Positions 1-64,000 of a stretch of 64,000 nt of DNA are shown here, piece by piece. Origin of the DNA: Bacillota bacterium (GTDB lineage: Bacteria; Bacillota; SHA-98; UBA4971); the NCBI GenBank assembly GCA_012516125.1, contig JAAYXB010000027.1, forward strand, positions 1 through 64,000, in the 5' to 3' direction. The translations under genes were made by a program, and so were the position numbers. Under the pieces are notes generated by a model. It was given only the letters and a program-made list of their open reading frames with translations, was not told where the DNA came from and searched no databases. Numbering within the stretch: the first letter of the stretch is position 1; each line of letters starts with the position of its first letter.

Positions 1-249
1 AGCATACCCAATGGTATCTGCACTTGGCTTCTTTCTAAAGCGCACTGCCCCATCAAGTTCCCCATTCTTTCCCATGCGCTCAAGCTGATACAAACTTCCC
101 ACTCTACCTGCGATCCCAGCCAGAAGAAGTGATATAATAACTGATGAAGGAATCCGGGGGTTTACTCTCGAATCCCGGTACCTACGAAGGAAGCGGTCTA
201 GACCATATACCTTGCTCGCATAATCCCATAGCTGCCTTATCCTGTTCAT
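1..249 (-). CDS. Transposase, N-terminal fragment (runs off window edge)
   Basis: The minus strand from an ATG at 249 stays open for 83 codons to the window edge, so this is the first part of a longer gene. It opens MNRIRQLWDYASKVYGLDRF and continues with an NPRIPSSV motif, a hydrophobic stretch and a KKPSADTIGYA motif. That layout (aromatic/basic N-terminus, 'NPRIP', then 'SADT(I/L)GYA') is how the N-terminal region of several DDE transposases of the IS4-like superfamily begins; I cannot name the IS family. A purine-rich GGGGAAAG precedes the ATG. The catalytic DDE residues would lie outside the window, so intactness cannot be judged. The flanking 310-540 region has lower GC than the rest of the window, which fits an element end. 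Confidence 0.6.
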   Translation of the reverse strand, partial: MNRIRQLWDYASKVYGLDRFLRRYRDSRVNPRIPSSVIISLLLAGIAGRVGSLYQLERMGKNGELDGAVRFRKKPSADTIGYA

Positions 250-254
250 GCTTT

Positions 255-308
255 CCCCGCGCTTTCTTTGGTCTTTGTTGTCGAGTAAATTCGACATGAA
301 GCGCGGGG
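255..308. repeat. Nested inverted repeat over the transposase start region
   Basis: CCCCGCGCTT (255-264) is the exact reverse complement of AAGCGCGGGG (299-308). Inside it GTCGA (280-284) pairs with TCGAC (291-295). On the minus strand one outer arm contains the purine-rich sequence just upstream of the transposase ATG, so RNA that reads in from outside would fold and hide the ribosome binding site. Such shielding against impinging transcription is known for several insertion sequences. Its role here is inference. Confidence 0.6.
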
Positions 309-309
309 A

Positions 310-686
310 TTCTTTTATATGTCAGGATACCAAATGATCCCTTCCAGCACTGCACCACCAATACCACATCATACCTTGTCACTCTTATCCGACTTGGCAC
401 ATTGTCACGACATCATTTTCGAAAATCCCAGCCCATCTTCCAATTCGTCCCTTACAGCCTCACCGCTGCCTTACCGCTCTGTTACCTTTCATGCCTTGCG
501 GAATTGCTGCTACCTTGGTACGTACCGGAAACTAGCATACCAGGAGCCAGCGCGGGTGGGAAAGCGGTCTTGAGCAGGCAGTTGTCAGGTCTCCGGCTGA
601 CGCTGATGGAGTTTGACGCTGATGGAGTTGAGCCTGAGCCTGTCCAGAGCCACTACGGCGCAGGTTGAAGTGGCGTTCGAAACTTG
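310..686. other. Intergenic stretch, no gene seen
   Basis: Short open frames here have no recognisable motif or good ribosome binding site. The first 230 bases are less GC-rich than the rest of the window and probably belong to the end of the insertion sequence. Only the 16-bp tandem duplication at 598-629 stands out. Confidence 0.5.
598..629. repeat. Tandem duplication of 16 bp
   Basis: TGACGCTGATGGAGTT occurs twice head to tail (598-613 and 614-629) without mismatch, in non-coding DNA. Confidence 0.85.
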
Positions 687-776
687 CTGAGCGATGGTTC
701 GTCAGTTCCTCTCGGTTTGCCAGCACCTGGTGGGTCGCCGGTGCTGCACTCAGGGAGGACGCCCCAGGCGGGGCGC
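687..776 (+). repeat. Dispersed palindromic repeat, diverged copy (5' half)
   Basis: This stretch aligns with the left part of the element at 56433-56560. CTGAGCGATGGTTCGTCAG matches CTAAGTGAGGGTGCGTCAG there, followed in both by CCAG, GGGTCGCCGGTG (against GGGTTGCCGGTG) and a TGCAC motif. The part after 740 matches the inverted right half of the copy near 49.79 kb, including the CGCCCC/GGGGCG palindrome. It lies just downstream of the small membrane-protein gene. Confidence 0.6.
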
Positions 777-808
777 GCCCGGGAGCCGGGCGCTGAGTCT
801 CACCTGTG

Positions 809-1249
809 TTACGTGGACGCCACGCCGAACATCCCCCCGATGCCCCCGGCGATCGCTGAGAAGAGGAGTCTCCTCAGTGTCGCGCCGGTCAAGGGCACGG
901 TCGCAGGGCTTCCTGCGCCTGCGATAAGGATCGCTGCAGCGAAAACGAGACCTACCAGGCCCCCATAGATGAGCCCCCGCCTTCCGGCCTTCCTTCCTGC
1001 CACGAAGCCGCCTGTGCCTGTGGCAAGATAGCTCCCCACTGATGCCAGCGTGCCGAGGAAAGCGGCCTGGGCCGACACGAAGTAGTCGTAGATGGCGACA
1101 CCAACGAACACGGCGATCAGCGCGACGACAGAGGCCACAAGACCCATCACGACCGCGAGGAACCACCCGCATTCAGGCCTCTCGGGGCTGACGCTCTTCT
1201 CAGACCTTCCCCTGTCGGGTCTCCCCCTGCTCGTTCTGTCCGGAGCCAT
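809..1249 (-). CDS. TIGR04086-like small membrane protein
   Basis: This 146-residue protein has a basic, charged cytoplasmic N-terminus (residues 1-27) followed by about four predicted transmembrane segments: near 29-53, 60-84 (containing GSYLATGTGGFVAGRKAG), 90-107 and 120-143. The Gly-rich 'GGF(V)AGR+AG' loop and overall size fit the TIGR04086 family of uncharacterised Bacillota membrane proteins. No enzymatic motif is visible and the function is unknown. The gene stands alone, with the dispersed repeat element downstream and the uracil-DNA glycosylase gene further downstream on the same strand side. The ATG at 1249 is the only good start. Confidence 0.6.
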   Translation of the reverse strand: MAPDRTSRGRPDRGRSEKSVSPERPECGWFLAVVMGLVASVVALIAVFVGVAIYDYFVSAQAAFLGTLASVGSYLATGTGGFVAGRKAGRRGLIYGGLVGLVFAAAILIAGAGSPATVPLTGATLRRLLFSAIAGGIGGMFGVAST

Positions 1250-1345
1250 GTGATGACCCCCCGGGAGCGCGAAGCGTAAAGGGATGGGTTACTTCCATTA
1301 CTAGCTTATTCGACGGCGTGATCGATGATTACCAAGAGGAACGCA

Positions 1346-2176
1346 TCACGCGGTTTCAAGGCGATCGAGCATCTCTTTCACTTTCTTCATGTCCTCCCAG
1401 ACAGGACGCTTCTTCGTCTCGTCACGCAGGAGCGCGGCTGGGTGGAATGTTGGCATGTACCTGATGCCGTCTTTCTCAAACCAGTTGCCCCTCACCCTTG
1501 TTATGCGCGCTCTCTTGTCGATGAGCGTCTGGGTCGCAAGAGCACCCAGACATACGATGATCTTCGGCTTTATCGCCCGGATCTGGGCGCGCAGATGAGG
1601 CAGGCATGCCTCAGCCTCCTCCGAGGTGGGAAGGCGGTTTCCCGGCGGACGGCACTTGACCACGTTCGCGATGTAGACCTCGTCGCGCCTGATGCCCACG
1701 GCAGCGAGGATCTTGTCCAGAAGCTGTCCAGCTGCGCCCACGAATGGCCTGCCCTGGATGTCTTCCTGCTGCCCAGGGCCTTCACCTACGAACATGAGTT
1801 TGGCGTGGGGGTTTCCCTCACCAAACACGACCTGGGCGCACCCGGCTCGCAGGTCACATTTTCTGCATGTCTTGCACTCTTTCTCAAGCTCTTCGAGATC
1901 TGGCGTAGGTTCCTGGGGCACCGCATCTCCCCTTCCCTCTTCCCTGATCGTCCTCGTGGTCGTGGCCGTGCCGGTCAGCGGGCCCGGGCTCGGCGCAGAG
2001 AGACGCGGTGTTTTCTGCGCGGCAGGAGCAAGCTCGGGCCAGAGGGCAGGCTGTCCAGGCTGATCCTCGCCTGGGCCCACGGCTGCGAATGCGGCGGACT
2101 GGGTCGAGTCCTCTTCCGCCGGTGTGTGTGTATCATCGAAGATGGGAAGCGGCAACTGTCGCTCGCTTTCCGGCAC
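1346..2176 (-). CDS. Uracil-DNA glycosylase, family 4 (4Fe-4S type)
   Basis: Removes uracil from DNA as the first step of base excision repair. The 276-residue product has an unusual 95-residue low-complexity Pro/Ala/Thr-rich N-terminus followed by a complete catalytic domain. Visible signatures are the paired cysteines CKTCRKC near residue 100, the uracil-pocket motif GEGPGQQED, the GRPFVGAAGQLLDK helix, the second cysteine pair around NVVKCRPPGNR and EEAEACLPHL (four Cys for the iron-sulfur cluster), and the C-terminal FHPAALLRD motif. The start is GTG at 2176, preceded by GGAGGTGA at good spacing. Family-4 enzymes are common in thermophiles and anaerobes. The N-terminal extension has no known role. 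Confidence 0.92.
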   Translation of the reverse strand: MPESERQLPLPIFDDTHTPAEEDSTQSAAFAAVGPGEDQPGQPALWPELAPAAQKTPRLSAPSPGPLTGTATTTRTIREEGRGDAVPQEPTPDLEELEKECKTCRKCDLRAGCAQVVFGEGNPHAKLMFVGEGPGQQEDIQGRPFVGAAGQLLDKILAAVGIRRDEVYIANVVKCRPPGNRLPTSEEAEACLPHLRAQIRAIKPKIIVCLGALATQTLIDKRARITRVRGNWFEKDGIRYMPTFHPAALLRDETKKRPVWEDMKKVKEMLDRLETA

Positions 2177-2501
2177 CTGTCTTCACCTCCCCAAGTGTTG
2201 CCTCGTTAAAGTCTTGCCTCGCTAAGAAGGTTCTCCATTCGAGGCCACAGACCTGCTTTTAAGTCTGCATACGGTCGGCAATGAGCACCTTCGAAAACGC
2301 CCCATTGCGCCCATTTGCGCGCGACGGCCCGGTGACGCATGGCCCTTTGTGGTTCGTGCATGGCCGACCGGCCGAGCGCCTCCTCCTTCCATCACCGGCC
2401 CATTCGGCCGTGTAGCCCAGCCCATGGTTGGAGCCCATTCAGAGCAGCGCGCGGAGCAAGCCCAAGCGGGCGAAGTCTGCAAGAACGGGCGAAGTCCACG
2501 T
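2177..2501. other. Intergenic stretch upstream of tRNA-Pro
   Basis: No gene is supported here. A short direct repeat GGGCGAAGTC occurs twice 19 bp apart (about 2469 and 2488) just before the tRNA promoter, and TTGCCTCG(T/C)TAA is repeated near 2190-2225. Neither has a known meaning. Confidence 0.4.
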
Positions 2502-2530
2502 TTGACATGTTACCAACGTTCGAGTATACT
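2502..2530 (+). promoter_or_regulatory. Sigma-A promoter of tRNA-Pro
   Basis: A -35 box TTGACA (2502-2507), a 17-bp spacer and a -10 box TATACT (2525-2530), ending 31 bases before the tRNA 5' end. Both boxes are at or one base from consensus. Confidence 0.85.
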
Positions 2531-2561
2531 ATGCATGTAGCAACCAGTCATCACGTTTGGT

Positions 2562-2638
2562 CGGGGCATGGCGCAGGTTGGTAGCGCGCTTGGTTCGGGA
2601 CTAAGAGGTCGGCGGTTCAAGTCCGCCTGCCCCGACCA
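2562..2638 (+). tRNA. tRNA-Pro (anticodon CGG)
   Basis: A 77-nt cloverleaf with encoded CCA. Acceptor CGGGGCA pairs with TGCCCCG. The D arm begins GGCGCAG and closes with GCGC, the anticodon stem CTTGG/CTAAG has one G-U pair, the loop TTCGGGA puts CGG at 2596-2598 followed by G37 as is typical of tRNA-Pro, and the T arm is GGCGG-TTCAAGT-CCGCC. The layout matches bacterial proK-type tRNA closely. Confidence 0.96.
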
Positions 2639-2677
2639 GTTCTTTTTCCTGCTCCACGAACTCCACGAACGGGATGT

Positions 2678-3652
2678 TCATGCCTCCCTCGATCTCAATG
2701 ATGCCTCCTTGCGCGGGGAGTGCGCCTGCAGGATGAACACTCCGGCCAGCACGAGAACCGCGCCCGCGAGTTGCCATGGCGCAAGCCTCTCGCCCAGAAT
2801 GACATAAGCCAGCACAGCGGTGGCGGCTGGCTCCGCCATGCAGACTATCCCGGCGTGGCTTGCCTCGATATGGTACAATGCCCGAACATACAGGGCATAG
2901 GCTGCGAGCGTGGGGCCCCAGGCGAGGCCAAGGATGAGCAACCATGCCCGCAAAGGCAGTGCGGTCACCTCCCTGAGCCGTCCGCCCGCGAAACAGAGGA
3001 GAAACAGGCTTCCAAACCCGAAGGCGTACAGCACAGAAGTCCATGAGGAGTACTTCTTCAACGCCTGCTTACTGAGGAGAGTGTAGGACGCGTAAGTTAC
3101 CGCTGCCCCCAGGCCGAACAGGATGCCTGCCGGGTTTAGAGCCAGGAGCCTCGGCTCGTAACCTCCAGCTACGAGGAAGCAGCCTGCGAATGTCACGACC
3201 AGGGCGATCACCTTTGCCTGGGTGAGGCGCTCCCTGAAGAACGCTGCCGCGCCCAGCGTCACATATACAGGGGACGTGTACAGGAGGATGACCGCGGTGG
3301 TGGCCGTCGTGCGTCTGAGCGCCTCAAAATAGGACATGTAATTGAGGGCCACGCCCACAAGTCCGAAAACAGCGAAGAACCAAAGGTCTCGTCGCTGGAC
3401 GCGCAGCTTGCTCCGGTCGCCGGCTACCAGGATCGCAAGAAGCGTGAGAAAGGCGATGGAGCCCCGCAGGCTCACCAGTACCACTGGGTCCACATCGTAC
3501 CTGTATATGAACTTTGCGAATACGCCGAGAGTGCCCCAGATGACCGCCGCGGCGAAAGCCATGACGTACCCGACATATGCGACATATGTGTCTTGCGTTC
3601 CCCGGATTTCCATACCGTCTTGCATTGGAAAGGGCCATCCTTTGACATCCAC
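2678..3652 (-). CDS. EamA/DMT-family transporter
   Basis: A 324-residue integral membrane protein with ten predicted transmembrane helices arranged as two five-helix EamA repeats. The first begins at the AAAVIWGTLGVFAKF segment (residues ~34-48), and the second at NPAGILFGLGAAVTYASYTLLSKQAL (~180-205; read in parts). The drug/metabolite transporter superfamily exports or takes up small metabolites such as amino acids, and the substrate cannot be read from sequence. The C-terminus is short and basic. The start is GTG at 3652 with GGAG five bases upstream; an ATG at 3625 is an alternative. It converges on tRNA-Pro with only 39 bp between them. Confidence 0.85.
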   Translation of the reverse strand: MDVKGWPFPMQDGMEIRGTQDTYVAYVGYVMAFAAAVIWGTLGVFAKFIYRYDVDPVVLVSLRGSIAFLTLLAILVAGDRSKLRVQRRDLWFFAVFGLVGVALNYMSYFEALRRTTATTAVILLYTSPVYVTLGAAAFFRERLTQAKVIALVVTFAGCFLVAGGYEPRLLALNPAGILFGLGAAVTYASYTLLSKQALKKYSSWTSVLYAFGFGSLFLLCFAGGRLREVTALPLRAWLLILGLAWGPTLAAYALYVRALYHIEASHAGIVCMAEPAATAVLAYVILGERLAPWQLAGAVLVLAGVFILQAHSPRKEASLRSREA

Positions 3653-3865
3653 TGATGCTCCAGAAGCTATCTCTATCGCCGCGAGCGGAAGGTCACATCC
3701 AACTAATATACATCTTATATACGTCAGCCGCCCCCGAAACCCTGCTCAGGAGGTTCCGGAGGCGCCGTGGTTATTCGAAGACGACGCTACTGCCCCTGGT
3801 ATCTCGGAACGACTTCGCCTGCGTGGACCCCTTCCCCTGCCGCGTTCAACGAGTATCCCGCGGAA

Positions 3866-6800
3866 CTATCTCGATTGCTGATGGCTGGAGGCATGATCGT
3901 ACCGGACTTCTACCGGGGTCCCCCAGGGCAGGAGGTCCTCAATGTGGGAGAGGACCAGGATCTGGCGATCCTTAGCCATTTGTTGCAGAGCCGTGCCCAG
4001 GTTGGCAAGCCTTGTGCTATCGCAGGTTGCGAAGGGGTCGTCGAAGATGAACGGGAGACGGTAGTCTTGCGCAAGAAGGTCCGCGATGGCAAGCCGCAGT
4101 GCTATATACAGCTGATCCTGCGCTCCCTTGCTCAACTGAGCAGGATCGCAGGGGACGCCGCCGTCTTCGACGTGGACCTTGAAATCATCGTCGATTACCA
4201 CCGTACGATCCTTCACACCCGTTATCCGCCTGAAGTGGTCTGTGGCTGCGTCCTGCAACCGCCCGCGATATGACCTCTGAAAGTCTGTGATGGCGGCCGC
4301 AAGCTCCACACAGGCGACCGTAAGGGCGTCGGCCAGTAGGTCCACCTCTTCGCGCTGGCGTTTAAGCCCCGCGAGTTCCACCTCGGCCTGGGCGATGTTT
4401 ACAGGGGTGCGCCCTTCCAGGCGCCCTTGCTCCGCCGAAAGGTCCCCCCTTTCCTTTTCGAGCCTGGCGACCCGGCCACGGAGGCGTTCGGCGTCGTCGT
4501 TCAGAGACCTCCACCTGGCCTCGATTCTCTCGACGTCGCCCGCCTCGTCGACCTCGGGGAGCCCCGGGTTCTGGCTCACAAGACGCTTCCAGTCCGCGAG
4601 CGACTGTGCGGCGTTGTTGCCCGCGCCCGTCTTCTTCTCACGGAGTTCGTCCACCGACGAGGCACCGTGCTGCCTGAGGAGCGTCGCAAGCGACGCGCGC
4701 ATCCGCTCGACCTTCTCAATGCGGGACCGCTTTTCTGACCATCTTTGCCGTGCTCTAGCGGGGTCGCCGCCCGACGCCTTCAGTATGGCATCAAGCGGTC
4801 GAGACGCTGCCGCGTTCCTCTCCTCAAATTCCTTGACCCGCGCCCTCAGGGCTTCGACATGCTCGTTCCCTGCCGCTATGGCAGCCTGCGCGGCCTGAAT
4901 GTCCCTGCGAACGCTCTCGTGCCGTGCAGCCTCAGCGGCTGCCCGCTCCCACCACGATGCGTCGCGTCCTTCGAGGAAAGCGACAAGGTCCCCGACGGTG
5001 CCGGCGTCCTCAGGTGAGGAAGCTACGGATACGATGTGTGCAAGCTCTCTCCATGCATCGCTCACGTCAGGCGAAGTCGGCGAAGCGTGCATAGCTGCCT
5101 CAGGGTCGCAACCAAAAGCCTCGTGCGCGAAATCGCGGACGAAGGTCTCGAGCCGCCTCTTCTCTTCCACGGTGTCCTTCCATTCGGAGACCGCAGCGGC
5201 GACGTCCTCGAAGCACTGGGCGAATCTGCCAGTGATCTTCACGAATGCCTCGTGGTTCTGCCGGGCTCGTTCGAAAGCTTCCCGAGCCTGCCTTCTCTCT
5301 TCCTCGGTCGGGAGGAGCGCCTCCTTCTCTGCCAGCGCCCTGGCTTCCTCATCGCGCTGCTCTACCTTTGCCCGGAGGGCCCCGAGCTCGGCTTCGTCGC
5401 TTGAGGCGAGGTCTCCAAGAGCCTGGTCCAGGAGCGCGAGTTCCTGCCGACAGGCGGCAAGTTCCCTCTCGAGCTTCCTCGCCTCAAGCCTCACGCCACC
5501 GACCTTGCGGGCATAAAGCGCGCCTGACACCGCGTATCCAGCCAGCCCGAAGAGAACGGCCGCGCCCAGGGAGACCCACATGCCTGGCGGCCCTGCGGAG
5601 CCGCCCCATGACAGCCACACGACGACGCCCGCCACGAGAGCCGATGCGAGGCCGGCTGCGGCACGCGGGCCCAGGGGGACAACCAGCATTTGCTGGCGCT
5701 CGGCAAGCGCTGTCCGAAGCTCTCGCTCTCTGCGAAGCGCGTCCAGTTTCCGTCGTATCGTGTCGGCCGCTCCTGGGCCGAGGACGGTGACTCCGGCGTA
5801 GCGCCTCTCGTGCTCCTCCCTGTCCCTTTCAAGGGCCCTCGTCCGTTCTTCCATGACCTCCATCTCGCGGCGGGCCTTCTCCATATCCCGTGCAAGCTCA
5901 GCGAGCCTTGTCGAATACGACTCAACAAGTTGCAGTTCGTCGGGGCTCGCCTCGGCGAAAACTCGGAACCTCGTCGCAAGTTCCGCCTCGCATGCGGCAA
6001 GCTCGCTTCGCCGTGCAAGGAAGTCGTGCCATCGCTGCAGCAGCTCAGCGGCCTTCCGCTTCGCGTTGCGCACCTTCGCTTCGGGCCCCGGCCCCAGCGC
6101 GCCCCAATCGCGAAGCGTGCGGATCTCACCCGCGAGCCGATCGAGCTCCGCCTGCTTGGTCCTGGCAGCGTTCTCGGCGTCAGAGATTCCCTGCGCCACC
6201 TCCGCCAGCTTCCCCCTGAGGGATATGAGCTCCGCCAACCTCGATTCGATGTCGTCGGGTGCGTCCTCGAATTCGGGGTAGTTCTCCTGCACGTCTCGGG
6301 CCTCCGCGTCGATCCTGGCGGCGAGGTCCCGGGCGTGGTCCACCGCAGCTTCGAGACTGGTCTGGTCTTTCACGGCCTGGCGGTATTCCGCGGCAAGCCG
6401 CCTCCACTCAGACCAGGCGTTCAGAATGGCCTCCTTCGACGCGAGGGCCTTCCTGGTCTCGTCGAGGTCGCGCTCGATTTCGGCGAGCCTCTTGCGCACG
6501 GCCTGGAGGGAGTCCACGGCGTGGCGGGCAGAATCGATCTCTGACTGCAGAGCTTCTATGCGTGAGCTGAGTTCCTCGAGCCTGCGATCGTTTCTCTGGT
6601 TGCGTGAGGTCACACCTCTATCCCCGGTGCCCTTGGTTTGGGTCGAAAGCTCGCTAATGAGTGAGTCCAATGCGCGAGCAAAGCCCGATCCCGCGCCGGA
6701 GAGGAGTTCCTGGACCCTTTCGTCAAGATGCTTTGCCTCTGGGACGGGCTGGGTGACACAGAAGGTGGACTCGAACAGCTCACGCGATGTTATGCCGAAA

Positions 6801-7213
6801 AGCTCGGCGAGCTTCCTCTCGTAAGTCACGTTCGGCTTCCTTGTTGCACCCGGGTTGTGCTCGCCTGTGACAAGGGCTATGTACTTCCCGTTCTCCAGCC
6901 TTGCCAGGGATACTTTGTGCGTGTCGAAGTCCCGTCGGATCCTATAGACCACCCCGTCCGCCTCGAACTCCACCTCCCCCTCGAAGCGCGGGGGATTGTC
7001 CCAGTTTCTGAAGCGGGCCTGTCCGAACGCAGACGGGTCGGTTCTTGCGGGTAGGCCGAATATGGTGGCGAGAAGCCCCATGACCAGCGACGACTTGCCG
7101 TGCTCGTTCGGGGCGACGAACGCGTTGATGCCGTCCTTGAACCTCACCTCGACCTTGTCCCGGTACGGCCCGAAGCCTGTGAGGGCCAGCCTCTTGAAGG
7201 ACACTTCCTTCAC
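3866..7213 (-). CDS. YhaN-like SMC/SbcC-type ATPase with a central membrane hairpin
   Basis: A 1115-residue Rad50/SbcC-like ATPase. The N-terminal ATPase half has the Walker A-type motif APNEHGKSS (residues ~32-40), and the C-terminal half has the ABC signature LSKGAQDQLY and Walker B LPFIFDDPFATCD (near 1045-1080). Between them lie two long coiled-coil arms rich in Glu/Arg/Leu. Instead of an SbcC zinc hook the centre (about residues 520-575) contains two hydrophobic segments separated by a Gly/Pro turn, as in Bacillus YhaN. The family is thought to act in DNA repair with the YhaO nuclease. The start is GTG at 7213 and overlaps the upstream nuclease stop by 4 bp (GTGA), so the pair is translationally coupled. 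The exact substrate is not known. Confidence 0.85.
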   Translation of the reverse strand: MKEVSFKRLALTGFGPYRDKVEVRFKDGINAFVAPNEHGKSSLVMGLLATIFGLPARTDPSAFGQARFRNWDNPPRFEGEVEFEADGVVYRIRRDFDTHKVSLARLENGKYIALVTGEHNPGATRKPNVTYERKLAELFGITSRELFESTFCVTQPVPEAKHLDERVQELLSGAGSGFARALDSLISELSTQTKGTGDRGVTSRNQRNDRRLEELSSRIEALQSEIDSARHAVDSLQAVRKRLAEIERDLDETRKALASKEAILNAWSEWRRLAAEYRQAVKDQTSLEAAVDHARDLAARIDAEARDVQENYPEFEDAPDDIESRLAELISLRGKLAEVAQGISDAENAARTKQAELDRLAGEIRTLRDWGALGPGPEAKVRNAKRKAAELLQRWHDFLARRSELAACEAELATRFRVFAEASPDELQLVESYSTRLAELARDMEKARREMEVMEERTRALERDREEHERRYAGVTVLGPGAADTIRRKLDALRRERELRTALAERQQMLVVPLGPRAAAGLASALVAGVVVWLSWGGSAGPPGMWVSLGAAVLFGLAGYAVSGALYARKVGGVRLEARKLERELAACRQELALLDQALGDLASSDEAELGALRAKVEQRDEEARALAEKEALLPTEEERRQAREAFERARQNHEAFVKITGRFAQCFEDVAAAVSEWKDTVEEKRRLETFVRDFAHEAFGCDPEAAMHASPTSPDVSDAWRELAHIVSVASSPEDAGTVGDLVAFLEGRDASWWERAAAEAARHESVRRDIQAAQAAIAAGNEHVEALRARVKEFEERNAAASRPLDAILKASGGDPARARQRWSEKRSRIEKVERMRASLATLLRQHGASSVDELREKKTGAGNNAAQSLADWKRLVSQNPGLPEVDEAGDVERIEARWRSLNDDAERLRGRVARLEKERGDLSAEQGRLEGRTPVNIAQAEVELAGLKRQREEVDLLADALTVACVELAAAITDFQRSYRGRLQDAATDHFRRITGVKDRTVVIDDDFKVHVEDGGVPCDPAQLSKGAQDQLYIALRLAIADLLAQDYRLPFIFDDPFATCDSTRLANLGTALQQMAKDRQILVLSHIEDLLPWGTPVEVRYDHASSHQQSR

Positions 7214-8352
7214 CGCTTGTTACCCCTCCCCTGGAACGCCGCGAGGCCTTTACGCATGGCAAGCTCCAGCACTTTCCTCTCACGCTCGTCGGCCGCGTGC
7301 TCGAGCTTTGCCATAACCCTTCTCACGAAATACCCCCGGACGGTGGGTTCCGAGGCAAGCTGCCTGCCTAGCTCGTCGCTGAGGAATGTGGTCTCGTCAA
7401 CGACTTCGACGGAGAAGAACTCGCCCTGCAGCGAGCTGGCAAGGGCGTCCACGTCTATGGCGAACGGCGGCACGCCTTTCAGCGTGATCCTGACGAGAGC
7501 ATCGCTGTCGGCGCCTGTCGTGGCTCGACATGCGTCTACCAGCGCGTCGTGGGACGGGACCGCAGACACATCGATCTCGGCCGACACATGCTTCCGCACG
7601 GGAAGAGGCGAGGTCTTTACGGCCACGACCGCGCCCGTGTCGCTGAACTCGACCACAGTGAGCTCTCCCGTGCCGGGGTCATCGAACCCCTTCGCTTCCA
7701 CCATGCCCGGGTACACCGCGAGGCCCTTGCCGACCTTGAACTTCCCATGCTTGTGGATGTGTCCGAGGGCAACGTAGTGATACTCCGCGGCGGCAAGTGC
7801 CTGAGACGCTATTGGTAGGCTCCTGTCGCCGGCGTCCCAGTCGAGGGAGCCGTGGAACACCCCGATGTGTATCCCGGGTTCGGCTGCGCGCGGAAGGCTT
7901 TGGAGTTCGTCGGTGCGGGTGAGCCCTCCCGTGTAAGCCAGCGAGTACACGAAAACGCGTGTGCCGTTGAGGCTTTGCGAGGCGACCATCTCAGGCATGG
8001 GGTTCCGCACAAGCACGCCGGGCCAGGAATCACCCCGCTGTCTGTATACGGAGTCATGGTAGGTGATCTCGTCGTGGTTGCCGGGGACGGTTACGAGGAA
8101 CACGCCTGCCCGCGCCAGTCGCCCGAGCTGCCGGACGGCCTCCTCGGCCACGGCGGGGTCGGGCCTGTGCGACTCAAAGAGGTCGCCTGCAATGACGACC
8201 ATATTGATGCGATTGTCCGGGGCAAGAGCAAAGTCGACCGCCCTTTTTAGGAGCAAATCTCGTTCGTGTTGCCGGGTCCTCGCCTTATCTCCTGGAAGCT
8301 CGGATGGGGACCAACCGAGGTGCAGATCTGCAAGGTGGAGACACCGGAGCAC
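7210..8352 (-). CDS. YhaO/SbcD-like metallophosphoesterase (DNA repair exonuclease)
   Basis: A 380-residue calcineurin-like phosphoesterase. The metal-ligand motifs are in order: the N-terminal HLADLHLG (D-x-H), VIAGDLFES (GD), TVPGNHDE (GNHD), FHGSLD and ALGHIHK (GH-x-H). Proteins of this type are Mn-dependent nucleases that partner an SMC-like ATPase, here the YhaN-like gene that overlaps the 3' end by 4 bp. The C-terminal ~130 residues form a probable capping domain that contacts the ATPase. The start is GTG at 8352, with GAGGTGATGGAG just upstream. The gene lies 105 bp after the large membrane protein and may belong to the same transcript. Confidence 0.88.
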   Translation of the reverse strand: MLRCLHLADLHLGWSPSELPGDKARTRQHERDLLLKRAVDFALAPDNRINMVVIAGDLFESHRPDPAVAEEAVRQLGRLARAGVFLVTVPGNHDEITYHDSVYRQRGDSWPGVLVRNPMPEMVASQSLNGTRVFVYSLAYTGGLTRTDELQSLPRAAEPGIHIGVFHGSLDWDAGDRSLPIASQALAAAEYHYVALGHIHKHGKFKVGKGLAVYPGMVEAKGFDDPGTGELTVVEFSDTGAVVAVKTSPLPVRKHVSAEIDVSAVPSHDALVDACRATTGADSDALVRITLKGVPPFAIDVDALASSLQGEFFSVEVVDETTFLSDELGRQLASEPTVRGYFVRRVMAKLEHAADERERKVLELAMRKGLAAFQGRGNKR

Positions 8353-8457
8353 GCTCCATCACCTCGCCGGGATAGCGTCCATCCAAACAATACCACAGTT
8401 CTGCAGGAAATGGAAGAGTTCGCGAAGCCATGCAGGACCCGGCAGGAATCGGAAGGC

Positions 8458-10911
8458 TTACGTATCGCCTGCTGCTTCGTGACCGGCGAGATACAGCAGG
8501 ACAAGCGACGGATACAGCATCAGCAGCGCTGCTGCCACCACGCCTGAGTCGTTGGCAAGGACAGCCGCGGCTGCCGCGACGAGGCTTGCGGCAAGAGACG
8601 ACGCGAACCCAGGGTGGGCCTTCATGAGCCTTCTTGCGAGCCCCACCGGCCGCACCCAGAGGAGGGCCACGGCCGCGAGAAACGCAAACAGCGCGCGGGT
8701 CCAGACGGTGTACCGGACGAGCTTGAGGTTCATCGCCGCTTTACGCCGGACGACATCGACGAGCGCGGCGGGACCCTCTACGCGCATGGCGAGGACCGTC
8801 CGGCCCCAGTGCGATACAGGCCCACCGGCCCTCAGGGCGTCAGCGACGGCTATTCCCGCGACGAGCGACACCGCGAGCAGGGCGAGGATGGCTAGTTCCC
8901 GGCGGGTGACTCTTCTCTCCAGATACAGCACATACGCGATGCCGAACCCCACGACCGCCGTAAGCGTGCCACCCATGTTTGCGCCCAACGAGGGGGACGC
9001 GAGTACCAAGAGCGCGACGGCGAAGATAGCTGCGATGCCTGCGAGGGCGGCGGCGCGCACCGCAGGCCGCGCCCTGCGAAGGCCCATCCTGTCAAGGACA
9101 AGCCCACTTCCGGTTATGAGCGACCCGACCAGCACGCCCATATACTCGTTCCCTATCCCGTAGAACCTGGCGCCCCCTATAGGGTCGTAGCCGAGTATGG
9201 ACCCTTGCATGAGTTTCGATCCGAGCAGCGCGTCGCAAATGACCGCAAGCGCTGTGACGAGGTATACTGCGGCGAAGGGCGTCGGCGCCGCGCTCGGGCT
9301 GCGGCCGCAGGTGGCCCTTGCGGCAAAGCACATGACGAGCACCGCAGTCGCCACGTAGATGCCGGCGGGAACGGTGCCCGCCGGGCGTGCGAGCGGCAGG
9401 ACAAGCATGGCGAGGGGCACGGCGCCAAGACCCAGGAGCAGCGCCCATACGACCTGGGCGACCTGAGCCCGCATCGTCACGCCCCCCGGATGCCCGTCTG
9501 GGGTGCGGCGGAGCGCCTCCCGGGATACGCCGAGGTGCCGAAGGGAGCTATGCCTGGCGGCGGCGAGTGCGATGAGGGTGAGCGACGCGAGGGCCACGAC
9601 GATCTGCAGGCCCACGAACGTCTTGAGGAGAGGTGCCCTCATGAGGTAGGTGGACGCGATCTCATCGTGCATTGAAAGAAGCCGGGTAAGTGGCGCCCCC
9701 CGGTGGGGCACAACGCGCACCGGCGCCCCGAGGACCCAGGGCGACGCTTCCACGCCGAGCCACGAGAGTACGGACGCGGCCACGTCGGTGCTCACCACAA
9801 GGCCGTGCCGCCTTGTGGTGGGAGACGTCAGGAGCCCTGGCCGCCTCGAGAAGCCAGGGCCGGCCGCGATGACAGGTGCCAGGCTGTGGCCTGAGGCGAC
9901 CTCTCGCGCGGCCGGCGTCGGCGCGAGGACGATGAGCATGGTGTCGGTGAAATCTGTGAACTCGAGGAGGTGGCCGACAAGGGCATCCGCCGACGAGAGC
10001 GCAAGACGCCTGGCCTCTTCGTATGCCGCCTCGGTGAGAAGGCCGGCTGCCAGGTACCTTTCAACCCGGGCCGTGTCGCCCGACTCGACCACGACGAGAT
10101 CGGCCTTCCCTGCCGTCACGGCGTCCCTTACGAGCGCCGCGACAAGCTCGGTGTTGGTTGCGATGCCTCCAGGGAAGTCATCCCTGCGGATGGCCGTGTC
10201 GCGGCCAACGTCGCCCAGGTCAACAACGCCGCGCATGTCCATGGCAACCGCTGCGGCATGGCGGCCGAGATGCCCCGGCGTGTCGAAATTCCCGAAGACG
10301 GCGGTCTTCTTCCCAGCCCTTCTGAGGGCCTCACCCAGGGCGCCGGGAACGATGCGGTAGCTTGAGTCGGAATTGGTGCGGGCGATAAGGGCGATATAGG
10401 GATGCACGACGCTGCCAGGCGGTGGCGCGGCGGCGGCGCCCGTGTTGCGGGCGAACGTGACGGCGGCGGGCGCACCCTCTACGATCTCGTCCGAGTTGAA
10501 GGCACATCCTGCCTCCTGCGGTCCCTGCGCCCTTGTGCCTGCGCCGAGCGTCACGTATGTGTGCTCGTCCTGCAGGGTCTTCGCCGTGCGCACGTTCATG
10601 AGGCCGACCGCGCCGGTTGAAGCGAGCTTCCACATGTTGGGCGTAAGCGCCGGATCGATGTCTTTAAGTGAGAGCGCGTTTACCAGCACGAGGACCACTC
10701 GACGGACGGATGGGGCGGCTGCGGCCCACGCCCAGGTCTGTGGCGACCGGACGGGGGCAAGCAGCCCCAAAACCAGGACAAGCGCTGCGAGCTTTGGGCA
10801 CGTTACAGAGGACGAACGGCGTCCAGACAGGTGTCCAGACATACGGCGCCCAAAGAACCTCCTGGAGAGCCTCCTGGAAGGCCACATGCAGGAATTTGGC
10901 ACGCCTGACAC
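8458..10911 (-). CDS. Large membrane protein with extracytoplasmic alkaline-phosphatase-like domain
   Basis: An 817-residue protein. After a basic N-terminus there is one hydrophobic signal/anchor helix (~40-65). Residues ~68-420 resemble the alkaline-phosphatase/phosphopentomutase fold: a beta strand RRVVLVLVNAL, a 'TPNM..LAS.GAVGLMNVRTA' segment, YVTLGAGTRA, a GNFDTPG loop, ADLVVVESGD and a late SGHSLAPVIAAG His motif. The expected first metal-binding Asp is not obvious, so activity is uncertain. The C-terminal half (~430-810) has about nine transmembrane helices. It lies between a GT4 glycosyltransferase and the nuclease/SMC pair, all on one strand. A role in envelope glycan or phospho-polymer metabolism is a guess from context. 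The start is GTG at 10911, with GGAGG 12 bases upstream. Confidence 0.6.
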   Translation of the reverse strand: MSGVPNSCMWPSRRLSRRFFGRRMSGHLSGRRSSSVTCPKLAALVLVLGLLAPVRSPQTWAWAAAAPSVRRVVLVLVNALSLKDIDPALTPNMWKLASTGAVGLMNVRTAKTLQDEHTYVTLGAGTRAQGPQEAGCAFNSDEIVEGAPAAVTFARNTGAAAAPPPGSVVHPYIALIARTNSDSSYRIVPGALGEALRRAGKKTAVFGNFDTPGHLGRHAAAVAMDMRGVVDLGDVGRDTAIRRDDFPGGIATNTELVAALVRDAVTAGKADLVVVESGDTARVERYLAAGLLTEAAYEEARRLALSSADALVGHLLEFTDFTDTMLIVLAPTPAAREVASGHSLAPVIAAGPGFSRRPGLLTSPTTRRHGLVVSTDVAASVLSWLGVEASPWVLGAPVRVVPHRGAPLTRLLSMHDEIASTYLMRAPLLKTFVGLQIVVALASLTLIALAAARHSSLRHLGVSREALRRTPDGHPGGVTMRAQVAQVVWALLLGLGAVPLAMLVLPLARPAGTVPAGIYVATAVLVMCFAARATCGRSPSAAPTPFAAVYLVTALAVICDALLGSKLMQGSILGYDPIGGARFYGIGNEYMGVLVGSLITGSGLVLDRMGLRRARPAVRAAALAGIAAIFAVALLVLASPSLGANMGGTLTAVVGFGIAYVLYLERRVTRRELAILALLAVSLVAGIAVADALRAGGPVSHWGRTVLAMRVEGPAALVDVVRRKAAMNLKLVRYTVWTRALFAFLAAVALLWVRPVGLARRLMKAHPGFASSLAASLVAAAAAVLANDSGVVAAALLMLYPSLVLLYLAGHEAAGDT

Positions 10912-10982
10912 GAAACTTACTTACCTCCTCACCCTGCCCTGCCCTGCCCTGCCACCCTCTACCGTGCTGTACCCTAACTACC

Positions 10983-12227
10983 CTACGTAACCTGCGCGCT
11001 GGCTTTCTCGCGCTCAGACAGGGCCTCGACGTATACTTCCTGCGTTGCCCGGACCATTCCTTCTACCGAGAACCTCCGATGGGCTTCTGTCCTTGCCCGC
11101 TCAGCCATGCGGGCAGCTTCTCGCGGGCGGAGCAGCAAGTCCCGCAGACAAGCCGCGAGCGCGAGATGGTCGCCGGGCGCGGCGAGCCACCCCATCCCGG
11201 GACCGACGACTTCCTCTATGCCCGGGGTGCGCGAGGCCACAACCGGGACCCCGGCAGCCATCGCCTCGATGAGCGAGAGCGACATGCCCTCAGAGAGGCT
11301 TGGAAGCACGAAGACATCGATGGCCCTGTAGAAGGGCACGATGTCCTCAACGAAGCCCAGGAATCGCACCTGGTCGGACACCCCTAGCGTTTCCGCGAGC
11401 GCCTTGAGGTCGCCCCGCGCCGGACCGTCCCCGGCGACGAGGACCTGAGGCCGCAAGCCCCACCTCCGCAGGTAGGCGAGGGCGTGAAGAAGCACTCCGA
11501 CGCCCTTATCCGGAATCAGCCGCGCGACTGTGCCGACCAGGACTGTGTCCGGCTGATACCCAAGAATGCTCCGCGCTTGCGCGACCCTTTCGGGAGTTCG
11601 CGACCACCCGTCCCTGTCGCCTGCGAAGCGCTCGAGTGCCACGCCGTTTGGCACATGCCTGACTTTATCAGGCCCGAGCCCCGGGATGGACGAGTATTCG
11701 TCCCAGAGTGCTCGCGACACTGCGATGACGCGGTCCGTGACGCGCGCAAGCGCTCGCTCGAGGTAGCGGCAGAGATGTCCTTTCGGGGTGCCCCGAGTCC
11801 TTGCCAGGACGGAATTGTGGACCGTGTAGACGACGGCGGGCCTCCCTTCGCGCCCGGATGTCTGCGTACGGCCTGTCCAGCGGGGGAAATCAGAGGTTCG
11901 CTTCAGGAAACGCGCGGCCGCTCGACCGAGGGCTGCTGCCTTGAACCCATGGAGGTGGCATATGTCAGGCTGGACCCGGCGGATGAGGCGGGCGAGCGCA
12001 AGCGTCTGAGCCACATCCCTATGGGGAGCCAGATCGCCTGGTATGGCGACAAGTTCGTGCTTCCCGCAGCACCGTTCGACGCACTCCACAATGCGGGCGT
12101 CCTCGGGCGACGCCACGACCACCTCGAACCTGTCGCGGTCGAGGCGCTCCACCAGGCTAGTGAGGTGTGTCCTCATGCCGCCTTCTGAAGGCCTTATCAC
12201 ATGGAGAACCCGAATCCTTTCCGCCAA
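10983..12227 (-). CDS. GT4-family glycosyltransferase
   Basis: A 414-residue GT-B fold enzyme. The N-terminal Rossmann domain begins RIRVLHVIRPSEGGMRTHL, with the Gly-Gly loop typical of GT4, and contains DICHLHGFKAA. The C-terminal donor-binding domain has VGTVARLIPDKGV, VAGDGPARGDL, VRFLGFVEDI and the E-x7-E motif in PSLSEGMSLSLIEAMAAGVP. Such enzymes transfer sugars from nucleotide donors to envelope polymers or lipids with retention of configuration. Donor and acceptor are not predictable. The start is TTG at 12227 with GAGGTG upstream. The gene ends 71 bp before the phosphatase-like membrane protein, suggesting a shared operon. Confidence 0.88.
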   Translation of the reverse strand: MAERIRVLHVIRPSEGGMRTHLTSLVERLDRDRFEVVVASPEDARIVECVERCCGKHELVAIPGDLAPHRDVAQTLALARLIRRVQPDICHLHGFKAAALGRAAARFLKRTSDFPRWTGRTQTSGREGRPAVVYTVHNSVLARTRGTPKGHLCRYLERALARVTDRVIAVSRALWDEYSSIPGLGPDKVRHVPNGVALERFAGDRDGWSRTPERVAQARSILGYQPDTVLVGTVARLIPDKGVGVLLHALAYLRRWGLRPQVLVAGDGPARGDLKALAETLGVSDQVRFLGFVEDIVPFYRAIDVFVLPSLSEGMSLSLIEAMAAGVPVVASRTPGIEEVVGPGMGWLAAPGDHLALAACLRDLLLRPREAARMAERARTEAHRRFSVEGMVRATQEVYVEALSEREKASAQVT

Positions 12228-12754
12228 CTTTACAGCACCTCGGCGCCTGTGCGGCTTTCTGGCTACGGTCCCCGCCGCGTTTCACTGCAGCCTCACTCAA
12301 GGGCAAGGACGTGCATGGCGAACCGAATGTTCTCCTCTTCTCCCGTGCTCCCCGCTTCTTTCGCGCCTGCCTGGCTCTCTTGGCTCTTAGCTTGTGCGCA
12401 TGCCTGCGCCGGTATGCCTCCACCTGCCCCGGGCTCCGCAGGCTGAGTCTTGTCAAGGCGCCCCGTTTGGGGCGCCGTCCCCGAGTGGAACGCCCGCAAC
12501 GTTTCCCGAAAGTCGCATTTCTGCGCCCTTACTTGGAGTTGCCAAGGCTCGAACTTCCAAGAGGCACACTCGCTCGGTGGCATGGCGTCCAGGTAAACGC
12601 GGCGTGGGCAAAGGCAATGTTCTAAGTGTGCCCCGAAACTCGCGCGCGACTCCGGCGACGGCAGGCTCATGCCGTAAATTCGCAGCTGGGCGGCGTACCA
12701 ATTGTCCCATAGGCCACGGGCGGTTTTGGAGCAGACTTCTAGTTTGGCGCCTGG
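12228..12754. other. Intergenic stretch containing a dispersed-repeat copy
   Basis: No gene is supported between hydF and the glycosyltransferase. The open frames here lack family motifs and ribosome binding sites. The stretch contains the diverged repeat copy at 12457-12536 and a possible terminal-repeat trace (CTAAGTGTG) near 12622. Confidence 0.5.
12457..12536 (+). repeat. Dispersed palindromic repeat, diverged copy (3' half)
   Basis: A perfect hairpin GGCGCCCC-GTTT-GGGGCGCC (12457-12476) is followed by CGTCCCCGAGTGGAAC, which matches the copy at 49771-49796 except for one base. It continues into GCAACGTTTCCCGAAAGTCG and CATTTCTGCGCCCTTACTT, which correspond to the right end of the element at 56433-56560 (CATTTCTGCACCCTCACTT). 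Confidence 0.6.
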
Positions 12755-14026
12755 CTACCTATGGCGTGGCGCGCCCGGCACGCCCGCCGCGACGAATGGC
12801 TCGAGAGCCCTTTCGAGGATACCGTGGAGATAGGCGATGAGCACGCCGTAGTTGACTACAGGCACCCCTGCGGCCCTCACTCGGGCGATCCTATGCAGCA
12901 TCTCCTTTCTGTTGATCATGCATCCTCCGCAATGCACCACCAGGTCAAAGCTTGCGAGGTCGTCCGGAAACCCCATGCCGGCAGCCCAGGAGAAGTTGAG
13001 CTTGCCGCCGACCTTTCGCTCGAGCCATGTCGGGATCTTGACCCTGCCGATATCGTCGCCGATCGGGTGATGAGTGCAGGCCTCGGCGATGAGGATCCTT
13101 GACCCAGGCTCGAGGCGCGCGACATGGCGCGCGCCCTCGACGAGCGTGGCGAGGTCGCCCTTGTGGCGCGCGAAGAGGATGGAGAATGAGGTAAGCGGGA
13201 TGTTGCTCGGGACCTGCTCTGATACGATCCCGAACGCCTGCGAGTCGGTCACGACGAGCGCCGGGCAAGCCTTGAGGTTTTCGATGGCGGCGCGGACCAC
13301 GTTCTCCTTCACGACGATCGCCCGGGCGTCATGGTCGAGGAGGTCTCGCAGCGTCTGGACCTGCGGGAGGATGAGCCTGCCCTTGGGGGCCTCGATATCT
13401 ACAGGCACCACGAGGACCACCGTGTCCCCGGGAGCCACGAGGTCCCCGATTATGGGTGGACCCTCCCAGTCCTTCGGGGCCTCCTCGATGATGCGCTCCT
13501 TGAGCGCACCTATCCCCTCTCCTGTTCTCGAGCTTACCGGGACGAAGCTGATTCCGAGTTCCCTGCCCCAGAGATCGAGCTCCGCCCTCTCCTGAATAGT
13601 GCCCTGGATAGTGCCCTGGTGAGTGGCGGCCTGGCCAACAAGGTCCATCTTGTTGGCCACCCCGATCACCGGGAGGCCGCGCTCACGTATCTCGGCAACG
13701 ATGGAGCGCTCGTACTCCCCGATACCGCGCGTCGCATCGGCCACCACGATGGCAAGGTCTGATTTCGCCAGCACCTGCCTGGTCCTCTGTACCCGGAGCT
13801 CGCCGAGTTCCCCGGTGTCGTCTATCCCGGCAGTGTCGATGATGACCACGGGTCCGACCGGGAGGATCTCCATGGCTTTGTACACGGGGTCGGTGGTGGT
13901 GCCGGGGACGTCGGAGACGAGGGCGATGTCCTGGTTCGTGAGAGCGTTTATGAGACTCGACTTCCCCGCGTTCCGACGGCCGAATATCGCTATATGCAGC
14001 CTGTTGCTGCGAGGAGTTGACTGCAC
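12755..14026 (-). CDS. hydF: [FeFe]-hydrogenase maturation GTPase HydF
   Basis: Scaffold on which the two-iron subcluster of [FeFe]-hydrogenase is assembled before transfer to the hydrogenase. The 423-residue product has a small-GTPase domain (GRRNAGKSS P-loop, DTAGIDD, NKMD), a middle dimerisation domain, and a C-terminal cluster-binding domain with EACTHHP and HCGGCMINRKEM supplying the His/Cys ligands. A GTIQGTIQ direct duplication sits after NKMDLVG. The preferred start is GTG at 14026, seven bases from GAGGGAGGGG; GTG at 14032 is too close to that site. It is the last gene of the hydE-hydG-hydF set. No hydrogenase structural gene lies in this window, so the client is encoded elsewhere. 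Confidence 0.95.
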   Translation of the reverse strand: MQSTPRSNRLHIAIFGRRNAGKSSLINALTNQDIALVSDVPGTTTDPVYKAMEILPVGPVVIIDTAGIDDTGELGELRVQRTRQVLAKSDLAIVVADATRGIGEYERSIVAEIRERGLPVIGVANKMDLVGQAATHQGTIQGTIQERAELDLWGRELGISFVPVSSRTGEGIGALKERIIEEAPKDWEGPPIIGDLVAPGDTVVLVVPVDIEAPKGRLILPQVQTLRDLLDHDARAIVVKENVVRAAIENLKACPALVVTDSQAFGIVSEQVPSNIPLTSFSILFARHKGDLATLVEGARHVARLEPGSRILIAEACTHHPIGDDIGRVKIPTWLERKVGGKLNFSWAAGMGFPDDLASFDLVVHCGGCMINRKEMLHRIARVRAAGVPVVNYGVLIAYLHGILERALEPFVAAGVPGAPRHR

Positions 14027-14092
14027 GCGCACCCCTCCCTCGGATTTGCGTATGATGCCCCGGTGCTGCCCGCATCCGGGGGTAGCGCCCCA

Positions 14093-15577
14093 TCAGAAGT
14101 AGAGGTCGCGCTCGCCGCGCTCCAGTCTGGCTAGGCGCGCCACGGTCTCCTGCCGGACTTTCGGCGACGGGATCATCTCAAGATGCTGTCTTATAGCCTG
14201 CTCTCCAGCCCGCCTGGTCTCGTCCGACGCGTAGTCAAGGAGATACTCCTTGAATGTCAGGATAGCGTTAGGCTGGCAGAGGTTCTGGATCTCGCCGGTC
14301 TTGGCGAACTGCATGAACCTGTCCCCGGTGCGGCCTTTCCTGTAGCAGGCCGTGCAGTAGCTCGGGATGTAACCTGAGCGGGCAAGGCTTGCGATGATCT
14401 CGTCCGGGCTTCGGTGGTCGTCCACGGCGAACTGGGCGCTGTCGTCGCTCTCGTCCGTGGTTGTGGCTGCGGCCGTATCGGCGGCCGCATTCGCGGCGCC
14501 CGTGCTCCCGCCGCAAGGCGCTCCGTCCCCGCCGCCAGGGCTCTCCTTCCTGTAGCCACCAACGCCTGTTCGCGACCCTGCGCTGATTTGGGAGATGCCC
14601 ACGGCGAAAACCTCATCGCGGAACCCCGGCCGCTCACGGGTCGAGAGGATCATCCCGGTATACGGAACGGCCAGGCGCAGGATTGCGACAAGTTTCTTGA
14701 AGTCCCTGTCGCTCACGAGGTGCGGGAACCTTGCGAGCGTAACCCCGCGTGCTGGCCTCAACCTTGGGACTGATATGGTGTGGGGGCCCACGCCGAACGT
14801 GGTATCGAGGTGGATCGCGTGGTAGAGCAAGCCGAGGACCTCGAACTTGTAGTCATACAGGCCGAAGAGGACGCCGATACCCACGTCATCAAGCCCCGCC
14901 TCCATGGCCCGGTCCATGGCGCCGAGGTGCCAGTCGTAGTCGGCCTTTGGACCGGACGGGTGCATTGCCGCGTAGGTCGGCCGGTGGTAGGTTTCCTGAA
15001 AGAGTACATATGTGCCGATCTTCGCGGCTTTGAGACGCTTGTAATCTTCTACGGTGGTGGCCGCGATGTTCACGTTGACGCGGCGGATGCTCCCATTGCC
15101 CACTTTCGTCTCGTAGATGGTCTCGATGACCTCTTCGATGTAGTCCGTGGGGCAGTTTACCGGGTCTTCGCCACACTCGAGCGCCAGGCGCTTGTGTCCC
15201 ATAGACTCAAGTACTTTGACTTCCTCAACGATCTCCTCCTTCGTGAGCCTGCGGCGGACGAAATCGTTGTCGCGTCGGTAGCCGCAGTACACGCAGTTGT
15301 TTACACAAAAGTTGGAGAAATAGAGCGGCGCGAAAAGCACCAGGCGTTTGCCGTATATCCTCTCCTTGACCTCGTGCGCGGTTTCGTAGAGCACGGCGAG
15401 GGAATCTTCATTCGTGACGTGGAGGAGCCTTGCCACCTCGCGCGGGGAAATGCCCCTGGCCTCGCGCGCTTTGTCCGCGATATCCTGCACCTCACGAATA
15501 TCGGGCTCGGTCGCGTCCTCGAGGAGACGCTCGATCTCCTCGTGGGGGATGAAATCACACGTCGCCCTTGCCACCAT
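14093..15577 (-). CDS. hydG: [FeFe]-hydrogenase maturase HydG (radical SAM tyrosine lyase)
   Basis: Cleaves L-tyrosine to p-cresol, CO and cyanide and loads them on iron to make the Fe(CO)2(CN) synthon for the H-cluster. The radical-SAM cluster motif is NNCVYCGYRRDN (CxxxCxxC with the preceding FCVNNC), followed by a TIM-barrel with LECGEDP, FQETYHRPTYAAMHPSGP and GVGPHTISVPRL. The C-terminal auxiliary cluster motif is YCTACYRKGRTG with a downstream Cys in NLCQPNA. At residues ~348-392 there is an Ala/Thr/Gly/Asp-rich insertion between the barrel and the C-terminal domain that looks disordered. The start is ATG at 15577, behind GGAGGTGAT at 15585-15593. The length, 494, exceeds the ~470 usual for the family by about the insertion. 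Confidence 0.96.
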   Translation of the reverse strand: MVARATCDFIPHEEIERLLEDATEPDIREVQDIADKAREARGISPREVARLLHVTNEDSLAVLYETAHEVKERIYGKRLVLFAPLYFSNFCVNNCVYCGYRRDNDFVRRRLTKEEIVEEVKVLESMGHKRLALECGEDPVNCPTDYIEEVIETIYETKVGNGSIRRVNVNIAATTVEDYKRLKAAKIGTYVLFQETYHRPTYAAMHPSGPKADYDWHLGAMDRAMEAGLDDVGIGVLFGLYDYKFEVLGLLYHAIHLDTTFGVGPHTISVPRLRPARGVTLARFPHLVSDRDFKKLVAILRLAVPYTGMILSTRERPGFRDEVFAVGISQISAGSRTGVGGYRKESPGGGDGAPCGGSTGAANAAADTAAATTTDESDDSAQFAVDDHRSPDEIIASLARSGYIPSYCTACYRKGRTGDRFMQFAKTGEIQNLCQPNAILTFKEYLLDYASDETRRAGEQAIRQHLEMIPSPKVRQETVARLARLERGERDLYF

Positions 15578-15892
15578 GAGATAATCACCTCCGGCCTTGT
15601 CTATCGACAGAATGTGCCGCACGACGCACCGGACGCAGCGACCGCGCGCGGCGGACCTCAAGCTGAGAGTAACTAGCCTACGGCAACCGGGGTTCTAGCA
15701 GCTTCTAACTTGTCAGGAAGCCGGTCTAAGCCCGTAAATTCGGGCCTGGCCACCGGGCCGCTTTCCCTCTCGCGGACTACCCCCGGACCGTATGCGGCAG
15801 TCCGGGTGCCGTACCCCCCTCCCTACCTTGTCCGGCAGTCAGCACAACCGCTGCCCCATCGCGGCGGCCCCAGCCCCTCGTTGTCCTCCGGT
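15578..15892. other. hydE-hydG intergenic gap, no gene seen
   Basis: A 315-bp gap between two genes that normally abut. It carries no supported open frame, and I see no strong hairpin-plus-T-tract terminator. An internal promoter or processing site is possible but not demonstrable by eye. Confidence 0.4.
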
Positions 15893-17041
15893 TCAATGCG
15901 CCGAAGTATGGGCAACCCGGGTGGCCCTGGCCCACTCGGGCTTCGGACTGTGGCCGCAAGTGTCGGAAACCGGTCTGCCGAGACTCGAGAGCATGGTTCG
16001 AATCTCCGCGATTCCACCGTCCTCTGGCGCGCGAAGCGCGATGCTCCCCGGATATATCTCGTAAAGACGCCGAAATTCCAGCGGAGTGACGTTGGGCATG
16101 ATCACATTGGCGCCACATGAGAGCCCCATGCGTCTTGCGTCCGGGTGCAGGGTAGCGAGAGCCGTCGTCGCAGGAAGGTGCGCGAGAGGCAGCGCAAGCC
16201 TGGCTACGGCGAGAGCCTTCAGGGACATGGCGAGGTCTCCTGGCGGACACGAAGCGAGCGGCGTATCTGGATGGGGTATGAACGGGCCGATCCCCGCCAT
16301 CTCCACATCAAGCGCGCGAAGCAGCACGACGTCCTTCGCGATTGTGCGCACGGTCTGGCCGGGGAGGCCGACTATGTTCCCCGACCCCACCTGGAACCCA
16401 AGGTCGCGAAGGTGCGCCAGACACTCAAGGCGGCCGTCGAGGGTCATGCCGGGATGGAGCCTCCTGTAAAGGTCGGGATCGGCGGTCTCATGCTTGAGTA
16501 GAAACCTGTCGGCCCCGGCCTGCCTCATGACCGCGTACTCTTTCCGCGAACGTTCGCCCACGGAAAGCGTCACCGCCACAGCGGCGGTCCGCTTGATCCT
16601 CTCGACCATCCGCGCGATGTCATCGGCGCGGTAGTGGAAATCGTCGCCGGACTGCAGCACGATAGTCCTGTAGCCTGCCGCTGCAGCTTTTGCTGCGACT
16701 TTCAGGATCTCGTCGATGCTCATCCGGTAGCGGGCGAGCTTTCTGTTGTCGCGCCGAAGGCCGCAATAGAGACAGTCCCGCACGCAGTAGTTGGAAAACT
16801 CGATGATTCCACGAAGGTGGACGGCATTCCCCATGAAACGCTTCCGAACCTTATCTGCAAGGGCGAAGAGGGTTTGCTGCTCCTGCGGGCCCGCGTCGAG
16901 GAGGGCGACGATGTCGTCCTCTGTCAGTTCCGCGCCCAGAACCGGACTTGTAACCGCCCTGACCCCCCGTGCCTCGGGACAATCAGGCCCCAGGGCGTCC
17001 TGGATCTTCTTGACTGCGCTTGCGAAGTTGTGTTCGGTCAT
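15893..17041 (-). CDS. hydE: [FeFe]-hydrogenase maturase HydE (radical SAM)
   Basis: A radical SAM enzyme that processes the HydG product on the way to the H-cluster dithiolate. The 382-residue protein has the cluster motif NYCVRDCLYCGLRRDN, followed by VLQSGDDFHY, TLSVGERSRKEY, FLLKHETADPDLYRRLHP, GSGNIVGLPGQT and GIGPFIPHPDTPL, all characteristic of HydE rather than of PylB or BioB. The C-terminal region contains LSCGANVIMPN. The start is ATG at 17041, preceded by GGAGAGG at normal spacing. It is the first gene of hydE-hydG-hydF, 370 nt downstream of a predicted promoter. Confidence 0.95.
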   Translation of the reverse strand: MTEHNFASAVKKIQDALGPDCPEARGVRAVTSPVLGAELTEDDIVALLDAGPQEQQTLFALADKVRKRFMGNAVHLRGIIEFSNYCVRDCLYCGLRRDNRKLARYRMSIDEILKVAAKAAAAGYRTIVLQSGDDFHYRADDIARMVERIKRTAAVAVTLSVGERSRKEYAVMRQAGADRFLLKHETADPDLYRRLHPGMTLDGRLECLAHLRDLGFQVGSGNIVGLPGQTVRTIAKDVVLLRALDVEMAGIGPFIPHPDTPLASCPPGDLAMSLKALAVARLALPLAHLPATTALATLHPDARRMGLSCGANVIMPNVTPLEFRRLYEIYPGSIALRAPEDGGIAEIRTMLSSLGRPVSDTCGHSPKPEWARATRVAHTSAH

Positions 17042-17418
17042 CCGCGGCCCTCTCCTCTCGTGCCTCTCACCGGGGACAGTCGATATCATGGAATGGAGCC
17101 GGTGCACCTGTTTCGGCGGCGCCAGATAGAATGCCGTCGCATATAGGGTCCCGTCGCGTACAGAGTACCGCCGCATATGAAGAGCCCGCCTCCCTGTTGG
17201 AGACGGGCTCTCGAGATCGAGCACATTGTCGCGTGGCAAGTGCCGACACTCAGGCGCCTCCCCTTGCACTCAGGCAAACCCCTCCACTCAGGGACGGCGA
17301 AAACCTCTTTAATTGGCTCCCGGCGCACCGCCGCGCCCTCCGGCCCGGGCCCGACTTCCATGTTCTGACAGGCGCCCCGGCCGTCAGGATTCAGGCGATT
17401 GTGCGTCCTTTCACATGT
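17042..17418 (-). other. Leader region of the hyd operon with a hairpin
   Basis: No gene is supported here. On the minus strand it forms the ~370-nt untranslated leader of hydE if the promoter at 17419-17447 is used. It contains an imperfect hairpin (arms AGAGCCCG near 17181 and CGGGCTCT ending near 17212) without a T-tract, so it is not a classical terminator. Confidence 0.4.
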
Positions 17419-17447
17419 ATTCTATTAAACATCCGCGAGGAGATCAA
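17419..17447 (-). promoter_or_regulatory. Probable sigma-A promoter for hydE-hydG-hydF
   Basis: Read on the minus strand: -35 TTGATC (17447-17442), 17-bp spacer, -10 TAGAAT (17424-17419). The boxes are four of six and five of six matches to consensus. It lies between the coiled-coil gene and hydE, facing hydE. Confidence 0.55.
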
Positions 17448-17516
17448 CCACCTGGGCCACAAATCGCGCCGATGACAAGGGGCCGTGAGCCTGGCAAACC
17501 GGGTGAGTCGGGTCGG

Positions 17517-18332
17517 CTACCCCAACAACCACGACGCCAGGCCTACGGCTACCCCGGCCGTCGCCACGATAGTGCCGACTATCCACCGGGCGGTGCTGTG
17601 TAACTCCCTGTGCAGCGCATCAATCTTAGCATCAAGCACGTCAAACTTCCTATCGACGGCAGCAAAGCGGTCATCTGTCTTCTTTTCCGCCGTAGCAAAG
17701 CGATCATTTGTCTTCTTTTCGGCCACGGCGAAGCTATCATCTATCTTCTTCTCCAACGCGGTGAAGCGGTCGTCTGTCTTCTTCTCTGCCGCAGTGAAGC
17801 GGTCATCCGTTTTCTTTTCGAACCCGGTGAAGCGGTCATCTACCTTCTTCTCTGCTGCAGCGAAACGGTCATCCATCTTCTTTTCGAACACGGTGAAGTG
17901 ATCGTGTGTCTTCTTCTCTGTCGCAGCGAAGCGCTCATCCATCTTCCTTTCGAACTCGGTGAAGCGATCATCCGTCTTCTTCTCTGCTGCAGCGAAACGG
18001 TCGTCCATCTCTTGGTGTAGACGGTCAAACCGCCTGTCGACCGCAGAAAAGCGATCTTCCATCTCTTGGTGCAGGCGATCAAACCTGCCGTCGAGTGCTG
18101 CAAGGCGGGTATCCATCTTCGTGTCCGCTGCAATGAAACGATGATTCATCTCCTGGCGCAGCTCGTCGCTCCTGGTATCGATTTTCTCGTGGAGCCTCTC
18201 GACCTTGTCGTCGAGCTTGCCCAGCTGTTGCATGATCATGTTGAAGGGGTCGAAGGACGCCCGAAAGAACATCCCTTGTTCCTCGCTCCCTGCAGCCGGT
18301 TGCTTTCTGGTTTCGCTCTCGGCCACGATCAA
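17517..18332 (-). CDS. Tail-anchored coiled-coil protein built of 11-residue repeats
   Basis: The 271-residue product is an almost uninterrupted helix. From about residue 105 to 225 it consists of about eleven consecutive 11-residue units of the type DDRFTAAEKKT, coded by 33-bp repeats. Earlier units are 18-residue variants containing DRRFDRLHQEM. The C-terminus has one hydrophobic segment (TARWIVGTIVATAGVAVGLA) ending in WLLG, a tail anchor. An 11-residue period favours a right-handed coiled coil. Similar architecture occurs in DUF1640/CCDC90-like proteins, and a relation is possible but unproven. The start is TTG at 18332, eight bases after AGGAGG; the GTG at 18326 is too far. It is monocistronic as far as can be seen. 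Function unknown. Confidence 0.75.
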   Translation of the reverse strand: MIVAESETRKQPAAGSEEQGMFFRASFDPFNMIMQQLGKLDDKVERLHEKIDTRSDELRQEMNHRFIAADTKMDTRLAALDGRFDRLHQEMEDRFSAVDRRFDRLHQEMDDRFAAAEKKTDDRFTEFERKMDERFAATEKKTHDHFTVFEKKMDDRFAAAEKKVDDRFTGFEKKTDDRFTAAEKKTDDRFTALEKKIDDSFAVAEKKTNDRFATAEKKTDDRFAAVDRKFDVLDAKIDALHRELHSTARWIVGTIVATAGVAVGLASWLLG

Positions 18333-18420
18333 GTCGCCCCCCTCCTCTACCCAGATGTTACCACGAGTACGTGCCTGGCGCAATCCCTGGGACCGAGAAT
18401 CATCCTTTTAGGGGAACTCC

Positions 18421-18963
18421 TTGGAGGCGCCCCTGAGCAGGCGGGTTCTTCGGGTTCCGGGGGCTCACGCTTTCGCATATGCTGGTACAGGATGGGGGTG
18501 GACAGGGGTGCTGGGCCGGCTTGCAAGACTCATGAAGCAGCCTATCGGCTGGGCCGGCAAGGCCGTCCTCAGACGGCGCAGGTCTCGGGACCGTTCCCTC
18601 CACACGGTCCAGATCGCCGAGCCTGTCCACGTGACGAGGAGACAGGGACCGGTGGTTGGGCGTCCCCTGGGGACGGACGGCACGCCGGAAGCTGCCTACT
18701 TGAAGCCGGGCAGAGAAAGGCTATGTGGCCCGGTCACGCTTGACGAGGTGGGCGTGGCCCTGGGCGAGCTGAACATGTCAATGCGCCGGTGGTTCACGTC
18801 CAGCCTCCCACACGAGGTCTCCGTGTTCATTCCCCACGCCGAGGTGCGCATCCGCAAGAGCCGCGGCGTACAGGAAACCGAGTTGGTGCTCGAGAGCATC
18901 ACCATTGTGCACTCGCCGCGTCCGCCAGTGAGACCTAGAGAAACACCCGGGCAGCGTGAGTAG
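18421..18963 (+). CDS. Hypothetical protein with a decayed copy near 24.9 kb
   Basis: A 180-codon frame with no family I recognise. Residues ~25-60 contain GWTGVLGRLARLMKQPIGWA, closely matched by a reading frame at 24877-24970. The differences between the two copies fall mostly at third codon positions, which supports translation of this frame. The C-terminal part (LNMSMRRWFTSSLPHEVSVF and following) looks like a beta-rich domain. The N-terminal ~25 residues are doubtful because the only far start is a TTG and the alignment to the second copy has a frame change just before GWT. It is on the plus strand between minus-strand genes. Confidence 0.5.
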   Translation: MEAPLSRRVLRVPGAHAFAYAGTGWGWTGVLGRLARLMKQPIGWAGKAVLRRRRSRDRSLHTVQIAEPVHVTRRQGPVVGRPLGTDGTPEAAYLKPGRERLCGPVTLDEVGVALGELNMSMRRWFTSSLPHEVSVFIPHAEVRIRKSRGVQETELVLESITIVHSPRPPVRPRETPGQRE

Positions 18964-19099
18964 GCGATAAGCCCCCCGGCGGGGGACACGGCTCTTTGAC
19001 AGCCTCCCTCGGCAGCTGTGAACTCCCGAATGTATGGCAAGGTCTTACATCTTACAGCACAGGCGCAGACGTCATCGACAACGCATGTCGCTGTTCACA

Positions 19100-20320
19100 T
19101 CAGAACTTGTACGCAGCCTGGGCCTTCAGCATCACGTTAGGCGTGCTGAAGGACGCACCGGGGATGGCTCCACCGGTGAACTCAGCGCCTGGTCTTCCTG
19201 CAAGGGCAGTCGCTGACAACGAGAGTGTCCAGCGGTTGCCGAGAAGGATGGTTGTACCTGCGGTCAGGACGGCGCTGCGATCCACGAGGTTCGCGAGCAC
19301 AGAGCCCAAAACGGATGAGAACTCGTCGTGCTGATATGTTAGCTGGGTGAAGACATAGTGGCGAGCCGCGTAGGCACGGTCGCCTGCGAACCGCGATGTG
19401 GAAATGCAGGAGTCCTGCGTTTCAGCACCGCGCGAGTTGTAGAAGTACTCTCCGGCCCAGACGACCTTCCCGCCGCCCCAGCTGCGATCGGCGCCCAGCA
19501 CCACTTCTACCCACGGGTTCGACCCGTCGTGCGACGCATGGTGAGCGACCTCCGCATGCCACCCGAGCGCGAGGTCTCCGACCGCGAGATCGCCCTTGGC
19601 GTCAACCCCTACCATGGTCGTACCCGTATCTCTCACAGCCGCGAGAGACCAGTCGGTGCCGCCATAGTTTGCGTGATACCTCGCTCCGCACTGCCACGCG
19701 GCGCGGCCGCCCTGCTGCGTCGAGCTGCGCTCGTTCCGGGCCGCGACGAGGCTTAAGTAAGCCAGGGGTCCGGCGGGGACCCTGATGACGGCCGCCTCCA
19801 CGGCCGGGCGCAAGCCGTCAGGACCTAGCGCGTTCGGTGGGTTGAAAACGTCCGTGGGGGACCAGGCGTATCCTACGCCCCAGGTAATCTGTTGTTTTCC
19901 GAGGCTGAGGTCGGCCCACGGCAGGAAGATCTTGAGGTATGCCCGCTCCAACTCGGTCGTGACGGTCCAGTCGCCGTCAGTTCCAGGCACGCGGCCGAGC
20001 GTCGTCCCCACATCCGCGTAAAGTTTCCAGGGATAGTCCCCGAGCTGCAACTTCAATCTGAGCACGGACTCCACCGAACCCGACCACGAGCCCTGCGTCT
20101 GGGCAGCGTATACACCTGTTTGCCATTCGCCGCCCACCTGAAGCGCGGGTAGCGTGGCCGCATCCATTGTGGACTGGGCGGCCGTCGTCCCACACGAAAG
20201 CATAAACGCGGCGGCAAGACAAAGAGAGACCGCGGCCGCAGGACAACGCACAGCCGTGTGTAGGGGCGAGACCCCCCGCCCGGTTGACTTGCGCACAGCA
20301 TACCGTTTCGTCGTTCTCAT
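19100..20320 (-). CDS. Predicted outer-membrane beta-barrel protein
   Basis: A 406-residue secreted protein: a long basic signal peptide with hydrophobic core (about residues 25-45) and a likely cleavage after TTAAQS. The mature part consists of alternating-pattern strands rich in Trp/Tyr/Gly, for example WKLYADVGTTLG, LSLGKQQITWGVGYAW and YVFTQLTYQHDEF. The protein ends VMLKAQAAYKF; a terminal Phe on a final amphipathic strand is the signature recognised by BAM machinery. It follows the LolA-like gene and Lol-like ABC genes on the same strand, with a 209-bp gap. The start is ATG at 20320 with AGGTGAT upstream. Cargo or pore specificity cannot be inferred. Confidence 0.65.
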   Translation of the reverse strand: MRTTKRYAVRKSTGRGVSPLHTAVRCPAAAVSLCLAAAFMLSCGTTAAQSTMDAATLPALQVGGEWQTGVYAAQTQGSWSGSVESVLRLKLQLGDYPWKLYADVGTTLGRVPGTDGDWTVTTELERAYLKIFLPWADLSLGKQQITWGVGYAWSPTDVFNPPNALGPDGLRPAVEAAVIRVPAGPLAYLSLVAARNERSSTQQGGRAAWQCGARYHANYGGTDWSLAAVRDTGTTMVGVDAKGDLAVGDLALGWHAEVAHHASHDGSNPWVEVVLGADRSWGGGKVVWAGEYFYNSRGAETQDSCISTSRFAGDRAYAARHYVFTQLTYQHDEFSSVLGSVLANLVDRSAVLTAGTTILLGNRWTLSLSATALAGRPGAEFTGGAIPGASFSTPNVMLKAQAAYKF

Positions 20321-20529
20321 AGTATCACCTACCACCCTCGGTCGCGCTTTGTCATGGCCACACGTTGGGCAGAGCCGCGAGACTGACCAAGGCCTCCGTG
20401 GACCGGTCCGATGTCACATGCGCGGACTCGCGCACGACCATCCGGGATGGTCGGACCGGGGGCAGGCATGGGCGCTCTGCCGGCAGGCGGCCCCTCCCAT
20501 ATGCCTGCGCCACCGCGGCTGCCGGCGAA

Positions 20530-21330
20530 TCAGCGCATCAAGTTCCTCAGCGAGAACACGTCGTCTGGGATCTTCACGTCGAACTCGACTTGCTCGATTA
20601 TGAGTGTCGTCGAGGAACCCCGCTTCAGCTTGTCTTCCATGACCACCCTGCTTGCGTAGGTGCGCCCGCCTTTCTCCTTGACCTCCTCGACCCGCGAGAC
20701 CTTGAGGAGCTTGCCGCTTGCCGCGTAGAGTTCCTCTCTCCTCGCCACGAACTTCTCGCAATCAACCCAGATCTTCCGCTTCGGGTAGGAGACCTGCTTG
20801 CCAGGAAGCGCCGTGGCCTCGAGCACGTAACATCTCGCTCTATCGTACGTCTCGACCCCGGCCAACTTGAACTCGTAAAGCTCGCCCATCTTCTCGCTCT
20901 CGAGGGCGTCCTGGTATGAGAAGTCACTCCCCATCATGCCTTGTTTGAGCATGTGGCCTGAGATCTTCAGGAGATCCTCGGCATCGGGAAAGAACATCCA
21001 CAGCTCGTCGCCAAGCTTGAGGTACTTCGTTCCGCGATCGCCGGGGTTGAGGAAGGTTACCATGGCCTTCTGATTCCCGACCACCCATCCCTCCATCTGC
21101 TTCGTAATCTCACGGCTGCCGGCCCGGATGACGAGCTTCGCCACCAGGTGGGCGCTGGCCATGTATGCGTTTGCATCCATCCTGGCTACGATCTCTTCCG
21201 CAGTCAGGTCTGCCGCCTCCACCGCCGCCCCCGCTCCGCTAAGCTCCGTAGAACCGATGGCGAGTGCGACCAAGAGGGCCATGGCCATCCGAAGCCCGAT
21301 CTTCGTCCTGATCCCCGTTCCGAGCATCAT
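20530..21330 (-). CDS. LolA-like outer membrane lipoprotein-sorting family protein
   Basis: A 266-residue exported protein: signal peptide MMLGTGIRTKIGLRMAMALL onward, probable cleavage near AAVEAAD. The mature protein starts LTAEEIVARMDANAYMASA, the usual opening of the COG2834 / 'outer membrane lipoprotein-sorting protein' family. It continues with TKQMEGWVVGNQKAMVTFLN, the GTKYLKLGDELWMFFPD motif and the GSDFSYQDAL motif typical of this branch, which adopts a LolA/LppX half-barrel that binds acyl chains. In other bacteria such genes sit beside FtsX-type permeases and a barrel protein, exactly as here. The start is ATG at 21330, with GGAGGAAG upstream. The lipid or lipoprotein ligand is unknown. 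Confidence 0.82.
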   Translation of the reverse strand: MMLGTGIRTKIGLRMAMALLVALAIGSTELSGAGAAVEAADLTAEEIVARMDANAYMASAHLVAKLVIRAGSREITKQMEGWVVGNQKAMVTFLNPGDRGTKYLKLGDELWMFFPDAEDLLKISGHMLKQGMMGSDFSYQDALESEKMGELYEFKLAGVETYDRARCYVLEATALPGKQVSYPKRKIWVDCEKFVARREELYAASGKLLKVSRVEEVKEKGGRTYASRVVMEDKLKRGSSTTLIIEQVEFDVKIPDDVFSLRNLMR

Positions 21331-21368
21331 GTGCGCTTCCTCCCTGCGAATCCCTGTCGTCTTCGGCC

Positions 21369-22631
21369 CTATTGTGTTCTGAGCGCCTGCGTTGGCTCGA
21401 TCCTGGCAGCCTGGGCGCTAGGCCAGGAGACCGCAACGAGCGTCACCGCTATCCCTGCGACAGACGCAAAGGCAATGACATCCCAACTGAACCTCGGATA
21501 GAGTTTCGAAGGGATCATGAACACCTTGTCGAGGGCCGATGTCCCAGGGATGGGTATTCCCGTACCGGTCAATACCTTGAGAGCCATCGCGCCTATTGAC
21601 GCCCCAATGGCACTTCCTATGACACCCATTACACCGCCTTCGAGCAAGAAAAGCCGCCGGATCTGCCCCGGCCGCAGGCCCAGGGCCCCCATCATGCCTA
21701 TCTCCCTTCGCCGCTCGTTCACGATCATCAGCATGGTGTTGATCACTACGAAGCTCGCGAGGAAGAGGATAAAGAAGTAGACGAAGTTGTACGCCGTCTT
21801 TCCCACCTGGAACGTCCTCATCATTTCGCTGTGCTCGTACCAGGGTTCGGCGATATAGCGGGCGTCGGCACCTCTTGCCTTCAGCACCCTCTCAACGTCG
21901 CGCACAAGCTCGGGTACCCTGGCCTCGTCCTTCGCCATCACGAGCACCTCGGTCACCGCGGGCCCCATGTCGAGCATAGCCTGGGCGACGTCGAGGGGCA
22001 CGAAGACCAAACCGTCATCGAGGTACTGCAGGCCGCTATTGAGCGAGCCGACCACTACAAAGGTGTAGCCCTTGAGGGAACCGAGCGCGGTATTGAAAAC
22101 AAGAGTGAACCTGTCGCCCACCCCGAGGCCCAGCCTGTCCAGGGTCCTTTGGCCCATTACGGCTTCCCGCTCCCCGGGTCGCAATAGCCGTCCCTTGACA
22201 AGGTAGCGGGATAGCCCGATGAGCCTGTCTTCCGCTTGCGGTTCCACGCCCACGGCCATGAGCCCTTCGAGTTCCTCGCCACCACCCACCATGGCGCCGA
22301 AACGGAGGCGTGGGACCACATGCGACGCCAGGGGAATCTCTCTCAACGCGTTCGCGACAGACTCATAGCCTTCGCCCTGAAACCCGTCCACCGGATAGTT
22401 CAGCGAGAGAAGTCGCTCCTTCAGTGAGTATTCCCTGGCGACGACCCTCACATGACCCGAGGTGAGCCTGATGGAGTTGCCTACCATTATGTCAAAGATG
22501 CCGTCGATGGTTCCTTTCGCGAGTACGACCACGAAAACGCCCACCGCGACCGCAATCAAGCTGAGCGCGATGCGCGCCCGGGCTCTTCCGAGGTTACGGA
22601 ACGCTATACGCATTAGGCTCACGGTTTTCAC
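21369..22631 (-). CDS. FtsX/LolC-type ABC permease (second of two)
   Basis: A 420-residue MacB/LolCE-type permease with four transmembrane helices: one N-terminal (SLIAVAVGVFVVVLAKG), then a ~220-residue extracytoplasmic MacB-PCD-like domain (GHVRVVAREYSLK to HSEMMRTFQVGK), then three C-terminal helices. It has the coupling motif NERRREIGMMGALGLRPGQI and ends in PSAQAARIEPTQALRTQ, the conserved 'P(A)..AA...P..AL(R)' tail. The start is GTG at 22631, 9 bp after the upstream permease stop, with AGGATTGGGG before it; ATG at 22613 is an alternative. With the neighbouring permease and ATPase it should form an asymmetric LolCDE-like heterodimer that extracts lipoprotein or lipid for the LolA-like carrier. 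Confidence 0.85.
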   Translation of the reverse strand: MKTVSLMRIAFRNLGRARARIALSLIAVAVGVFVVVLAKGTIDGIFDIMVGNSIRLTSGHVRVVAREYSLKERLLSLNYPVDGFQGEGYESVANALREIPLASHVVPRLRFGAMVGGGEELEGLMAVGVEPQAEDRLIGLSRYLVKGRLLRPGEREAVMGQRTLDRLGLGVGDRFTLVFNTALGSLKGYTFVVVGSLNSGLQYLDDGLVFVPLDVAQAMLDMGPAVTEVLVMAKDEARVPELVRDVERVLKARGADARYIAEPWYEHSEMMRTFQVGKTAYNFVYFFILFLASFVVINTMLMIVNERRREIGMMGALGLRPGQIRRLFLLEGGVMGVIGSAIGASIGAMALKVLTGTGIPIPGTSALDKVFMIPSKLYPRFSWDVIAFASVAGIAVTLVAVSWPSAQAARIEPTQALRTQ

Positions 22632-22639
22632 CCCCAATC

Positions 22640-23875
22640 CTAACCCCGGCGCAACGAGACGATCGGGTCCTGGGCTGCGACTCTCCTGGCGGGAATGTAG
22701 CTTGCCACCCAGCTCACCACTATGCCCAGCAAGAACGCCTCTGCGACCATGGGCCAGTTCCACGCACCGCGGATAACTCCGGCGATCGGGTAGCCGATGT
22801 CGAGGCCCTTATAACTCTCGAGGATGTTAATGCCGTGGCTCACCAGGTAAGCGTTGCCGGCTATGCCTATCAGGCACCCTGTGATCGAACCCAGCACGCC
22901 TATGCCTGTGGCCTCCAGCATGAACAGGAGCACGATCTCCCTAGTCGTCATTCCCATGGCCTTCATCATCCCGATTTCGCGGACGCGTTCCATGGCCCCG
23001 AGGAGAATGGTATTGACCACACCCACCACGGCGATGACGAGTATCATGAAGATGAGCAAGGCGCTGAACCCCTGTTTGCTCTGGCTTATAGCGAGAAAGT
23101 CGCTGGCGGCGTCCCGCCATGTGAGCACCTCACCGGATATGCCGGCGTTTTCCAAGGCAGCGCGCACATTTCTGGACACATCCTCGACCCGCGCGCCATC
23201 TTGTGTTTTCAGGACGACTTCCGTTGCCGCGCCGCCCAGCGCGAGAGCCTGACTTGCAACGTCGAGTGGCAGGTAAACCTGGCCGCTGTTCACCTGGGGG
23301 TGAGGGCTCCTGATGAGGCCGGCCACGGTGAGGTCGATGGCCTGAAACGCCCCGTCACGGGTGCGCGTGACGAGTGTAAAGCTGTCGCCGGGCACAAGCT
23401 CGAGCACGCGCGCGAGGTCGTACCCCAGGAGCGCCTCGGATGCGCCCCGCGCCGGCCACCGGCCATCGACATACTCAGCCAGCGTGAACACTTGCCCGTC
23501 GCGCTCCGGATCGATCCCCACGCCCATCACGGGGATCTCCTCCCAGCCGGTGTTGAGACGGGCGCCGAACATGAGCCTCGGGGTCGCCGCCCGTATCTTC
23601 TCGACATCCTTCAGCGCCGTGAGCACAGCATCAGGATCCAGGGTGCGGTCGATGGGAAGACTCTCTCGCTCGGCGGAATAACCTTGAGCGTGAATGCGCA
23701 CGTCTCCGGTCTCCAGGTTGATGAGATTATCTATGGCATCGCGGTCGACGCCCGCCATGATGCAGTCGACCTCGATGAGCGCCGCAAGGCCAACAGCAAT
23801 CGCGAGGAACGTCAGAGCTGTGCGGCGCTTCTGCCGCCAAAGGTTCCTCGCTGCGAGCTTGAGCAGGTAACCCAT
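22640..23875 (-). CDS. FtsX/LolE-type ABC permease (first of two)
   Basis: A 411-residue permease with the same layout as its downstream neighbour: N-terminal helix after LAARNLWRQKRRTALTFLAI, a large extracytoplasmic domain (about residues 45-265), then three helices with the ATPase-coupling motif MERVREIGMMKAMGMTTREI and the terminal motif YIPARRVAAQDPIVSLRRG. The start is at 23875, 6 bp after the ATPase stop codon. The two permeases differ clearly in sequence, which suggests a heterodimer rather than a recent duplication. Confidence 0.85.
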   Translation of the reverse strand: MGYLLKLAARNLWRQKRRTALTFLAIAVGLAALIEVDCIMAGVDRDAIDNLINLETGDVRIHAQGYSAERESLPIDRTLDPDAVLTALKDVEKIRAATPRLMFGARLNTGWEEIPVMGVGIDPERDGQVFTLAEYVDGRWPARGASEALLGYDLARVLELVPGDSFTLVTRTRDGAFQAIDLTVAGLIRSPHPQVNSGQVYLPLDVASQALALGGAATEVVLKTQDGARVEDVSRNVRAALENAGISGEVLTWRDAASDFLAISQSKQGFSALLIFMILVIAVVGVVNTILLGAMERVREIGMMKAMGMTTREIVLLFMLEATGIGVLGSITGCLIGIAGNAYLVSHGINILESYKGLDIGYPIAGVIRGAWNWPMVAEAFLLGIVVSWVASYIPARRVAAQDPIVSLRRG

Positions 23876-23881
23876 GACCTG

Positions 23882-24565
23882 TTACCTCCTCCTGTCTTCG
23901 GCGATCCGGCCGTCGCGGACGGTTACCAGCCGACGGGCGTAATTCATCACCATTGGGTCATGTGTGCTGAAAATAAACGTCGTCCCTTTCTTCTGGTTCA
24001 TCTCCAGCATGAGCTCGATTATGGCCTTGCCTGTCTCCGAGTCTAGGTTGGCCGTGGGCTCATCGGCAAGGACCAGGTCTGGCCCCTTTACCAGCGCCCG
24101 GGCGATGGCCACGCGCTGCTGCTGTCCCCCGGAAAGATCTCCCGGCCTGCGGTTTTCGAGCCCGCTAAGCCCCACGTCCGCAAGGATGCGCATGACCCGG
24201 TCTTTCACATTACTCGAGTTCTCGCCGAGCAGAGCTAGGGAGAATTCGACGTTCTCGTACGCGGTCAGGACGGGGATAAGGTTATACGACTGGAACACAA
24301 ACCCAATCCTGCGGCGGCGGATGTCGGCCAATTGTGCCTTGGGTAGCTTCGCCAATTCGATCCCGTCGAGGCGGATGACGCCTTCCGTTGGCGTGTCCAG
24401 GCAGCCGACGAGGTTCAGCAGCGTCGTCTTGCCCGAACCTGACGGCCCGGCGATCGCCATGAATTCTCCGCTTTCGACCTCAAGGTCGATTCCGCGCAAC
24501 GCCGGCACTGTCAACCTGCCTTGGCGGTAATCCTTCCTTACCCCTTCTAGCTCCAAGAGCGCCAC
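23882..24565 (-). CDS. LolD/MacB-type ABC transporter ATPase
   Basis: A 227-residue ABC ATPase with Walker A GPSGSGKTTLL, Q-loop FQSYNLIPVLTAYENV, signature LSGGQQQRVAIARAL, Walker B DLVLADEPTANLDSETG and H-loop STHDPMVM. The LSGGQQQR signature and 'NLIPVLTAYENVE' Q-loop are typical of the LolD/MacB/FtsE branch. It energises the two downstream FtsX-type permeases and is the first gene of the module. The start is GTG at 24565, seven bases after GGAGG. Confidence 0.92.
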   Translation of the reverse strand: MALLELEGVRKDYRQGRLTVPALRGIDLEVESGEFMAIAGPSGSGKTTLLNLVGCLDTPTEGVIRLDGIELAKLPKAQLADIRRRRIGFVFQSYNLIPVLTAYENVEFSLALLGENSSNVKDRVMRILADVGLSGLENRRPGDLSGGQQQRVAIARALVKGPDLVLADEPTANLDSETGKAIIELMLEMNQKKGTTFIFSTHDPMVMNYARRLVTVRDGRIAEDRRR

Positions 24566-24774
24566 ACTTGTGCCTCCTCTCTATTCGATTCAACCCCAAG
24601 CGGCGGGATGGGACGGACACTGAAGAGCTTGTGAGCGGGCGACAGCCCGGCCATGCCCCTCCCATGCACCACCGCAGCCAATCCATGGTGACAACTGCAC
24701 GAACACTGTACGAACATCGTACCATAGAGGATCGTGGACTACAAGCGGCAGTCATCCTCGAACCGTCCCTTTGA
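24566..24774. promoter_or_regulatory. Upstream region of the Lol-like operon with short repeats
   Basis: The region should contain the operon promoter, but I find no convincing -35/-10 pair. CACGAACA and TACGAACA occur as direct repeats about 12 bp apart (near 24697 and 24709), followed by GTAC half-sites, a possible operator. Function inferred only. Confidence 0.3.
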
Positions 24775-24999
24775 GAGATTCATTCGACGCATCCCTGAGG
24801 AAGTGGTTTCTCGACGGGGGCGGCTTCCCCGGGTTCCCATGGTACACTCCCGGGCATGTGCCGGTGCAGGAGGGGGTGGACATGGCTGCTGGATCGCCTT
24901 GCACGCCTGATAAAGCAGCCCATCGGGTGGGCCGGCGACGCTGTCTTCGAACGACACAGGCGCGAGGATCGTTCCTTGGACCCTAGCTCATGGCGCTAG
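24775..24999 (+). pseudogene. Decayed partial copy of the 18.4-kb hypothetical gene
   Basis: The frame 24856-24999 encodes GWTWLLDRLARLIKQPIGWA and then a short charged tail before TAG, matching residues ~25-60 of the plus-strand gene at 18421. Nucleotide similarity continues upstream of the frame (CCCTGAG, CGGGTTCC and CATGTGCCGGTGCAGGA blocks) with small indels, so the duplicated unit includes upstream DNA. The C-terminal 120 residues are missing. The fragment ends exactly where the minus-strand ABC-2 permease stop begins. Confidence 0.6.
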
Positions 25000-25926
25000 T
25001 TAGTCTCCCGATCCCCTGGATTTCTTGGATCGAGCAAAGACAATTGGCCCCAACTGACTGGGGTCGAACCGCCTGAACCAGAGCAAACTGAGGGCCACAA
25101 GCACCGGCCCCAACGCCGCATAGGCCAGTCGTGGCGGGAGGTAGAACTCCACGTCCAGAGTTGGCCACTGCAGAAGCCGTGCAGTCGGGGGTGCGGCCCC
25201 CAGGATCACTGATGCATGGTACTGACTACTAGCCATTACGAAACTCGGGATCACAAACCCGGTGAAGTCCACCCAGAGGGCGGTCCTCACAAAGCTAATG
25301 GTAAGTGCGCCCCAGAGAGTAGCGAACCAGTACGCAACGTAAAGCAGATTGAAAGCCGTCCCGTACCCGCGGCCCGGCAGGGATCCCGCTGCTACACCAA
25401 GTCCTGCAGTATACAGAAGGGTCGGCGCTGCCAGTGTGAGGGCGGAGATCAGCAGTGGACCCCAGGCTACAACCAACTCGCCCCTAATGCGCTGAACGAC
25501 CACAGCTGTTGCCATGGAAGCTGCCAGAAGCGCCCCTAAAGTGAACACCGCTGCCAGGTACTTGCCGAACAAGTATGCGGGAGAAGCAAGCCGCGTTGAG
25601 GCAAGGATCTCCCCTGCAGGTGTTATGCGGTCGCGTCTCATGCTGTTGTGGGCTATGAAGAAACCTACCAGACCGAAGAGCAGGGTGGACACGAATCCTG
25701 AGACCGTGCCGACGAAGTTGGAATCGTAGGTGAAAGCTCCGTGGTGAGCGGCGGTCAGAAATGCGTAGCCTGCGGTCCTGGGTGGCAGGGCCAGGCGGGT
25801 CAGGACTGAAAAAACCAGGACCAGGAACCAAAAGCCCCAACTGCGAGCGCGCATCCGTAGCTCAGTCTTGACCACCGCCCAGGTGCCTTCAAGTCGAGTG
25901 CCAGCCACATGTTGATATACCATCAT
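25000..25926 (-). CDS. ABC-2 type transporter permease (second)
   Basis: A 308-residue membrane protein with about six transmembrane segments. It starts with a cytoplasmic amphipathic region (TWAVVKTELRMRARSW) typical of ABC-2 permeases, then a first helix WFLVLVFSVLTRLA, a large extracytoplasmic loop, then helices near residues 70-90, 110-135, 150-175, 185-205 and a final one before a basic tail. The preferred start is ATG at 25926, eight bases after GGAGGG. It pairs with the preceding permease gene and the ATPase. Substrate unknown; the divergent ECF sigma operon hints at a stress or antimicrobial-peptide role. Confidence 0.7.
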   Translation of the reverse strand: MMVYQHVAGTRLEGTWAVVKTELRMRARSWGFWFLVLVFSVLTRLALPPRTAGYAFLTAAHHGAFTYDSNFVGTVSGFVSTLLFGLVGFFIAHNSMRRDRITPAGEILASTRLASPAYLFGKYLAAVFTLGALLAASMATAVVVQRIRGELVVAWGPLLISALTLAAPTLLYTAGLGVAAGSLPGRGYGTAFNLLYVAYWFATLWGALTISFVRTALWVDFTGFVIPSFVMASSQYHASVILGAAPPTARLLQWPTLDVEFYLPPRLAYAALGPVLVALSLLWFRRFDPSQLGPIVFARSKKSRGSGD

Positions 25927-25972
25927 CAACTTCACCCTCCCGGGCCTGTTCCGTTTCGTTGTCGCGTACAAT

Positions 25973-26713
25973 TCAGTACGACCAATGGGACCTATCCAAT
26001 ATGAACAGGGTGAGCGCGATGAGGATCGCTCCCGCGGTGGCGTACCCTATTCTGTTCAGCCAGAACACCCGCATGTCAGTGATAGGACCGAATGCAAACG
26101 CAGCTAGCTCGCAGCGGAAGGCCGATGCCACGGGGAATGGTTGGATAACGGTCGGCACGAATCTCTTCAGGGTTATTACTCCGATCACCACCGCAGGCGG
26201 CATCGTGTAACCCGCGACCTGGCTGCCGGTGACTGTCGCCACGGCAAATGCCAGGCCAGCCATGAAGATTGTCAAGGCGATAGACGACATAGCCACCATG
26301 AGAGGAGGGAAAACCGCCCAACTTGCTCCGGGGACCCCGGCTATCTTGTACAGAACCCCGGCCAGAGGGGCTACCAAGACAAGAGGCAAAGCGAGCACCT
26401 CGCAGACTCGTCTGCCGATGCGTACTGATGGTGGTGTTGCAGTTGTATTGAGGATCTCAGCCATTCGAAAGTCACGATCCAGCAATGCCAGAGGTACCAC
26501 GAGAGCCGCAATGAGCGGTGGGAACGCAAGTTCAATAAGGAACACAACCTCGCTCTCGGGGCGTACCCCCTGAGAGGTGAGAACAATCAGTGCGATGAGA
26601 GCGAACAGCCCGAAGCAAATCCACGTTGACTCATTCCAGATCAACCTGAGCGTTACCCACCTGCCGGCAACGTCAGGACGGTAGTGACCCTTGCCCCGAG
26701 CGTTCCCTACCAT
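25973..26713 (-). CDS. ABC-2 type transporter permease (first)
   Basis: A 246-residue membrane protein with six predicted helices, beginning with RLIWNESTWICFGLFALIAL. The start ATG at 26713 overlaps the TAG that ends the read-through extension of the ATPase (ATGGTAG), so the ancestral ATPase and permease were translationally coupled. A longer frame reaching 26851 exists but runs through the ATPase 3' end and has no membrane or family signal there. Ends DRSHWSY. It acts with the other permease and the ATPase as an exporter. Confidence 0.7.
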   Translation of the reverse strand: MVGNARGKGHYRPDVAGRWVTLRLIWNESTWICFGLFALIALIVLTSQGVRPESEVVFLIELAFPPLIAALVVPLALLDRDFRMAEILNTTATPPSVRIGRRVCEVLALPLVLVAPLAGVLYKIAGVPGASWAVFPPLMVAMSSIALTIFMAGLAFAVATVTGSQVAGYTMPPAVVIGVITLKRFVPTVIQPFPVASAFRCELAAFAFGPITDMRVFWLNRIGYATAGAILIALTLFILDRSHWSY

Positions 26714-26817
26714 CCGGGTCCCCCCACGATATAGAGGTAGGCGTCCTCCAGGGTCGGTCGCATGGCTTGCGCCTCGGGCGCAGGCGGCTCTGGAGCAATG
26801 AGCCTGACAACGGACTA
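26707..26817 (-). other. In-frame C-terminal extension of the ABC ATPase beyond TAG
   Basis: From the TAG at 26815-26817 the reading frame continues without another stop through SVVRLIAPEPPAP and RPTLEDAYLYIVGG to TAG at 26707-26709. 'PTLEDAYLY' is the usual end of CcmA-type exporter ATPases. The second stop overlaps the next gene's ATG. Confidence 0.75.
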
Positions 26818-27588
26818 GTCTCCTTCTTGCCGGGAGCTTACGAGTATCCATCGTCGACCGGCCTGTGGCAGGCTGACTTGGTTCTCGTCTCTAACTACCT
26901 GCCAGACCCGACCCTCTACTTTCCGGATAGCGTCCCCAGGCGACCCTGCAAACAGGATTTGACCATTGGCAAGCATGATCAACTCCGAAGCAACGGCTTC
27001 GACATCGAATACAATGTGAGTCGAGAGGACCACAAGTCGATCGCGGGACAGTGATGACAGCATGGAACGAAATCGGACTCGCTCTTCCGGGTCGAGCCCG
27101 GCGGTCGGCTCGTCAACGATCAACACGTCCGGCTGATTCAGCAGAGCCTGCGCTATTCCAAGACGCCGCTTCATGCCGCCAGAGAGAGAACCTACACGCC
27201 GGTTTGCCAACTCGCTGAGTCCGGTGATGTGCAGCGCTTCGTCTATGCGCTCCTTGCGCTTAGCACGTGGAACACGCTTTAGGTCTGCTATGTAGGCGAG
27301 AACTTCCACAACCCTCAAGCTGGGATAGAAGTCGAAATGCTGGGGTAGATAGCCCAGGATCGACCGGATCTTCGAGGGGTACCTCACGACGTCTATCTCA
27401 TTGATCGATACATGCCCTGCCGTCGGCCGCGTGATGGTAGAGAGAATGCGCATTAGTGTCGTTTTCCCTGCGCCGTTGGGACCGACGAGACCCAGAGTTC
27501 CACCTGACGTAGCGTAGGTTATTCCTTTCAAAGCTTCCACGCCACCCCGGTAAACCTTGCGCAACGATTTGAAGCTCATTGTTGCCAT
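26815..27588 (-). CDS. ABC exporter ATPase, apparently truncated by an amber codon
   Basis: A 257-residue ATPase with Walker A GPNGAGKTTLM, Q-loop YLPQHFDFYPSL, signature SLSGGMKRRLGIAQAL, Walker B DVLIVDEPTAGLDPEE and H-loop STHIVFDV. The nucleotide-binding domain is complete. The frame stops at a TAG (26815-26817), but the same frame continues for 35 further codons that read like the normal C-terminal end of this family, including MRPTLEDAYLYIVGG, before a second TAG at 26707-26709. So either a nonsense mutation removed the tail, or the amber codon is read through at some rate. The start is ATG at 27588; ATG at 27579 is an alternative. Confidence 0.85.
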   Translation of the reverse strand: MATMSFKSLRKVYRGGVEALKGITYATSGGTLGLVGPNGAGKTTLMRILSTITRPTAGHVSINEIDVVRYPSKIRSILGYLPQHFDFYPSLRVVEVLAYIADLKRVPRAKRKERIDEALHITGLSELANRRVGSLSGGMKRRLGIAQALLNQPDVLIVDEPTAGLDPEERVRFRSMLSSLSRDRLVVLSTHIVFDVEAVASELIMLANGQILFAGSPGDAIRKVEGRVWQVVRDENQVSLPQAGRRWILVSSRQEGD

Positions 27589-28015
27589 TGCGTGTTAGCA
27601 ACCCCTCCATTCGAGAATAAGAGCTCATTTCAGCCGTACCTCGGCTGGTCCGCCGAGCGAGTTCGAAGGACAAGGATTCGCAGCTCCCCGGCCTCGCACT
27701 CCACGAATCTTGTAAAGAGTTACTTTCAGCCCCCGATTGCTGTCCATTTGGAGCCACGGCCATTAGCTCCAGTACATATGTCGGGCCCGCAAGAGGAAAA
27801 GTTCGATGGCAGATCGAACAACTAGAACACGCACCGTTAGGACCATAGCTCCCCGCCGGCATTAGTCGCAGCAGCCTAAGCCGTACCTTATTTTAGCCCC
27901 AAGTGCTTCGCAGGGTGAAAACTCACGGTCCCGGCAGATGGCATGGGTGCTACCGAACCATTCGTCACCGGTGATACGACTTAATACAGGGGTTTGCCGA
28001 ACAGGGGTGACTCCT
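27589..28015. promoter_or_regulatory. Divergent control region between ABC exporter and ECF operon
   Basis: It holds the promoters for both directions, and no gene is supported here. A possible autoregulatory ECF-type promoter facing the sigma gene is GAACC (near 27955) and CGAC (near 27977) at about 17-bp spacing; this is weak by eye. GC content is lower than in the neighbouring genes. Confidence 0.3.
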
Positions 28016-28648
28016 ATGGGCATACGCGACGGAGAAGGCATGCATCCGTACAATCGTGCGACTGGTGGCAACACGCCGGGCGACAGCGACGAGTCCTTAC
28101 TCCGGTCCGTGGCCACAGGTAGTGACTTTGCCTTGGCTCAACTGATGGACCGTTATGGAGAGAGGCTTTTCGGCTTTGCCGTCCGTCTCCTGGGATGTCC
28201 TCAAGATGCCGAAGAGGTGGTCAGTGATACTTTTGTTGCAGCGTGGCGAGGAGCAGGGAAGTTCAGGGGGGAATGCTCCGTACGGGCATGGTTGTACAGC
28301 ATATGTCGCAACCTTGTCACAGATAGGCTTCGCAGAAGGAAGAACGTGTCAACATGCCCACTCCACCACACTGTGGGCGATCCTTCGCCTGCTTCAGACC
28401 CAGAGCACCATGCATGGACCGGCTGGCGAAGGGAGCAAGTGGCATCCTGCGTTCGTCGGCTTCCGTCGGCAGCGCGGCAGACGCTGGTACTGCGCATCTA
28501 TGGGGACCTCACCTATGAGGAGATCGCTCAAGTATGCAACTGTCCGGTTGGGACAGTGCGGAGCAGGCTGAACTATGCAATGACCCGGCTAGGTGAATTA
28601 CTTGATGCAGAGAACGTTGACAACTGCTTGGAGGAGGACCAACTGTGA
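28016..28648 (+). CDS. ECF-subfamily RNA polymerase sigma factor
   Basis: A 210-residue sigma factor. Region 2 is recognised in LMDRYGERLFGFAVRLLGCP followed by DAEEVVSDTFVAAWRGAGKF and VRAWLYSICRNLVTDRLRRR. Region 4 contains LPSAARQTLVLRIYGDLTYE, then EEIAQVCNCPVGTVRSRLNYA, the helix-turn-helix that reads the -35 element. The chosen start is ATG at 28016, with AGGGGTG upstream; the longer in-frame ATG at 27938 lacks a good site. It directs transcription of a stress regulon, probably including its own operon. The stop overlaps the anti-sigma start by 3 bp. Confidence 0.93.
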   Translation: MGIRDGEGMHPYNRATGGNTPGDSDESLLRSVATGSDFALAQLMDRYGERLFGFAVRLLGCPQDAEEVVSDTFVAAWRGAGKFRGECSVRAWLYSICRNLVTDRLRRRKNVSTCPLHHTVGDPSPASDPEHHAWTGWRREQVASCVRRLPSAARQTLVLRIYGDLTYEEIAQVCNCPVGTVRSRLNYAMTRLGELLDAENVDNCLEEDQL

Positions 28649-29121
28649 GAAATCGGCACAGGATTGTAAAGCGCTTAATCGGCTTGTACGCAATTGGCGA
28701 TCTTTCACCAGTGGAAAGAGACGTGGTATCCAGCCATGTGAAGCAGTGTCCGCTGTGCCGTGCAGAACTCGACAGGCTTCAGCGGGTTGCGGAGGACTTA
28801 CGCAGTCTGCGCACCGAGGACCGGCTGTCGCCGACTTGCAAGACGCACGTGCTCGCCAGGATCCGACAGATGAAAGCAAGTATCGGCCAAGAGCAGTCCG
28901 CGCACCTGGCAGGATGGTGGTTCCTACCGCTGGTTCAGGCAACCGCCTTTGTGGTGGTAGCTCGACTCGTGGAAGCTCGCATGCTGGCAAGAGACATCAT
29001 CCTGCCGAACGTGATGCACCAGCTTGTGACGGTTGCAGCTGCTGGCATGTTCCTAGGGTTCTTGGGGATTGCTGGAGCGTTGCTTTGTCAGAACCGGGCT
29101 GCACGGAGGCTTGTGCCATGA
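28645..29121 (+). CDS. Zinc-finger anti-sigma factor, membrane-anchored
   Basis: A 158-residue partner of the ECF sigma factor. The N-terminal zinc-binding anti-sigma motif is seen as HVKQCPLCRAELDRL (H-x3-C-x2-C), preceded by the helix containing LSPVERDVV. Two hydrophobic segments follow: a weaker one around residues 90-106 and a clear one near 130-147 (VTVAAAGMFLGFLGIAGAL). The start is GTG at 28645 within the sigma stop (GTGA), with GAGGAGG at ideal spacing, so the two are translationally coupled as expected for a sigma/anti-sigma pair. Confidence 0.88.
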   Translation: MRNRHRIVKRLIGLYAIGDLSPVERDVVSSHVKQCPLCRAELDRLQRVAEDLRSLRTEDRLSPTCKTHVLARIRQMKASIGQEQSAHLAGWWFLPLVQATAFVVVARLVEARMLARDIILPNVMHQLVTVAAAGMFLGFLGIAGALLCQNRAARRLVP

Positions 29122-29891
29122 CGACAGCTCGTAACGCCACGCAAGCAGGGCTACCGGACCGCGTGCGTCCCGTTGTGCGCACGAAACGGTGGGTTGCGAT
29201 CATTGGCCTGCTCAGCTTGTTCTTAGCTATCCCCTCTGTTTTCTTCTGGGACGACATCTTAGCAGGGCTGCCGGTGAGTTCAGCGAACTTTCTTGCATAC
29301 CGCCTATCCAGGATACTTGCGAGTGGTGACCCAGCCCATAATACTCAGGATGTCGTGTCCAGATGGAGGGCCAAGAATCCCACGGCGTACGGCGTATTTG
29401 TGGCTGGAAGTGACAACTGCGTCATCTTCTCCACTATGCCTCGACTGCTTGGAGTGACAGTTGACGTTCGCGACCCGGACGATAGGGGCGAGGTTGGGGA
29501 GTGGTTTCTCGTCCATGGTTTGAAGCCCGAAGATGGTAGGGATGTGCCTTGCCATGTTGCTTACGCCGTTGTGAGGGACCAGACGGGAAAGGTTACGGCC
29601 CGGATCTGGGTTGTGGGTCCGGACACCAAATACCTATCACTCTTCAGCCTGATACTAGTGTTATGTTCGTTGCCTAACGTTCGTATCGGCCTGTGGAACA
29701 TCCTCTTCTGGCTCTCGATACCTATCTGGATCTACCTTGATGCTCTGGTTCAGGCGCCTGGAGAACGGCGTCGAGCATGGCTGTGGAGCACGATCGGGAT
29801 GGCGTTCAACGTGGCTGGTCTCGCTTTGTATCTTATTGCCCAAGCATCGAAACAACTCAGCTCTCGTGCGGGCGATCGAACCCGAGGTTGA
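29118..29891 (+). CDS. Membrane protein of the ECF operon, unknown function
   Basis: A 257-residue protein whose ATG overlaps the anti-sigma stop (ATGA), so it is the third gene of the operon. One N-terminal helix (WVAIIGLLSLFLAIPSVFF) is followed by a ~130-residue domain predicted outside the membrane (about residues 50-170), then three C-terminal helices (SLFSLILVLCSLP, WNILFWLSIPIWIYL, IGMAFNVAGLALYLIAQ). The soluble domain with GVFVAGSDNCVIFS could be a sensor. I recognise no family. A role in sensing the signal that releases the sigma factor is inference from gene order. Confidence 0.6.
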   Translation: MTTARNATQAGLPDRVRPVVRTKRWVAIIGLLSLFLAIPSVFFWDDILAGLPVSSANFLAYRLSRILASGDPAHNTQDVVSRWRAKNPTAYGVFVAGSDNCVIFSTMPRLLGVTVDVRDPDDRGEVGEWFLVHGLKPEDGRDVPCHVAYAVVRDQTGKVTARIWVVGPDTKYLSLFSLILVLCSLPNVRIGLWNILFWLSIPIWIYLDALVQAPGERRRAWLWSTIGMAFNVAGLALYLIAQASKQLSSRAGDRTRG

Positions 29892-30128
29892 GGCGCCTTG
29901 GGCTTGAAGAGCAGCCGCAGCATGTTCTAGGGCTGCCGAAGTGACCAGAGTTCCTGATGGGTGGTGCCCCTTTTACTCGTTCTGCCCCACGTATTGCCTC
30001 TTCTATCTTTGGTGACGAGACACGAACACGGCCCTCTGGCGCAGCCATGCTCGATCTTGCGCCCGGCGACATGGCCAGATCTGCGGCTGCAGGACTCACC
30101 ATCTACGCCTCGTGGAGCCTTGTAACAC

Positions 30129-32972
30129 CTAAGCAAGATACGCTCTTGTGAGAGATTCGTCGTCAAGAAATCTTGCAGCAGGTCCTGTCCCCACGATTCG
30201 CCCGGAGCGCAGCACGTAAGCCCGGTCGGCGATGGCGAGTGCCGCCCGGGCGTTCTGCTCTACCAGCAGCACGGTCGTTCCCGCCCTCCTGATGTCCTGG
30301 ATCATCTGCATGACCCTGTCAACGAGCACGGGCGCAAGGCCCATGGACGGCTCATCCATGCAGATGAGCTTCGGGTTTGCGATGAGCGCACGGGAGATCG
30401 CGAGCATCTGTTGTTCGCCGCCGGAGAGCGTCCCCGCCTTCTGGTGGCGCCTTTCGGCAAGCACCGGGAAGAGATCGAGGACTTGTTCTATGCGCTCGGC
30501 GGCCTTGCGCCGGTCGCCAAGGACGTACCCGCCGAGCTCGAAGTTTTCCAGGACGGAAAGCCCCGGGAAGATCCTGCGACCCTCTGGGACCACTGCAATT
30601 CCGGCCCTTGCGATCTCGGAGGTGGGCGTGCCGTCTATCCTCCGGCCCATGAACCGGATCTCTCCCTTCGCCGGACGGACGCGGCCGAGAATGGTCCTGA
30701 GCAGCGTGGACTTCCCCGCGGCGTTGCTGCCGAGGACAGTCACGATCTCACCGCTCTCCACATAGAGATCCACGCCCTGGAGGACCCTGACCGGGCCGTA
30801 CGACGAGTGAACGTCTCTTATCTCGAGTAGCGGCTCGCCGTTCTCTGCTACCCTGCGCCTCGCTTCCGGGCGTCCGGGGCACTTGCTCGGGGGCCTTGGT
30901 AGCTTCACCTCCACCTGCTCGTGACGGGGCGCGTTCGCACAAGCACAGGTTGCGCCTTCCTGGGTGGTATCTCCAACTTTCCCCGGCTCGTCGCGAGGTC
31001 CTGCCCGACGGTCGGCAGCCGTCCCCCGTTCCACTCCCAGGTAGGCCCGCATCACCTCGGGGTTCGAAGCCACCTCGGCCGGCGTGCCCTCGGCGATCTT
31101 CTCGCCGTGGTCGAGGACGATCACGCGGTCGCACGTCCCGGCAACCACATCCATGTGATGCTCGATCACGATCACGGTGTAGCCGTGGTCCTTAAGCCTC
31201 TTGATCGTGTCGACCATCTCTTCGATTTCCTCAGGCGTCATCCCTGCCGTGGGCTCGTCGAGCAGCAGGATGCGGGGCTTGGCCGCGAGCGCCCGGGCAA
31301 GCTCTACCCGGCGGCGGTCCGGATATGCGAGATCGCGTGCAGGTTCCGCCTCACGCTCACGCAGGGCGCGCCCGAGAAAGCGCAGGGTATCGCGGGCGGT
31401 CGCGATCTCTGACGCCTCGCACGCCCGGAACGCCTGGGTGCGGAAGACCACCCCCGTAAGGTCGCGCCTTACTCGGAGATGACAACCGGCGAGGACGTTC
31501 TCGAGGACGCTCTGGCCCTCAAAGAGCCTGATGTTCTGGAAAGTGCGCGCGACGCCGAGAGCTGCTATCCTGTGAGACGGCAGGCCCACCACGCTCTTGC
31601 CGAAGACCCTGATATCCCCGGAGGAGGGCCTCGTGACTCCGGTGATGAGGTTGAAGAGCGTGGTCTTCCCCGCCCCGTTCGGTCCGATGATGCCGACCAC
31701 CTCGCCCCGGTGCACCGTCAGGTTCACGCCGGAGAGGGCCGCAAGGCCGCCGAAGGTGCAGCGCACGTCGCGAACCTCGAGCGCAGGTTCGCCTGTCGCG
31801 GTCGCGGCACCGGCCTTGGCTGTCGCCCCGGGTTCCACGCGCGCTCCGGGTGCCTGGGCCGGGCGGGGTTCCGCTTCCGGCGTCCGCCTGCTACGCCGCC
31901 CGGTGCGCCCAGGCTCAGACGAGGAGGACCCGGAACGCGCGGGGATTAGGCCCTGAGGGCGATATATCACGAGAAGCACGAGGGCGACGCCGTAGATGAG
32001 CATTCTATACACGCTGTAGGCGCGCAGCAATTCCGGGAGGACTACCAGCGCAGCCGCTCCTAAGACGAGCCCCGGGAGATTCCTCATCCCGCCCAGGATG
32101 ATCATGCAGTAGACAGTGATGGTCTCTGCCATCGTGAAGTTCTGGGGGAAGACCGCCCCCTGCCACGAGGCGAAAAGCGCCCCCGCAAGCCCCGCGAGGC
32201 CAGCTCCCCACAGGAAAGCCATCACCCTGTACCGCGCCACGTCCACGCCCATGCAGCCAGCGGCCACCTCGTCCTCGCGAAGCGCAGCCCACGCCCGCCC
32301 GATTCCGGAGCGCAGGAGGCGGCTGGTCACAACTGCGGATCCGACGGCGAACGCCCATATCAGGCAGTATGACATCTCGAGCGGCGCGAAGCTCACGCCG
32401 AGGATGCTCGGAGGGTCGATCCCCACTATTCCGTTAGGGCCGTTCGTGATGTTCACCGGTCGGTCCAGGTTGTTGAGGAGGATGCGGACGATCTGCCCGA
32501 ACCCCAGCGTCACCATGGCCAGGTAGTCCCCGCGCAGGTGAAGCGTGGGGAGGCTCACCATGAGCGCCGCGAGGACTGCCCCTGCGACCGAGCATGCCGT
32601 GCTGAGCAGGAACGGCACGTGCAGTCCGAAGTGGGGCGACGACAGGAACGCGTACACGTAAGCACCGATGCCGTAGAACGCGACGTACCCGAGGTCGAGA
32701 AGCCCGGCCTCGCCGGCCACGATGTTGAGGCCGATGGCCAGTATGAGGTAAAGCCCGACGGTTCCACCCACGCGCAGGTAGTAAAAGTTACGCGTGAGAA
32801 GCGGGATGAGGGCGAGGAGGGCGATGCCAAGATACACGGTCCCCGCGCCTCTGGCCGCGGCCATGCCTCGCTCCTGCCCGGAAGTTGTGGCGGCACAGGC
32901 GCCGCGCGCGTCGCCGGCTGCTACTGCGTCGTAGGATCCTCTCAACGTTACCACTCTTTCTTTGTGCTTCAT
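30129..32972 (-). CDS. LivM-LivG-LivF triple fusion: Liv-type ABC permease with two ATPases
   Basis: One 947-residue chain. Residues ~40-345 are a LivM permease (GLNIVAGEAGLLDLGYVAFY, HLRGDYLAMVTLGFGQIVRI, EDEVAAGCMGVDVARYR, ending VIYRPQGLIP). After a Pro/Ala/Gly-rich linker (~345-395) comes LivG (~395-645) with GPNGAGKTTLFNLI, GVARTFQNIRLF and LLLDEPTAGMTPEE. A second linker with three Cys leads to LivF (~712-947), with Walker A variant GSNAAGKSTL, VPEGRRIFPGLSV, LSGGEQQMLAISRAL and MDEPSMGLAP. All catalytic motifs are present, so both ATPases should work. Together with LivH and LivK it forms a high-affinity amino-acid importer. Separate genes are the rule, as at the second locus in this window. 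The start is ATG at 32972. Confidence 0.93.
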   Translation of the reverse strand: MKHKERVVTLRGSYDAVAAGDARGACAATTSGQERGMAAARGAGTVYLGIALLALIPLLTRNFYYLRVGGTVGLYLILAIGLNIVAGEAGLLDLGYVAFYGIGAYVYAFLSSPHFGLHVPFLLSTACSVAGAVLAALMVSLPTLHLRGDYLAMVTLGFGQIVRILLNNLDRPVNITNGPNGIVGIDPPSILGVSFAPLEMSYCLIWAFAVGSAVVTSRLLRSGIGRAWAALREDEVAAGCMGVDVARYRVMAFLWGAGLAGLAGALFASWQGAVFPQNFTMAETITVYCMIILGGMRNLPGLVLGAAALVVLPELLRAYSVYRMLIYGVALVLLVIYRPQGLIPARSGSSSSEPGRTGRRSRRTPEAEPRPAQAPGARVEPGATAKAGAATATGEPALEVRDVRCTFGGLAALSGVNLTVHRGEVVGIIGPNGAGKTTLFNLITGVTRPSSGDIRVFGKSVVGLPSHRIAALGVARTFQNIRLFEGQSVLENVLAGCHLRVRRDLTGVVFRTQAFRACEASEIATARDTLRFLGRALREREAEPARDLAYPDRRRVELARALAAKPRILLLDEPTAGMTPEEIEEMVDTIKRLKDHGYTVIVIEHHMDVVAGTCDRVIVLDHGEKIAEGTPAEVASNPEVMRAYLGVERGTAADRRAGPRDEPGKVGDTTQEGATCACANAPRHEQVEVKLPRPPSKCPGRPEARRRVAENGEPLLEIRDVHSSYGPVRVLQGVDLYVESGEIVTVLGSNAAGKSTLLRTILGRVRPAKGEIRFMGRRIDGTPTSEIARAGIAVVPEGRRIFPGLSVLENFELGGYVLGDRRKAAERIEQVLDLFPVLAERRHQKAGTLSGGEQQMLAISRALIANPKLICMDEPSMGLAPVLVDRVMQMIQDIRRAGTTVLLVEQNARAALAIADRAYVLRSGRIVGTGPAARFLDDESLTRAYLA

Positions 32973-33098
32973 GCCGATTGCAGCTCCTCAATTCGTGCAT
33001 CCCGTCTTCCGAACTGGCCCTGGCAGTGCGGATACGTCCTCCGTGTGCCCGTCCGTTGCTCCATTCCTCGTACGGTCATGCCCCATGCCCGCATATCC

Positions 33099-34028
33099 TC
33101 ATACCTTCTCGTGCGCGTGTTCCCCCAGGATTCCCGCAGGCTTCAGTATAAGGGTTGCGATGAGCACGGAGAAAACAATGGCGTCCTTGTACACGGGCGC
33201 CACGAAGAGCACCCCGAGGCTCTCCGCAAGGCCCAGGACGATCCCGCCGGCCATGGCGCCCCTTATGCTCCCGATACCTCCAAGCACGGCCGCAGTAAAG
33301 GCCTTCAGGCCTGCCGAGAATCCCATTATGAAGTCCACCTGCATGTAGTAAAGCCCGATCATGACTCCCGCGATGCCTGCAAGTGCCGACCCGATAATGA
33401 AGGTCGCCGCGATCACCGCGGACGTCCGGATGCCCATGTACTCGGCAGCTTCGGGGTCTTCGCTCGTGGCGCGCATGGCCTTGCCGAGCATGGTGTGGGA
33501 GATGGCGAAGTCAAGCGCCAGCATGATGGCCACCGATGCCGCGAAGATAGCAAGGCGCGTGGCCGAGATGGCGGCGTCTCCCACGCGAACGGTCCAGGTG
33601 GGCGGGATGAGCAGCTCCGTCTGGTACGCTTTGGCACGCCCCGCGGTCAGCAACATCGCAGCGTTCTCCAGAATGATAGATACCCCGAGAGCCGAAATGA
33701 GCGGCGCGAGGCGCGAGCTTCCGCGTAGCCGGCGATATGCGAAACGCTCGATGAGCCCTCCCAGGATGCTGGTAGCCGCCACCGCAGCCAGGGTCATGAC
33801 GACGAGAACCGCGAAGGGGTTTGCCGCGAGCGCCCCGCCCCTGGTGAAGAGATAGAGGACTGCCCACCCCGCAAAGGCACCGACCATGAACACGTCCCCA
33901 TGTGCGAAGTTGAGCATCTTGAGGATGCCGTAGACCATGGAGTAGCCGAGCGCGAGCAGGGCATATACGCTGCCCAGCGTGAGGCCGTTCACGATCTGTT
34001 GGGGCAACTGCGCGAGTACCTGTTCCAT
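33099..34028 (-). CDS. livH: LivH-type permease of branched-chain amino-acid ABC transporter
   Basis: A 309-residue membrane permease beginning LPQQIVNGLTLGSVYALLAL and GYSMVYGILKMLNFAHGDV, the standard LivH opening. It has about eight to nine helices, a MRATSEDPEAAEYMGI coupling loop and GLKAFTAAVLGGIGSIRGAM. It forms the heterodimeric channel with the LivM part of the downstream fusion protein. A gap of 126 bp separates it from the fusion gene, and 350 bp from livK upstream. Confidence 0.92.
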   Translation of the reverse strand: MEQVLAQLPQQIVNGLTLGSVYALLALGYSMVYGILKMLNFAHGDVFMVGAFAGWAVLYLFTRGGALAANPFAVLVVMTLAAVAATSILGGLIERFAYRRLRGSSRLAPLISALGVSIILENAAMLLTAGRAKAYQTELLIPPTWTVRVGDAAISATRLAIFAASVAIMLALDFAISHTMLGKAMRATSEDPEAAEYMGIRTSAVIAATFIIGSALAGIAGVMIGLYYMQVDFIMGFSAGLKAFTAAVLGGIGSIRGAMAGGIVLGLAESLGVLFVAPVYKDAIVFSVLIATLILKPAGILGEHAHEKV

Positions 34029-34378
34029 GGGACTCGTCTACCACCTCTCCATGTCCTCGTTACCGTCGCTGTCACTGCCACTTTTGTGGCCTCCGTCCAA
34101 GCATAGATTCGCGTTCCCAGGTCCTGTTCGGGGCCCTGCCCGGGAGGCATCTTGTCTGATTCCTGGCTATCCACCACATATTCGGGCGGATGCCAGGACC
34201 GTGGCGCGGGCGCGCGCGGCCGGGTCGCCGTCCCACCTACCATCGAATGGCGGCGGCGGATGGCGGACGATGATGCCGCCGGCGCACCCGCGCGTTGCGG
34301 CAGCCTGTGCGCGGACTCGGACGACCTGGGAAGCGCGCGCAGGCAGTCCGTTGGCGGCCCGAGCTGACCTCGCCGCGG
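34029..34378. other. livK-livH intergenic stretch
   Basis: 350 bp without a supported gene, inside the presumed operon. GGCGGC and GCCGCC arms near 34252 and 34277 could form a hairpin that stabilises the upstream mRNA or reduces downstream transcription; no T-tract follows. Nothing else stands out. Confidence 0.35.
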
Positions 34379-35626
34379 TCACCGGACCTCAGCAGGGTAC
34401 TCCTTGACCTGGACGAAGTCGCCACCCTTCACCTGGAACACGTAGATGCTCGCTCCGACCACGTCGCCCTTGGCGTTGAAGCTCACCGGGAATCCGAGTA
34501 TCCCCCGGTAACCCCGGGTGTTGTGGACCGCCTCCAGCACTGCGGCCCGCGTGAGCCCGGCGGGGTTATTCCCGGCCGCCTTCCTCATGGCCTCTATCAG
34601 TATCTTCGTCGCCTCATAGCTCTGCCCCGAGAAAATGCTCATAGCACCGTACTTGCCTTCGAACTTCTGGATGAACCCTTGTGCCTCGGGCACATCCTTG
34701 ATGTCGCGGCCTATGGCCGTCACATACATGCCCTCGGCTGCTCCTCCGGCGCCCGCAATAAGCTGGTCTCTCTCTTTGAGGCCATCTCCTCCCATTAACT
34801 TGGGCCGGAGTCCGAGCCCGACGGCCTGCTTGATAAGGGCCGCGGCCTGGGCGGGGTTCGGGAGCGCGAGGTACAGGAGGTCCGGCGCGGCGGCCTTGAC
34901 CTTCGTCAGAATAGGCGAGAAATCCCTGTCCTCGGGAGTTATCTGACCGCGCGTGATCTTGACGCCGGCCTTCTTAAGCGCCGCGGCTACCTGGTCCGCG
35001 AGGCCCTGTCCGTACGCGCCCTTGTCGTCGAGTATGTAGACGTTCTTCGCTCCGAGCTCTTCCACTATAAATCTCGCCGCTGCCGGGCCCTGGGCGTCAT
35101 CCCTCGGGCATATCCTGTGCATGACCTTATACCCGAGTTCGGTCAGGGACGGGTTCGTGGCTGACTGGCTTATGATCACCAGCCCCGCCCGCTGGTAAGT
35201 CGGCAGGGCGGCGTTCACGGCACCGCTGTTCATCGGTCCCACCACGCCGAGCACGCTCCTGTCCATGGCAAACTTATCGGCGACGATGACGGCCCGTGCG
35301 GGGTCGCCCGCGTCATCCCCAACCACTATTTCGATCTTCCTTCCCCCGACGCCGCCTTCGGCGTTTGCCTCATCCACAGCCATCCGGATGGCGTTGAGGG
35401 AGTCGAGGCCGATCTTAGAGAGATCCCCCGTGAATGGCCCTGCGGCGCCGATCTTGACCGGCGGCAGCTCTGTGCCGAAGACAAGACCCGTGCCGATGCC
35501 CAGGACGAGCACCACCAGGACCGCAAGGCACAGTGAAGTGCGGGCGCCCGCGGCCATCCCTGCCAGACCCATTCTGAGCCTGCTTCTCACTTTCTTCTGA
35601 TTCCGACGTGAAACTACCGGTTTCAT
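34379..35626 (-). CDS. livK: Amino-acid ABC transporter substrate-binding protein (LivK-like)
   Basis: A 415-residue exported binding protein of the periplasmic-binding-protein type 1 fold. A long basic N-terminus and hydrophobic segment (TSLCLAVLVVLVLGIGTGLV) form the signal peptide. The mature protein starts PPVKIGAAGPFTGDLSKIGL and contains GVVGPMNSGAVNAALPTYQ, IISQSATNPSLTELGY and DKGAYGQGLADQVA. The family binds Leu/Ile/Val and related or aromatic amino acids. No lipobox Cys is visible, so it may be free in a periplasm. It lies 22 bp after the aldehyde:ferredoxin oxidoreductase gene, which argues for one transcript. Confidence 0.9.
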   Translation of the reverse strand: MKPVVSRRNQKKVRSRLRMGLAGMAAGARTSLCLAVLVVLVLGIGTGLVFGTELPPVKIGAAGPFTGDLSKIGLDSLNAIRMAVDEANAEGGVGGRKIEIVVGDDAGDPARAVIVADKFAMDRSVLGVVGPMNSGAVNAALPTYQRAGLVIISQSATNPSLTELGYKVMHRICPRDDAQGPAAARFIVEELGAKNVYILDDKGAYGQGLADQVAAALKKAGVKITRGQITPEDRDFSPILTKVKAAAPDLLYLALPNPAQAAALIKQAVGLGLRPKLMGGDGLKERDQLIAGAGGAAEGMYVTAIGRDIKDVPEAQGFIQKFEGKYGAMSIFSGQSYEATKILIEAMRKAAGNNPAGLTRAAVLEAVHNTRGYRGILGFPVSFNAKGDVVGASIYVFQVKGGDFVQVKEYPAEVR

Positions 35627-35648
35627 CTCTCCTCTACCTCCTTGCTTC

Positions 35649-37559
35649 TTATCGGTCGACTATCGGCACGCCCCGCTCTGCGAGGCGACTTGCCCACTCG
35701 TCCAGGCCGAGCCTTCTCAACGTAGACGCGGTCGGGACGCCGGTCCCGACATCCCACCCCCGGGCCTTGTAATACTCGTCGAGCATCTCATCGAGTGCGA
35801 CCGTGCTGCCGCTTGTCGCCCCGCACCCCGCGGGCATCGGCTCTTCCCTGAAGCGCCTGGGAAGCGTGTCGTCGCATCGGCGGATCCCAAGGGCGGTGAT
35901 GAAGCAACGTTCGAGGTTGACGATGCGCTCGCAGGCAGCCTGCACCTCGGCCTCGTCGAAGTCGAAGCCTGTTGCAGCCCGGAGGACCGTGGCGGCGTCA
36001 TCGAACGGCAGGACCTCCATGTTCACGATGGTGTTCTTGCACGCGTCGAGCGAGTCAGCGAGGGCGCACAGCTCCTCGAAATGCTTGACGACGCGGCCTT
36101 TGCCCTTGTGCTCGAGCCTGAAGGCCGCTTCCCTTGCCCCGAACCTTCGCACGGCCGCCTCGGCATCCTGGGTGAACTCGAAGGACGGCTCTGACCGGAG
36201 GTGGTCGCCGCCGCGGCTTGCGACCGCGTTGCCCAGCGCGTAACCCTTGATGCCCCTGGGGTCAGCCATGAAGATCTCGAGGCCTTTCACGTGCATGGCG
36301 AGGTCCTCGCTGCCCCGGCCGATCTTGCGCGCCGCTTCACGGACCCCATCTGCGAGCACGTCCCCGAAGCCTTCGCGCGATGCGATCTTGCGGACCAAGG
36401 TCTGCACGGCGCCGATGTTTCCCCAGGTAAGGTCGAGACCGTCAGCCTCTTGGCGCGAGATGATCCCGCGCTCGAAGCACTCCATGGCGAAGGACACGCA
36501 CTCCGCCGTGGAGATAGCGTCCATCCCGGCGCGATTGCATATGTCGAGGGTGGCAAGGCCGGCCTCAAGGTCGCGGACGCCGACACGTGACGTGAAGCCC
36601 GCAAGCCCCTCGAACTCCGGTCCCTCACTCTTGAGGCCGGCGTATGGCCCGGACTTCACCTCGAAGAACCTGCTGCACGGGATGGTGCACGAAAAGCACG
36701 CCTTGCCCTTTACCCTGAGGCGCGCGGCAAGCGTCTCGCCGCTCACCTCGTCCGCATGCTCGAACCTTCCCGTCTGGAAGTGGCGGGTGGCGAGGCACCC
36801 CGCCGCATTGAGGGCCGAGAGGAGCCTCGTGGTGCCCAAGGCGACCCTGGGCTTATACTCCGGGTGGCTCAGGATCCTTGTGTCCAGCGCTCTAATGAAA
36901 TCGAGGAACTCCTCCGGGCGCGCGACCTCCAGGGGTTTTGTGCCGCGAACGACGACCGCCTTGAGTCCCTTGGACGCCATCACTGCACCAATTCCGGTCC
37001 GCGCTGCGGCGCGGACGAGGTTGCAGAAGATCCCTGAGAATTTCACTCCGCGCTCGGCAGCGGGGCCGATGCATGCGACCTGGGCGCGGCCCCCGTGTCG
37101 CGCAAGGAGCGCCTTTTGTGTTTCCCACACGTCGAGGCCCGCGAGGTCCCCGGCGGGAAGGACCTCGGCCCCATCGTCGGATATGAAGAGATAAGAAAGC
37201 CTATCGGCCCGTCCGCGTATGATAACCTGATCGTACCCGGCGAATTTGAGCTCTGGTCCGAAAAACCCGCCGGCGTTGGAGTCCCCGAGTATCCCGGTCT
37301 GAGGGGACTTCGAGGTGAAGTTCACACGGGCAGCGCCGGGGAAGAGCGTGCCGTCGAGGGGGCCCGTGCCGATGATGAGGACGTTCTCGGGGGAGAGCGG
37401 ATCGACGTCAAGGTCGATCTCGCGGACGAGCCGCGCGACGTTGAGCCCGCGCCCGCCGATATACCGCCGGGCCGAAGCGAGGTCAAGTCCTTCGGCTGAG
37501 ACTTTGCCGGCGCCAAGATCGACGTCGAGTATCCTGCCTGCGTAGCCGTATGACTTCAT
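35649..37559 (-). CDS. Aldehyde:ferredoxin oxidoreductase (W/Mo pterin enzyme)
   Basis: A 636-residue tungsten or molybdenum bis-pterin enzyme that oxidises aldehydes to carboxylates with ferredoxin as acceptor. The N-terminal domain starts YGYAGRILDVDLGAGKVS and has YIGGRGLNVARLV and the pterin-binding GDSNAGGFFGPELKFAGYD. The single 4Fe-4S cluster uses CFSCTIPCSRFF (C-x2-C-x3-C) near residue 285 and a later Cys in DSLDACKN. MADPRGIKGYALGNAVASRGGD (read in parts) is the conserved AOR motif. The start is ATG at 37559, overlapping the ferredoxin-fusion stop by one base. Gene order with an amino-acid importer fits oxidation of aldehydes formed from amino-acid 2-oxoacids; the actual substrate is unknown. 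Confidence 0.94.
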   Translation of the reverse strand: MKSYGYAGRILDVDLGAGKVSAEGLDLASARRYIGGRGLNVARLVREIDLDVDPLSPENVLIIGTGPLDGTLFPGAARVNFTSKSPQTGILGDSNAGGFFGPELKFAGYDQVIIRGRADRLSYLFISDDGAEVLPAGDLAGLDVWETQKALLARHGGRAQVACIGPAAERGVKFSGIFCNLVRAAARTGIGAVMASKGLKAVVVRGTKPLEVARPEEFLDFIRALDTRILSHPEYKPRVALGTTRLLSALNAAGCLATRHFQTGRFEHADEVSGETLAARLRVKGKACFSCTIPCSRFFEVKSGPYAGLKSEGPEFEGLAGFTSRVGVRDLEAGLATLDICNRAGMDAISTAECVSFAMECFERGIISRQEADGLDLTWGNIGAVQTLVRKIASREGFGDVLADGVREAARKIGRGSEDLAMHVKGLEIFMADPRGIKGYALGNAVASRGGDHLRSEPSFEFTQDAEAAVRRFGAREAAFRLEHKGKGRVVKHFEELCALADSLDACKNTIVNMEVLPFDDAATVLRAATGFDFDEAEVQAACERIVNLERCFITALGIRRCDDTLPRRFREEPMPAGCGATSGSTVALDEMLDEYYKARGWDVGTGVPTASTLRRLGLDEWASRLAERGVPIVDR

Positions 37560-38395
37560 CAGATGTTTCCCTCCTGGTCGCCTGGTGTGTCCTGGGTGGA
37601 TGCGCGATGGGGAGCGCCGGGTCTGGGGGCCTTCTCGCCAACTCCAGCCAGGCCGTACGAGATGGCTCCTGTTGGACACCGCCTCACGCACTCCGGGTCC
37701 CCGCCGCAGAGATCGCAGATGAGCGGGACCCTGGTCTCGGGATGGAAAGCCACGGCGCCAAAGGGGCATGCGTCGGCGCACGTGCCGCATCCGCTGCACC
37801 GGGTCTCGTCCACGACAACGCACCTGGTTTCGGGGTTCCGCGAGAGAGCTCCACTTGGGCATGCCTCCACGCACCTCGCGTTTCCGCACTGCCTGCATAC
37901 CAACGGACGGTCGATCCCGTCCTCATCGACCTTGTCCACGTGTATCCTTGATAGCAAGTCGGAAAACTTCCGCTCGTGCGTAAAGCTGCAGATGAGCTCA
38001 CATGCCCGGCAGCCTGCGCAGAGCTTTTCGTTCACGAGCATCTTGGGGCGCGGGCCCCGACCGCTGCGGGTGCGGGTGTCGCGGCCGGTGCGCCCGTCGT
38101 GCTCTTTCGTTCCCTCACCCGCCGGTTCGCCCACCCGCTCGATCCGGAATATGACCATGCCGTTTGGGTCAGGGCACGCTACCCGGACGGTGTCCGAGAG
38201 CCAGTCGTTCTCCTCGACGATGTTGCGTTGCTTTGCCGGGAGCATTGGGAGAATGCTCTGAAGCGCCCACAGGCACATGAATTTGCCATCGGGGATCGTG
38301 ATACGCCCCCCGCTGACCTCGAAGTAGTCTCCAACCTTCATCGGAAGGTCGCAGAACCCACGAATTTCGTCGACCACAACCCTGAGATCGTACAT
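37559..38395 (-). CDS. TIGR04076-domain / polyferredoxin fusion protein
   Basis: A 278-residue two-part protein. Residues ~1-90 resemble the TIGR04076 family (VGDYFEVSGGRITIPDGKF, then MCLWALQSILPML and VACPDPNGMVIFRIER). After a charged linker, residues ~118-250 form an HycB-like ferredoxin with several cysteine clusters: CAGCRACELIC, CRQCGNARCVEACP, CSGCGTCADACP and CDLCGGDPECVRRCP, enough for four 4Fe-4S centres. It probably carries electrons from the oxidoreductase encoded immediately downstream. The chosen start is ATG at 38395, ten bases after GGAGG; ATG at 38413 is an alternative. It is the first gene after the T-box leader. Confidence 0.82.
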   Translation of the reverse strand: MYDLRVVVDEIRGFCDLPMKVGDYFEVSGGRITIPDGKFMCLWALQSILPMLPAKQRNIVEENDWLSDTVRVACPDPNGMVIFRIERVGEPAGEGTKEHDGRTGRDTRTRSGRGPRPKMLVNEKLCAGCRACELICSFTHERKFSDLLSRIHVDKVDEDGIDRPLVCRQCGNARCVEACPSGALSRNPETRCVVVDETRCSGCGTCADACPFGAVAFHPETRVPLICDLCGGDPECVRRCPTGAISYGLAGVGEKAPRPGAPHRASTQDTPGDQEGNI

Positions 38396-38533
38396 GTTCA
38401 ATGCTGCCTCCATGCTTCTGTGTTGGCGGTCGGCCGGCAGGCTAACCCGCCGACCAGCCTCGTTTGCCGCGAAAGCCTTTCTGCCGGACGGCGACGGCGA
38501 GGGCGAGAGTTGCATCCCGACGCCATGGCCAAC

Positions 38534-38558
38534 AAAAAAGCCCGTCCCGTAAGGGACG
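38534..38558 (-). terminator. T-box intrinsic terminator
   Basis: Minus strand: CGTCCC (38558-38553), loop of four, GGGACG (38548-38543), followed by GGC and six T (38539-38534). The left arm can alternatively pair with the T-box to form the antiterminator. Confidence 0.9.
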
Positions 38559-38935
38559 AGCTCAATGATGTGCCCGTGGTGCCACCCTCGTGAGGTAGGA
38601 AGATCCTGACCCCACTCGTTACCAGGATACGGCCTTCGGAAATAACCCAGCCGGCGATATCCCTGCCCTGTAACGGTGGCTTCCGGCTCAGCCTACTCAG
38701 TCGGGCCATCGCGTGCGCTTCCTTGCGCCTTGCGGCTTATGTGCCATCATGCACCTTCGCGGCGTCGCGGCGACCGCGCGCGTGCCGACCTTTCAGCCTG
38801 CGACTCTGGGGCCCACTCGCCACACCCATCTCCGCGGGGCTTGCACCGTCCCCCGCTCGCTCCGGATAAGGGCCTTCCGTGGCGACCTTCCCCTTCAACG
38901 CCTTTGCGCTGCTCTGTGTTTCAGTTCTCGCTTCC
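38534..38935 (-). promoter_or_regulatory. T-box leader RNA (tRNA-sensing riboswitch)
   Basis: Read on the minus strand. The T-box AGGGTGGCACCACGG (38588-38574) matches the canonical AGGGTGGNACCGCG and is followed by the terminator. Upstream lies a stem III (CGTTAC near 38675, GTAACG near 38618, with inner GGATA/TATCC). Further upstream is a stem I with the AGCGAGC motif, the distal loop GGTGCAAGCC and, on the 3' side, GGGCCCCAGAGTCGC. An uncharged tRNA would pair its NCCA end with GGTG and allow read-through. The specifier codon cannot be fixed by eye (UCG, GUC and CGC all lie in the candidate loop). It controls the ferredoxin-fusion/oxidoreductase genes and probably the Liv genes behind them. 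Confidence 0.88.
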
Positions 38936-38963
38936 GGCCCCGTTTACGGCTCCGGTTGCTCCT

Positions 38964-38993
38964 ATTCTAGCAACATCTTTCCTCCGTTGTCAA
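38964..38993 (-). promoter_or_regulatory. Sigma-A promoter of the T-box operon
   Basis: Minus strand: -35 TTGACA (38993-38988), 18-bp spacer, -10 TAGAAT (38969-38964). It predicts a leader of about 420 nt before the terminator and drives the operon from the ferredoxin-fusion gene onward. Confidence 0.8.
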
Positions 38994-39279
38994 CAGTGGA
39001 TTTTGGCCCTCGCTTCCTACCACGGGGCAGTCTGGCCTGGTTTTGCACAGGCAGCATTTCACACGGGGCACCTTTGCGCTGCCACTTCTTGCCACTCCAG
39101 GCGCGGCATGTTATACTTGAGGTGACTTCGCCATGCGAAACATCAGGTGATCGGGTCTGGAACTATGGGTCACGGTCACGGAGGCGGCCGAGTGTAAAGA
39201 CGTGGGCGTTCATGAGGGGAGGCATGCAAAACCGGTGAGTAGAGGTCTATCTGATTCCCTGACAAGGACCTGGGACTCC

Positions 39280-39882
39280 ATGCCGAACGCGGGCCTGGTA
39301 AGTAATGACCCCATCAGCCAGCGCCGGGTCACCTACAGCGACTATGCTGCGCTCGATGACGGACGGCGCTATCAGGTTTTGTCGGGCATACTGGTGGCCG
39401 AGCCTGCTCCGACGACCCTGCACCAGCAGGTTGTAGCCAACCTTTTTCACGTTCTCAGAGATCATATCGACAATCATATCGACAGAATGGCCGGGGGCAT
39501 CTTGCTGCCCTCACCGGTCGACGTCATCCTCGATCCCGAGGAGCAGGTCGAGGTGCTCCAACCGGACATTGTGTGGGTTCGACCGGAGCGCTCCGCGATC
39601 GTGGGGATGGCAGCCATTTTCGGTGTTCCCGACCTTGTGGTCGAGGTGCTCTCACCATCGAATGCAATGCGCGACCGCAGCGAGAAAATCCCGCGATACC
39701 GCAGGTTCGGCGTGCCACACGTCTGGATTCTCGATCCTGAGATGCGTCTTCTCGAGGAGATGGTCCTGGCTGGTCCCGGTTCGTATGAGGAGACGCTGCT
39801 TCACCGGGGTCGGGAGACTGTCAGGCCGGGGTGTTTTCCCGGGCTTCGCTTCGAACTCGCGCGGGTATGGCCAGCATTATGA
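39280..39882 (+). CDS. Uma2-family (DUF820) putative nuclease-fold protein
   Basis: A 200-residue protein of the Uma2 family, which has a restriction-endonuclease-like fold and is widespread in cyanobacteria and other bacteria without a settled function. Motifs in order are VTYSDYAALDDGRRYQVLSG (E/D-x-GxL region), HQQVVANLFHVLRDH, QPDIVWVRP (the PD of PD-(D/E)xK), and PDLVVEVLSPSN (the E-x-x in 'VEVLSPS') with RDRSEKIPRYRRFGVPHVWI (K-x-Y..GV.E/HYW). The chosen start is ATG at 39280, with AAGGA upstream; a GTG at 39202 would add 26 residues. It lies alone, divergent from the T-box operon. Confidence 0.88.
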   Translation: MPNAGLVSNDPISQRRVTYSDYAALDDGRRYQVLSGILVAEPAPTTLHQQVVANLFHVLRDHIDNHIDRMAGGILLPSPVDVILDPEEQVEVLQPDIVWVRPERSAIVGMAAIFGVPDLVVEVLSPSNAMRDRSEKIPRYRRFGVPHVWILDPEMRLLEEMVLAGPGSYEETLLHRGRETVRPGCFPGLRFELARVWPAL

Positions 39883-40058
39883 GCGCTCAAGGCTTACAGA
39901 CCTATGGGAGCTAAACACGACTCGTAAGTCGCAGGTGCACCTTCGCCGAACAACGAAGCCCGATGGCCATTCTCGCGGGCCTGGTCCGGCAGACAGAGGC
40001 CCTCCGTGCCGCCTTCCAGTGATCTGAGTCCTGTACGGAAAGGCCAGATGCGAGTCTG

Positions 40059-40640
40059 TCAGCGGCTACGTAAGGCGACAAACGAACGTGTTGCGAAGGT
40101 CCTGGTACCCGAGCCAAGGGAGAGGCTTACCTCCACTCCTGTAGCCTGTGCCGCGTCAGCATAGTCCAACTGGGACCCCGCCTGCACAGGGGAGCTGTCC
40201 GCACCATAATACGTGAAAACGCACGACAGGACATGCGCGCCCTCATGCACAATGGGGAGCCCGTTCCGACGTATGGTACCACCACGAGAACTACCGTCGT
40301 CCGAAACCGCCAAGCTGAACGCGTACTCGACCTCGTCTCCGCGCTGGTCAACAAGCCTCAGGGTCCTGTCATCGGAGCCATCCAGGACTTGACGCGCTCC
40401 TCTTACGTCAGTGGTTATCTGTTCCACCACTCTGGACGCTTCCCCTGCCAGGAACATGATGTCCCGGGATATCGCCCAGGCGCGTGCACCGACCGTGAGA
40501 GCCCCGTATGCGATGCCGAGCACAATTGGGATCACCGCGAGAACCATCGTCACCTCGACCAGCGTCAGCCCACGCTGGTCCAGTCCAAGCCAATTATGCG
40601 AAATCTGTAGAATAACCAGCTTCTCCCCAGTTCTGTTCAC
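40059..40640 (-). CDS. Pilin-like protein (type IV/pseudopilin, GspJ/PulG-like)
   Basis: A 193-residue protein with a class III signal peptide: a ~25-residue leader ending in QRG, then LTLVEVTMVLAVIPIVLGI, where prepilin peptidase would cut after Gly and Glu5 is present. The rest has a predicted globular head containing DQRGDEVEYAFSL and GTIRRNGLPI. It is the last of three pilin-type genes on the minus strand. The start is GTG at 40640, nine bases after GAGGAG. The size and heterogeneous head suggest a minor pilin. No prepilin peptidase or assembly ATPase is encoded in this window. Confidence 0.8.
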   Translation of the reverse strand: MNRTGEKLVILQISHNWLGLDQRGLTLVEVTMVLAVIPIVLGIAYGALTVGARAWAISRDIMFLAGEASRVVEQITTDVRGARQVLDGSDDRTLRLVDQRGDEVEYAFSLAVSDDGSSRGGTIRRNGLPIVHEGAHVLSCVFTYYGADSSPVQAGSQLDYADAAQATGVEVSLSLGSGTRTFATRSFVALRSR

Positions 40641-40756
40641 TTTGCTACGCTCCTCACGCAACCCAAGACCCAGGTATCAGGCGTTCCTTACGCGTCTTTC
40701 GCTGCCCCAGCCTAGGCCTGAGGAAGCGGTCGGAAGTGCCCTGCGGCCGCTGCCCC

Positions 40757-41221
40757 TCAAAGCCCACCTGCATATACATAGGTACTCAGACTCACGAGCA
40801 ACTTGCCGTACTCAGCTGGCTTGGGCCTTGGATACCGGTGCACACTCACCGTGACGAGCCACAAGCTGTTCGCTCCCGCCGTATCGACGGCTGTCACAGC
40901 CCTGACAACTTCGTACTGGGTGTGCTCGCTGCCCCCTTCTCCTGCGCGGGAAACAACCCACGTGACAGTGCCCGCTTCAAGGTCCTGCGCGCCCGCGGTC
41001 TTGACGTCCTCCATCCATTCACGGGCAAGGTCAGTGACATATGACATCTCATCTGCACGTGCGGCCCCTCCCACGCCCATTCCCAAGACGCCCATAAGTG
41101 GGATGATCGCCGCCGATACGATGACCAGGGCGATGAGCACCTCGATAAGGGTCATGCCCGATGTGCACGAGCCCTTGCTGTGCGGGCCGCTCCCTGGGCC
41201 ACCTTGTGGCCCTCCATGCAC
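40757..41221 (-). CDS. Minor pilin (PilV/GspI-like)
   Basis: A pilin-type protein of about 154 residues. A leader of ~26 residues rich in Gly/Pro/Ser ends SG, followed by MTLIEVLIALVIVSAAIIPL, with Glu5, matching the PilV/GspI consensus. The head contains EWMEDVKTAG and VSRAGEGGSEHTQYEVVRAV. The start is uncertain: GTG at 41221 is the nearest reasonable codon after the upstream stop at 41244, but no clear ribosome binding site precedes it. A longer frame would reach back into the upstream gene. Confidence 0.72.
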   Translation of the reverse strand: MHGGPQGGPGSGPHSKGSCTSGMTLIEVLIALVIVSAAIIPLMGVLGMGVGGAARADEMSYVTDLAREWMEDVKTAGAQDLEAGTVTWVVSRAGEGGSEHTQYEVVRAVTAVDTAGANSLWLVTVSVHRYPRPKPAEYGKLLVSLSTYVYAGGL

Positions 41222-41243
41222 GCCGCCGGGTGGAGGGACGCGT

Positions 41244-42626
41244 CTATTCTGCAGACTGGTACGAGCTTCTCCATGTGTCGCGAAGGAGAGAGAGCCTCGT
41301 CTTTCCGCCGGTGAAGTGAGGCGGTTGATTCTCCGGGCGAAGCAGCCCATAATCGTAACGTATGTCATAACGCCCATTTCCTGTGAGATTTGCATTGCCT
41401 CTTATAACAAGGTTCCCCCTCTTAATCTCAAGGGCTCCGCCGCCTTTGTTGAGATTGCCGTTTACCCAGACGACCCCATCAACAGACACAGTGCTGTGTA
41501 GCCCTTGCTGGATGTTCACATTCCCCTTGGCCATGATTGCGGGGAGGTTGTCCTTATGGCCAATCACCACTTCGTCCCTCAGATGAAGATTCCCTTCACA
41601 GAAGGCTCCCCCGAGCAGAGTGCAACCATCACTAAGGGTTGCGTTCCCCCCGGTGTAGAGCGATCCCCCCACTGTCGCTCCCGAGACCTCCAGGTTGCCG
41701 CCATCCAGGTAGACATTGCCCTTTATCTCGCCGCTGATTCCGCCTTGGCGGATGTTAACACCAGCGGACATCTTAACATCACCGTCGATTACGCTGTCCG
41801 CGTCCCCGATCCCGGACACATTTCCACCCTGAATGCAGACTGACCCGGATATGCGGCCCACTATGGGCCCGTTGATGTTGCTCGATTTGATGAGAATGCT
41901 GCCAAACACCGGTCCGATGATCCCGTGGGTCACATTGCAGCCACTCAGGTAGACGTCTCCATAAACGGGTCCCACTATGCGGCTGATATTGGCATTCCTG
42001 TAGTAGTGCGGCCCTGACCCGACCGGCCTCACCTCGCCTAGGTTGCCAGAAAGGGGAGGGACACCCGGCGTCACCCATGAGATGTCAGGCTCAAGCAAGG
42101 CACGATACGCGCCCCAGTCAGGACTGGGCACATCCGGTAGCGCGAGACCCGTAACCGGACCGTTCGGACCGCTCGCCGGTTCGACGTTCTCGACCCGCGG
42201 GGGGTTGAGATTCCCGGCTGCGAACACCACGTGTTGCCATGCCTCCGGCGAGCTTTTCGCCGCTACTGAGACCTCGCAGGTGTGCCATCCCGTGCTGGCG
42301 GAGGAACGAACGAGGTATACGGAGGCATCATCGGAGCTCTGGGCACAGCTGACAGTGTAGGCGACGCCGTCTATGCTACCATCAAGATCTGATGGGGTGG
42401 CCTCCCTGCTATCACAAAGGAAAAGCCACCGGTTGATTCCCGCCTCGGCTGCATAGAGAGCTTTCGCCCTGTCCCGCGCCCAGGTTGACGCTTTGTAGGC
42501 ATTCGCTGCGATGGCCATCGCTGCGGCTGCAAGGACTCCGAGCACGGCGACGGCCACGAGCACAGCCAAAAACACCGTGCCGCTCTCCCCCTTGCTCCGC
42601 GGGTGCTCACCGGCGAGCCCGGACAC
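41244..42626 (-). CDS. PilX-like membrane-anchored protein with beta-solenoid repeats
   Basis: A 460-residue protein. Its N-terminus, SGTVFLAVLVAVAVLGVLAA, is a PilX-type transmembrane segment and is followed by an AAEAGINRWLF motif typical of PilX/pilus accessory proteins. From about residue 190 to 430 it has short repeats with Gly/Asn/Val periodicity (ISRIVGPVYGDVYLSGCNV, GIIGPVFGSILIKSSNI, GPIVGRISGSVCIQGGNV) that fold as a right-handed beta-solenoid, similar to polymer-forming or bactofilin-like domains. It heads the three-gene pilin cassette. The start is GTG at 42626, eight bases after AGGAG. Its role is probably at the pilus tip or cell surface. Confidence 0.75.
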   Translation of the reverse strand: MSGLAGEHPRSKGESGTVFLAVLVAVAVLGVLAAAAMAIAANAYKASTWARDRAKALYAAEAGINRWLFLCDSREATPSDLDGSIDGVAYTVSCAQSSDDASVYLVRSSASTGWHTCEVSVAAKSSPEAWQHVVFAAGNLNPPRVENVEPASGPNGPVTGLALPDVPSPDWGAYRALLEPDISWVTPGVPPLSGNLGEVRPVGSGPHYYRNANISRIVGPVYGDVYLSGCNVTHGIIGPVFGSILIKSSNINGPIVGRISGSVCIQGGNVSGIGDADSVIDGDVKMSAGVNIRQGGISGEIKGNVYLDGGNLEVSGATVGGSLYTGGNATLSDGCTLLGGAFCEGNLHLRDEVVIGHKDNLPAIMAKGNVNIQQGLHSTVSVDGVVWVNGNLNKGGGALEIKRGNLVIRGNANLTGNGRYDIRYDYGLLRPENQPPHFTGGKTRLSLLRDTWRSSYQSAE

Positions 42627-42902
42627 TTGCCTCACTCCTCTCGTCCCTGCTCAAGAACCATCTCCCACATCGGATCCGTGCCCCCACTTCTCCAACCTTC
42701 AGCAGTTCCAGCCGTGCCAGCCTAGCCACGATCGAACACCGATGTTAATGTCGAATTATTCGCTAACGGTCGGCGATTTCCTGCAAACAGGTTACGTATT
42801 CATCAGTTGCATGATGCCTGTGACAGGCCTGGCGAGTCTCGGGGAATACTTACTGAAGCAAGGAATCAGAAGTTGTACCGTCCGAGGAGGTCTTTGAGAA
42901 GC
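42627..42902. promoter_or_regulatory. Divergent region between pilin cassette and flavoprotein gene
   Basis: A 276-bp region that should hold two outward promoters. I see no unambiguous -35/-10 pair. GCCTGTGACAGGC (about 42816-42828) is a short perfect palindrome that could be an operator. Confidence 0.3.
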
Positions 42903-44117
42903 ATGGCAGTCGTGGTAGTTGTGGGCGCGGGAACTGGGGGGCTCACAGCCGCGATAACCCTGCGCAAGGGGCTTGCGCGGGAGCATGAGGTGGCGGTGGT
43001 GGAGCGCGAGATGGTTCAGGGGTTCTACCCGTCCCTCCTTTGGGTACTCGAGGGCCGGCGGACGCCGAAGGACATCACGAGGAGCCTGGACGCCGTCAGG
43101 CGGCGAGGTATCACGCTCGTCCACGACACCGTTCAGGACGTTGACATGGTGCGCCGCCTCGTGAAATGCGAGCGAGAGCAGGTGCCCTATGACTTCCTGG
43201 TCCTGGCGCCAGGGGCAGACCACGCTCCTGAACGCGTCCCGGGCCTGGTGGACGCGCCTGCGCACCCGATGGCGTCGGGGTCGGCCCGGACACCGGGGCC
43301 GGTGTTCAACCTTTTCTCTATTGAAGGCATCCTCGGTCTACGCGGAGCCCTGGAGACGGCCGAACGTGGGGACATCCTCGTAGTCGCGCCGGCTGGTCCG
43401 TACAAGTGCCCGCCGGTGCCCGTCGAAACAGCCATGATCCTCGACCGCGTTCTGCGCAGGGCGGGCAAGCGAAAGAGGTTCTCGATAAGCGTGTTTTCGC
43501 CAGAGACCCTGCCTTTCGAGGCTGCGGGCACCGCCGTGGGCAGGACAGCGGTGCAAGCGATGGCGCGTCGCGAGGTGTCATACCACGGGGACTGGCACCT
43601 GGAGAGCGTGGATCGGGACCGCAGGGTGGCCGTGTTCACCGAGGGCCGTGTGGCATACGACATACTTGTCTTCATCCCGCCGATCCGGGTTCCCGACTTC
43701 GTAAAGCAGGCTGGCCTCTCCTCGGGCAAGGACGAGTTTGTGAGGGTGGACCCGCACTATCTCTCGCTGTCAACCGTGGACAACCCGAGGGGTGGAGAGG
43801 ATCGGGTCTTCGCCATTGGGGACGTCACCAATATTCCGATGCCGCGCGGCGGGTCTATCCCGAAATCAGGCGCCGTCGCTCACCTGCAGTCCCTCGTGGT
43901 TGCGGGGAATATCGCCGCGCTCGTGCGCGGCAAGGCTCCCAGAAGACGTTTCTCGGGCCTTGCCATGTGTGTGGTCGAGATGGGGGACCTTCCCCCGGTC
44001 ACGATCGTCGGCAATTTCTTCTCACAGTCACGCGATTTCAGGGTTCTGCCGCGCCTGCGGGCCTTTATTACCGTCAAGCAACTCGTTGAGCGAAACTGGC
44101 TTCGCGAACGACAGTAG
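42903..44117 (+). CDS. Sulfide:quinone-oxidoreductase-like FAD flavoprotein
   Basis: A 404-residue two-dinucleotide-binding flavoprotein. The N-terminal FAD motif is VVVVGAGTGGLTAAITL. PYDFLVLAPGADHAPERVPG is the 'ATG'-type motif, and FAIGDVTNIPMPRGGSIPKS is the second FAD contact (GD). GPYKCPPVPVETA and CVVEMGDLPP match positions of conserved cysteines in sulfide:quinone reductases, but only these two of the usual three are evident, so sulfide as substrate is unproven. The C-terminal amphipathic segment ending VERNWLRERQ could contact the membrane. The start is ATG at 42903, with GGAGG 11-12 bases upstream. Confidence 0.82.
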   Translation: MAVVVVVGAGTGGLTAAITLRKGLAREHEVAVVEREMVQGFYPSLLWVLEGRRTPKDITRSLDAVRRRGITLVHDTVQDVDMVRRLVKCEREQVPYDFLVLAPGADHAPERVPGLVDAPAHPMASGSARTPGPVFNLFSIEGILGLRGALETAERGDILVVAPAGPYKCPPVPVETAMILDRVLRRAGKRKRFSISVFSPETLPFEAAGTAVGRTAVQAMARREVSYHGDWHLESVDRDRRVAVFTEGRVAYDILVFIPPIRVPDFVKQAGLSSGKDEFVRVDPHYLSLSTVDNPRGGEDRVFAIGDVTNIPMPRGGSIPKSGAVAHLQSLVVAGNIAALVRGKAPRRRFSGLAMCVVEMGDLPPVTIVGNFFSQSRDFRVLPRLRAFITVKQLVERNWLRERQ

Positions 44118-44138
44118 ACTACCGGAATCTCACACTCC

Positions 44139-44921
44139 TTACGGTGACACCGCGGCCGCGCTCCCCTGCCCTGCCTGCGCGGGCCGGCGACCTGCGGCAG
44201 GCCTGCGCCCCATCCCAAGATACGCCTGCTGGACCCTGGGGTCCTGCCGGAGATCTCGCGACGGGCCGGCGAGCACGATCCGCCCGGTCTCGAGCACATA
44301 GGCCCTGTGCGCGACACGCAGCGCAATCCTCGCGTTCTGCTCGACGAGCAGGATGGTCACGCCCTGCCGGTTGATCTCCCGGATGGTGCGGAAGATTTCC
44401 TGCACCAGCTTGGGCGCAAGCCCCAGCGACGGCTCGTCCAGAAGAAGCACCTTCGGGTCAGCCATGAGGCCCCGGGCGATGGCGAGCATCTGCTGTTCGC
44501 CTCCCGACAGCGTCCCAGCGAGCTGGCCGCGGCGCTCGGCGAGCCTCGGGAACAGCCGGTACGCCCGCTCGCGCCCCGCCCGCACCCGGGCAGAGTCCCG
44601 GCGGTACTTGTAGGCTCCCAGGTTGAGGTTCTCCTCAACCGTGAGCGTGGCGAAGACGCGGCGCCCCTCGGGCACGTGCGCGACTCCAAGCTCCACTATT
44701 CTGTGCGCCGGCAGAGATTGAATCTCCTGACCGCCCAGCCGGATTCGCCCGGCACGCGGGCGCAAGAGTCCGGAGATGGCCCGAAGGGTTGTGGTCTTGC
44801 CCGCGCCGTTGGCCCCGAGGAGGGTTACGGTCTCTCCTTCCTCGAGGCTGAGGCTGATGCCCTTCACGGCCTCGACGTTTCCGTATGATATGTGGACGTC
44901 TTCAAGCTCAAGCAGGCTCAT
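44139..44921 (-). CDS. livF: LivF-type ABC ATPase
   Basis: A 260-residue ATPase of the second Liv transporter: DVHISYGNVEAVKGISLSL, Walker A GANGAGKTTTLRAI, the LivF hallmark HVPEGRRVFATLTVEENL, signature LSGGEQQMLAIARGL, Walker B LLLDEPSLGLAP and VEQNARIAL. A Gln/Ala/Gly-rich tail follows YLGMGRRPA. Its start overlaps livG by 14 bp. It powers amino-acid import with LivG. Confidence 0.95.
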   Translation of the reverse strand: MSLLELEDVHISYGNVEAVKGISLSLEEGETVTLLGANGAGKTTTLRAISGLLRPRAGRIRLGGQEIQSLPAHRIVELGVAHVPEGRRVFATLTVEENLNLGAYKYRRDSARVRAGRERAYRLFPRLAERRGQLAGTLSGGEQQMLAIARGLMADPKVLLLDEPSLGLAPKLVQEIFRTIREINRQGVTILLVEQNARIALRVAHRAYVLETGRIVLAGPSRDLRQDPRVQQAYLGMGRRPAAGRRPAQAGQGSAAAVSP

Positions 44922-45924
44922 GCCAATCCGTCCTTACGCGACCGGCATCACCGCCACCGCCGGATCCGGTGTTACCGGTCTTGCCGGTCTGTTCAGTCTC
45001 GGTCATGCTGGACTCGTTGGACTCTCCCGTCTTGTCGGCCTCATCCATCTCGTCGGTGTCGTCCTCGGTTCCAAGGTACGCCTCCACCACGCGGGGGTCC
45101 TGCTGGACCTCCTCGGGGGTGCCTTCGCTGATCTTCTGTCCGTTGTCCATAACGGCAACGAGGTCAGATACTCCCATGACCACCTGCATATCATGCTCGA
45201 TGAGAAAGACCGTGATCCCTGACTCCCTGATCTCCTCGATGAGGTCCATGAGCCCGGCCGTTTCTTCCTCGTTTAGGCCGCCGGCAGGCTCATCCAGGAT
45301 GAGGAGACGCGGCCTCGTGGCGAGGGCTCGCGCTATCTCGAGCCGCCTCCGGTTGCCGTACGGCAGGTTGCGCGCAAGCTCATCGCGGCATCCCCACAGG
45401 CCCATCTGGCGAAGGCAGCGCTCAGCCTCGTTCCTCATGCGCTCCTCCTCCCTGCGCTGGCCCGCGGTCCTGAAGATCGATGCCGCCACCCCTGCCCGGC
45501 CTCTGCAGTGTTGGCCTGAGAGGACGTTTTCGAAGCATGTCAGGTTCTCGAAGAGCCGGAGCGTCTGGAAGGTGCGCGCGATGCCCGCCTCTGCAACCTG
45601 GTGCGGCAGCTTGCCGACAAGCTCGCGCCCGGCAAACGTAATCCTCCCCCCATCCGGGCGGTAGATGCCTGTGATGAGGTTGAACACGGTTGTCTTCCCA
45701 GCGCCGTTCGGCCCAATGAGGCTTGTGATGCTGCCCTCGCGCACGTCAAGGTCGAAGGCGTCCACGGCGCGGAGCCCGCCGAATCGCTTGCTCACTCCCC
45801 TCAACTGGAGAAGGATCCCGTTGTCTGCTCCCTGCTTGCCGTGGTCGCCGTGCGCACTGTGTGCGCTGTGGTGAGCACTGCACGTACCGCTGGCTGTGCC
45901 TTCACTGCCCGCGCCGGTTATCAC
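44908..45924 (-). CDS. livG: LivG-type ABC ATPase with unusual acidic tail
   Basis: A 338-residue ATPase. A ~38-residue His/Gly-rich N-terminal extension precedes LRGVSKRFGGLRAVDAF. The core shows GPNGAGKTTVFNLITGIYRP, GIARTFQTLRLFENLT, NLPYGNRRRLEIARAL, LLILDEPAGGLNEEE and IEHDMQVVMGVSD. After the normal end (VVEAYLGTEDD) a tail of ~45 residues rich in Asp, Glu, Thr, Ser and Gly follows, absent from typical LivG. The livM stop overlaps the start by 4 bp. Confidence 0.93.
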   Translation of the reverse strand: MITGAGSEGTASGTCSAHHSAHSAHGDHGKQGADNGILLQLRGVSKRFGGLRAVDAFDLDVREGSITSLIGPNGAGKTTVFNLITGIYRPDGGRITFAGRELVGKLPHQVAEAGIARTFQTLRLFENLTCFENVLSGQHCRGRAGVAASIFRTAGQRREEERMRNEAERCLRQMGLWGCRDELARNLPYGNRRRLEIARALATRPRLLILDEPAGGLNEEETAGLMDLIEEIRESGITVFLIEHDMQVVMGVSDLVAVMDNGQKISEGTPEEVQQDPRVVEAYLGTEDDTDEMDEADKTGESNESSMTETEQTGKTGNTGSGGGGDAGRVRTDWHEPA

Positions 45925-46946
45925 TCGCTTTCACCTTCCTGCAGCTTCGTCGTCCAGCGCTTGCTGGGCCAGAGCCCCTGAGGACGGAAGATCATCATGA
46001 GCGCCATGGCGGCGCCGAAGAATAACATGCGGTACTGGGCGAAGTTCCGGAGGATCTCAGGGAGCACCAGCATAGCCGCGGATCCGAGGACCACGCCGGG
46101 GATCGATCCCATGCCCCCCAGAACCACGATGCAGAACAGTATTACCGACTCCATGAATGTGAAGCTTTCGGGCGATATGACCACCAGCTTGGCGGCGAAG
46201 ATGGTCCCCGTCGCGCCCGCAAGGCCTGCCCCGAGGGTGAACGCCAGGAGCTTGGCCGACCGAACATCTATGCCCATGGCCTCGGCCGCCACCTCATCCT
46301 CCCGGATGCAGTTCCACGCGCGGCCGATGCGTGAGCGCTGCAACCGCACAAGGGCGAACATGCTTGCCGCGACGCACGCCCAGACCAGATAGTAGAAGTG
46401 CATGGGCTTCTGTATCACAAGCCCGAATACCCGGAACTGGTCCAGCATGATGATGCCGTTGGGGCCGCCCGTGAGCCCCCAGGGGTTGTTGAGGAGGCTG
46501 ATGCGGATCATCTCGTTGAGGCCTATCGTCACGATGAGGAGGTAGTCCCCTCGAAGGTGGATGATGGGGCGCGCCAGCACGTAACCGGCAAGCCCGGCCA
46601 CGACCCCGCTCAGCGGCAAGAGCAGCCAGAGTGAGATCCCGAAGTGTCCGCTCAAGATGGCCGTCGTGTATGACCCGATGGCGAAAAAGGCCATGTGACC
46701 CATGTCGAAAAGGCCGACTTCGCCAACTATGATGTTCAGGCTGAGGCCGAGAAGCACGTAGATGCCCCAGAAGACGGCGACATCGATCCAGTAGTCGCTC
46801 GCAACCATTGGGAAGACCATCGCAGCTATAGCGACGGCTCCTACCGCCCAGCCCGAGTAGCGGCCGACAAGTCCAAGTCCGGACGCTCCGGATACCGATC
46901 TATGGCGTCCCGGTGCAGGCCCGGGTCCGAGACGCAACAATGCCAC
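45921..46946 (-). CDS. livM: LivM-type permease
   Basis: A 341-residue permease with about nine helices. GLSLNIIVGEVGLFDMGHMA, HLRGDYLLIVTIGLNEMIRI, EDEVAAEAMGIDVRSAK and the terminal MIFRPQGLWPSKRW are standard LivM motifs. It parallels the permease part of the fusion protein at 30.1-33.0 kb, but here it is a separate gene. The start is GTG at 46946, after GGAGGAG. Confidence 0.94.
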   Translation of the reverse strand: MALLRLGPGPAPGRHRSVSGASGLGLVGRYSGWAVGAVAIAAMVFPMVASDYWIDVAVFWGIYVLLGLSLNIIVGEVGLFDMGHMAFFAIGSYTTAILSGHFGISLWLLLPLSGVVAGLAGYVLARPIIHLRGDYLLIVTIGLNEMIRISLLNNPWGLTGGPNGIIMLDQFRVFGLVIQKPMHFYYLVWACVAASMFALVRLQRSRIGRAWNCIREDEVAAEAMGIDVRSAKLLAFTLGAGLAGATGTIFAAKLVVISPESFTFMESVILFCIVVLGGMGSIPGVVLGSAAMLVLPEILRNFAQYRMLFFGAAMALMMIFRPQGLWPSKRWTTKLQEGESE

Positions 46947-47142
46947 GTTCTACGCTCCTCCCCTACTTGAACTTGCTAAGACTGCCGGGGCTCTTCTCTG
47001 CCTCCTACCCTTCTCCTGAGCCTGCCGCCACTTTCCTGCTCCGTCCCGATGAACCGCGCCGAGCCCGCCGAACCCACCACGACTGGATACGGTCGAACCC
47101 GCGCTAGCAGTGAGGACCCCGCGCCAGCAATCAGGACCCGTC

Positions 47143-48048
47143 CTAGACCTTTTCGGCGACGCGTTCGCCCAGCAGGCCGGTAGGCCGGAAGATGAGAAGC
47201 AGAATCAGGATGAGAAACACGAACACGTCCTTCCACGCGGCCGAGATGTAGCCTGCTCCAAGCATCTCCAGAATTCCTAGCAGCAGGCCACCCACCATGG
47301 CTCCTGGTATGTTCCCGATACCCCCGAGGATTGCCGCGGTGAAGGCTTTCAGGCCATACGACCACCCGACCGTGAAGTGAATCTGCCGGTAGTACAGCCC
47401 GAGCAGCACCCCCGCCACCGCGCCGAGCCCGGGCCCGATGACAAAGATGAGCCGGATGATCTGGTCCACGTCGATGCCCATGAGCCTTGCGGTGTCGTGG
47501 TCGATGGCCGTGGCCCGGATGGCCGCCCCCGCTGTCGTGCGCTGGACGAAAAGGTACAGGCCTGCCATCAAAAGAATAGACACCACCAGGATGAGCACCT
47601 GCATGAACCCTATGTGGACGGCGCCGATCTCCCACCGCAGATCAGGGACAGCCCACGGAGGATACGCTCGGTAGCGCGGACCCCAGATGAGCATGGCCGC
47701 GTTCTGCAGGAAGATCGAAACCCCCATGGCGGACACAACGGCCGTCAGGCGATTTGACCGACGAAGTGGGCGGTAGGCTGCACGCTCTACCAGCACTCCG
47801 AGGACAGCGATCCCCATGGCTGACACAATCACTGTCACGATGAGCGCGGCCCACAGGGGCAGGGCACTACCCACAAATGTGCTCACGAGCAGAGTGAACC
47901 CGAGGTATGATCCTAGCATGAAGAAGTCGCCGTGGGCGAAGTTGATGAGCCGCATCACGCCGTAGACCATCGTGTAGCCCAGCGCGACCAGGGCGTACAC
48001 TGCCCCTACCGTGAGACCGTTGACGAGCTGTTCTATAAACAAAGCCAT
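47143..48048 (-). CDS. livH: LivH-type permease
   Basis: A 301-residue permease opening FIEQLVNGLTVGAVYALVAL and GYTMVYGVMRLINFAHGDFF. GLKAFTAAILGGIGNIPGAM and the ending FRPTGLLGERVAEKV are conserved. It forms the channel with LivM. A strong hairpin lies immediately upstream of its ribosome binding site. Confidence 0.95.
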   Translation of the reverse strand: MALFIEQLVNGLTVGAVYALVALGYTMVYGVMRLINFAHGDFFMLGSYLGFTLLVSTFVGSALPLWAALIVTVIVSAMGIAVLGVLVERAAYRPLRRSNRLTAVVSAMGVSIFLQNAAMLIWGPRYRAYPPWAVPDLRWEIGAVHIGFMQVLILVVSILLMAGLYLFVQRTTAGAAIRATAIDHDTARLMGIDVDQIIRLIFVIGPGLGAVAGVLLGLYYRQIHFTVGWSYGLKAFTAAILGGIGNIPGAMVGGLLLGILEMLGAGYISAAWKDVFVFLILILLLIFRPTGLLGERVAEKV

Positions 48049-48053
48049 ACCTT

Positions 48054-48093
48054 CGGCACGGAGACCCCGCCTTGCGGGCGGGCCTCCGTGCCG
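48054..48093 (-). promoter_or_regulatory. Stem-loop between livK and livH
   Basis: CGGCACGGAG (48054-48063) pairs perfectly with CTCCGTGCCG (48084-48093), and CCCGCC/GGCGGG extends the stem above a small bulge. There is no T-tract. In binding-protein operons such a hairpin after the binding-protein gene usually protects its mRNA and gives more binding protein than permease; that role here is inference. Confidence 0.7.
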
Positions 48094-48176
48094 CCACCTC
48101 CATTCCGGATGCCATGTCTTAGGGCGCGGACAACCTGCCCTCTAGGCCGCGCGCCCGGTGCCAGGGACGCCTGGCG

Positions 48177-49334
48177 TCACGGCTGGTATGGCTTGAACTT
48201 CCCGTCAGCGGTCACCTCGTACGCCAGGTAGATCGCTCCTTCACGGTCACCTGCGTCATCAAACGAAATGGGGCCGGTAATGCCGGGGAGGTCCTTCATC
48301 TTGTGCCGGATGTAATCGGCGAGAACCTTCGAATCAGTGGACTTTGTCGCCTCGATGGCGGCAGCGATGACCTTGAGCGCGTCTGCCGCATAAACAGGCC
48401 AGGGGCTGCTCGGCGGCGCCTTATGGCGACGTATGTACTCGTCGAGGAAAGGCTTCGCTTCAGCATAGCGCAGGTCGGTCGGCATGGGCTCCTGCGTCAT
48501 CAGGGCGCCCTTCGCTATCTCTAGGCCGGCGATGCTCATGAACTCGGCGTTGATCGCCGCGTTGCCGCCCACGAAAACTGCCTTGCTCCCGAGGTCTCTC
48601 ATCTGCCTGATGATGAGGCCTGCCTCTGGGTAGTAGCCCGTGTAGTACACCACCTCAGGCTTGGTGGCCTGCATGCGGCTGAGGACGGGCGTGAAGTCTC
48701 TCTCGCCCGGAGTCACGGCGTCGTAGAACACGATCTCCGCCTTCTTCGCCTGCTCGAGCGAGCGACGCGCCGCCTCAGCGAGCCCTTTTGCGAACGTGGT
48801 ATTATCATGCAGGATGGCCACCCTCTTGAGCTTGAGGGTGTCGTTCACGAGCTGCGCGAAGAAAGCGCCCTGGCGGTCGTCGCGGAAGCACGTGCGGAAG
48901 AAGAACTTCCACCCGTGGGCCGTGAGCTGCTCCGCCGTGGACCCGTATGCGATGTTGAGAAGCCCCGCCCTCTCGTAAATCGTCGCTGACGGCTCATTTA
49001 CGGACGAGCCATAAGTGCCTATCACCGCGACCACTTTCTCGCTCAGCATACGCTGCGCGACCAGCGCGCTCTGTTTGGGGCTGCACTGGTCGTCGCCGGG
49101 GACGATCTCGATTGGACGTCCCAGGACACCACCTTTCGCGTTGATTTCGTCCGCCACGATCTGGACGCAGTTCAGCGCCATTTCACCTTCATACGCCCAC
49201 TGCCCAGTGATCGGCGCCTGGAGGCCTATGCGGATTGGCTCTTTCGCGGCGAACGCCAAGGTTCCCAGCCCCAGCCCCAGCCCAAGAACCATCACCAGAA
49301 AGACAAGACACAATCTCGACCGACAACCTCTCAC
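48177..49334 (-). CDS. livK: Amino-acid ABC transporter substrate-binding protein (LivK-like)
   Basis: A 385-residue exported binding protein: signal peptide with core LVFLVMVLGLGLGLGTLAF, mature start near AAKEPIRIGLQAPITGQWAY. It contains EINAKGGVLGRPIEIVPGDD, VIGTYGSSVNEPSATIYERA and FRTCFRDDRQGAFFAQLV. It is the first gene of the second liv operon (livK-livH-livM-livG-livF). The start is GTG at 49334, after GGAGGTG. It differs substantially from the LivK at 34.4 kb, so the two systems probably bind different amino acids. Confidence 0.92.
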   Translation of the reverse strand: MRGCRSRLCLVFLVMVLGLGLGLGTLAFAAKEPIRIGLQAPITGQWAYEGEMALNCVQIVADEINAKGGVLGRPIEIVPGDDQCSPKQSALVAQRMLSEKVVAVIGTYGSSVNEPSATIYERAGLLNIAYGSTAEQLTAHGWKFFFRTCFRDDRQGAFFAQLVNDTLKLKRVAILHDNTTFAKGLAEAARRSLEQAKKAEIVFYDAVTPGERDFTPVLSRMQATKPEVVYYTGYYPEAGLIIRQMRDLGSKAVFVGGNAAINAEFMSIAGLEIAKGALMTQEPMPTDLRYAEAKPFLDEYIRRHKAPPSSPWPVYAADALKVIAAAIEATKSTDSKVLADYIRHKMKDLPGITGPISFDDAGDREGAIYLAYEVTADGKFKPYQP

Positions 49335-49649
49335 TTCTCAAGCACCTCCTGTCGATCCTTTCCTTCCGCCGAGGCCCGCGTGTGTTCATCCGCCCCATCG
49401 GGTTCTCGCGCCTTCGATGGACTTCTTGTCTGGGTACCCCTCCGGATACGCACGCTTCCTCCGCGGAGGCGATATCACGCATAATAATTCGTCCTGTCCC
49501 GGGCCAGTCCTCCTTCTTTATGGCCATTCTGTGAGAGGATTTTGCGCCGCCGGCAGCTTTGACCGCCGTTCGAGCGGAGCGCCCAGGCGGCGCGCGGCCA
49601 CATCCACTATGCGCGGCGTACCAGCGTACCCCGGCCCAAATCCCGGGAG
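49335..49649. other. Upstream region of the second liv operon
   Basis: No gene is supported here. It should contain the livK promoter on the minus strand; I see an AT-rich TTATTATGCG (about 49490) that may be a -10 region but no matching -35 box. Confidence 0.3.
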
Positions 49650-49822
49650 CTAAGTGAGGGTGCGTCGATTCTTGTCCGTTTTCCAGTGGTCGTGGGTTGC
49701 CGGTGATTGCACGAGGGGTCTCAAAATCCGGCCACCTGCCCGACGGGCCGGATTTTGGCGAAGCGCGCCCCCTGGGGCGCCGTCCCCGAGTGCAACAACC
49801 GGCAACCCGGCAACCCGGCAAC
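49650..49822 (+). repeat. Dispersed palindromic repeat, long copy with inner hairpins
   Basis: It starts CTAAGTGAGGGTGCGTC, as in the 56.4-kb copy. GGGTTGCCGGTGATTGCAC (49694-49712) is inverted as GTGCAACAACCGGCAACCC (49790-49808). Between these arms CAAAATCCGGCC/GGCCGGATTTTG and GCGCCCC/GGGGCGC form two more hairpins. It ends with three perfect tandem copies of CCGGCAAC (49799-49822). No coding capacity is evident. Confidence 0.75.
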
Positions 49823-49828
49823 TAAAGG

Positions 49829-50030
49829 CGCCCTGGTCACGAGGGGACCAGGGCGTATGATAAGCTGGTCCCCAGAGGACCATCTTCGCGCGGGATCTGA
49901 TCCCGGGTGCTCCACCTTTCCTGGTTTCAACGAGAGAGCGCGGGAGGGGAGGTCCCCAGAGGACCAGATTGCGTGCCGGGCTGGTTCCCACGGGACCAGG
50001 TCTGCCCGCAGCCTGGTCCTCGGAGGACCA
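49829..50030. repeat. Array of TGGTCC/GGACCA palindromes
   Basis: Five palindromes share the half-site TGGTCC or GGTCC: 49829-49855 (CGCCCTGGTC / GACCAGGGCG), 49866-49882 (TGGTCC / GGACCA), 49951-49965, 49981-49999 (CTGGTTCCC with G-U pairing) and 50014-50030 (TGGTCCT / AGGACCA). A sixth, unrelated perfect palindrome, CGGGATC-T-GATCCCG, lies at 49891-49905. Loops are 3-6 nt and spacing is irregular. It lies between the repeat element and tRNA-Leu, and no gene overlaps it. Confidence 0.8.
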
Positions 50031-50202
50031 CCTGTACCCTGGCTGCTGGCCAGCGCATGCGCGCGTGTGAACACCCAGCATTGAACCTAAAGAAGGGGCA
50101 ACGGGCGTGACCGACCAGGCGTCGTTCCTAAATCCGTTCCCAAGCTGGCGACGGGAGGCATCTACTATGAGAGACCGGAGAACAAAACCGCTGCTAAATG
50201 GC

Positions 50203-50287
50203 TGGTGCGAGAGGAGGGACTTGAACCCTCACGGGGGTTACCCACCAGATCCTAAGTCTGGCGCGTCTGCCGTTCCGCCACTCTCGC
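50203..50287 (-). tRNA. tRNA-Leu (anticodon UAG)
   Basis: An 85-nt class II tRNA. Acceptor GCGAGAG pairs with CTCTCGC. The anticodon stem CCAGA/TCTGG encloses the loop CTTAGGA, anticodon TAG at 50254-50252. The long variable arm contains GGGT..CCCCC, the T arm is GAGGG-TTCAAGT-CCCTC, and CCA is encoded. Confidence 0.96.
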
Positions 50288-50509
50288 ACCCAAAATCTGT
50301 AGATATGCGGCTCCGCACGTCTCCACACGTCTCGGTCGCGTGCAGCACAACGGGTCGTGAATTCATTCTACCCGCGGACTTATTCTACCAGATACACGGT
50401 ACAGGATCAACGGCCCTGCATCGTTCGTTTGCTCGCAAGCCTCCACACGAGGCAGCGGAGTCCGCCGTTCGCGACCGAAAGCCTGTCAGCGGTGGGGCAT
50501 CCCTCCGGG

Positions 50510-51334
50510 CTACCACGGCAGCCTGCTTATGGCTTTGCGGATGCTTGGCAGGGCTCCAATCGCCGCCTGCTCGCCGCGGGCGATGATCTCGCGCGCTTCC
50601 CAGAACTCCGCGCCCGTGGCGAACGACACGTCGGGCTCGATCACCACTTTCGCCTCGGCCCGCCTGAACTCGAAGAGGCGCATCTGCATGATATCAAGGG
50701 TGTTCAGGATGATGTCCACGGTCCCCGGCTTTTCAACTTGCTTGCGCTCGAGTTTCGGCAGCACGCTCACGGCAACGGGCACCGCCCACCTATCGAGCAG
50801 GCGGATGTAATCGACCGGGACCGGGTTTACCACGCCGCCGTCCACGAGCATTCTGCGCCCAAGCTGAACCGGCACAAAGACGACCGGGATGGAGATGCTG
50901 GCCCGTATGGCGTCAACGACGTCGCCATCCCGAAGGACGACCTCCTCGCCCGTGAGAACATCCGCTGCAGCTACGGCCAGCGGGATCTTAAGCTGCGAAA
51001 ACCGCACGTCGCCGATGAACGAGCGCAAGAGTTCCTGGATCTTCTTCCCGACGAGGAATCCCTGCTTCGGGGGTATGGGATCTACCCAGGCCAGGACCGA
51101 CCGCTTCGTCACAGCAAGCGCATGCTTCTCCATTTCGGCGAGGGGCATTCCTGCCGCGTAAAGTCCCCCGATGAGGGCACCCATGCTCGCTCCTGAGATC
51201 GCTCTTATCTCGATTCCCTCGCGCTCCAGGACTTTCAGCACGCCGATGTGGGCAAGCCCCCTCGCAGCGCCGGAGCCAAGGGCCAGTCCGACGCCACGTT
51301 TGCGCAGGCACCTGACATCCTCATCGACGGCCAT
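50510..51334 (-). CDS. Patatin-like phospholipase (RssA-type)
   Basis: A 274-residue patatin-fold acyl hydrolase. The oxyanion loop GSGAARGLAHIGVL, the nucleophile elbow ISGASMGALIGGLY (G-x-S-x-G with the catalytic Ser) and the catalytic Asp in LVDGGVVNPVP (DGG) are all present, so it should be active on phospholipid or lysophospholipid esters. There is no signal peptide, so it is cytoplasmic. It ends 224 bp from tRNA-Leu and follows the acylphosphatase on the same strand with a 142-bp gap. Confidence 0.92.
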   Translation of the reverse strand: MAVDEDVRCLRKRGVGLALGSGAARGLAHIGVLKVLEREGIEIRAISGASMGALIGGLYAAGMPLAEMEKHALAVTKRSVLAWVDPIPPKQGFLVGKKIQELLRSFIGDVRFSQLKIPLAVAAADVLTGEEVVLRDGDVVDAIRASISIPVVFVPVQLGRRMLVDGGVVNPVPVDYIRLLDRWAVPVAVSVLPKLERKQVEKPGTVDIILNTLDIMQMRLFEFRRAEAKVVIEPDVSFATGAEFWEAREIIARGEQAAIGALPSIRKAISRLPW

Positions 51335-51476
51335 CCCAACACCATCCCCCTTGCCTGTTTCCTTTGCGCACGCCCGCCCCGCAAACTCGGTGAGTGGTTG
51401 TGCGTCCCGGCATATTATCTATGTCGTGTTGCGTCTTCAGGTGCATAACCCGGGCTGGCACGTTTCCCTCGCCCTT

Positions 51477-51791
51477 TCATCCGCGGACGCTGAAGGATGC
51501 GAACTCTCCCTGGTATGGGGCCCACCGCACGTCCACCCTGTCCACCCTGGCCCACGGCGGTCCTTCGCGCAAGAGTGCGACGAAGCGCTCGACCTTGTAG
51601 CGCTCGCCTTCGACGACAAGCTCGACTGCGCCGTCATAGCGGTTCCTGACCCACCCGCGGAGGCCGAGAGCCGTCGCGTGTCTTCTGGCGAACCCCCGAA
51701 AGCCAACGCCCTGGACCCTGCCGACGACCGTTATCTCAGCCCTGGCCTCATCTTTTGCGTTGTTGCCCTGTCTCGATTCTGTCCCACCCAT
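51477..51791 (-). CDS. acyP: Acylphosphatase
   Basis: A 104-residue protein. After a ~16-residue polar N-terminal extension the classical fold begins at ARAEITVVGRVQGVGFRGFA, with the phosphate-binding GRVQGVGFR loop and catalytic Arg, and GLRGWVRNRYDGAVELVVEG, which supplies the catalytic Asn (RNR). It hydrolyses acyl phosphates such as acetyl phosphate. Confidence 0.93.
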   Translation of the reverse strand: MGGTESRQGNNAKDEARAEITVVGRVQGVGFRGFARRHATALGLRGWVRNRYDGAVELVVEGERYKVERFVALLREGPPWARVDRVDVRWAPYQGEFASFSVRG

Positions 51792-52055
51792 AGCCGCCGC
51801 CTTTGCCTCTTCATGGTTATGTTTCCATAATGTTTAGGACGCAAATTCTACAAGAACGCGACTAAAACCTGCATGACCGGCACATGACTATAATTGCCGA
51901 CGGTCCCACGGTTGATGCGAGGGGATTATGGCATAGGCCATATTCTGAAGGAGAGCGCCATTTCTCACCTTGTTGTGAACTTGCCTCTCCCACCTCAACT
52001 CGACCGTCACCGTCGGCCCCGCGTTTTGAAGGACGAGAACGGGGCCGATAGAACG

Positions 52056-52088
52056 AGAGCCGCCTGGCGTTCCTGCCACGGCGGCTCT
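52056..52088 (-). terminator. Hairpin downstream of tRNA-Pro(GGG)
   Basis: AGAGCCGCC (52056-52064) pairs with GGCGGCTCT (52080-52088), and TGGC/GCCA continues the stem with one bulged base. On the minus strand it lies 60 nt after the tRNA and is followed by CGTTCTATC, a poor T-tract. Terminator function is likely but not certain. The surrounding 51792-52147 region holds no supported gene. Confidence 0.5.
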
Positions 52089-52147
52089 TGACATGCCTGT
52101 GCTGACGCACTGATCCCTGACCGGTGAGCAGTATTGGGTACAAAAAC

Positions 52148-52225
52148 TGGTCGGAGCGGCGAGACTTGAACTCGCGACCTCCTGAACCCCATTCAGGCGC
52201 GCTAGCCAAACTGCGCCACGCCCCG
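52148..52225 (-). tRNA. tRNA-Pro (anticodon GGG)
   Basis: A 78-nt cloverleaf with encoded CCA. Acceptor CGGGGCG pairs with CGCTCCG (one G-U). The D arm GCGCAGTTTGGCTAGCGC has one extra base, the anticodon stem CCTGA/TCAGG encloses ATGGGGT giving GGG (52190-52188), and the T arm is GCGAG-TTCAAGT-CTCGC. With the CGG tRNA at 2.6 kb this gives two of the proline isoacceptors. Confidence 0.94.
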
Positions 52226-52353
52226 ACCCAAGACTTGCTGGCCCGCGTCCCTTGCGGTCCAACTGCATTATAACAGATCGCCGGCGTGGCCGCAACCCCG
52301 AGTTTGACCATACGGCTTGAGTTCGACGAGGGAGGAGGCCGCGCTACCGGGCC

Positions 52354-52629
52354 TCACTTCGCAACGGCGTCTTTCAGGGTCTTGCCAGCCTTGAAAACCG
52401 GCACCGTCCTCGCTGCGATACGGATAGTCTTCCCGGTTCTCGGGTCTCTACCGGCCCTGGCCGCCCTCTTTCGCGTCTCGAAGCTGCCGAAGCCGACGAG
52501 CGAGACCTTGTCCCCTGCGGCAAGGGCTTCCGAGATGGATTCAAACACTGCGTCGACGACTCTTGCCGAGTCTTTCTTGGTAAAACCGGTTTTGGCTGCG
52601 ACTTTGTCAACCAGTTCCGTCTTGGTCAT
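52354..52629 (-). CDS. hup: HU-family nucleoid DNA-binding protein
   Basis: A 91-residue histone-like protein that bends and compacts DNA. It starts [15 protein letters not shown] and has the dimer core [40 protein letters not shown] with the DNA-intercalating arm Pro in 'RNP'-like position (here GRDPRTG), and [14 protein letters not shown]. The start is ATG at 52629, with AAAGGAGGT seven bases upstream. It follows spoIVA on the same strand but is separated from it by a terminator, as hup commonly is. Confidence 0.96.
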
Positions 52630-52681
52630 TCCGGAAACCTCCTTTCGCAGGTATGTTGCCCACTTCAAGCAGGATTTATAA

Positions 52682-52710
52682 AGGGCGGGCCGCGCAGTGC
52701 GGCCCGCCCT
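52682..52710 (-). terminator. Intrinsic terminator after spoIVA
   Basis: Minus strand: AGGGCGGGCCGC and GCGGCCCGCCCT form a perfect 12-bp stem with a 5-nt loop, followed by TTATAAATCC. It lies 204 bp after the spoIVA stop. The 52711-52914 gap holds a run of short Cys/Pro-coding frames with no support as a gene. Confidence 0.85.
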
Positions 52711-52914
52711 CGCCGGTCTTCTCGTTCCCTTTCTCCTCACCACCATTTACTCTACCTTTCTACCTTGCCTGCACCCCTGACCGATGTTCCTCGCTCTCCC
52801 GCTCGCTTCCCTGCTCCCTGCCTCGTCTTCCCTCTCCTGTTCCCCGGTCTGTTCCCTGTCCGCGGCCATCCGCTTTCCGCCTGCTCTCCAGTTCTGCTCC
52901 GCGCCGCGCAGCCC

Positions 52915-54393
52915 TCACAGAATTATGCAGATGAGCCCGCCGCTCCCTTCGTTGACGATCTTCTGGAGAGTCTCCTGGAGCTTTTGCTGCGCGTTCTCGG
53001 GCATCCGGTAGAGCTTGCTCTCGATTCCCTCTTTCACCAGCTCATGCAGGGACTTCCCGAGGAAGTCGGTGTTCCAGATGCGGTCAGGATCCTTCTCGAA
53101 CTCCTCCGAAAGTCGCCTGACAAGCTCTTCTCCCTGTCTCTCCGTTCCTACGTTCGTCGTAACCTCTGTCTCGATGTTCGCCCGGATCATGTGGATAGAC
53201 GGCGCCGACGCCTTGAGCCTCACGCCGAACCGGCTGCCCTGTCTGATCAGCTCCGGCTCCTCGAACGTGAGCTCATCTAGCAGCGGCATGACTATACCGT
53301 ACCCCAACTCGCGCGCATCCCGCAGGCCGTCTGAGATCTTATCGTATTCCCTCTTTGCCACAGAAAGCTCCTTCATGAGCCGCAGAAGATGGTGGTCGCC
53401 TTCCACTTCAAGGCCGCTCACTTCCTGGACCACCTGGAAGAACAAGCTCCTCGGCGCCTCGAGGTCGATGACCACCGTTCCTGTGCCAAGTTCCATCGTA
53501 GTGAGGTCCGCCCCGGATACGAACTCCTCTTCGGAGAGCTTTTCCACGACCCTGTGTATGTCGCGTATCCTCTTGACTTCCTTCACGGTGGCGACCACAG
53601 CCTCCTGGAACCTCTGCCTGAGCCAGTGGTCTTCGGCGAGCTCGCTCAGCCACACGGGCAGCCGTACGCTTACCTCGCGGACGGGGAACTCGTAGAGTAC
53701 CTCGCGCAGGACTCCCTTGACGTCCTCGACATCCATCCTCATGCAATCGAGAGGGATGACCGGCACCTGGTACTTCTCGGCTAGCTCGGATGCGAGGTCC
53801 TGGGCCTCCCTTGACCACGGTGCGACCGAGTTGAGGACCGCCACGAAAGGCTTGTGAAGCTGGCGAAGCTCGGCGATGACCCGCTCTTCCGCCGGCGCGT
53901 AATTCTCTCTCGGGATCTCCGTGATCGAGCCGTCGGTCAGCACGACGAGGCCGATGGTGGAGTGGTCTGTTATCACCTTCCGCGTGCCGAACTCCGCCGC
54001 CTCCTCAAACGGGATCTCGTAGTCGAACCAGGGCGTAACGACCATCCTCGGGCCGGCCTCGTCCTCGTAGCCCAGCGCCCCCCTCACGGTATAGCCGACA
54101 CAGTCAACGAGTCTGACCCAGACCTTGACGTTGTCTTCGATTTCGACTTCCACGGCCTCGCTCGGCACGAACTTGGGCTCGGTGGTCATGATGGTCTTAC
54201 CGCCGCCGCTCTGCGGGAGTTCGTCCACTGAGCGCTGCTTGTCGTATACGTCAGAGATGTTCGGGAGGACCAGGAGGTCCATGAAGCGCTTGATGAATGT
54301 GGACTTTCCCGTTCTGACCGGCCCGACCACTCCGATGTAGATATCGCCGCCCGTCCTTGTAGCGATGTCCTGGAAGATATCGAACGTCTCCAT
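52915..54393 (-). CDS. spoIVA: Stage IV sporulation protein A (SpoIVA)
   Basis: An ATPase that polymerises on the forespore surface as the base layer of the spore coat. The product is 492 residues, the same length as Bacillus subtilis SpoIVA. It begins METFDIFQDIATRTGGDIYI, has the Walker A GPVRTGKSTFIKRFMD, TMTTEPKFVPSEAVE-type sequence, the TRAFAC-like DCVGYTV and VLTDGSITEI segments, and ends with GGLICIIL, the conserved hydrophobic C-terminus needed for SpoVM contact. The start is ATG at 54393 with GGAGGGAG upstream; a start seven residues earlier is possible. It marks the organism as an endospore former. A sigma-E promoter is expected upstream but was not resolved by eye. Confidence 0.98.
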   Translation of the reverse strand: METFDIFQDIATRTGGDIYIGVVGPVRTGKSTFIKRFMDLLVLPNISDVYDKQRSVDELPQSGGGKTIMTTEPKFVPSEAVEVEIEDNVKVWVRLVDCVGYTVRGALGYEDEAGPRMVVTPWFDYEIPFEEAAEFGTRKVITDHSTIGLVVLTDGSITEIPRENYAPAEERVIAELRQLHKPFVAVLNSVAPWSREAQDLASELAEKYQVPVIPLDCMRMDVEDVKGVLREVLYEFPVREVSVRLPVWLSELAEDHWLRQRFQEAVVATVKEVKRIRDIHRVVEKLSEEEFVSGADLTTMELGTGTVVIDLEAPRSLFFQVVQEVSGLEVEGDHHLLRLMKELSVAKREYDKISDGLRDARELGYGIVMPLLDELTFEEPELIRQGSRFGVRLKASAPSIHMIRANIETEVTTNVGTERQGEELVRRLSEEFEKDPDRIWNTDFLGKSLHELVKEGIESKLYRMPENAQQKLQETLQKIVNEGSGGLICIIL

Positions 54394-54625
54394 ACCGGCT
54401 CCCTCCCCCGGCACCGGGTCGCACCCGGCTTTCAGAATAATGTATATGAGTGGAGGGAGCGATTATTACCCAGGCTTCGAAAATAGTGGACGGACACACA
54501 GGAGCGCGAACGGCCGGAACACGCATAGAGCACCCCGTTGCATTCCTGCACCTGGCAAGCCCACAGCCAGACCAGCGCCAGGGGCGGGGCTTGCCGGAGC
54601 GGCTCTTGTGGGCGTCACTTCGGAG

Positions 54626-55189
54626 CTACGCCTGACCCTTGATGAGAGAGAACGCCTCAGCTCTCGCGGCGACGTCCTTGCGGAACAGGCCCCGTACGGC
54701 GGAGGTCACGGCGATGCTGCCCGGCTTCGTCACCCCGCGCATCGACATGCACATGTGCTCGGCCTCGATCACCACCACCACCCCGTGGGGCTTCAGCGCT
54801 TCGTCGATCATGTCCGCGATCTCGCTCGTGAGTCTTTCCTGGAGTTGCGGGCGCCTTGCGACGGTTTCGACCACCCGCGCGAGCTTGCTCAGGCCGACGA
54901 CGCGGCCGCCCTTGGGCAGGTAGGCCACGTGAGCCTTGCCGTGGAAAGGCAGGAGATGGTGCTCGCACATGGAGTAGAACGGGATATCCTTGATGATGAC
55001 CATTTCCTCGTGGTGCTCGTTGAAGACCGGGGTAAGGAGGTCGCGGGGGTCCTTGCCGATCCCGCAGAATATCTCTTCGCACATCCTTGCGATCCGGCGA
55101 GGCGTCTCCCGGAGACCCTCGCGGTCCGGATCCTCTCCAATGGCCTCAAGTATCTCTCTGACTGCGCGCATGATTCTTGCTTCGTCCAA
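54626..55189 (-). CDS. folE: GTP cyclohydrolase I
   Basis: Converts GTP to 7,8-dihydroneopterin triphosphate, the first step of folate and related pterin synthesis. The 187-residue product has [20 protein letters not shown], the zinc ligands Cys and His in [20 protein letters not shown], then [28 protein letters not shown] (second zinc Cys region) and SAVRGLF. The start is TTG at 55189, eight bases after GGGAGGT; the ATG at 55171 would give a short N-terminus. Confidence 0.96.
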
Positions 55190-55295
55190 TTGCCTGTACC
55201 TCCCTGATCTGTGCTCCGGGCTAGGGCGGCCAGCGGCCAGCAGCGGCGACGCGCCACGCGGCACCCGCAGGCGACCGTCGCAGCGCATCTTGCGG

Positions 55296-56159
55296 TCACT
55301 TTCGCCCCACTGCCTCGTCCAGCATATTCTCGAGGATGAGCGCAAGCGCGTGAAGGTCCATGGCGTTGTGTTCGAGGATCGGGCGTATGAGAGCGGGATT
55401 CCGGCTCCTGACGAACTCGTGGTAAACCTCCGGGATCAAGGAACTCGGGATGTCGCCATGGCGTTCGTAGCCGAGAAGGTACGCCGCCACGGTCACCAGC
55501 CTGCAATCGGGCAGCAGTCCCCGGTAGAGACGCCGCACCACCCTGAGCAGGTCCACATGGAGCCTGCACGACCCGCACTCGATGCCGTGGAACGTCATGC
55601 GGTCGCGTATGTATGGCAGATCGAACCTGCGTCCGTTGTAGGTCGCTATCACCTGGAACCTCTCGAGCTCGTCGCGGACCGCGGCGAGCACACTAGCCTC
55701 CTCTTCGTAGGATCGAGCGAGGAACTGCCGAAGGAACACGGCACGGTCATCGCGGAAACCCATGATGCCCACGAGGAACAGCGGCTGCGTGCTGTAAAGC
55801 CCGGTGGTCTCTATGTCGATGAATGCGATGTCGGTCGCAGGGTAGAAACCGAGGAGGTCCAGCTCCGATGCCCCGCACCGTGAGAGAAACTCGGAGTCGC
55901 TCTTCTCTATTGCCGCGAGCACGGTGCATGCCGCCTGGCCCCAACGCGAGTGCCGGGACAGGCAGACGAGATCACGGTAGCCCTGGGCCTTCAACTTCTC
56001 CTCGGTCTTTGGCCCGATGCCTCGCAGAAGCTTGAGGTTACGTTGAAGGCTCTCCCGTCCGTCCGCAGGCGAAACGTAAACGGGCGGGAACACGCGCTCG
56101 GCGACGTAGTAATCTCCCTCCCCAAGAAGGTCGTCTGCGGGTCTCGGCCTTATCCTCAC
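55296..56159 (-). CDS. YprB-like RNase H-fold 3'-5' exonuclease
   Basis: A 287-residue protein. The N-terminal ~60 residues contain a helix-hairpin-helix-like [18 protein letters not shown]. The nuclease domain of the RNase_H_2/YprB family follows, with DEDD-type residues in [12 protein letters not shown] (D-x-E), [14 protein letters not shown] (Asn/Asp), [13 protein letters not shown] and [14 protein letters not shown] (H-x4-D). It probably trims DNA or RNA 3' ends; its substrate is unknown. The start is GTG at 56159, with GGGAGGG upstream. Confidence 0.85.
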
Positions 56160-56191
56160 CGCGTTGATCCCTCCCTTCTACTCTCTCTATC

Positions 56192-56242
56192 TGAGTCACC
56201 GGCAACCTCTCCCAAAAGTTGGGAGCGTTTCCGAACGCTCAC
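56192..56242 (+). repeat. Dispersed palindromic repeat, partial copy (3' half)
   Basis: TGAGTCACCGGCAACC, then CTCCCAAAAGTTGGGAGC and GTTTCCGAACGCTCAC, repeat the right half of the complete element (56505-56555) in the same orientation, about 313 bp away, with seven or so mismatches over 50 bp. Confidence 0.75.
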
Positions 56243-56432
56243 GATGAGTGTGGTGGAGACAGGGGCACAGCCATTCGGGCTTATCCATAGGAGCATTCGC
56301 CATGCGCGGCCGCAACCCTTCCTGGAGGGAACGCGGCGGGGCCGGCCGTCCATGCGGCCGACCCCGCCCGAGGTCCGAGAGCGACGCATGTGTGCGTGAC
56401 GCACGTGCGCCCCTTTGATCCCGATGGTTGGA
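56243..56432. other. Spacer between two repeat copies
   Basis: No gene is supported here. It contains a GGCCGGCCGTCCATGCGGCC palindrome-like stretch near 56340 and CGACGCATG..TGTGCGTGACGCACGTGCG short inverted motifs near 56385-56408 (quoted in parts); these may be remnants of the same element family. Confidence 0.35.
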
Positions 56433-56560
56433 ACTAAGTGAGGGTGCGTCAGTTCTCGCCCCTCTTCCAGTAGTTGCCGGGTTGCCGGTGTTGCACCCTC
56501 TCTTTGAGTCACCGGCAACCCCTCCCAAAAGTCGGGAGCATTTCTGCACCCTCACTTAGT
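56433..56560 (+). repeat. Dispersed palindromic repeat, complete copy (MITE-like)
   Basis: The 128-bp element has perfect 15-bp terminal inverted repeats ACTAAGTGAGGGTGC (56433-56447) and GCACCCTCACTTAGT (56546-56560). Inside, GGGTTGCCGGTG (56480-56491 region) is inverted as CACCGGCAACCC (56510-56521 region), so the whole unit can fold into a cruciform. It has no coding capacity. The right terminal repeat supplies the stop codon of the adjacent 80-codon gene. Confidence 0.8.
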
Positions 56561-56798
56561 GGTAGTGGCGGTCTACACCGCGCGGAGGCTGCGCAATATG
56601 GTGCTTCTGCTTGAACTCCTCCGAGAACGTGCTGGAGAAGTGGATCACATAGCCGGAGTCGAGGGTGATGAGAACTTCCTCCCAGTAACCCGGGTCTTGC
56701 GGTCCTGCCTCGCTTGTGCGGATGTCCACGTCCACTATGACGGTGCCCACGACACTTTGCCGGAACCCCTCGATGTCGTCAATCAGATAGCAGGCCAT
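56556..56798 (-). CDS. Small hypothetical protein (80 residues)
   Basis: It starts MACYLIDDIEGFRQSVVGTV and has alternating hydrophobic residues suggesting a small alpha/beta fold (VDVDIRT, YWEEVLITLDSGYVIHFSS), then a basic, His-rich tail. No family is recognised. The ATG at 56798 is seven bases after a run of G (AGGGGGG); ATG at 56804 is too close. The stop codon lies within the terminal inverted repeat of the downstream element, so the natural C-terminus may have been replaced by the insertion. Confidence 0.5.
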   Translation of the reverse strand: MACYLIDDIEGFRQSVVGTVIVDVDIRTSEAGPQDPGYWEEVLITLDSGYVIHFSSTFSEEFKQKHHIAQPPRGVDRHYH

Positions 56799-56905
56799 AG
56801 CCATCCCCCCTGATTGATCTCGCTTCCAGCGTCCGGCATCTACCGGCCAGCGCCTTCACACTTGCGCCTTGCAACGCTATTCCTGCTACTATCCTATTTG
56901 CAGGC

Positions 56906-58342
56906 CTAGTCGGCGATGACACGGACCCGGTAGAGGATCTCGACCTCCTTGCCTCTGGGCACCTTAACCTTGAACGCTGCCGTGTTCGCGTCGAGCTTCT
57001 GGTATGACGACGGGACGCAGCTCAGGATGGTCCACTCCCCGTAGAACCGCTCGACGACCACGATCTCCACGTCTTCGTCCTTGTGGTTCCGGAGCTTAAT
57101 GCAGCACGCTTCCTCGTACGAGTTCGCTCCGATCTTCTTGTAATCCGTGACGGTCCGCTCGCCCACGAGATCGAAGGCGTTTCCTACGTAGAGGCGCACC
57201 GTCTCATCGCGTGGGGTGTGCTCGATGCTGTCCTCCCCTACGAAGTCGAGGCTCTTGTCGGCCGAGGCCTTGTACACCCGCACCTTTCCTGCAGGAAGTG
57301 GGATGCCGAGCCCTGCATCGGTCTTGTTCTGGAACTCTATGACCACCTTGACGTCGCCGGTCTCCTTCTTTCCTGCGTACGTTTGATACCCGTAGCGCCG
57401 CTCTGGAGCCTCGAAAACGTACAGCTTCTTTATCGGCACGTTCGGCGCCGAGAGCAGCTCAATCTGCTTGAGCTGGTTATCAGCTACCGTGGTGCGGCGC
57501 TTCAGCGTGTACGAATGATACTCGAAGAGCGGCTTCTCCTCGAACGTCTCGGGAGCCGGTGCAGCCCCGGAGCGCAGCGGCAGAGCCTTGAGCTGCATGT
57601 CGGGCTCGACCGTCCGCACATCCCCGGCGATGAGCTTCAGCGAGGCGTTGCGGTACGTGGCTCCGCTCCTGTTGTCGAGCGTAACCCATCCGTTGAGGGC
57701 CACAGCCCTATCTTTTTCGTCGAGCACGCAAACGTAGTCGGCGCGCCAGCTTATGCCCCTCGTGAGGTAGTTCACCTCGGCAACGTGCTCAGCGGCCGAC
57801 TTTGCGTCCAGATACCACACGAGGGTCGGGCGCAGGATGAGCCCTGACGGTAGCGCGGGAAGCTCGATGTTGCCGGGCGGGTCCAGGAGGATCTTCCCGT
57901 CCATCTCCACGGTGAGCCTGCCCTGGGAGTCCACGGCGAGAAGACGCGCCGGACGTATGACGCCGTCGCGGTTGAGCTCTATCTCCTTGCCTATATATTT
58001 CTCGAGAAGTTTCTGCCTGCTCACGAGGTCGTATTCGAAATTCTGCTCGAGAAGCTTGAGGTCGCCGGGCGCCGTGAGCGACACCAGGCGCACCGAGGAC
58101 GGATCCATATCCCGGGCGACATCGGAAAACCGCAGGATATTGAGGCCCTGGCCCAGCGAGATGAGACGCTCGTCGCGGACCAGCGCCAGGTTGTTGTTGT
58201 AAACGGTGAGCGATACGTTCCTTTGCTGCTCAGGACCTACCTCTATGCTCGTGTCCTGCGCGAGCGCCGCGCCCGGCGTCGCGACCACTATCACTATCGC
58301 GGCGAGCAGCAACAGAGGTACGGCACGTTTCCCACGCAGCAC
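56906..58342 (-). CDS. Exported DUF4139-domain protein
   Basis: A 478-residue protein with a signal peptide (GKRAVPLLLLAAIVIVVATP, cleavage near AALAQD). The mature N-terminal part, VSLTVYNNNLALVRDERLIS, and the long beta-rich C-terminal region with VNYLTRGISWRADYVCVLDE, RYGYQTYAGKKETGDVKVVI and FDLVGERTVTDYK match the DUF4139 family ('mucoidy inhibitor'-like). The family has no established function. The start is GTG at 58342, eight bases after GGAGG. The gene is monocistronic or loosely linked to the peptidase upstream (104-bp gap). Confidence 0.82.
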   Translation of the reverse strand: MLRGKRAVPLLLLAAIVIVVATPGAALAQDTSIEVGPEQQRNVSLTVYNNNLALVRDERLISLGQGLNILRFSDVARDMDPSSVRLVSLTAPGDLKLLEQNFEYDLVSRQKLLEKYIGKEIELNRDGVIRPARLLAVDSQGRLTVEMDGKILLDPPGNIELPALPSGLILRPTLVWYLDAKSAAEHVAEVNYLTRGISWRADYVCVLDEKDRAVALNGWVTLDNRSGATYRNASLKLIAGDVRTVEPDMQLKALPLRSGAAPAPETFEEKPLFEYHSYTLKRRTTVADNQLKQIELLSAPNVPIKKLYVFEAPERRYGYQTYAGKKETGDVKVVIEFQNKTDAGLGIPLPAGKVRVYKASADKSLDFVGEDSIEHTPRDETVRLYVGNAFDLVGERTVTDYKKIGANSYEEACCIKLRNHKDEDVEIVVVERFYGEWTILSCVPSSYQKLDANTAAFKVKVPRGKEVEILYRVRVIAD

Positions 58343-58446
58343 GTCAGTTTCCTCCTTTTGAGAATCCGAATTCAGGAGGAGCCCTCGCATGGACGCCCGT
58401 CGGGGTTCAAGACTTAAGCGCCAAACGCCTCCTGGAAGCGTTCGAG

Positions 58447-59520
58447 CTAGCTTACGAGGTCGGCCACGGTTGCGGCGTCAAGCCGCTTCACGACCTCTGT
58501 TATGAGCGCGACCGCGCGGTCGTAGTCATCGCGGTTTATAAGCGAAGCGTGGGTGTGGATGTAGCGCGACGGCACTCCAATCACGATCGATGGGACGCCG
58601 CTGCCGTGGAGGTGGATCCTCCCCGTGTCGGTTGCGCCGCCCTCCATGAAGTCCGTTTGGTACGGTATGCCGTGCGCCTTTGCCGTATCGATGACGAGGT
58701 CGCGCAGCTTGATGTTGGGGATGAGCGACCTGTCATAGATGAGGATGACAGGGCCCGCGCCCATGCGCTCCTGTACCTTCTCTTTGTCGCTGCCTGGAAT
58801 GTCGTTGGCGATGCCGACCTCGAGCGCGAACGCCACGTCAGGATCGACTACATCCGCGCTGGTCTCCGCTCCGCGAAGTCCTACCTCTTCTTGCACCGTG
58901 CCCACACCATACACCGTGTTGGGATGGGTGGTGCTTGCAAGGTTCTTGAGGACGTCGATGAAGAGGGCGCAGCCGACCCTGTCGTCCCACGCCTTGCCCA
59001 TGTATATCTTCTCGTTTTTGAGCACCTCGAAACCGCTTACCGGGACCACAGGGTCGCCCGGCCGGATGCCGAACTCGCCCGTGGCCTGCTCGAAGCTGGC
59101 AGCCCCGACGTCGATGAACATATCCTTCTTTTCGACGACTTTCTTCCGCTCCTCTTCGGTGAGAAGATGGGGGGGCTTCGAACCTATGATCCCTGGCACG
59201 TCGCCGGACGCGGTTTTGATGACCACCCTCTGTGCCAGCAGGACCTGGTCAAACCATCCACCAAGGAGCAGGAATCTCACGAACCCCTCGGGAGTCACCG
59301 ACTTCACCATGAACCCGATCTCGTCCATATGGGCCGCGAGCATTATCCTTGGCCGGTCGCTTGCGCCCGTGCGGCGCGCCACGAGGCTGCCGAGGCGGTC
59401 CTGCTCGATCACCGCGTACGGTTCCACATACCTCCGGATGATCTTCCGGACTTCCCTCTCGTAGCCTGATACCCCGTGTGCTTCCGAAAGCTCTTTCAGC
59501 ATTTTCGCAGTTGCGTCCAT
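58447..59520 (-). CDS. M42-family metallopeptidase (glutamyl aminopeptidase type)
   Basis: A 357-residue cytosolic di-zinc aminopeptidase that forms tetrahedral dodecamers in characterised relatives. Metal and catalytic motifs are MLAAHMDEIGFMVK (first His and Asp), KAWDDRVGCALFID (bridging Asp), GTVQEEVGLRGAETS (catalytic Glu pair), ALEVGIANDIPG (Asp) and a late His in SRYIHTHASLI. It probably trims peptides during amino-acid catabolism, which suits a cell with two amino-acid importers. The start is ATG at 59520, with GGAGG about 12 bases upstream. Confidence 0.93.
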   Translation of the reverse strand: MDATAKMLKELSEAHGVSGYEREVRKIIRRYVEPYAVIEQDRLGSLVARRTGASDRPRIMLAAHMDEIGFMVKSVTPEGFVRFLLLGGWFDQVLLAQRVVIKTASGDVPGIIGSKPPHLLTEEERKKVVEKKDMFIDVGAASFEQATGEFGIRPGDPVVPVSGFEVLKNEKIYMGKAWDDRVGCALFIDVLKNLASTTHPNTVYGVGTVQEEVGLRGAETSADVVDPDVAFALEVGIANDIPGSDKEKVQERMGAGPVILIYDRSLIPNIKLRDLVIDTAKAHGIPYQTDFMEGGATDTGRIHLHGSGVPSIVIGVPSRYIHTHASLINRDDYDRAVALITEVVKRLDAATVADLVS

Positions 59521-59659
59521 CAGCGCAAGTCCCCTCCTCAAGCTGGCCGGGCCGTTCCCTGCCGCGCGAGGAGCGATGGATCGGCCCGTCGCAGTCCATT
59601 TACTTCGTCACCTCTCATTTCTATCCTGCTTTTTCGCGCGCTATGAAACTATGAAAAAA

Positions 59660-59692
59660 GGACCGGGGAACGCTCTTCTTGTTCCCCGATCC
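59660..59692 (-). terminator. Intrinsic terminator after speD
   Basis: Minus strand: GGATCGGGGAAC and GTTCCCCGGTCC form a long stem with one mismatch, followed by TTTTTTC (59659-59653). It lies 41 bp after the speD stop. Confidence 0.9.
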
Positions 59693-59732
59693 GAATCTGA
59701 CGTACGCGCTCGTGTGAAGTTCCCGAAGGAAG

Positions 59733-60116
59733 CTACCCCGGGGAGATCTTCGTCACGTTGTGCTCGTCGAAGATCCCCCTTTTCACCTCGGAAGCCACGA
59801 TTCGGCGGGCCTTGAACCGGTCGCGGATGTATCGGCACGCGACCATGGGGTCCACCTTCTCCCCACATGTAAACACATCGACCGCAGCATACCTGTGCTC
59901 CGGCCAGGTGTGGATGGCGAGGTGCGACTCGGATATGACCACCACACCGCTTACACCCTGAGGGCTGAATTTATGAAACGCCACCTCGCGGATTTCAGCC
60001 CCTGCCCGCAAAGCAGCGTCTACCATGATCTCCCGAACGGCTTCGATGTTGTCAAGCACCTCAGGGTCACACTCGTACGCCTCGCACAGGATATGACGCC
60101 CCAAAGTGTTTGCCAT
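59733..60116 (-). CDS. speD: S-adenosylmethionine decarboxylase proenzyme
   Basis: Makes decarboxylated AdoMet, the aminopropyl donor for spermidine. The 127-residue product is the prokaryotic class 1B form. The self-cleavage site is in VVISESHLAIHTWPEHRYAA, where Ser becomes the pyruvoyl group, and VDVFTCGEKVDP contains the proton-donor Cys. The start is ATG at 60116. No spermidine synthase gene is near, but a promoter upstream and a terminator downstream make this a single-gene unit. Confidence 0.96.
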   Translation of the reverse strand: MANTLGRHILCEAYECDPEVLDNIEAVREIMVDAALRAGAEIREVAFHKFSPQGVSGVVVISESHLAIHTWPEHRYAAVDVFTCGEKVDPMVACRYIRDRFKARRIVASEVKRGIFDEHNVTKISPG

Positions 60117-60178
60117 CCAAAGTCCCGCCTCCCTTCCAGATCTCTCCCTTCCGATCGGTGACTTCCCCGATCAACGCA

Positions 60179-60206
60179 ATTTTAGCAGATCGCACCCTAA
60201 AGTCAA
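60179..60206 (-). promoter_or_regulatory. Sigma-A promoter of speD
   Basis: Minus strand: -35 TTGACT (60206-60201), 16-bp spacer, -10 TAAAAT (60184-60179), 62 bp before the ATG. Confidence 0.75.
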
Positions 60207-60231
60207 GGGAATCTCCGCAATTCGTCCACCT

Positions 60232-61599
60232 TCACTCCGGGTTGCCCTGCGCGTCCGAACCGTTTCCTGCACCTGGCCTCAGGATGCCTCTCCGGGACAA
60301 CGCAGAAAGGCCGGCCAGCACCGCGAGTTTCACGTGGTGCCTGGATAGCCCTCCCTGGATGTACGCTATGTATGGTGGCCGAAGCGGCGCATCCACCGTT
60401 AGCTCCGATGAAGAACCCTGCACGAAGGTTCCTCCAGCCATGATGACGCTGTCACTGTAACCGGGGAGCGGACTCGGCTCGGGGGCGTACCTGGCGTTCA
60501 CGGGGCTTGCAAGATGGAAGCCGCGGCAGAACGTGAGCAGGCGGTCCCTGCTGAACGTCCTCACGGCGAGCACGGTATCGGACGACACCTCCCGCGGACC
60601 TGGCAACGTGGGATAGCCGAGCGCCCGGAAAACCTGGGCGGCAACCCGCGTGCCTGCCAGGGACTCTGCCACCACCACCGGAGCGAGGAAGAAGCCCTGC
60701 AGGATGAGGCGCGACTGCCCCAGGCTCGGTCCGACCGCCGTGCCCACCCCCGGGGCGGTGAGACGCGCGGCAATGCGCTCGACAAGGTCGCGTCTGCCGA
60801 CGATGTAGCCGCCTGCGGGGGCGATCCCGCCGCCGGGGTTCTTGATGAGCGAGCCTGCTGCAATGTCCGCGCCCGCCGCCGTGGGTTCCCGATCCTCGGT
60901 GAACTCGCCATAGCAGTTATCGACGACCACGACGACGTCCGGCTTCTCCTCCTTGACCGCACGGGCGATGCGCTCGATCTCGCTCACCGGCACCGATGAC
61001 TGCCATGTGTATCCTCGGGACCGCTGGATGAACACCACCTTCGTGCGGTCGCCGACGGCGCATCGTATCCTGTCGACATCAAAGGTTTGCCTCTCGCCCT
61101 CGCGCGGGACGACCCGCCACGTCACCCCAAGCTCCGCGCAAGACCCCGGCACGGGCCTCGCCATGCCCACCACGTCGCGCAGGGTGTCGTAAGGGTCGCC
61201 CGTGGCGAACAGGATCTCATCGCCAGGGAGAAGGAGGCCGAAGAGGCACAGGGCGAGCGCGTGGGTGCCGGAGGCTATCTGATGGCGCACTATAGCGGCC
61301 TCAGCCCCGAACACCCTGGCGAACACCGCCTCCGCCGCCTCCCTGCCCCGATCATCGTAGCCGTACCCTGTCGTGCCGCCGAGGTCCTGGTCGGTTACCC
61401 CAGCCTCCCTGAACGCGTGGAGGACCCTGGCAAAGTTGCGGCTGGCGAGAGCATCGATGGTCTCGATGTCGTGTCTGCACGCCTCCTCTGCCTCGCGCGC
61501 AAGCGTGGCGAGGCCCGGGTCGATGTCGAGGCCGCTTTCGATGATGCCCTCGATGCCCTCGATGTCATTGATGTCCTTAATGCCCTCGCGGCCTGTCAT
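60232..61599 (-). CDS. Methionine-gamma-lyase-like PLP enzyme (aluminium-resistance family)
   Basis: A 455-residue PLP-dependent enzyme of the family annotated as 'methionine gamma-lyase family' or 'aluminium resistance protein'. Motifs are [74 protein letters not shown] (PLP Asp) and [20 protein letters not shown] with the Schiff-base Lys. The N-terminus carries a short repetitive [10 protein letters not shown] stretch, unusual for the family. Its ATG overlaps the dapL stop by 4 bp (ATGA), so it is the last gene of dapF-dapL-this gene. True substrate unknown; a link to sulfur or lysine metabolism is only contextual. Confidence 0.9.
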
Positions 61600-62774
61600 G
61601 AAAACCTTACTCCCGCTTCCTCCAGGCGCGAGACCGCCTCGTCCAGCCTGGCATCGCTGATGGTGACGGATATCCTGAAGTAACCCTCACCCGCAGACCC
61701 GTACCCGATGCCGGGCGTGACGAACACGCCCGCCTTGTCGAGGACGTGCCGCGAAAACTCTATCGATGAATACCCCTTCGGGACGGGCGCCCAAACGTAG
61801 AAGGTCCCCTTCGGGGGTTCCAGGTCCCACCCGAGGCGGTTCAGCGCGGCGACCACCTTCTCGCGGCGCCTCGCATATGCCTGCAGCGCCTGGGCGAAGT
61901 GCTCGGGCTGCGTTTCGAGGGCGGTTATCGCGGCATACTGGATGGCTTGGAAGATGCCGGAGTCGAGGTTGGTCTTGAGCCGGCCGAGCGCCTCGATGAC
62001 TTCTCGGCGCCCCGCGGCCCAGCCGATCCGCCATCCGGTCATGTTGTAGGTCTTTGATAGGGAGTGAAACTCGATCCCTACTTCCTTCGCACCGGGTACC
62101 TGGAGGAAGCTGGGGGCCACATAGCCATCGAAGGAGATCTCGCTGTACGCGGCGTCGTGGCACACGATAATGGAGTTAGCCCGCGCAAATTCCACCACAG
62201 ACTCGAAGAACCCGGTCCCGTCCACTGTGGCGGCAGTCGGGTTGTTCGGGTAGTTGATGAACATCAGTTTTGCTTTCGCCCTGACATCCCTGGGGATCGC
62301 GTCGAGGTCAGGCAGCCACCCGGCCTCGGGGCGAAGTCTCATCGGGAACGGATCACCCCCTGCGAGCAGCACAGCCGTTGCGTAAACCGGGTATCCTGGG
62401 TCCGGAACGAGGGCGACGTCCCCAGGGTCGATGAAGCACCAGGGGATGTGTGCGATGCCCTCCTTCGAGCCGATGAGCGACACCACTTCGGTGTCGGGAT
62501 CAAGGTCCACGTTGAACCTGCGCTTGTACCAGCCGGCCACCGCGGCGCGGTACTCCCGCAGCCCCTCGTAGCTCGGGTAACGATGGTTGGCCGGATCCTC
62601 GGCGGCTTCTTTGAGCCGCGCCACTACAGGCGCAGGCGTTGGGAAATCGGGGTCGCCGATGCCGAGACTGATGACGTCGACGCCGCGCTCGCGGGCACGG
62701 GCTATCTGGCGGTCAACCTCGGCAAAAAGATACGGCGGCAGGCTCGTGATCCTTCGTGCTTCCTGAATTCTCAC
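61596..62774 (-). CDS. dapL: LL-diaminopimelate aminotransferase
   Basis: Converts tetrahydrodipicolinate directly to LL-diaminopimelate using glutamate, for lysine and peptidoglycan. The 392-residue fold-type I aminotransferase has [49 protein letters not shown], the [20 protein letters not shown] segment typical of Dap[11 protein letters not shown], and the PLP-Lys motif [16 protein letters not shown]. The start is GTG at 62774, within the dapF stop (GTGA); eight bases upstream is GAGGAG, inside dapF. Confidence 0.94.
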
Positions 62775-63661
62775 TTCAACCACTCCTCGAGGTCATCGAT
62801 GACTCCTGTGAACACGCGTGTTGCGGGGCCGGTCATGAACACATGGTTGCTCTCACTCCACTCCACGAAGAGCGTTCCGCCGGGAAGATGTACCCGCGCT
62901 GACCTACCGGAAAACCCGCGCTCCGCCGCGGCCACGAGCGACGCGCATGCCCCTGTCCCGCACGCGAGCGTGGGCCCCGCCCCTCTCTCCCACACGCGCA
63001 CGCTAAGATCGCCTGTGTCGTTCACCTGGACGAACTCGACGTTCGTCCTGTCCGGGAAGAAGGGGTCATGTTCCACAGCCGGGCCGAGGCGCTCGAGGTC
63101 CACGGCGGCCACATCCGGCACGAATATCACGCAGTGAGGATTGCCCATGGACACGCACGTGATCTCGAGGTCGCCGGCCGCCAGGGTGCGCTTTTCGCCG
63201 ATGACGGCCGGGCCGGTTGCCGCCACGGGGATGTCCTCAGGCCGAAAGCTCGGTAGACCCATGTCCACCCGGACCTGGCCCGCGAACTCGCCCTTGGTGA
63301 TTATCTCCGCGCGGACGCGTGCCCCCTTCGCCTCTATCGACACGGCCTGCCCGGAGGCAAGGCCCGCGTCGCGGGCGTAGATGGCCACGCACCGAGACGC
63401 GTTTCCACACATCCCCGCCTCGCTTCCGTCGCTGTTGAAGATACGCATGCGGACGTCCGCGCAAGTGGACGGTAGGAGCAGCACGACCCCGTCGGCACCA
63501 ACGCCCGTGTGCCTCTCGCAGAGTCTGCGCGCCGCCCTTGCCCATCGTGTCGCGCCTGCGGCGGGGGGCGCGCCGGACCGCGTGAAGTCGAAGAGAATGA
63601 AGTCATTTCCAAGGCCGTGCATTTTCACAAACACGGTCCTCGCCCCAGCAGCCTTTGCCAT
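62771..63661 (-). CDS. dapF: Diaminopimelate epimerase
   Basis: Epimerises LL- to meso-diaminopimelate, the next step after DapL. The 296-residue product begins with a short extension, then [14 protein letters not shown]. The two catalytic cysteines are in [16 protein letters not shown] and [15 protein letters not shown], and the protein also has [10 protein letters not shown]. It ends [13 protein letters not shown]. The start is ATG at 63661. Confidence 0.97.
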
Positions 63662-63753
63662 CGTATGCTCGTCCCTTTCCTAAGCGCCGCGCGGCCTGCA
63701 TGCCCGGGCCTCGACCAGACTTTGTCGAGAGTCGTTCATCCGTTATTCGCCTG

Positions 63754-64000
63754 TTATTCGCGCTCCGGCGAGGATTTCCTGCTTGGGCCCGCAGCCTCGC
63801 TTCTCGACTCGCCGTCGGGATCCGGCATTTTCCTCGTCCCCGTCCCCGTCCCCGTCCCACATATGGTGCACCTTCCGCGCTCGAGGGATTCGCGGCGCAT
63901 CTCGATGGGGGCGAACACGGCACCGTCCCTGAAGCCCTCCGCGCGACCGTGCCTGTGCCCGACGATATATCCGAGGAGGAAGGCCACGGCTACAAGCAGA
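63754..64000 (-). CDS. Membrane-anchored small protein, incomplete at window edge
   Basis: The frame is open to the window end, so the true start is outside or is the ATG at 63987. It encodes a hydrophobic segment (LLVAVAFLLGYIVGHRHG), then a polar tail with RCTICGTGTGTGT and a Ser/Pro/Glu-rich C-terminus. The alternating Gly-Thr stretch is coded by a hexanucleotide repeat. One C-x2-C pair is visible. No family recognised. Confidence 0.4.
   Translation of the reverse strand, partial: LLVAVAFLLGYIVGHRHGRAEGFRDGAVFAPIEMRRESLERGRCTICGTGTGTGTRKMPDPDGESRSEAAGPSRKSSPERE
63835..63858. repeat. Hexanucleotide microsatellite (CGTCCC)4
   Basis: Four perfect tandem copies of CGTCCC lie within the small membrane-protein frame and encode Gly-Thr dipeptides. 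Copy-number change would add or remove two residues without a frameshift. Confidence 0.85.

Follow-up and report, generated by a model that had tools for sequence, protein, structure and literature searches.

A single gene for three transporter parts

The gene at 30129–32972 (minus strand) of the window, by which we mean the whole 64,000-nucleotide stretch of DNA analysed, raises the question of whether the LivM permease and the LivG and LivF ATPases are really made here as one chain, and how such a chain would use its two ATP sites. The interval was found to be filled by a single open frame, 947 codons and a stop, without internal stops. Pfam recognized BPD_transp_2 at residues 70–334 followed by two ABC_tran domains; NCBIfam matched LivG at residues 396–646, above the cut-off, and LivF/UrtE-type models at 715–946, and the C-terminal domain of LivG, BCA_ABC_TP_C (PF12399), was present at 624–648. 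Frame, profile domains and homologues agree with the earlier note, which had described LivM, LivG and LivF as one 947-residue polypeptide. Its description of domains joined through linkers was also borne out, both junctions being predicted-disordered linkers of 53 and 69 residues. Along the chain, all on the minus strand, these are the LivM permease domain (residues 46–342; 31947–32837), a Pro/Ala/Arg-rich linker 1 with low pLDDT (343–395; 31788–31946), the LivG ATPase domain (396–646; 31035–31787), linker 2 (647–715; 30828–31034) and the LivF ATPase domain (716–947; 30132–30827). The start codon is uncertain, either Met1 (32972) or Met37 (32864): a Shine-Dalgarno-like sequence precedes both, and the N-terminal ~40 residues are conserved only in the nearest relative. 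AlphaFold2 models of the complete chain and of the LivG-LivF part (pTM 0.47 and 0.52, respectively) had good ATPase domains and no confident relative placement, and we draw no structural conclusion from them.

Just upstream of the fused gene, in gene direction, lie genes for a separate second permease, LivH (33099–34028, minus strand), and a LivK-type substrate-binding protein (34379–35626, minus strand), both recognized as window ORFs with synteny in relatives; all five Liv parts (LivK, LivH, LivM, LivG and LivF) are found in a single operon. By domains and operon the system is a Liv/HAAT importer. It has the same components as the E. coli LivFGHMJ/K type (TCDB 3.A.1.4), and differs from it in that LivM, LivG and LivF form a single chain, that the LivG signature has lost its glycine and that the LivF Walker A carries an alanine. 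The operon order LivK-LivH-[LivMGF] is conserved, with LivK 67–93% identical among relatives. A second Liv operon, at 44.1–48.0 kb of the window, has separate LivM, LivG and LivF genes (46946–45921, 45924–44908 and 44921–44139) overlapping by 4–14 bases; these coordinates match the earlier description of an unfused operon at 44.1–47.0 kb with few-base overlaps. At least five LivG/LivF pairs are present in the source genome.

The substrate would be amino-acid-like. Among the flanked loci searched, no substrate clue from neighbouring genes was conserved besides LivK-LivH. Upstream genes for an aldehyde:ferredoxin oxidoreductase and Fe-S proteins were present in two relatives only (L009 and L010) among these loci, and because of this restriction they were not used to infer a substrate. 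Adjoining the oxidoreductase gene (35649–37559) is one ORF (37559–38515, minus strand) that joins a TIGR04076 domain (41–129) to a 4Fe-4S ferredoxin part (162–290), an arrangement conserved in the same two relatives. Three ORFs lie between both Liv operons (40059–42635, minus strand), two of which are prepilin-like by look, with hydrophobic N-termini GLTLVEVTMVLAV and GMTLIEVLIALVI.

The fusion is shared by a clade and read through its linkers

Relatives were collected in an alignment of 21 fused or contig-edge homologues, and searching 398 genomes from the phylum added more. In the source's own family (f1), the fused frame was found in 12 of the 12 other genomes examined, at full length or reaching a contig edge: in four of them (G006, G008, G009 and G010) the contig stops before LivF is complete, and in G003 the gene is split over two contigs. 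Families f63, f18 and f73 carry the fusion as well (8 of the 12 genomes from the G186 class), and no return to separate genes was seen among the intact contigs of the four families. It was not found in the four other genomes searched from the source's own class (G013–G016). The possibility, raised in the earlier note, that the fusion is common to all relatives thus holds for its own family and three others and fails for other families of the class and most of the phylum, which makes the fusion the trait of a clade instead of an isolated case. In one relative (L011) the fusion gene is directly followed by a 201-aa LivF-like ORF (8220–8822) with a destroyed Walker A (GQRASKVP) and an intact LSGGEQQ, perhaps a decaying copy.

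The linkers themselves were informative. In 46 distinct linkers comprising 2459 in-frame codons we found no stop, against 74 and 117 stops in the other two frames. The linkers change quickly in length (24–112 aa among those listed) and in sequence, yet the frame never breaks, indicating that they are translated through; their exact sequence seems to matter little. The source genome is a draft of 98 contigs, but overlooked stops or indels at the two junctions are a next to impossible cause of the fusion: independent assemblies contain over 20 distinct homologous fusions, the linkers are free of stops, and a genome assembled as a single contig has a comparable fusion. On these grounds the sequencing error that the earlier note had wished to see excluded was rejected. 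The LivM-LivG-LivF fusion is real.

Separate subunits could still arise from the one frame, by internal translation starts or by proteolysis in the linkers, which are long and disordered. Linker 1 holds a weak GTG candidate start with a Shine-Dalgarno-like sequence, which is not conserved in relatives, and across the 46 linkers no internal start with a Shine-Dalgarno sequence was found to be conserved. Internal starts were rejected on this basis, candidates being present and conserved in none. Moreover, internal starts sufficient to supply the subunits would tolerate stops upstream, and the linkers have none. We regard production as separate subunits as improbable, and the chain would probably stay uncleaved.

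Altered motifs gather in one composite ATP site

We then compared the ATP-site motifs of the two ATPases. The earlier statement that every catalytic motif is intact did not hold: the LivG signature (31311–31331, minus strand, as are all motifs below) reads LAYPDRR, in which the fourth-position glycine is replaced by Pro551, while other LivG proteins have L[PSA]YG.[QR][RK] or close to that. The register was confirmed by alignment with LptB-type ATPases (LSGGERRR), and other fused proteins carry LSYPDKR, LSYPERR, LSYPHRR, LSYSDKR or LTYADRR. In the LivG D-loop, the asparagine of canonical LivG is replaced by Thr579 (31236–31238), as in most of the fused clade. The other LivG motifs, namely Walker A (GPNGAGKT, 31662–31685), Walker B, Q-loop and H-loop, are intact. 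In LivF, the Walker A (30708–30731) is GSNAAGKS, with alanine for the usual fourth-position glycine, exactly as the earlier note had read it, and the signature (LSGGEQQ, 30408–30428) is canonical. All fused proteins of the source's clade have GxNA[AS]GK[ST] as LivF Walker A, with no change in the LivG Walker A or the LivF signature.

When two ABC ATPases dimerize, the signature of LivG comes to lie opposite the Walker A of LivF, and in known ABC dimers the signature glycine donates to the gamma-phosphate of ATP. The LivF alanine and the LivG signature change therefore share one composite ATP site, in which the LivG D-loop threonine should lie as well; with the remaining motifs unchanged, the deviations gather in this one site. 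Judged from these motifs, the altered site is probably weakened.

The Walker A alanine is no isolated oddity and accompanies the loss of the LivG signature glycine. Among 80 distinct LivG/LivF pairs, 50 had glycine in both the signature and the Walker A, 29 had a non-glycine signature with a Walker A alanine, one had a non-glycine signature with a Walker A glycine, and none combined a signature glycine with an alanine. Alanine was thus found only where the LivG glycine was lost (29 pairs; 0 of 50 where it was kept), counts that do not represent independent events, since the pairs with both changes belong mostly to one clade. The DNA pattern of the altered Walker A also matched many unrelated ABC ATPases; of the matching loci that were read, only L108 and L112 proved to be additional Liv systems.

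The altered site is older than the fusion, which has a single origin in the clade

The history of both traits was followed in a FastTree phylogeny of concatenated LivG and LivF (78 tips, 481 columns). Fused proteins of the source's kind formed one clade (support 1.0), indicating a single origin of the fusion there. When the 20 motif columns were removed, 27 of the 28 non-glycine tips formed one clade (support 0.963). The exception, L112 (LivG LTLAGRK, LivF GSNAAGKT), leaves the degenerate clade once the motif columns are masked; because it falls elsewhere, the altered pair may have arisen twice, with L112 possibly its second origin. Both changes are also carried by unfused systems, three actinobacterial loci (L022, L023 and L025) and L108, and the altered site is therefore older than the fusion. 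The actinobacterial loci have the same degenerate pair (LSYANRR with GGNASGKS) in adjacent M, G and F genes, and differ from the source in that these genes are separate and, in L022, stand by the ornithine-degradation genes Ord and OrtB. This neighbourhood (L022:3075–13206) hints at an ornithine-like substrate for that system. In L156, the LivG signature is LSYADRR, without the glycine, and the LivF Walker A is GSNGAGKS, with its glycine kept. This locus is a possible evolutionary intermediate and suggests that the signature changed first.

A second, separate M-G-F fusion was found in family f10 (L165 and L167). It has the same domain order and length, ~950 aa, and differs in its LPFGLQR signature and GSNGAGKS Walker A (L165), its other tree branch and its position beside HpaD: the fusion of L165 (950 aa, in the single-contig genome G069) has canonical motifs, is distant in the tree and, at L165:1028–5451, adjoins an HpaD-type dioxygenase gene. 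A second genus (G399) holds a 61% relative, a 964-codon frame. Three-domain chains are thus uncommon in the phylum, where they arose at least two times. The canonical motifs of L165 also indicate that fusion needs no degeneracy. Partial fusions exist too. L072 fuses LivG and LivF only, and LivM-LivG fusions ('branched-chain amino acid ABC transporter ATP-binding protein/permease') are frequent, on proteobacterial plasmids as well; they likewise place the permease before LivG, and differ in having LivF as a separate gene and canonical motifs in the four that were read (L044, L069, L070 and L073).

An asymmetric importer as the preferred reading

We propose, with a probability of roughly two in three (0.68), that the locus encodes a branched-chain-type amino-acid importer that works asymmetrically, having a consensus ATP site and a degenerate one, and whose ATPase heterodimer is fixed by the fusion. 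The consensus site, made of the LivG Walker motifs and the LivF LSGGEQQ, would carry the main ATP turnover, and the degenerate site, made of the LivF Walker motifs and the LivG LAYPD, would mainly bind ATP and hold both ATPases together. A LivG:LivG pair would have two defective signatures, leaving LivG:LivF as the only working dimer, and fusing LivG, LivF and LivM would fix the right pairing in genomes with several Liv systems. Given such a defective homodimer and the at least five LivG/LivF pairs of the source genome, a covalent heterodimer could prevent mispairing, a rationale for the fusion. The earlier note had also claimed a defined stoichiometry: LivM, LivG and LivF are indeed joined with LivH separate, and a built-in 1:1:1 ratio would follow if the chain stays uncleaved; the two ATPases would pair within the chain.

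The main weakness of this asymmetric reading is that LivF retains its Walker A lysine and the DEP glutamate of Walker B on the degenerate side in every case, so some hydrolysis at the degenerate site is possible. In addition, the LivF of every Liv system read has glutamate at the Q-loop and glutamine at the H-loop position, and asymmetry may therefore not be special to the source's clade. The retained residues also fit an alternative in which the LivG proline, the LivG threonine and the LivF alanine make a compensated, fully active site and both sites hydrolyse ATP; the strict co-occurrence of the changes would fit steric compensation across the interface. Against it stand the loss of a glycine that contacts the gamma-phosphate and the signature glycine kept by canonical LivG in all 50 pairs with a Walker A glycine, and we consider full compensation unlikely.

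The alternative that survives best is an ordinary gene fusion by drift of adjacent, translationally coupled genes, with a product that works like an unfused Liv system. The common LivM-LivG fusions elsewhere, the independent M-G-F fusion with canonical motifs and the nearly free evolution of the linkers all speak for it. Its maintenance in four families without splitting back in intact contigs, and its nesting within the clade whose ATP site is altered, weigh against drift while being compatible with it. We rate drift as somewhat doubtful, if a substantial possibility. It is nearly an even bet, falling slightly short of one, that an importer clade evolved a conserved, hydrolysis-poor ATP site and that fusion later locked an obligatory LivG:LivF heterodimer together with LivM.

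Relation to known degenerate-site transporters

To our knowledge, the discussion of degenerate ATP sites has centred almost exclusively on exporters and channels, among which CFTR, TAP and Pdr5 evolved such a site. The fused Liv protein resembles TM287/288, CFTR, Pdr5 and ABCG5/G8 in that one composite site deviates, with a changed signature. Those proteins are exporters or a channel, and most of them lose the Walker B glutamate or the Walker A lysine, whereas the fused protein is an importer that keeps both. The one-sided signature deviation is present (LivG LAYPDRR versus LivF LSGGEQQ) and replacement of the Walker B glutamate on the degenerate side is absent; since LivF keeps DEP, we do not file the protein as a classical degenerate-site transporter. 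Comparable motif changes are on record for exporters, with a degenerate LNVEQ signature in Pdr5 and joint alteration of signature and Walker A in ABCG5/G8 (PMC7756269), and the division of labour between consensus and degenerate ATP sites has been reviewed for them (PMC7756269, PMC5216877). In the one literature library searched, no paper was found to describe a LivMGF fusion or a Liv system with a degenerate site.

Why degenerate ATP sites exist is an open question in the field. The Liv systems described here, which include canonical sisters, a possible intermediate (L156) and members with and without the fusion, offer a natural series for testing the role of the second ATP site, and the fusion provides a ready-made 1:1 heterodimer for structure work.
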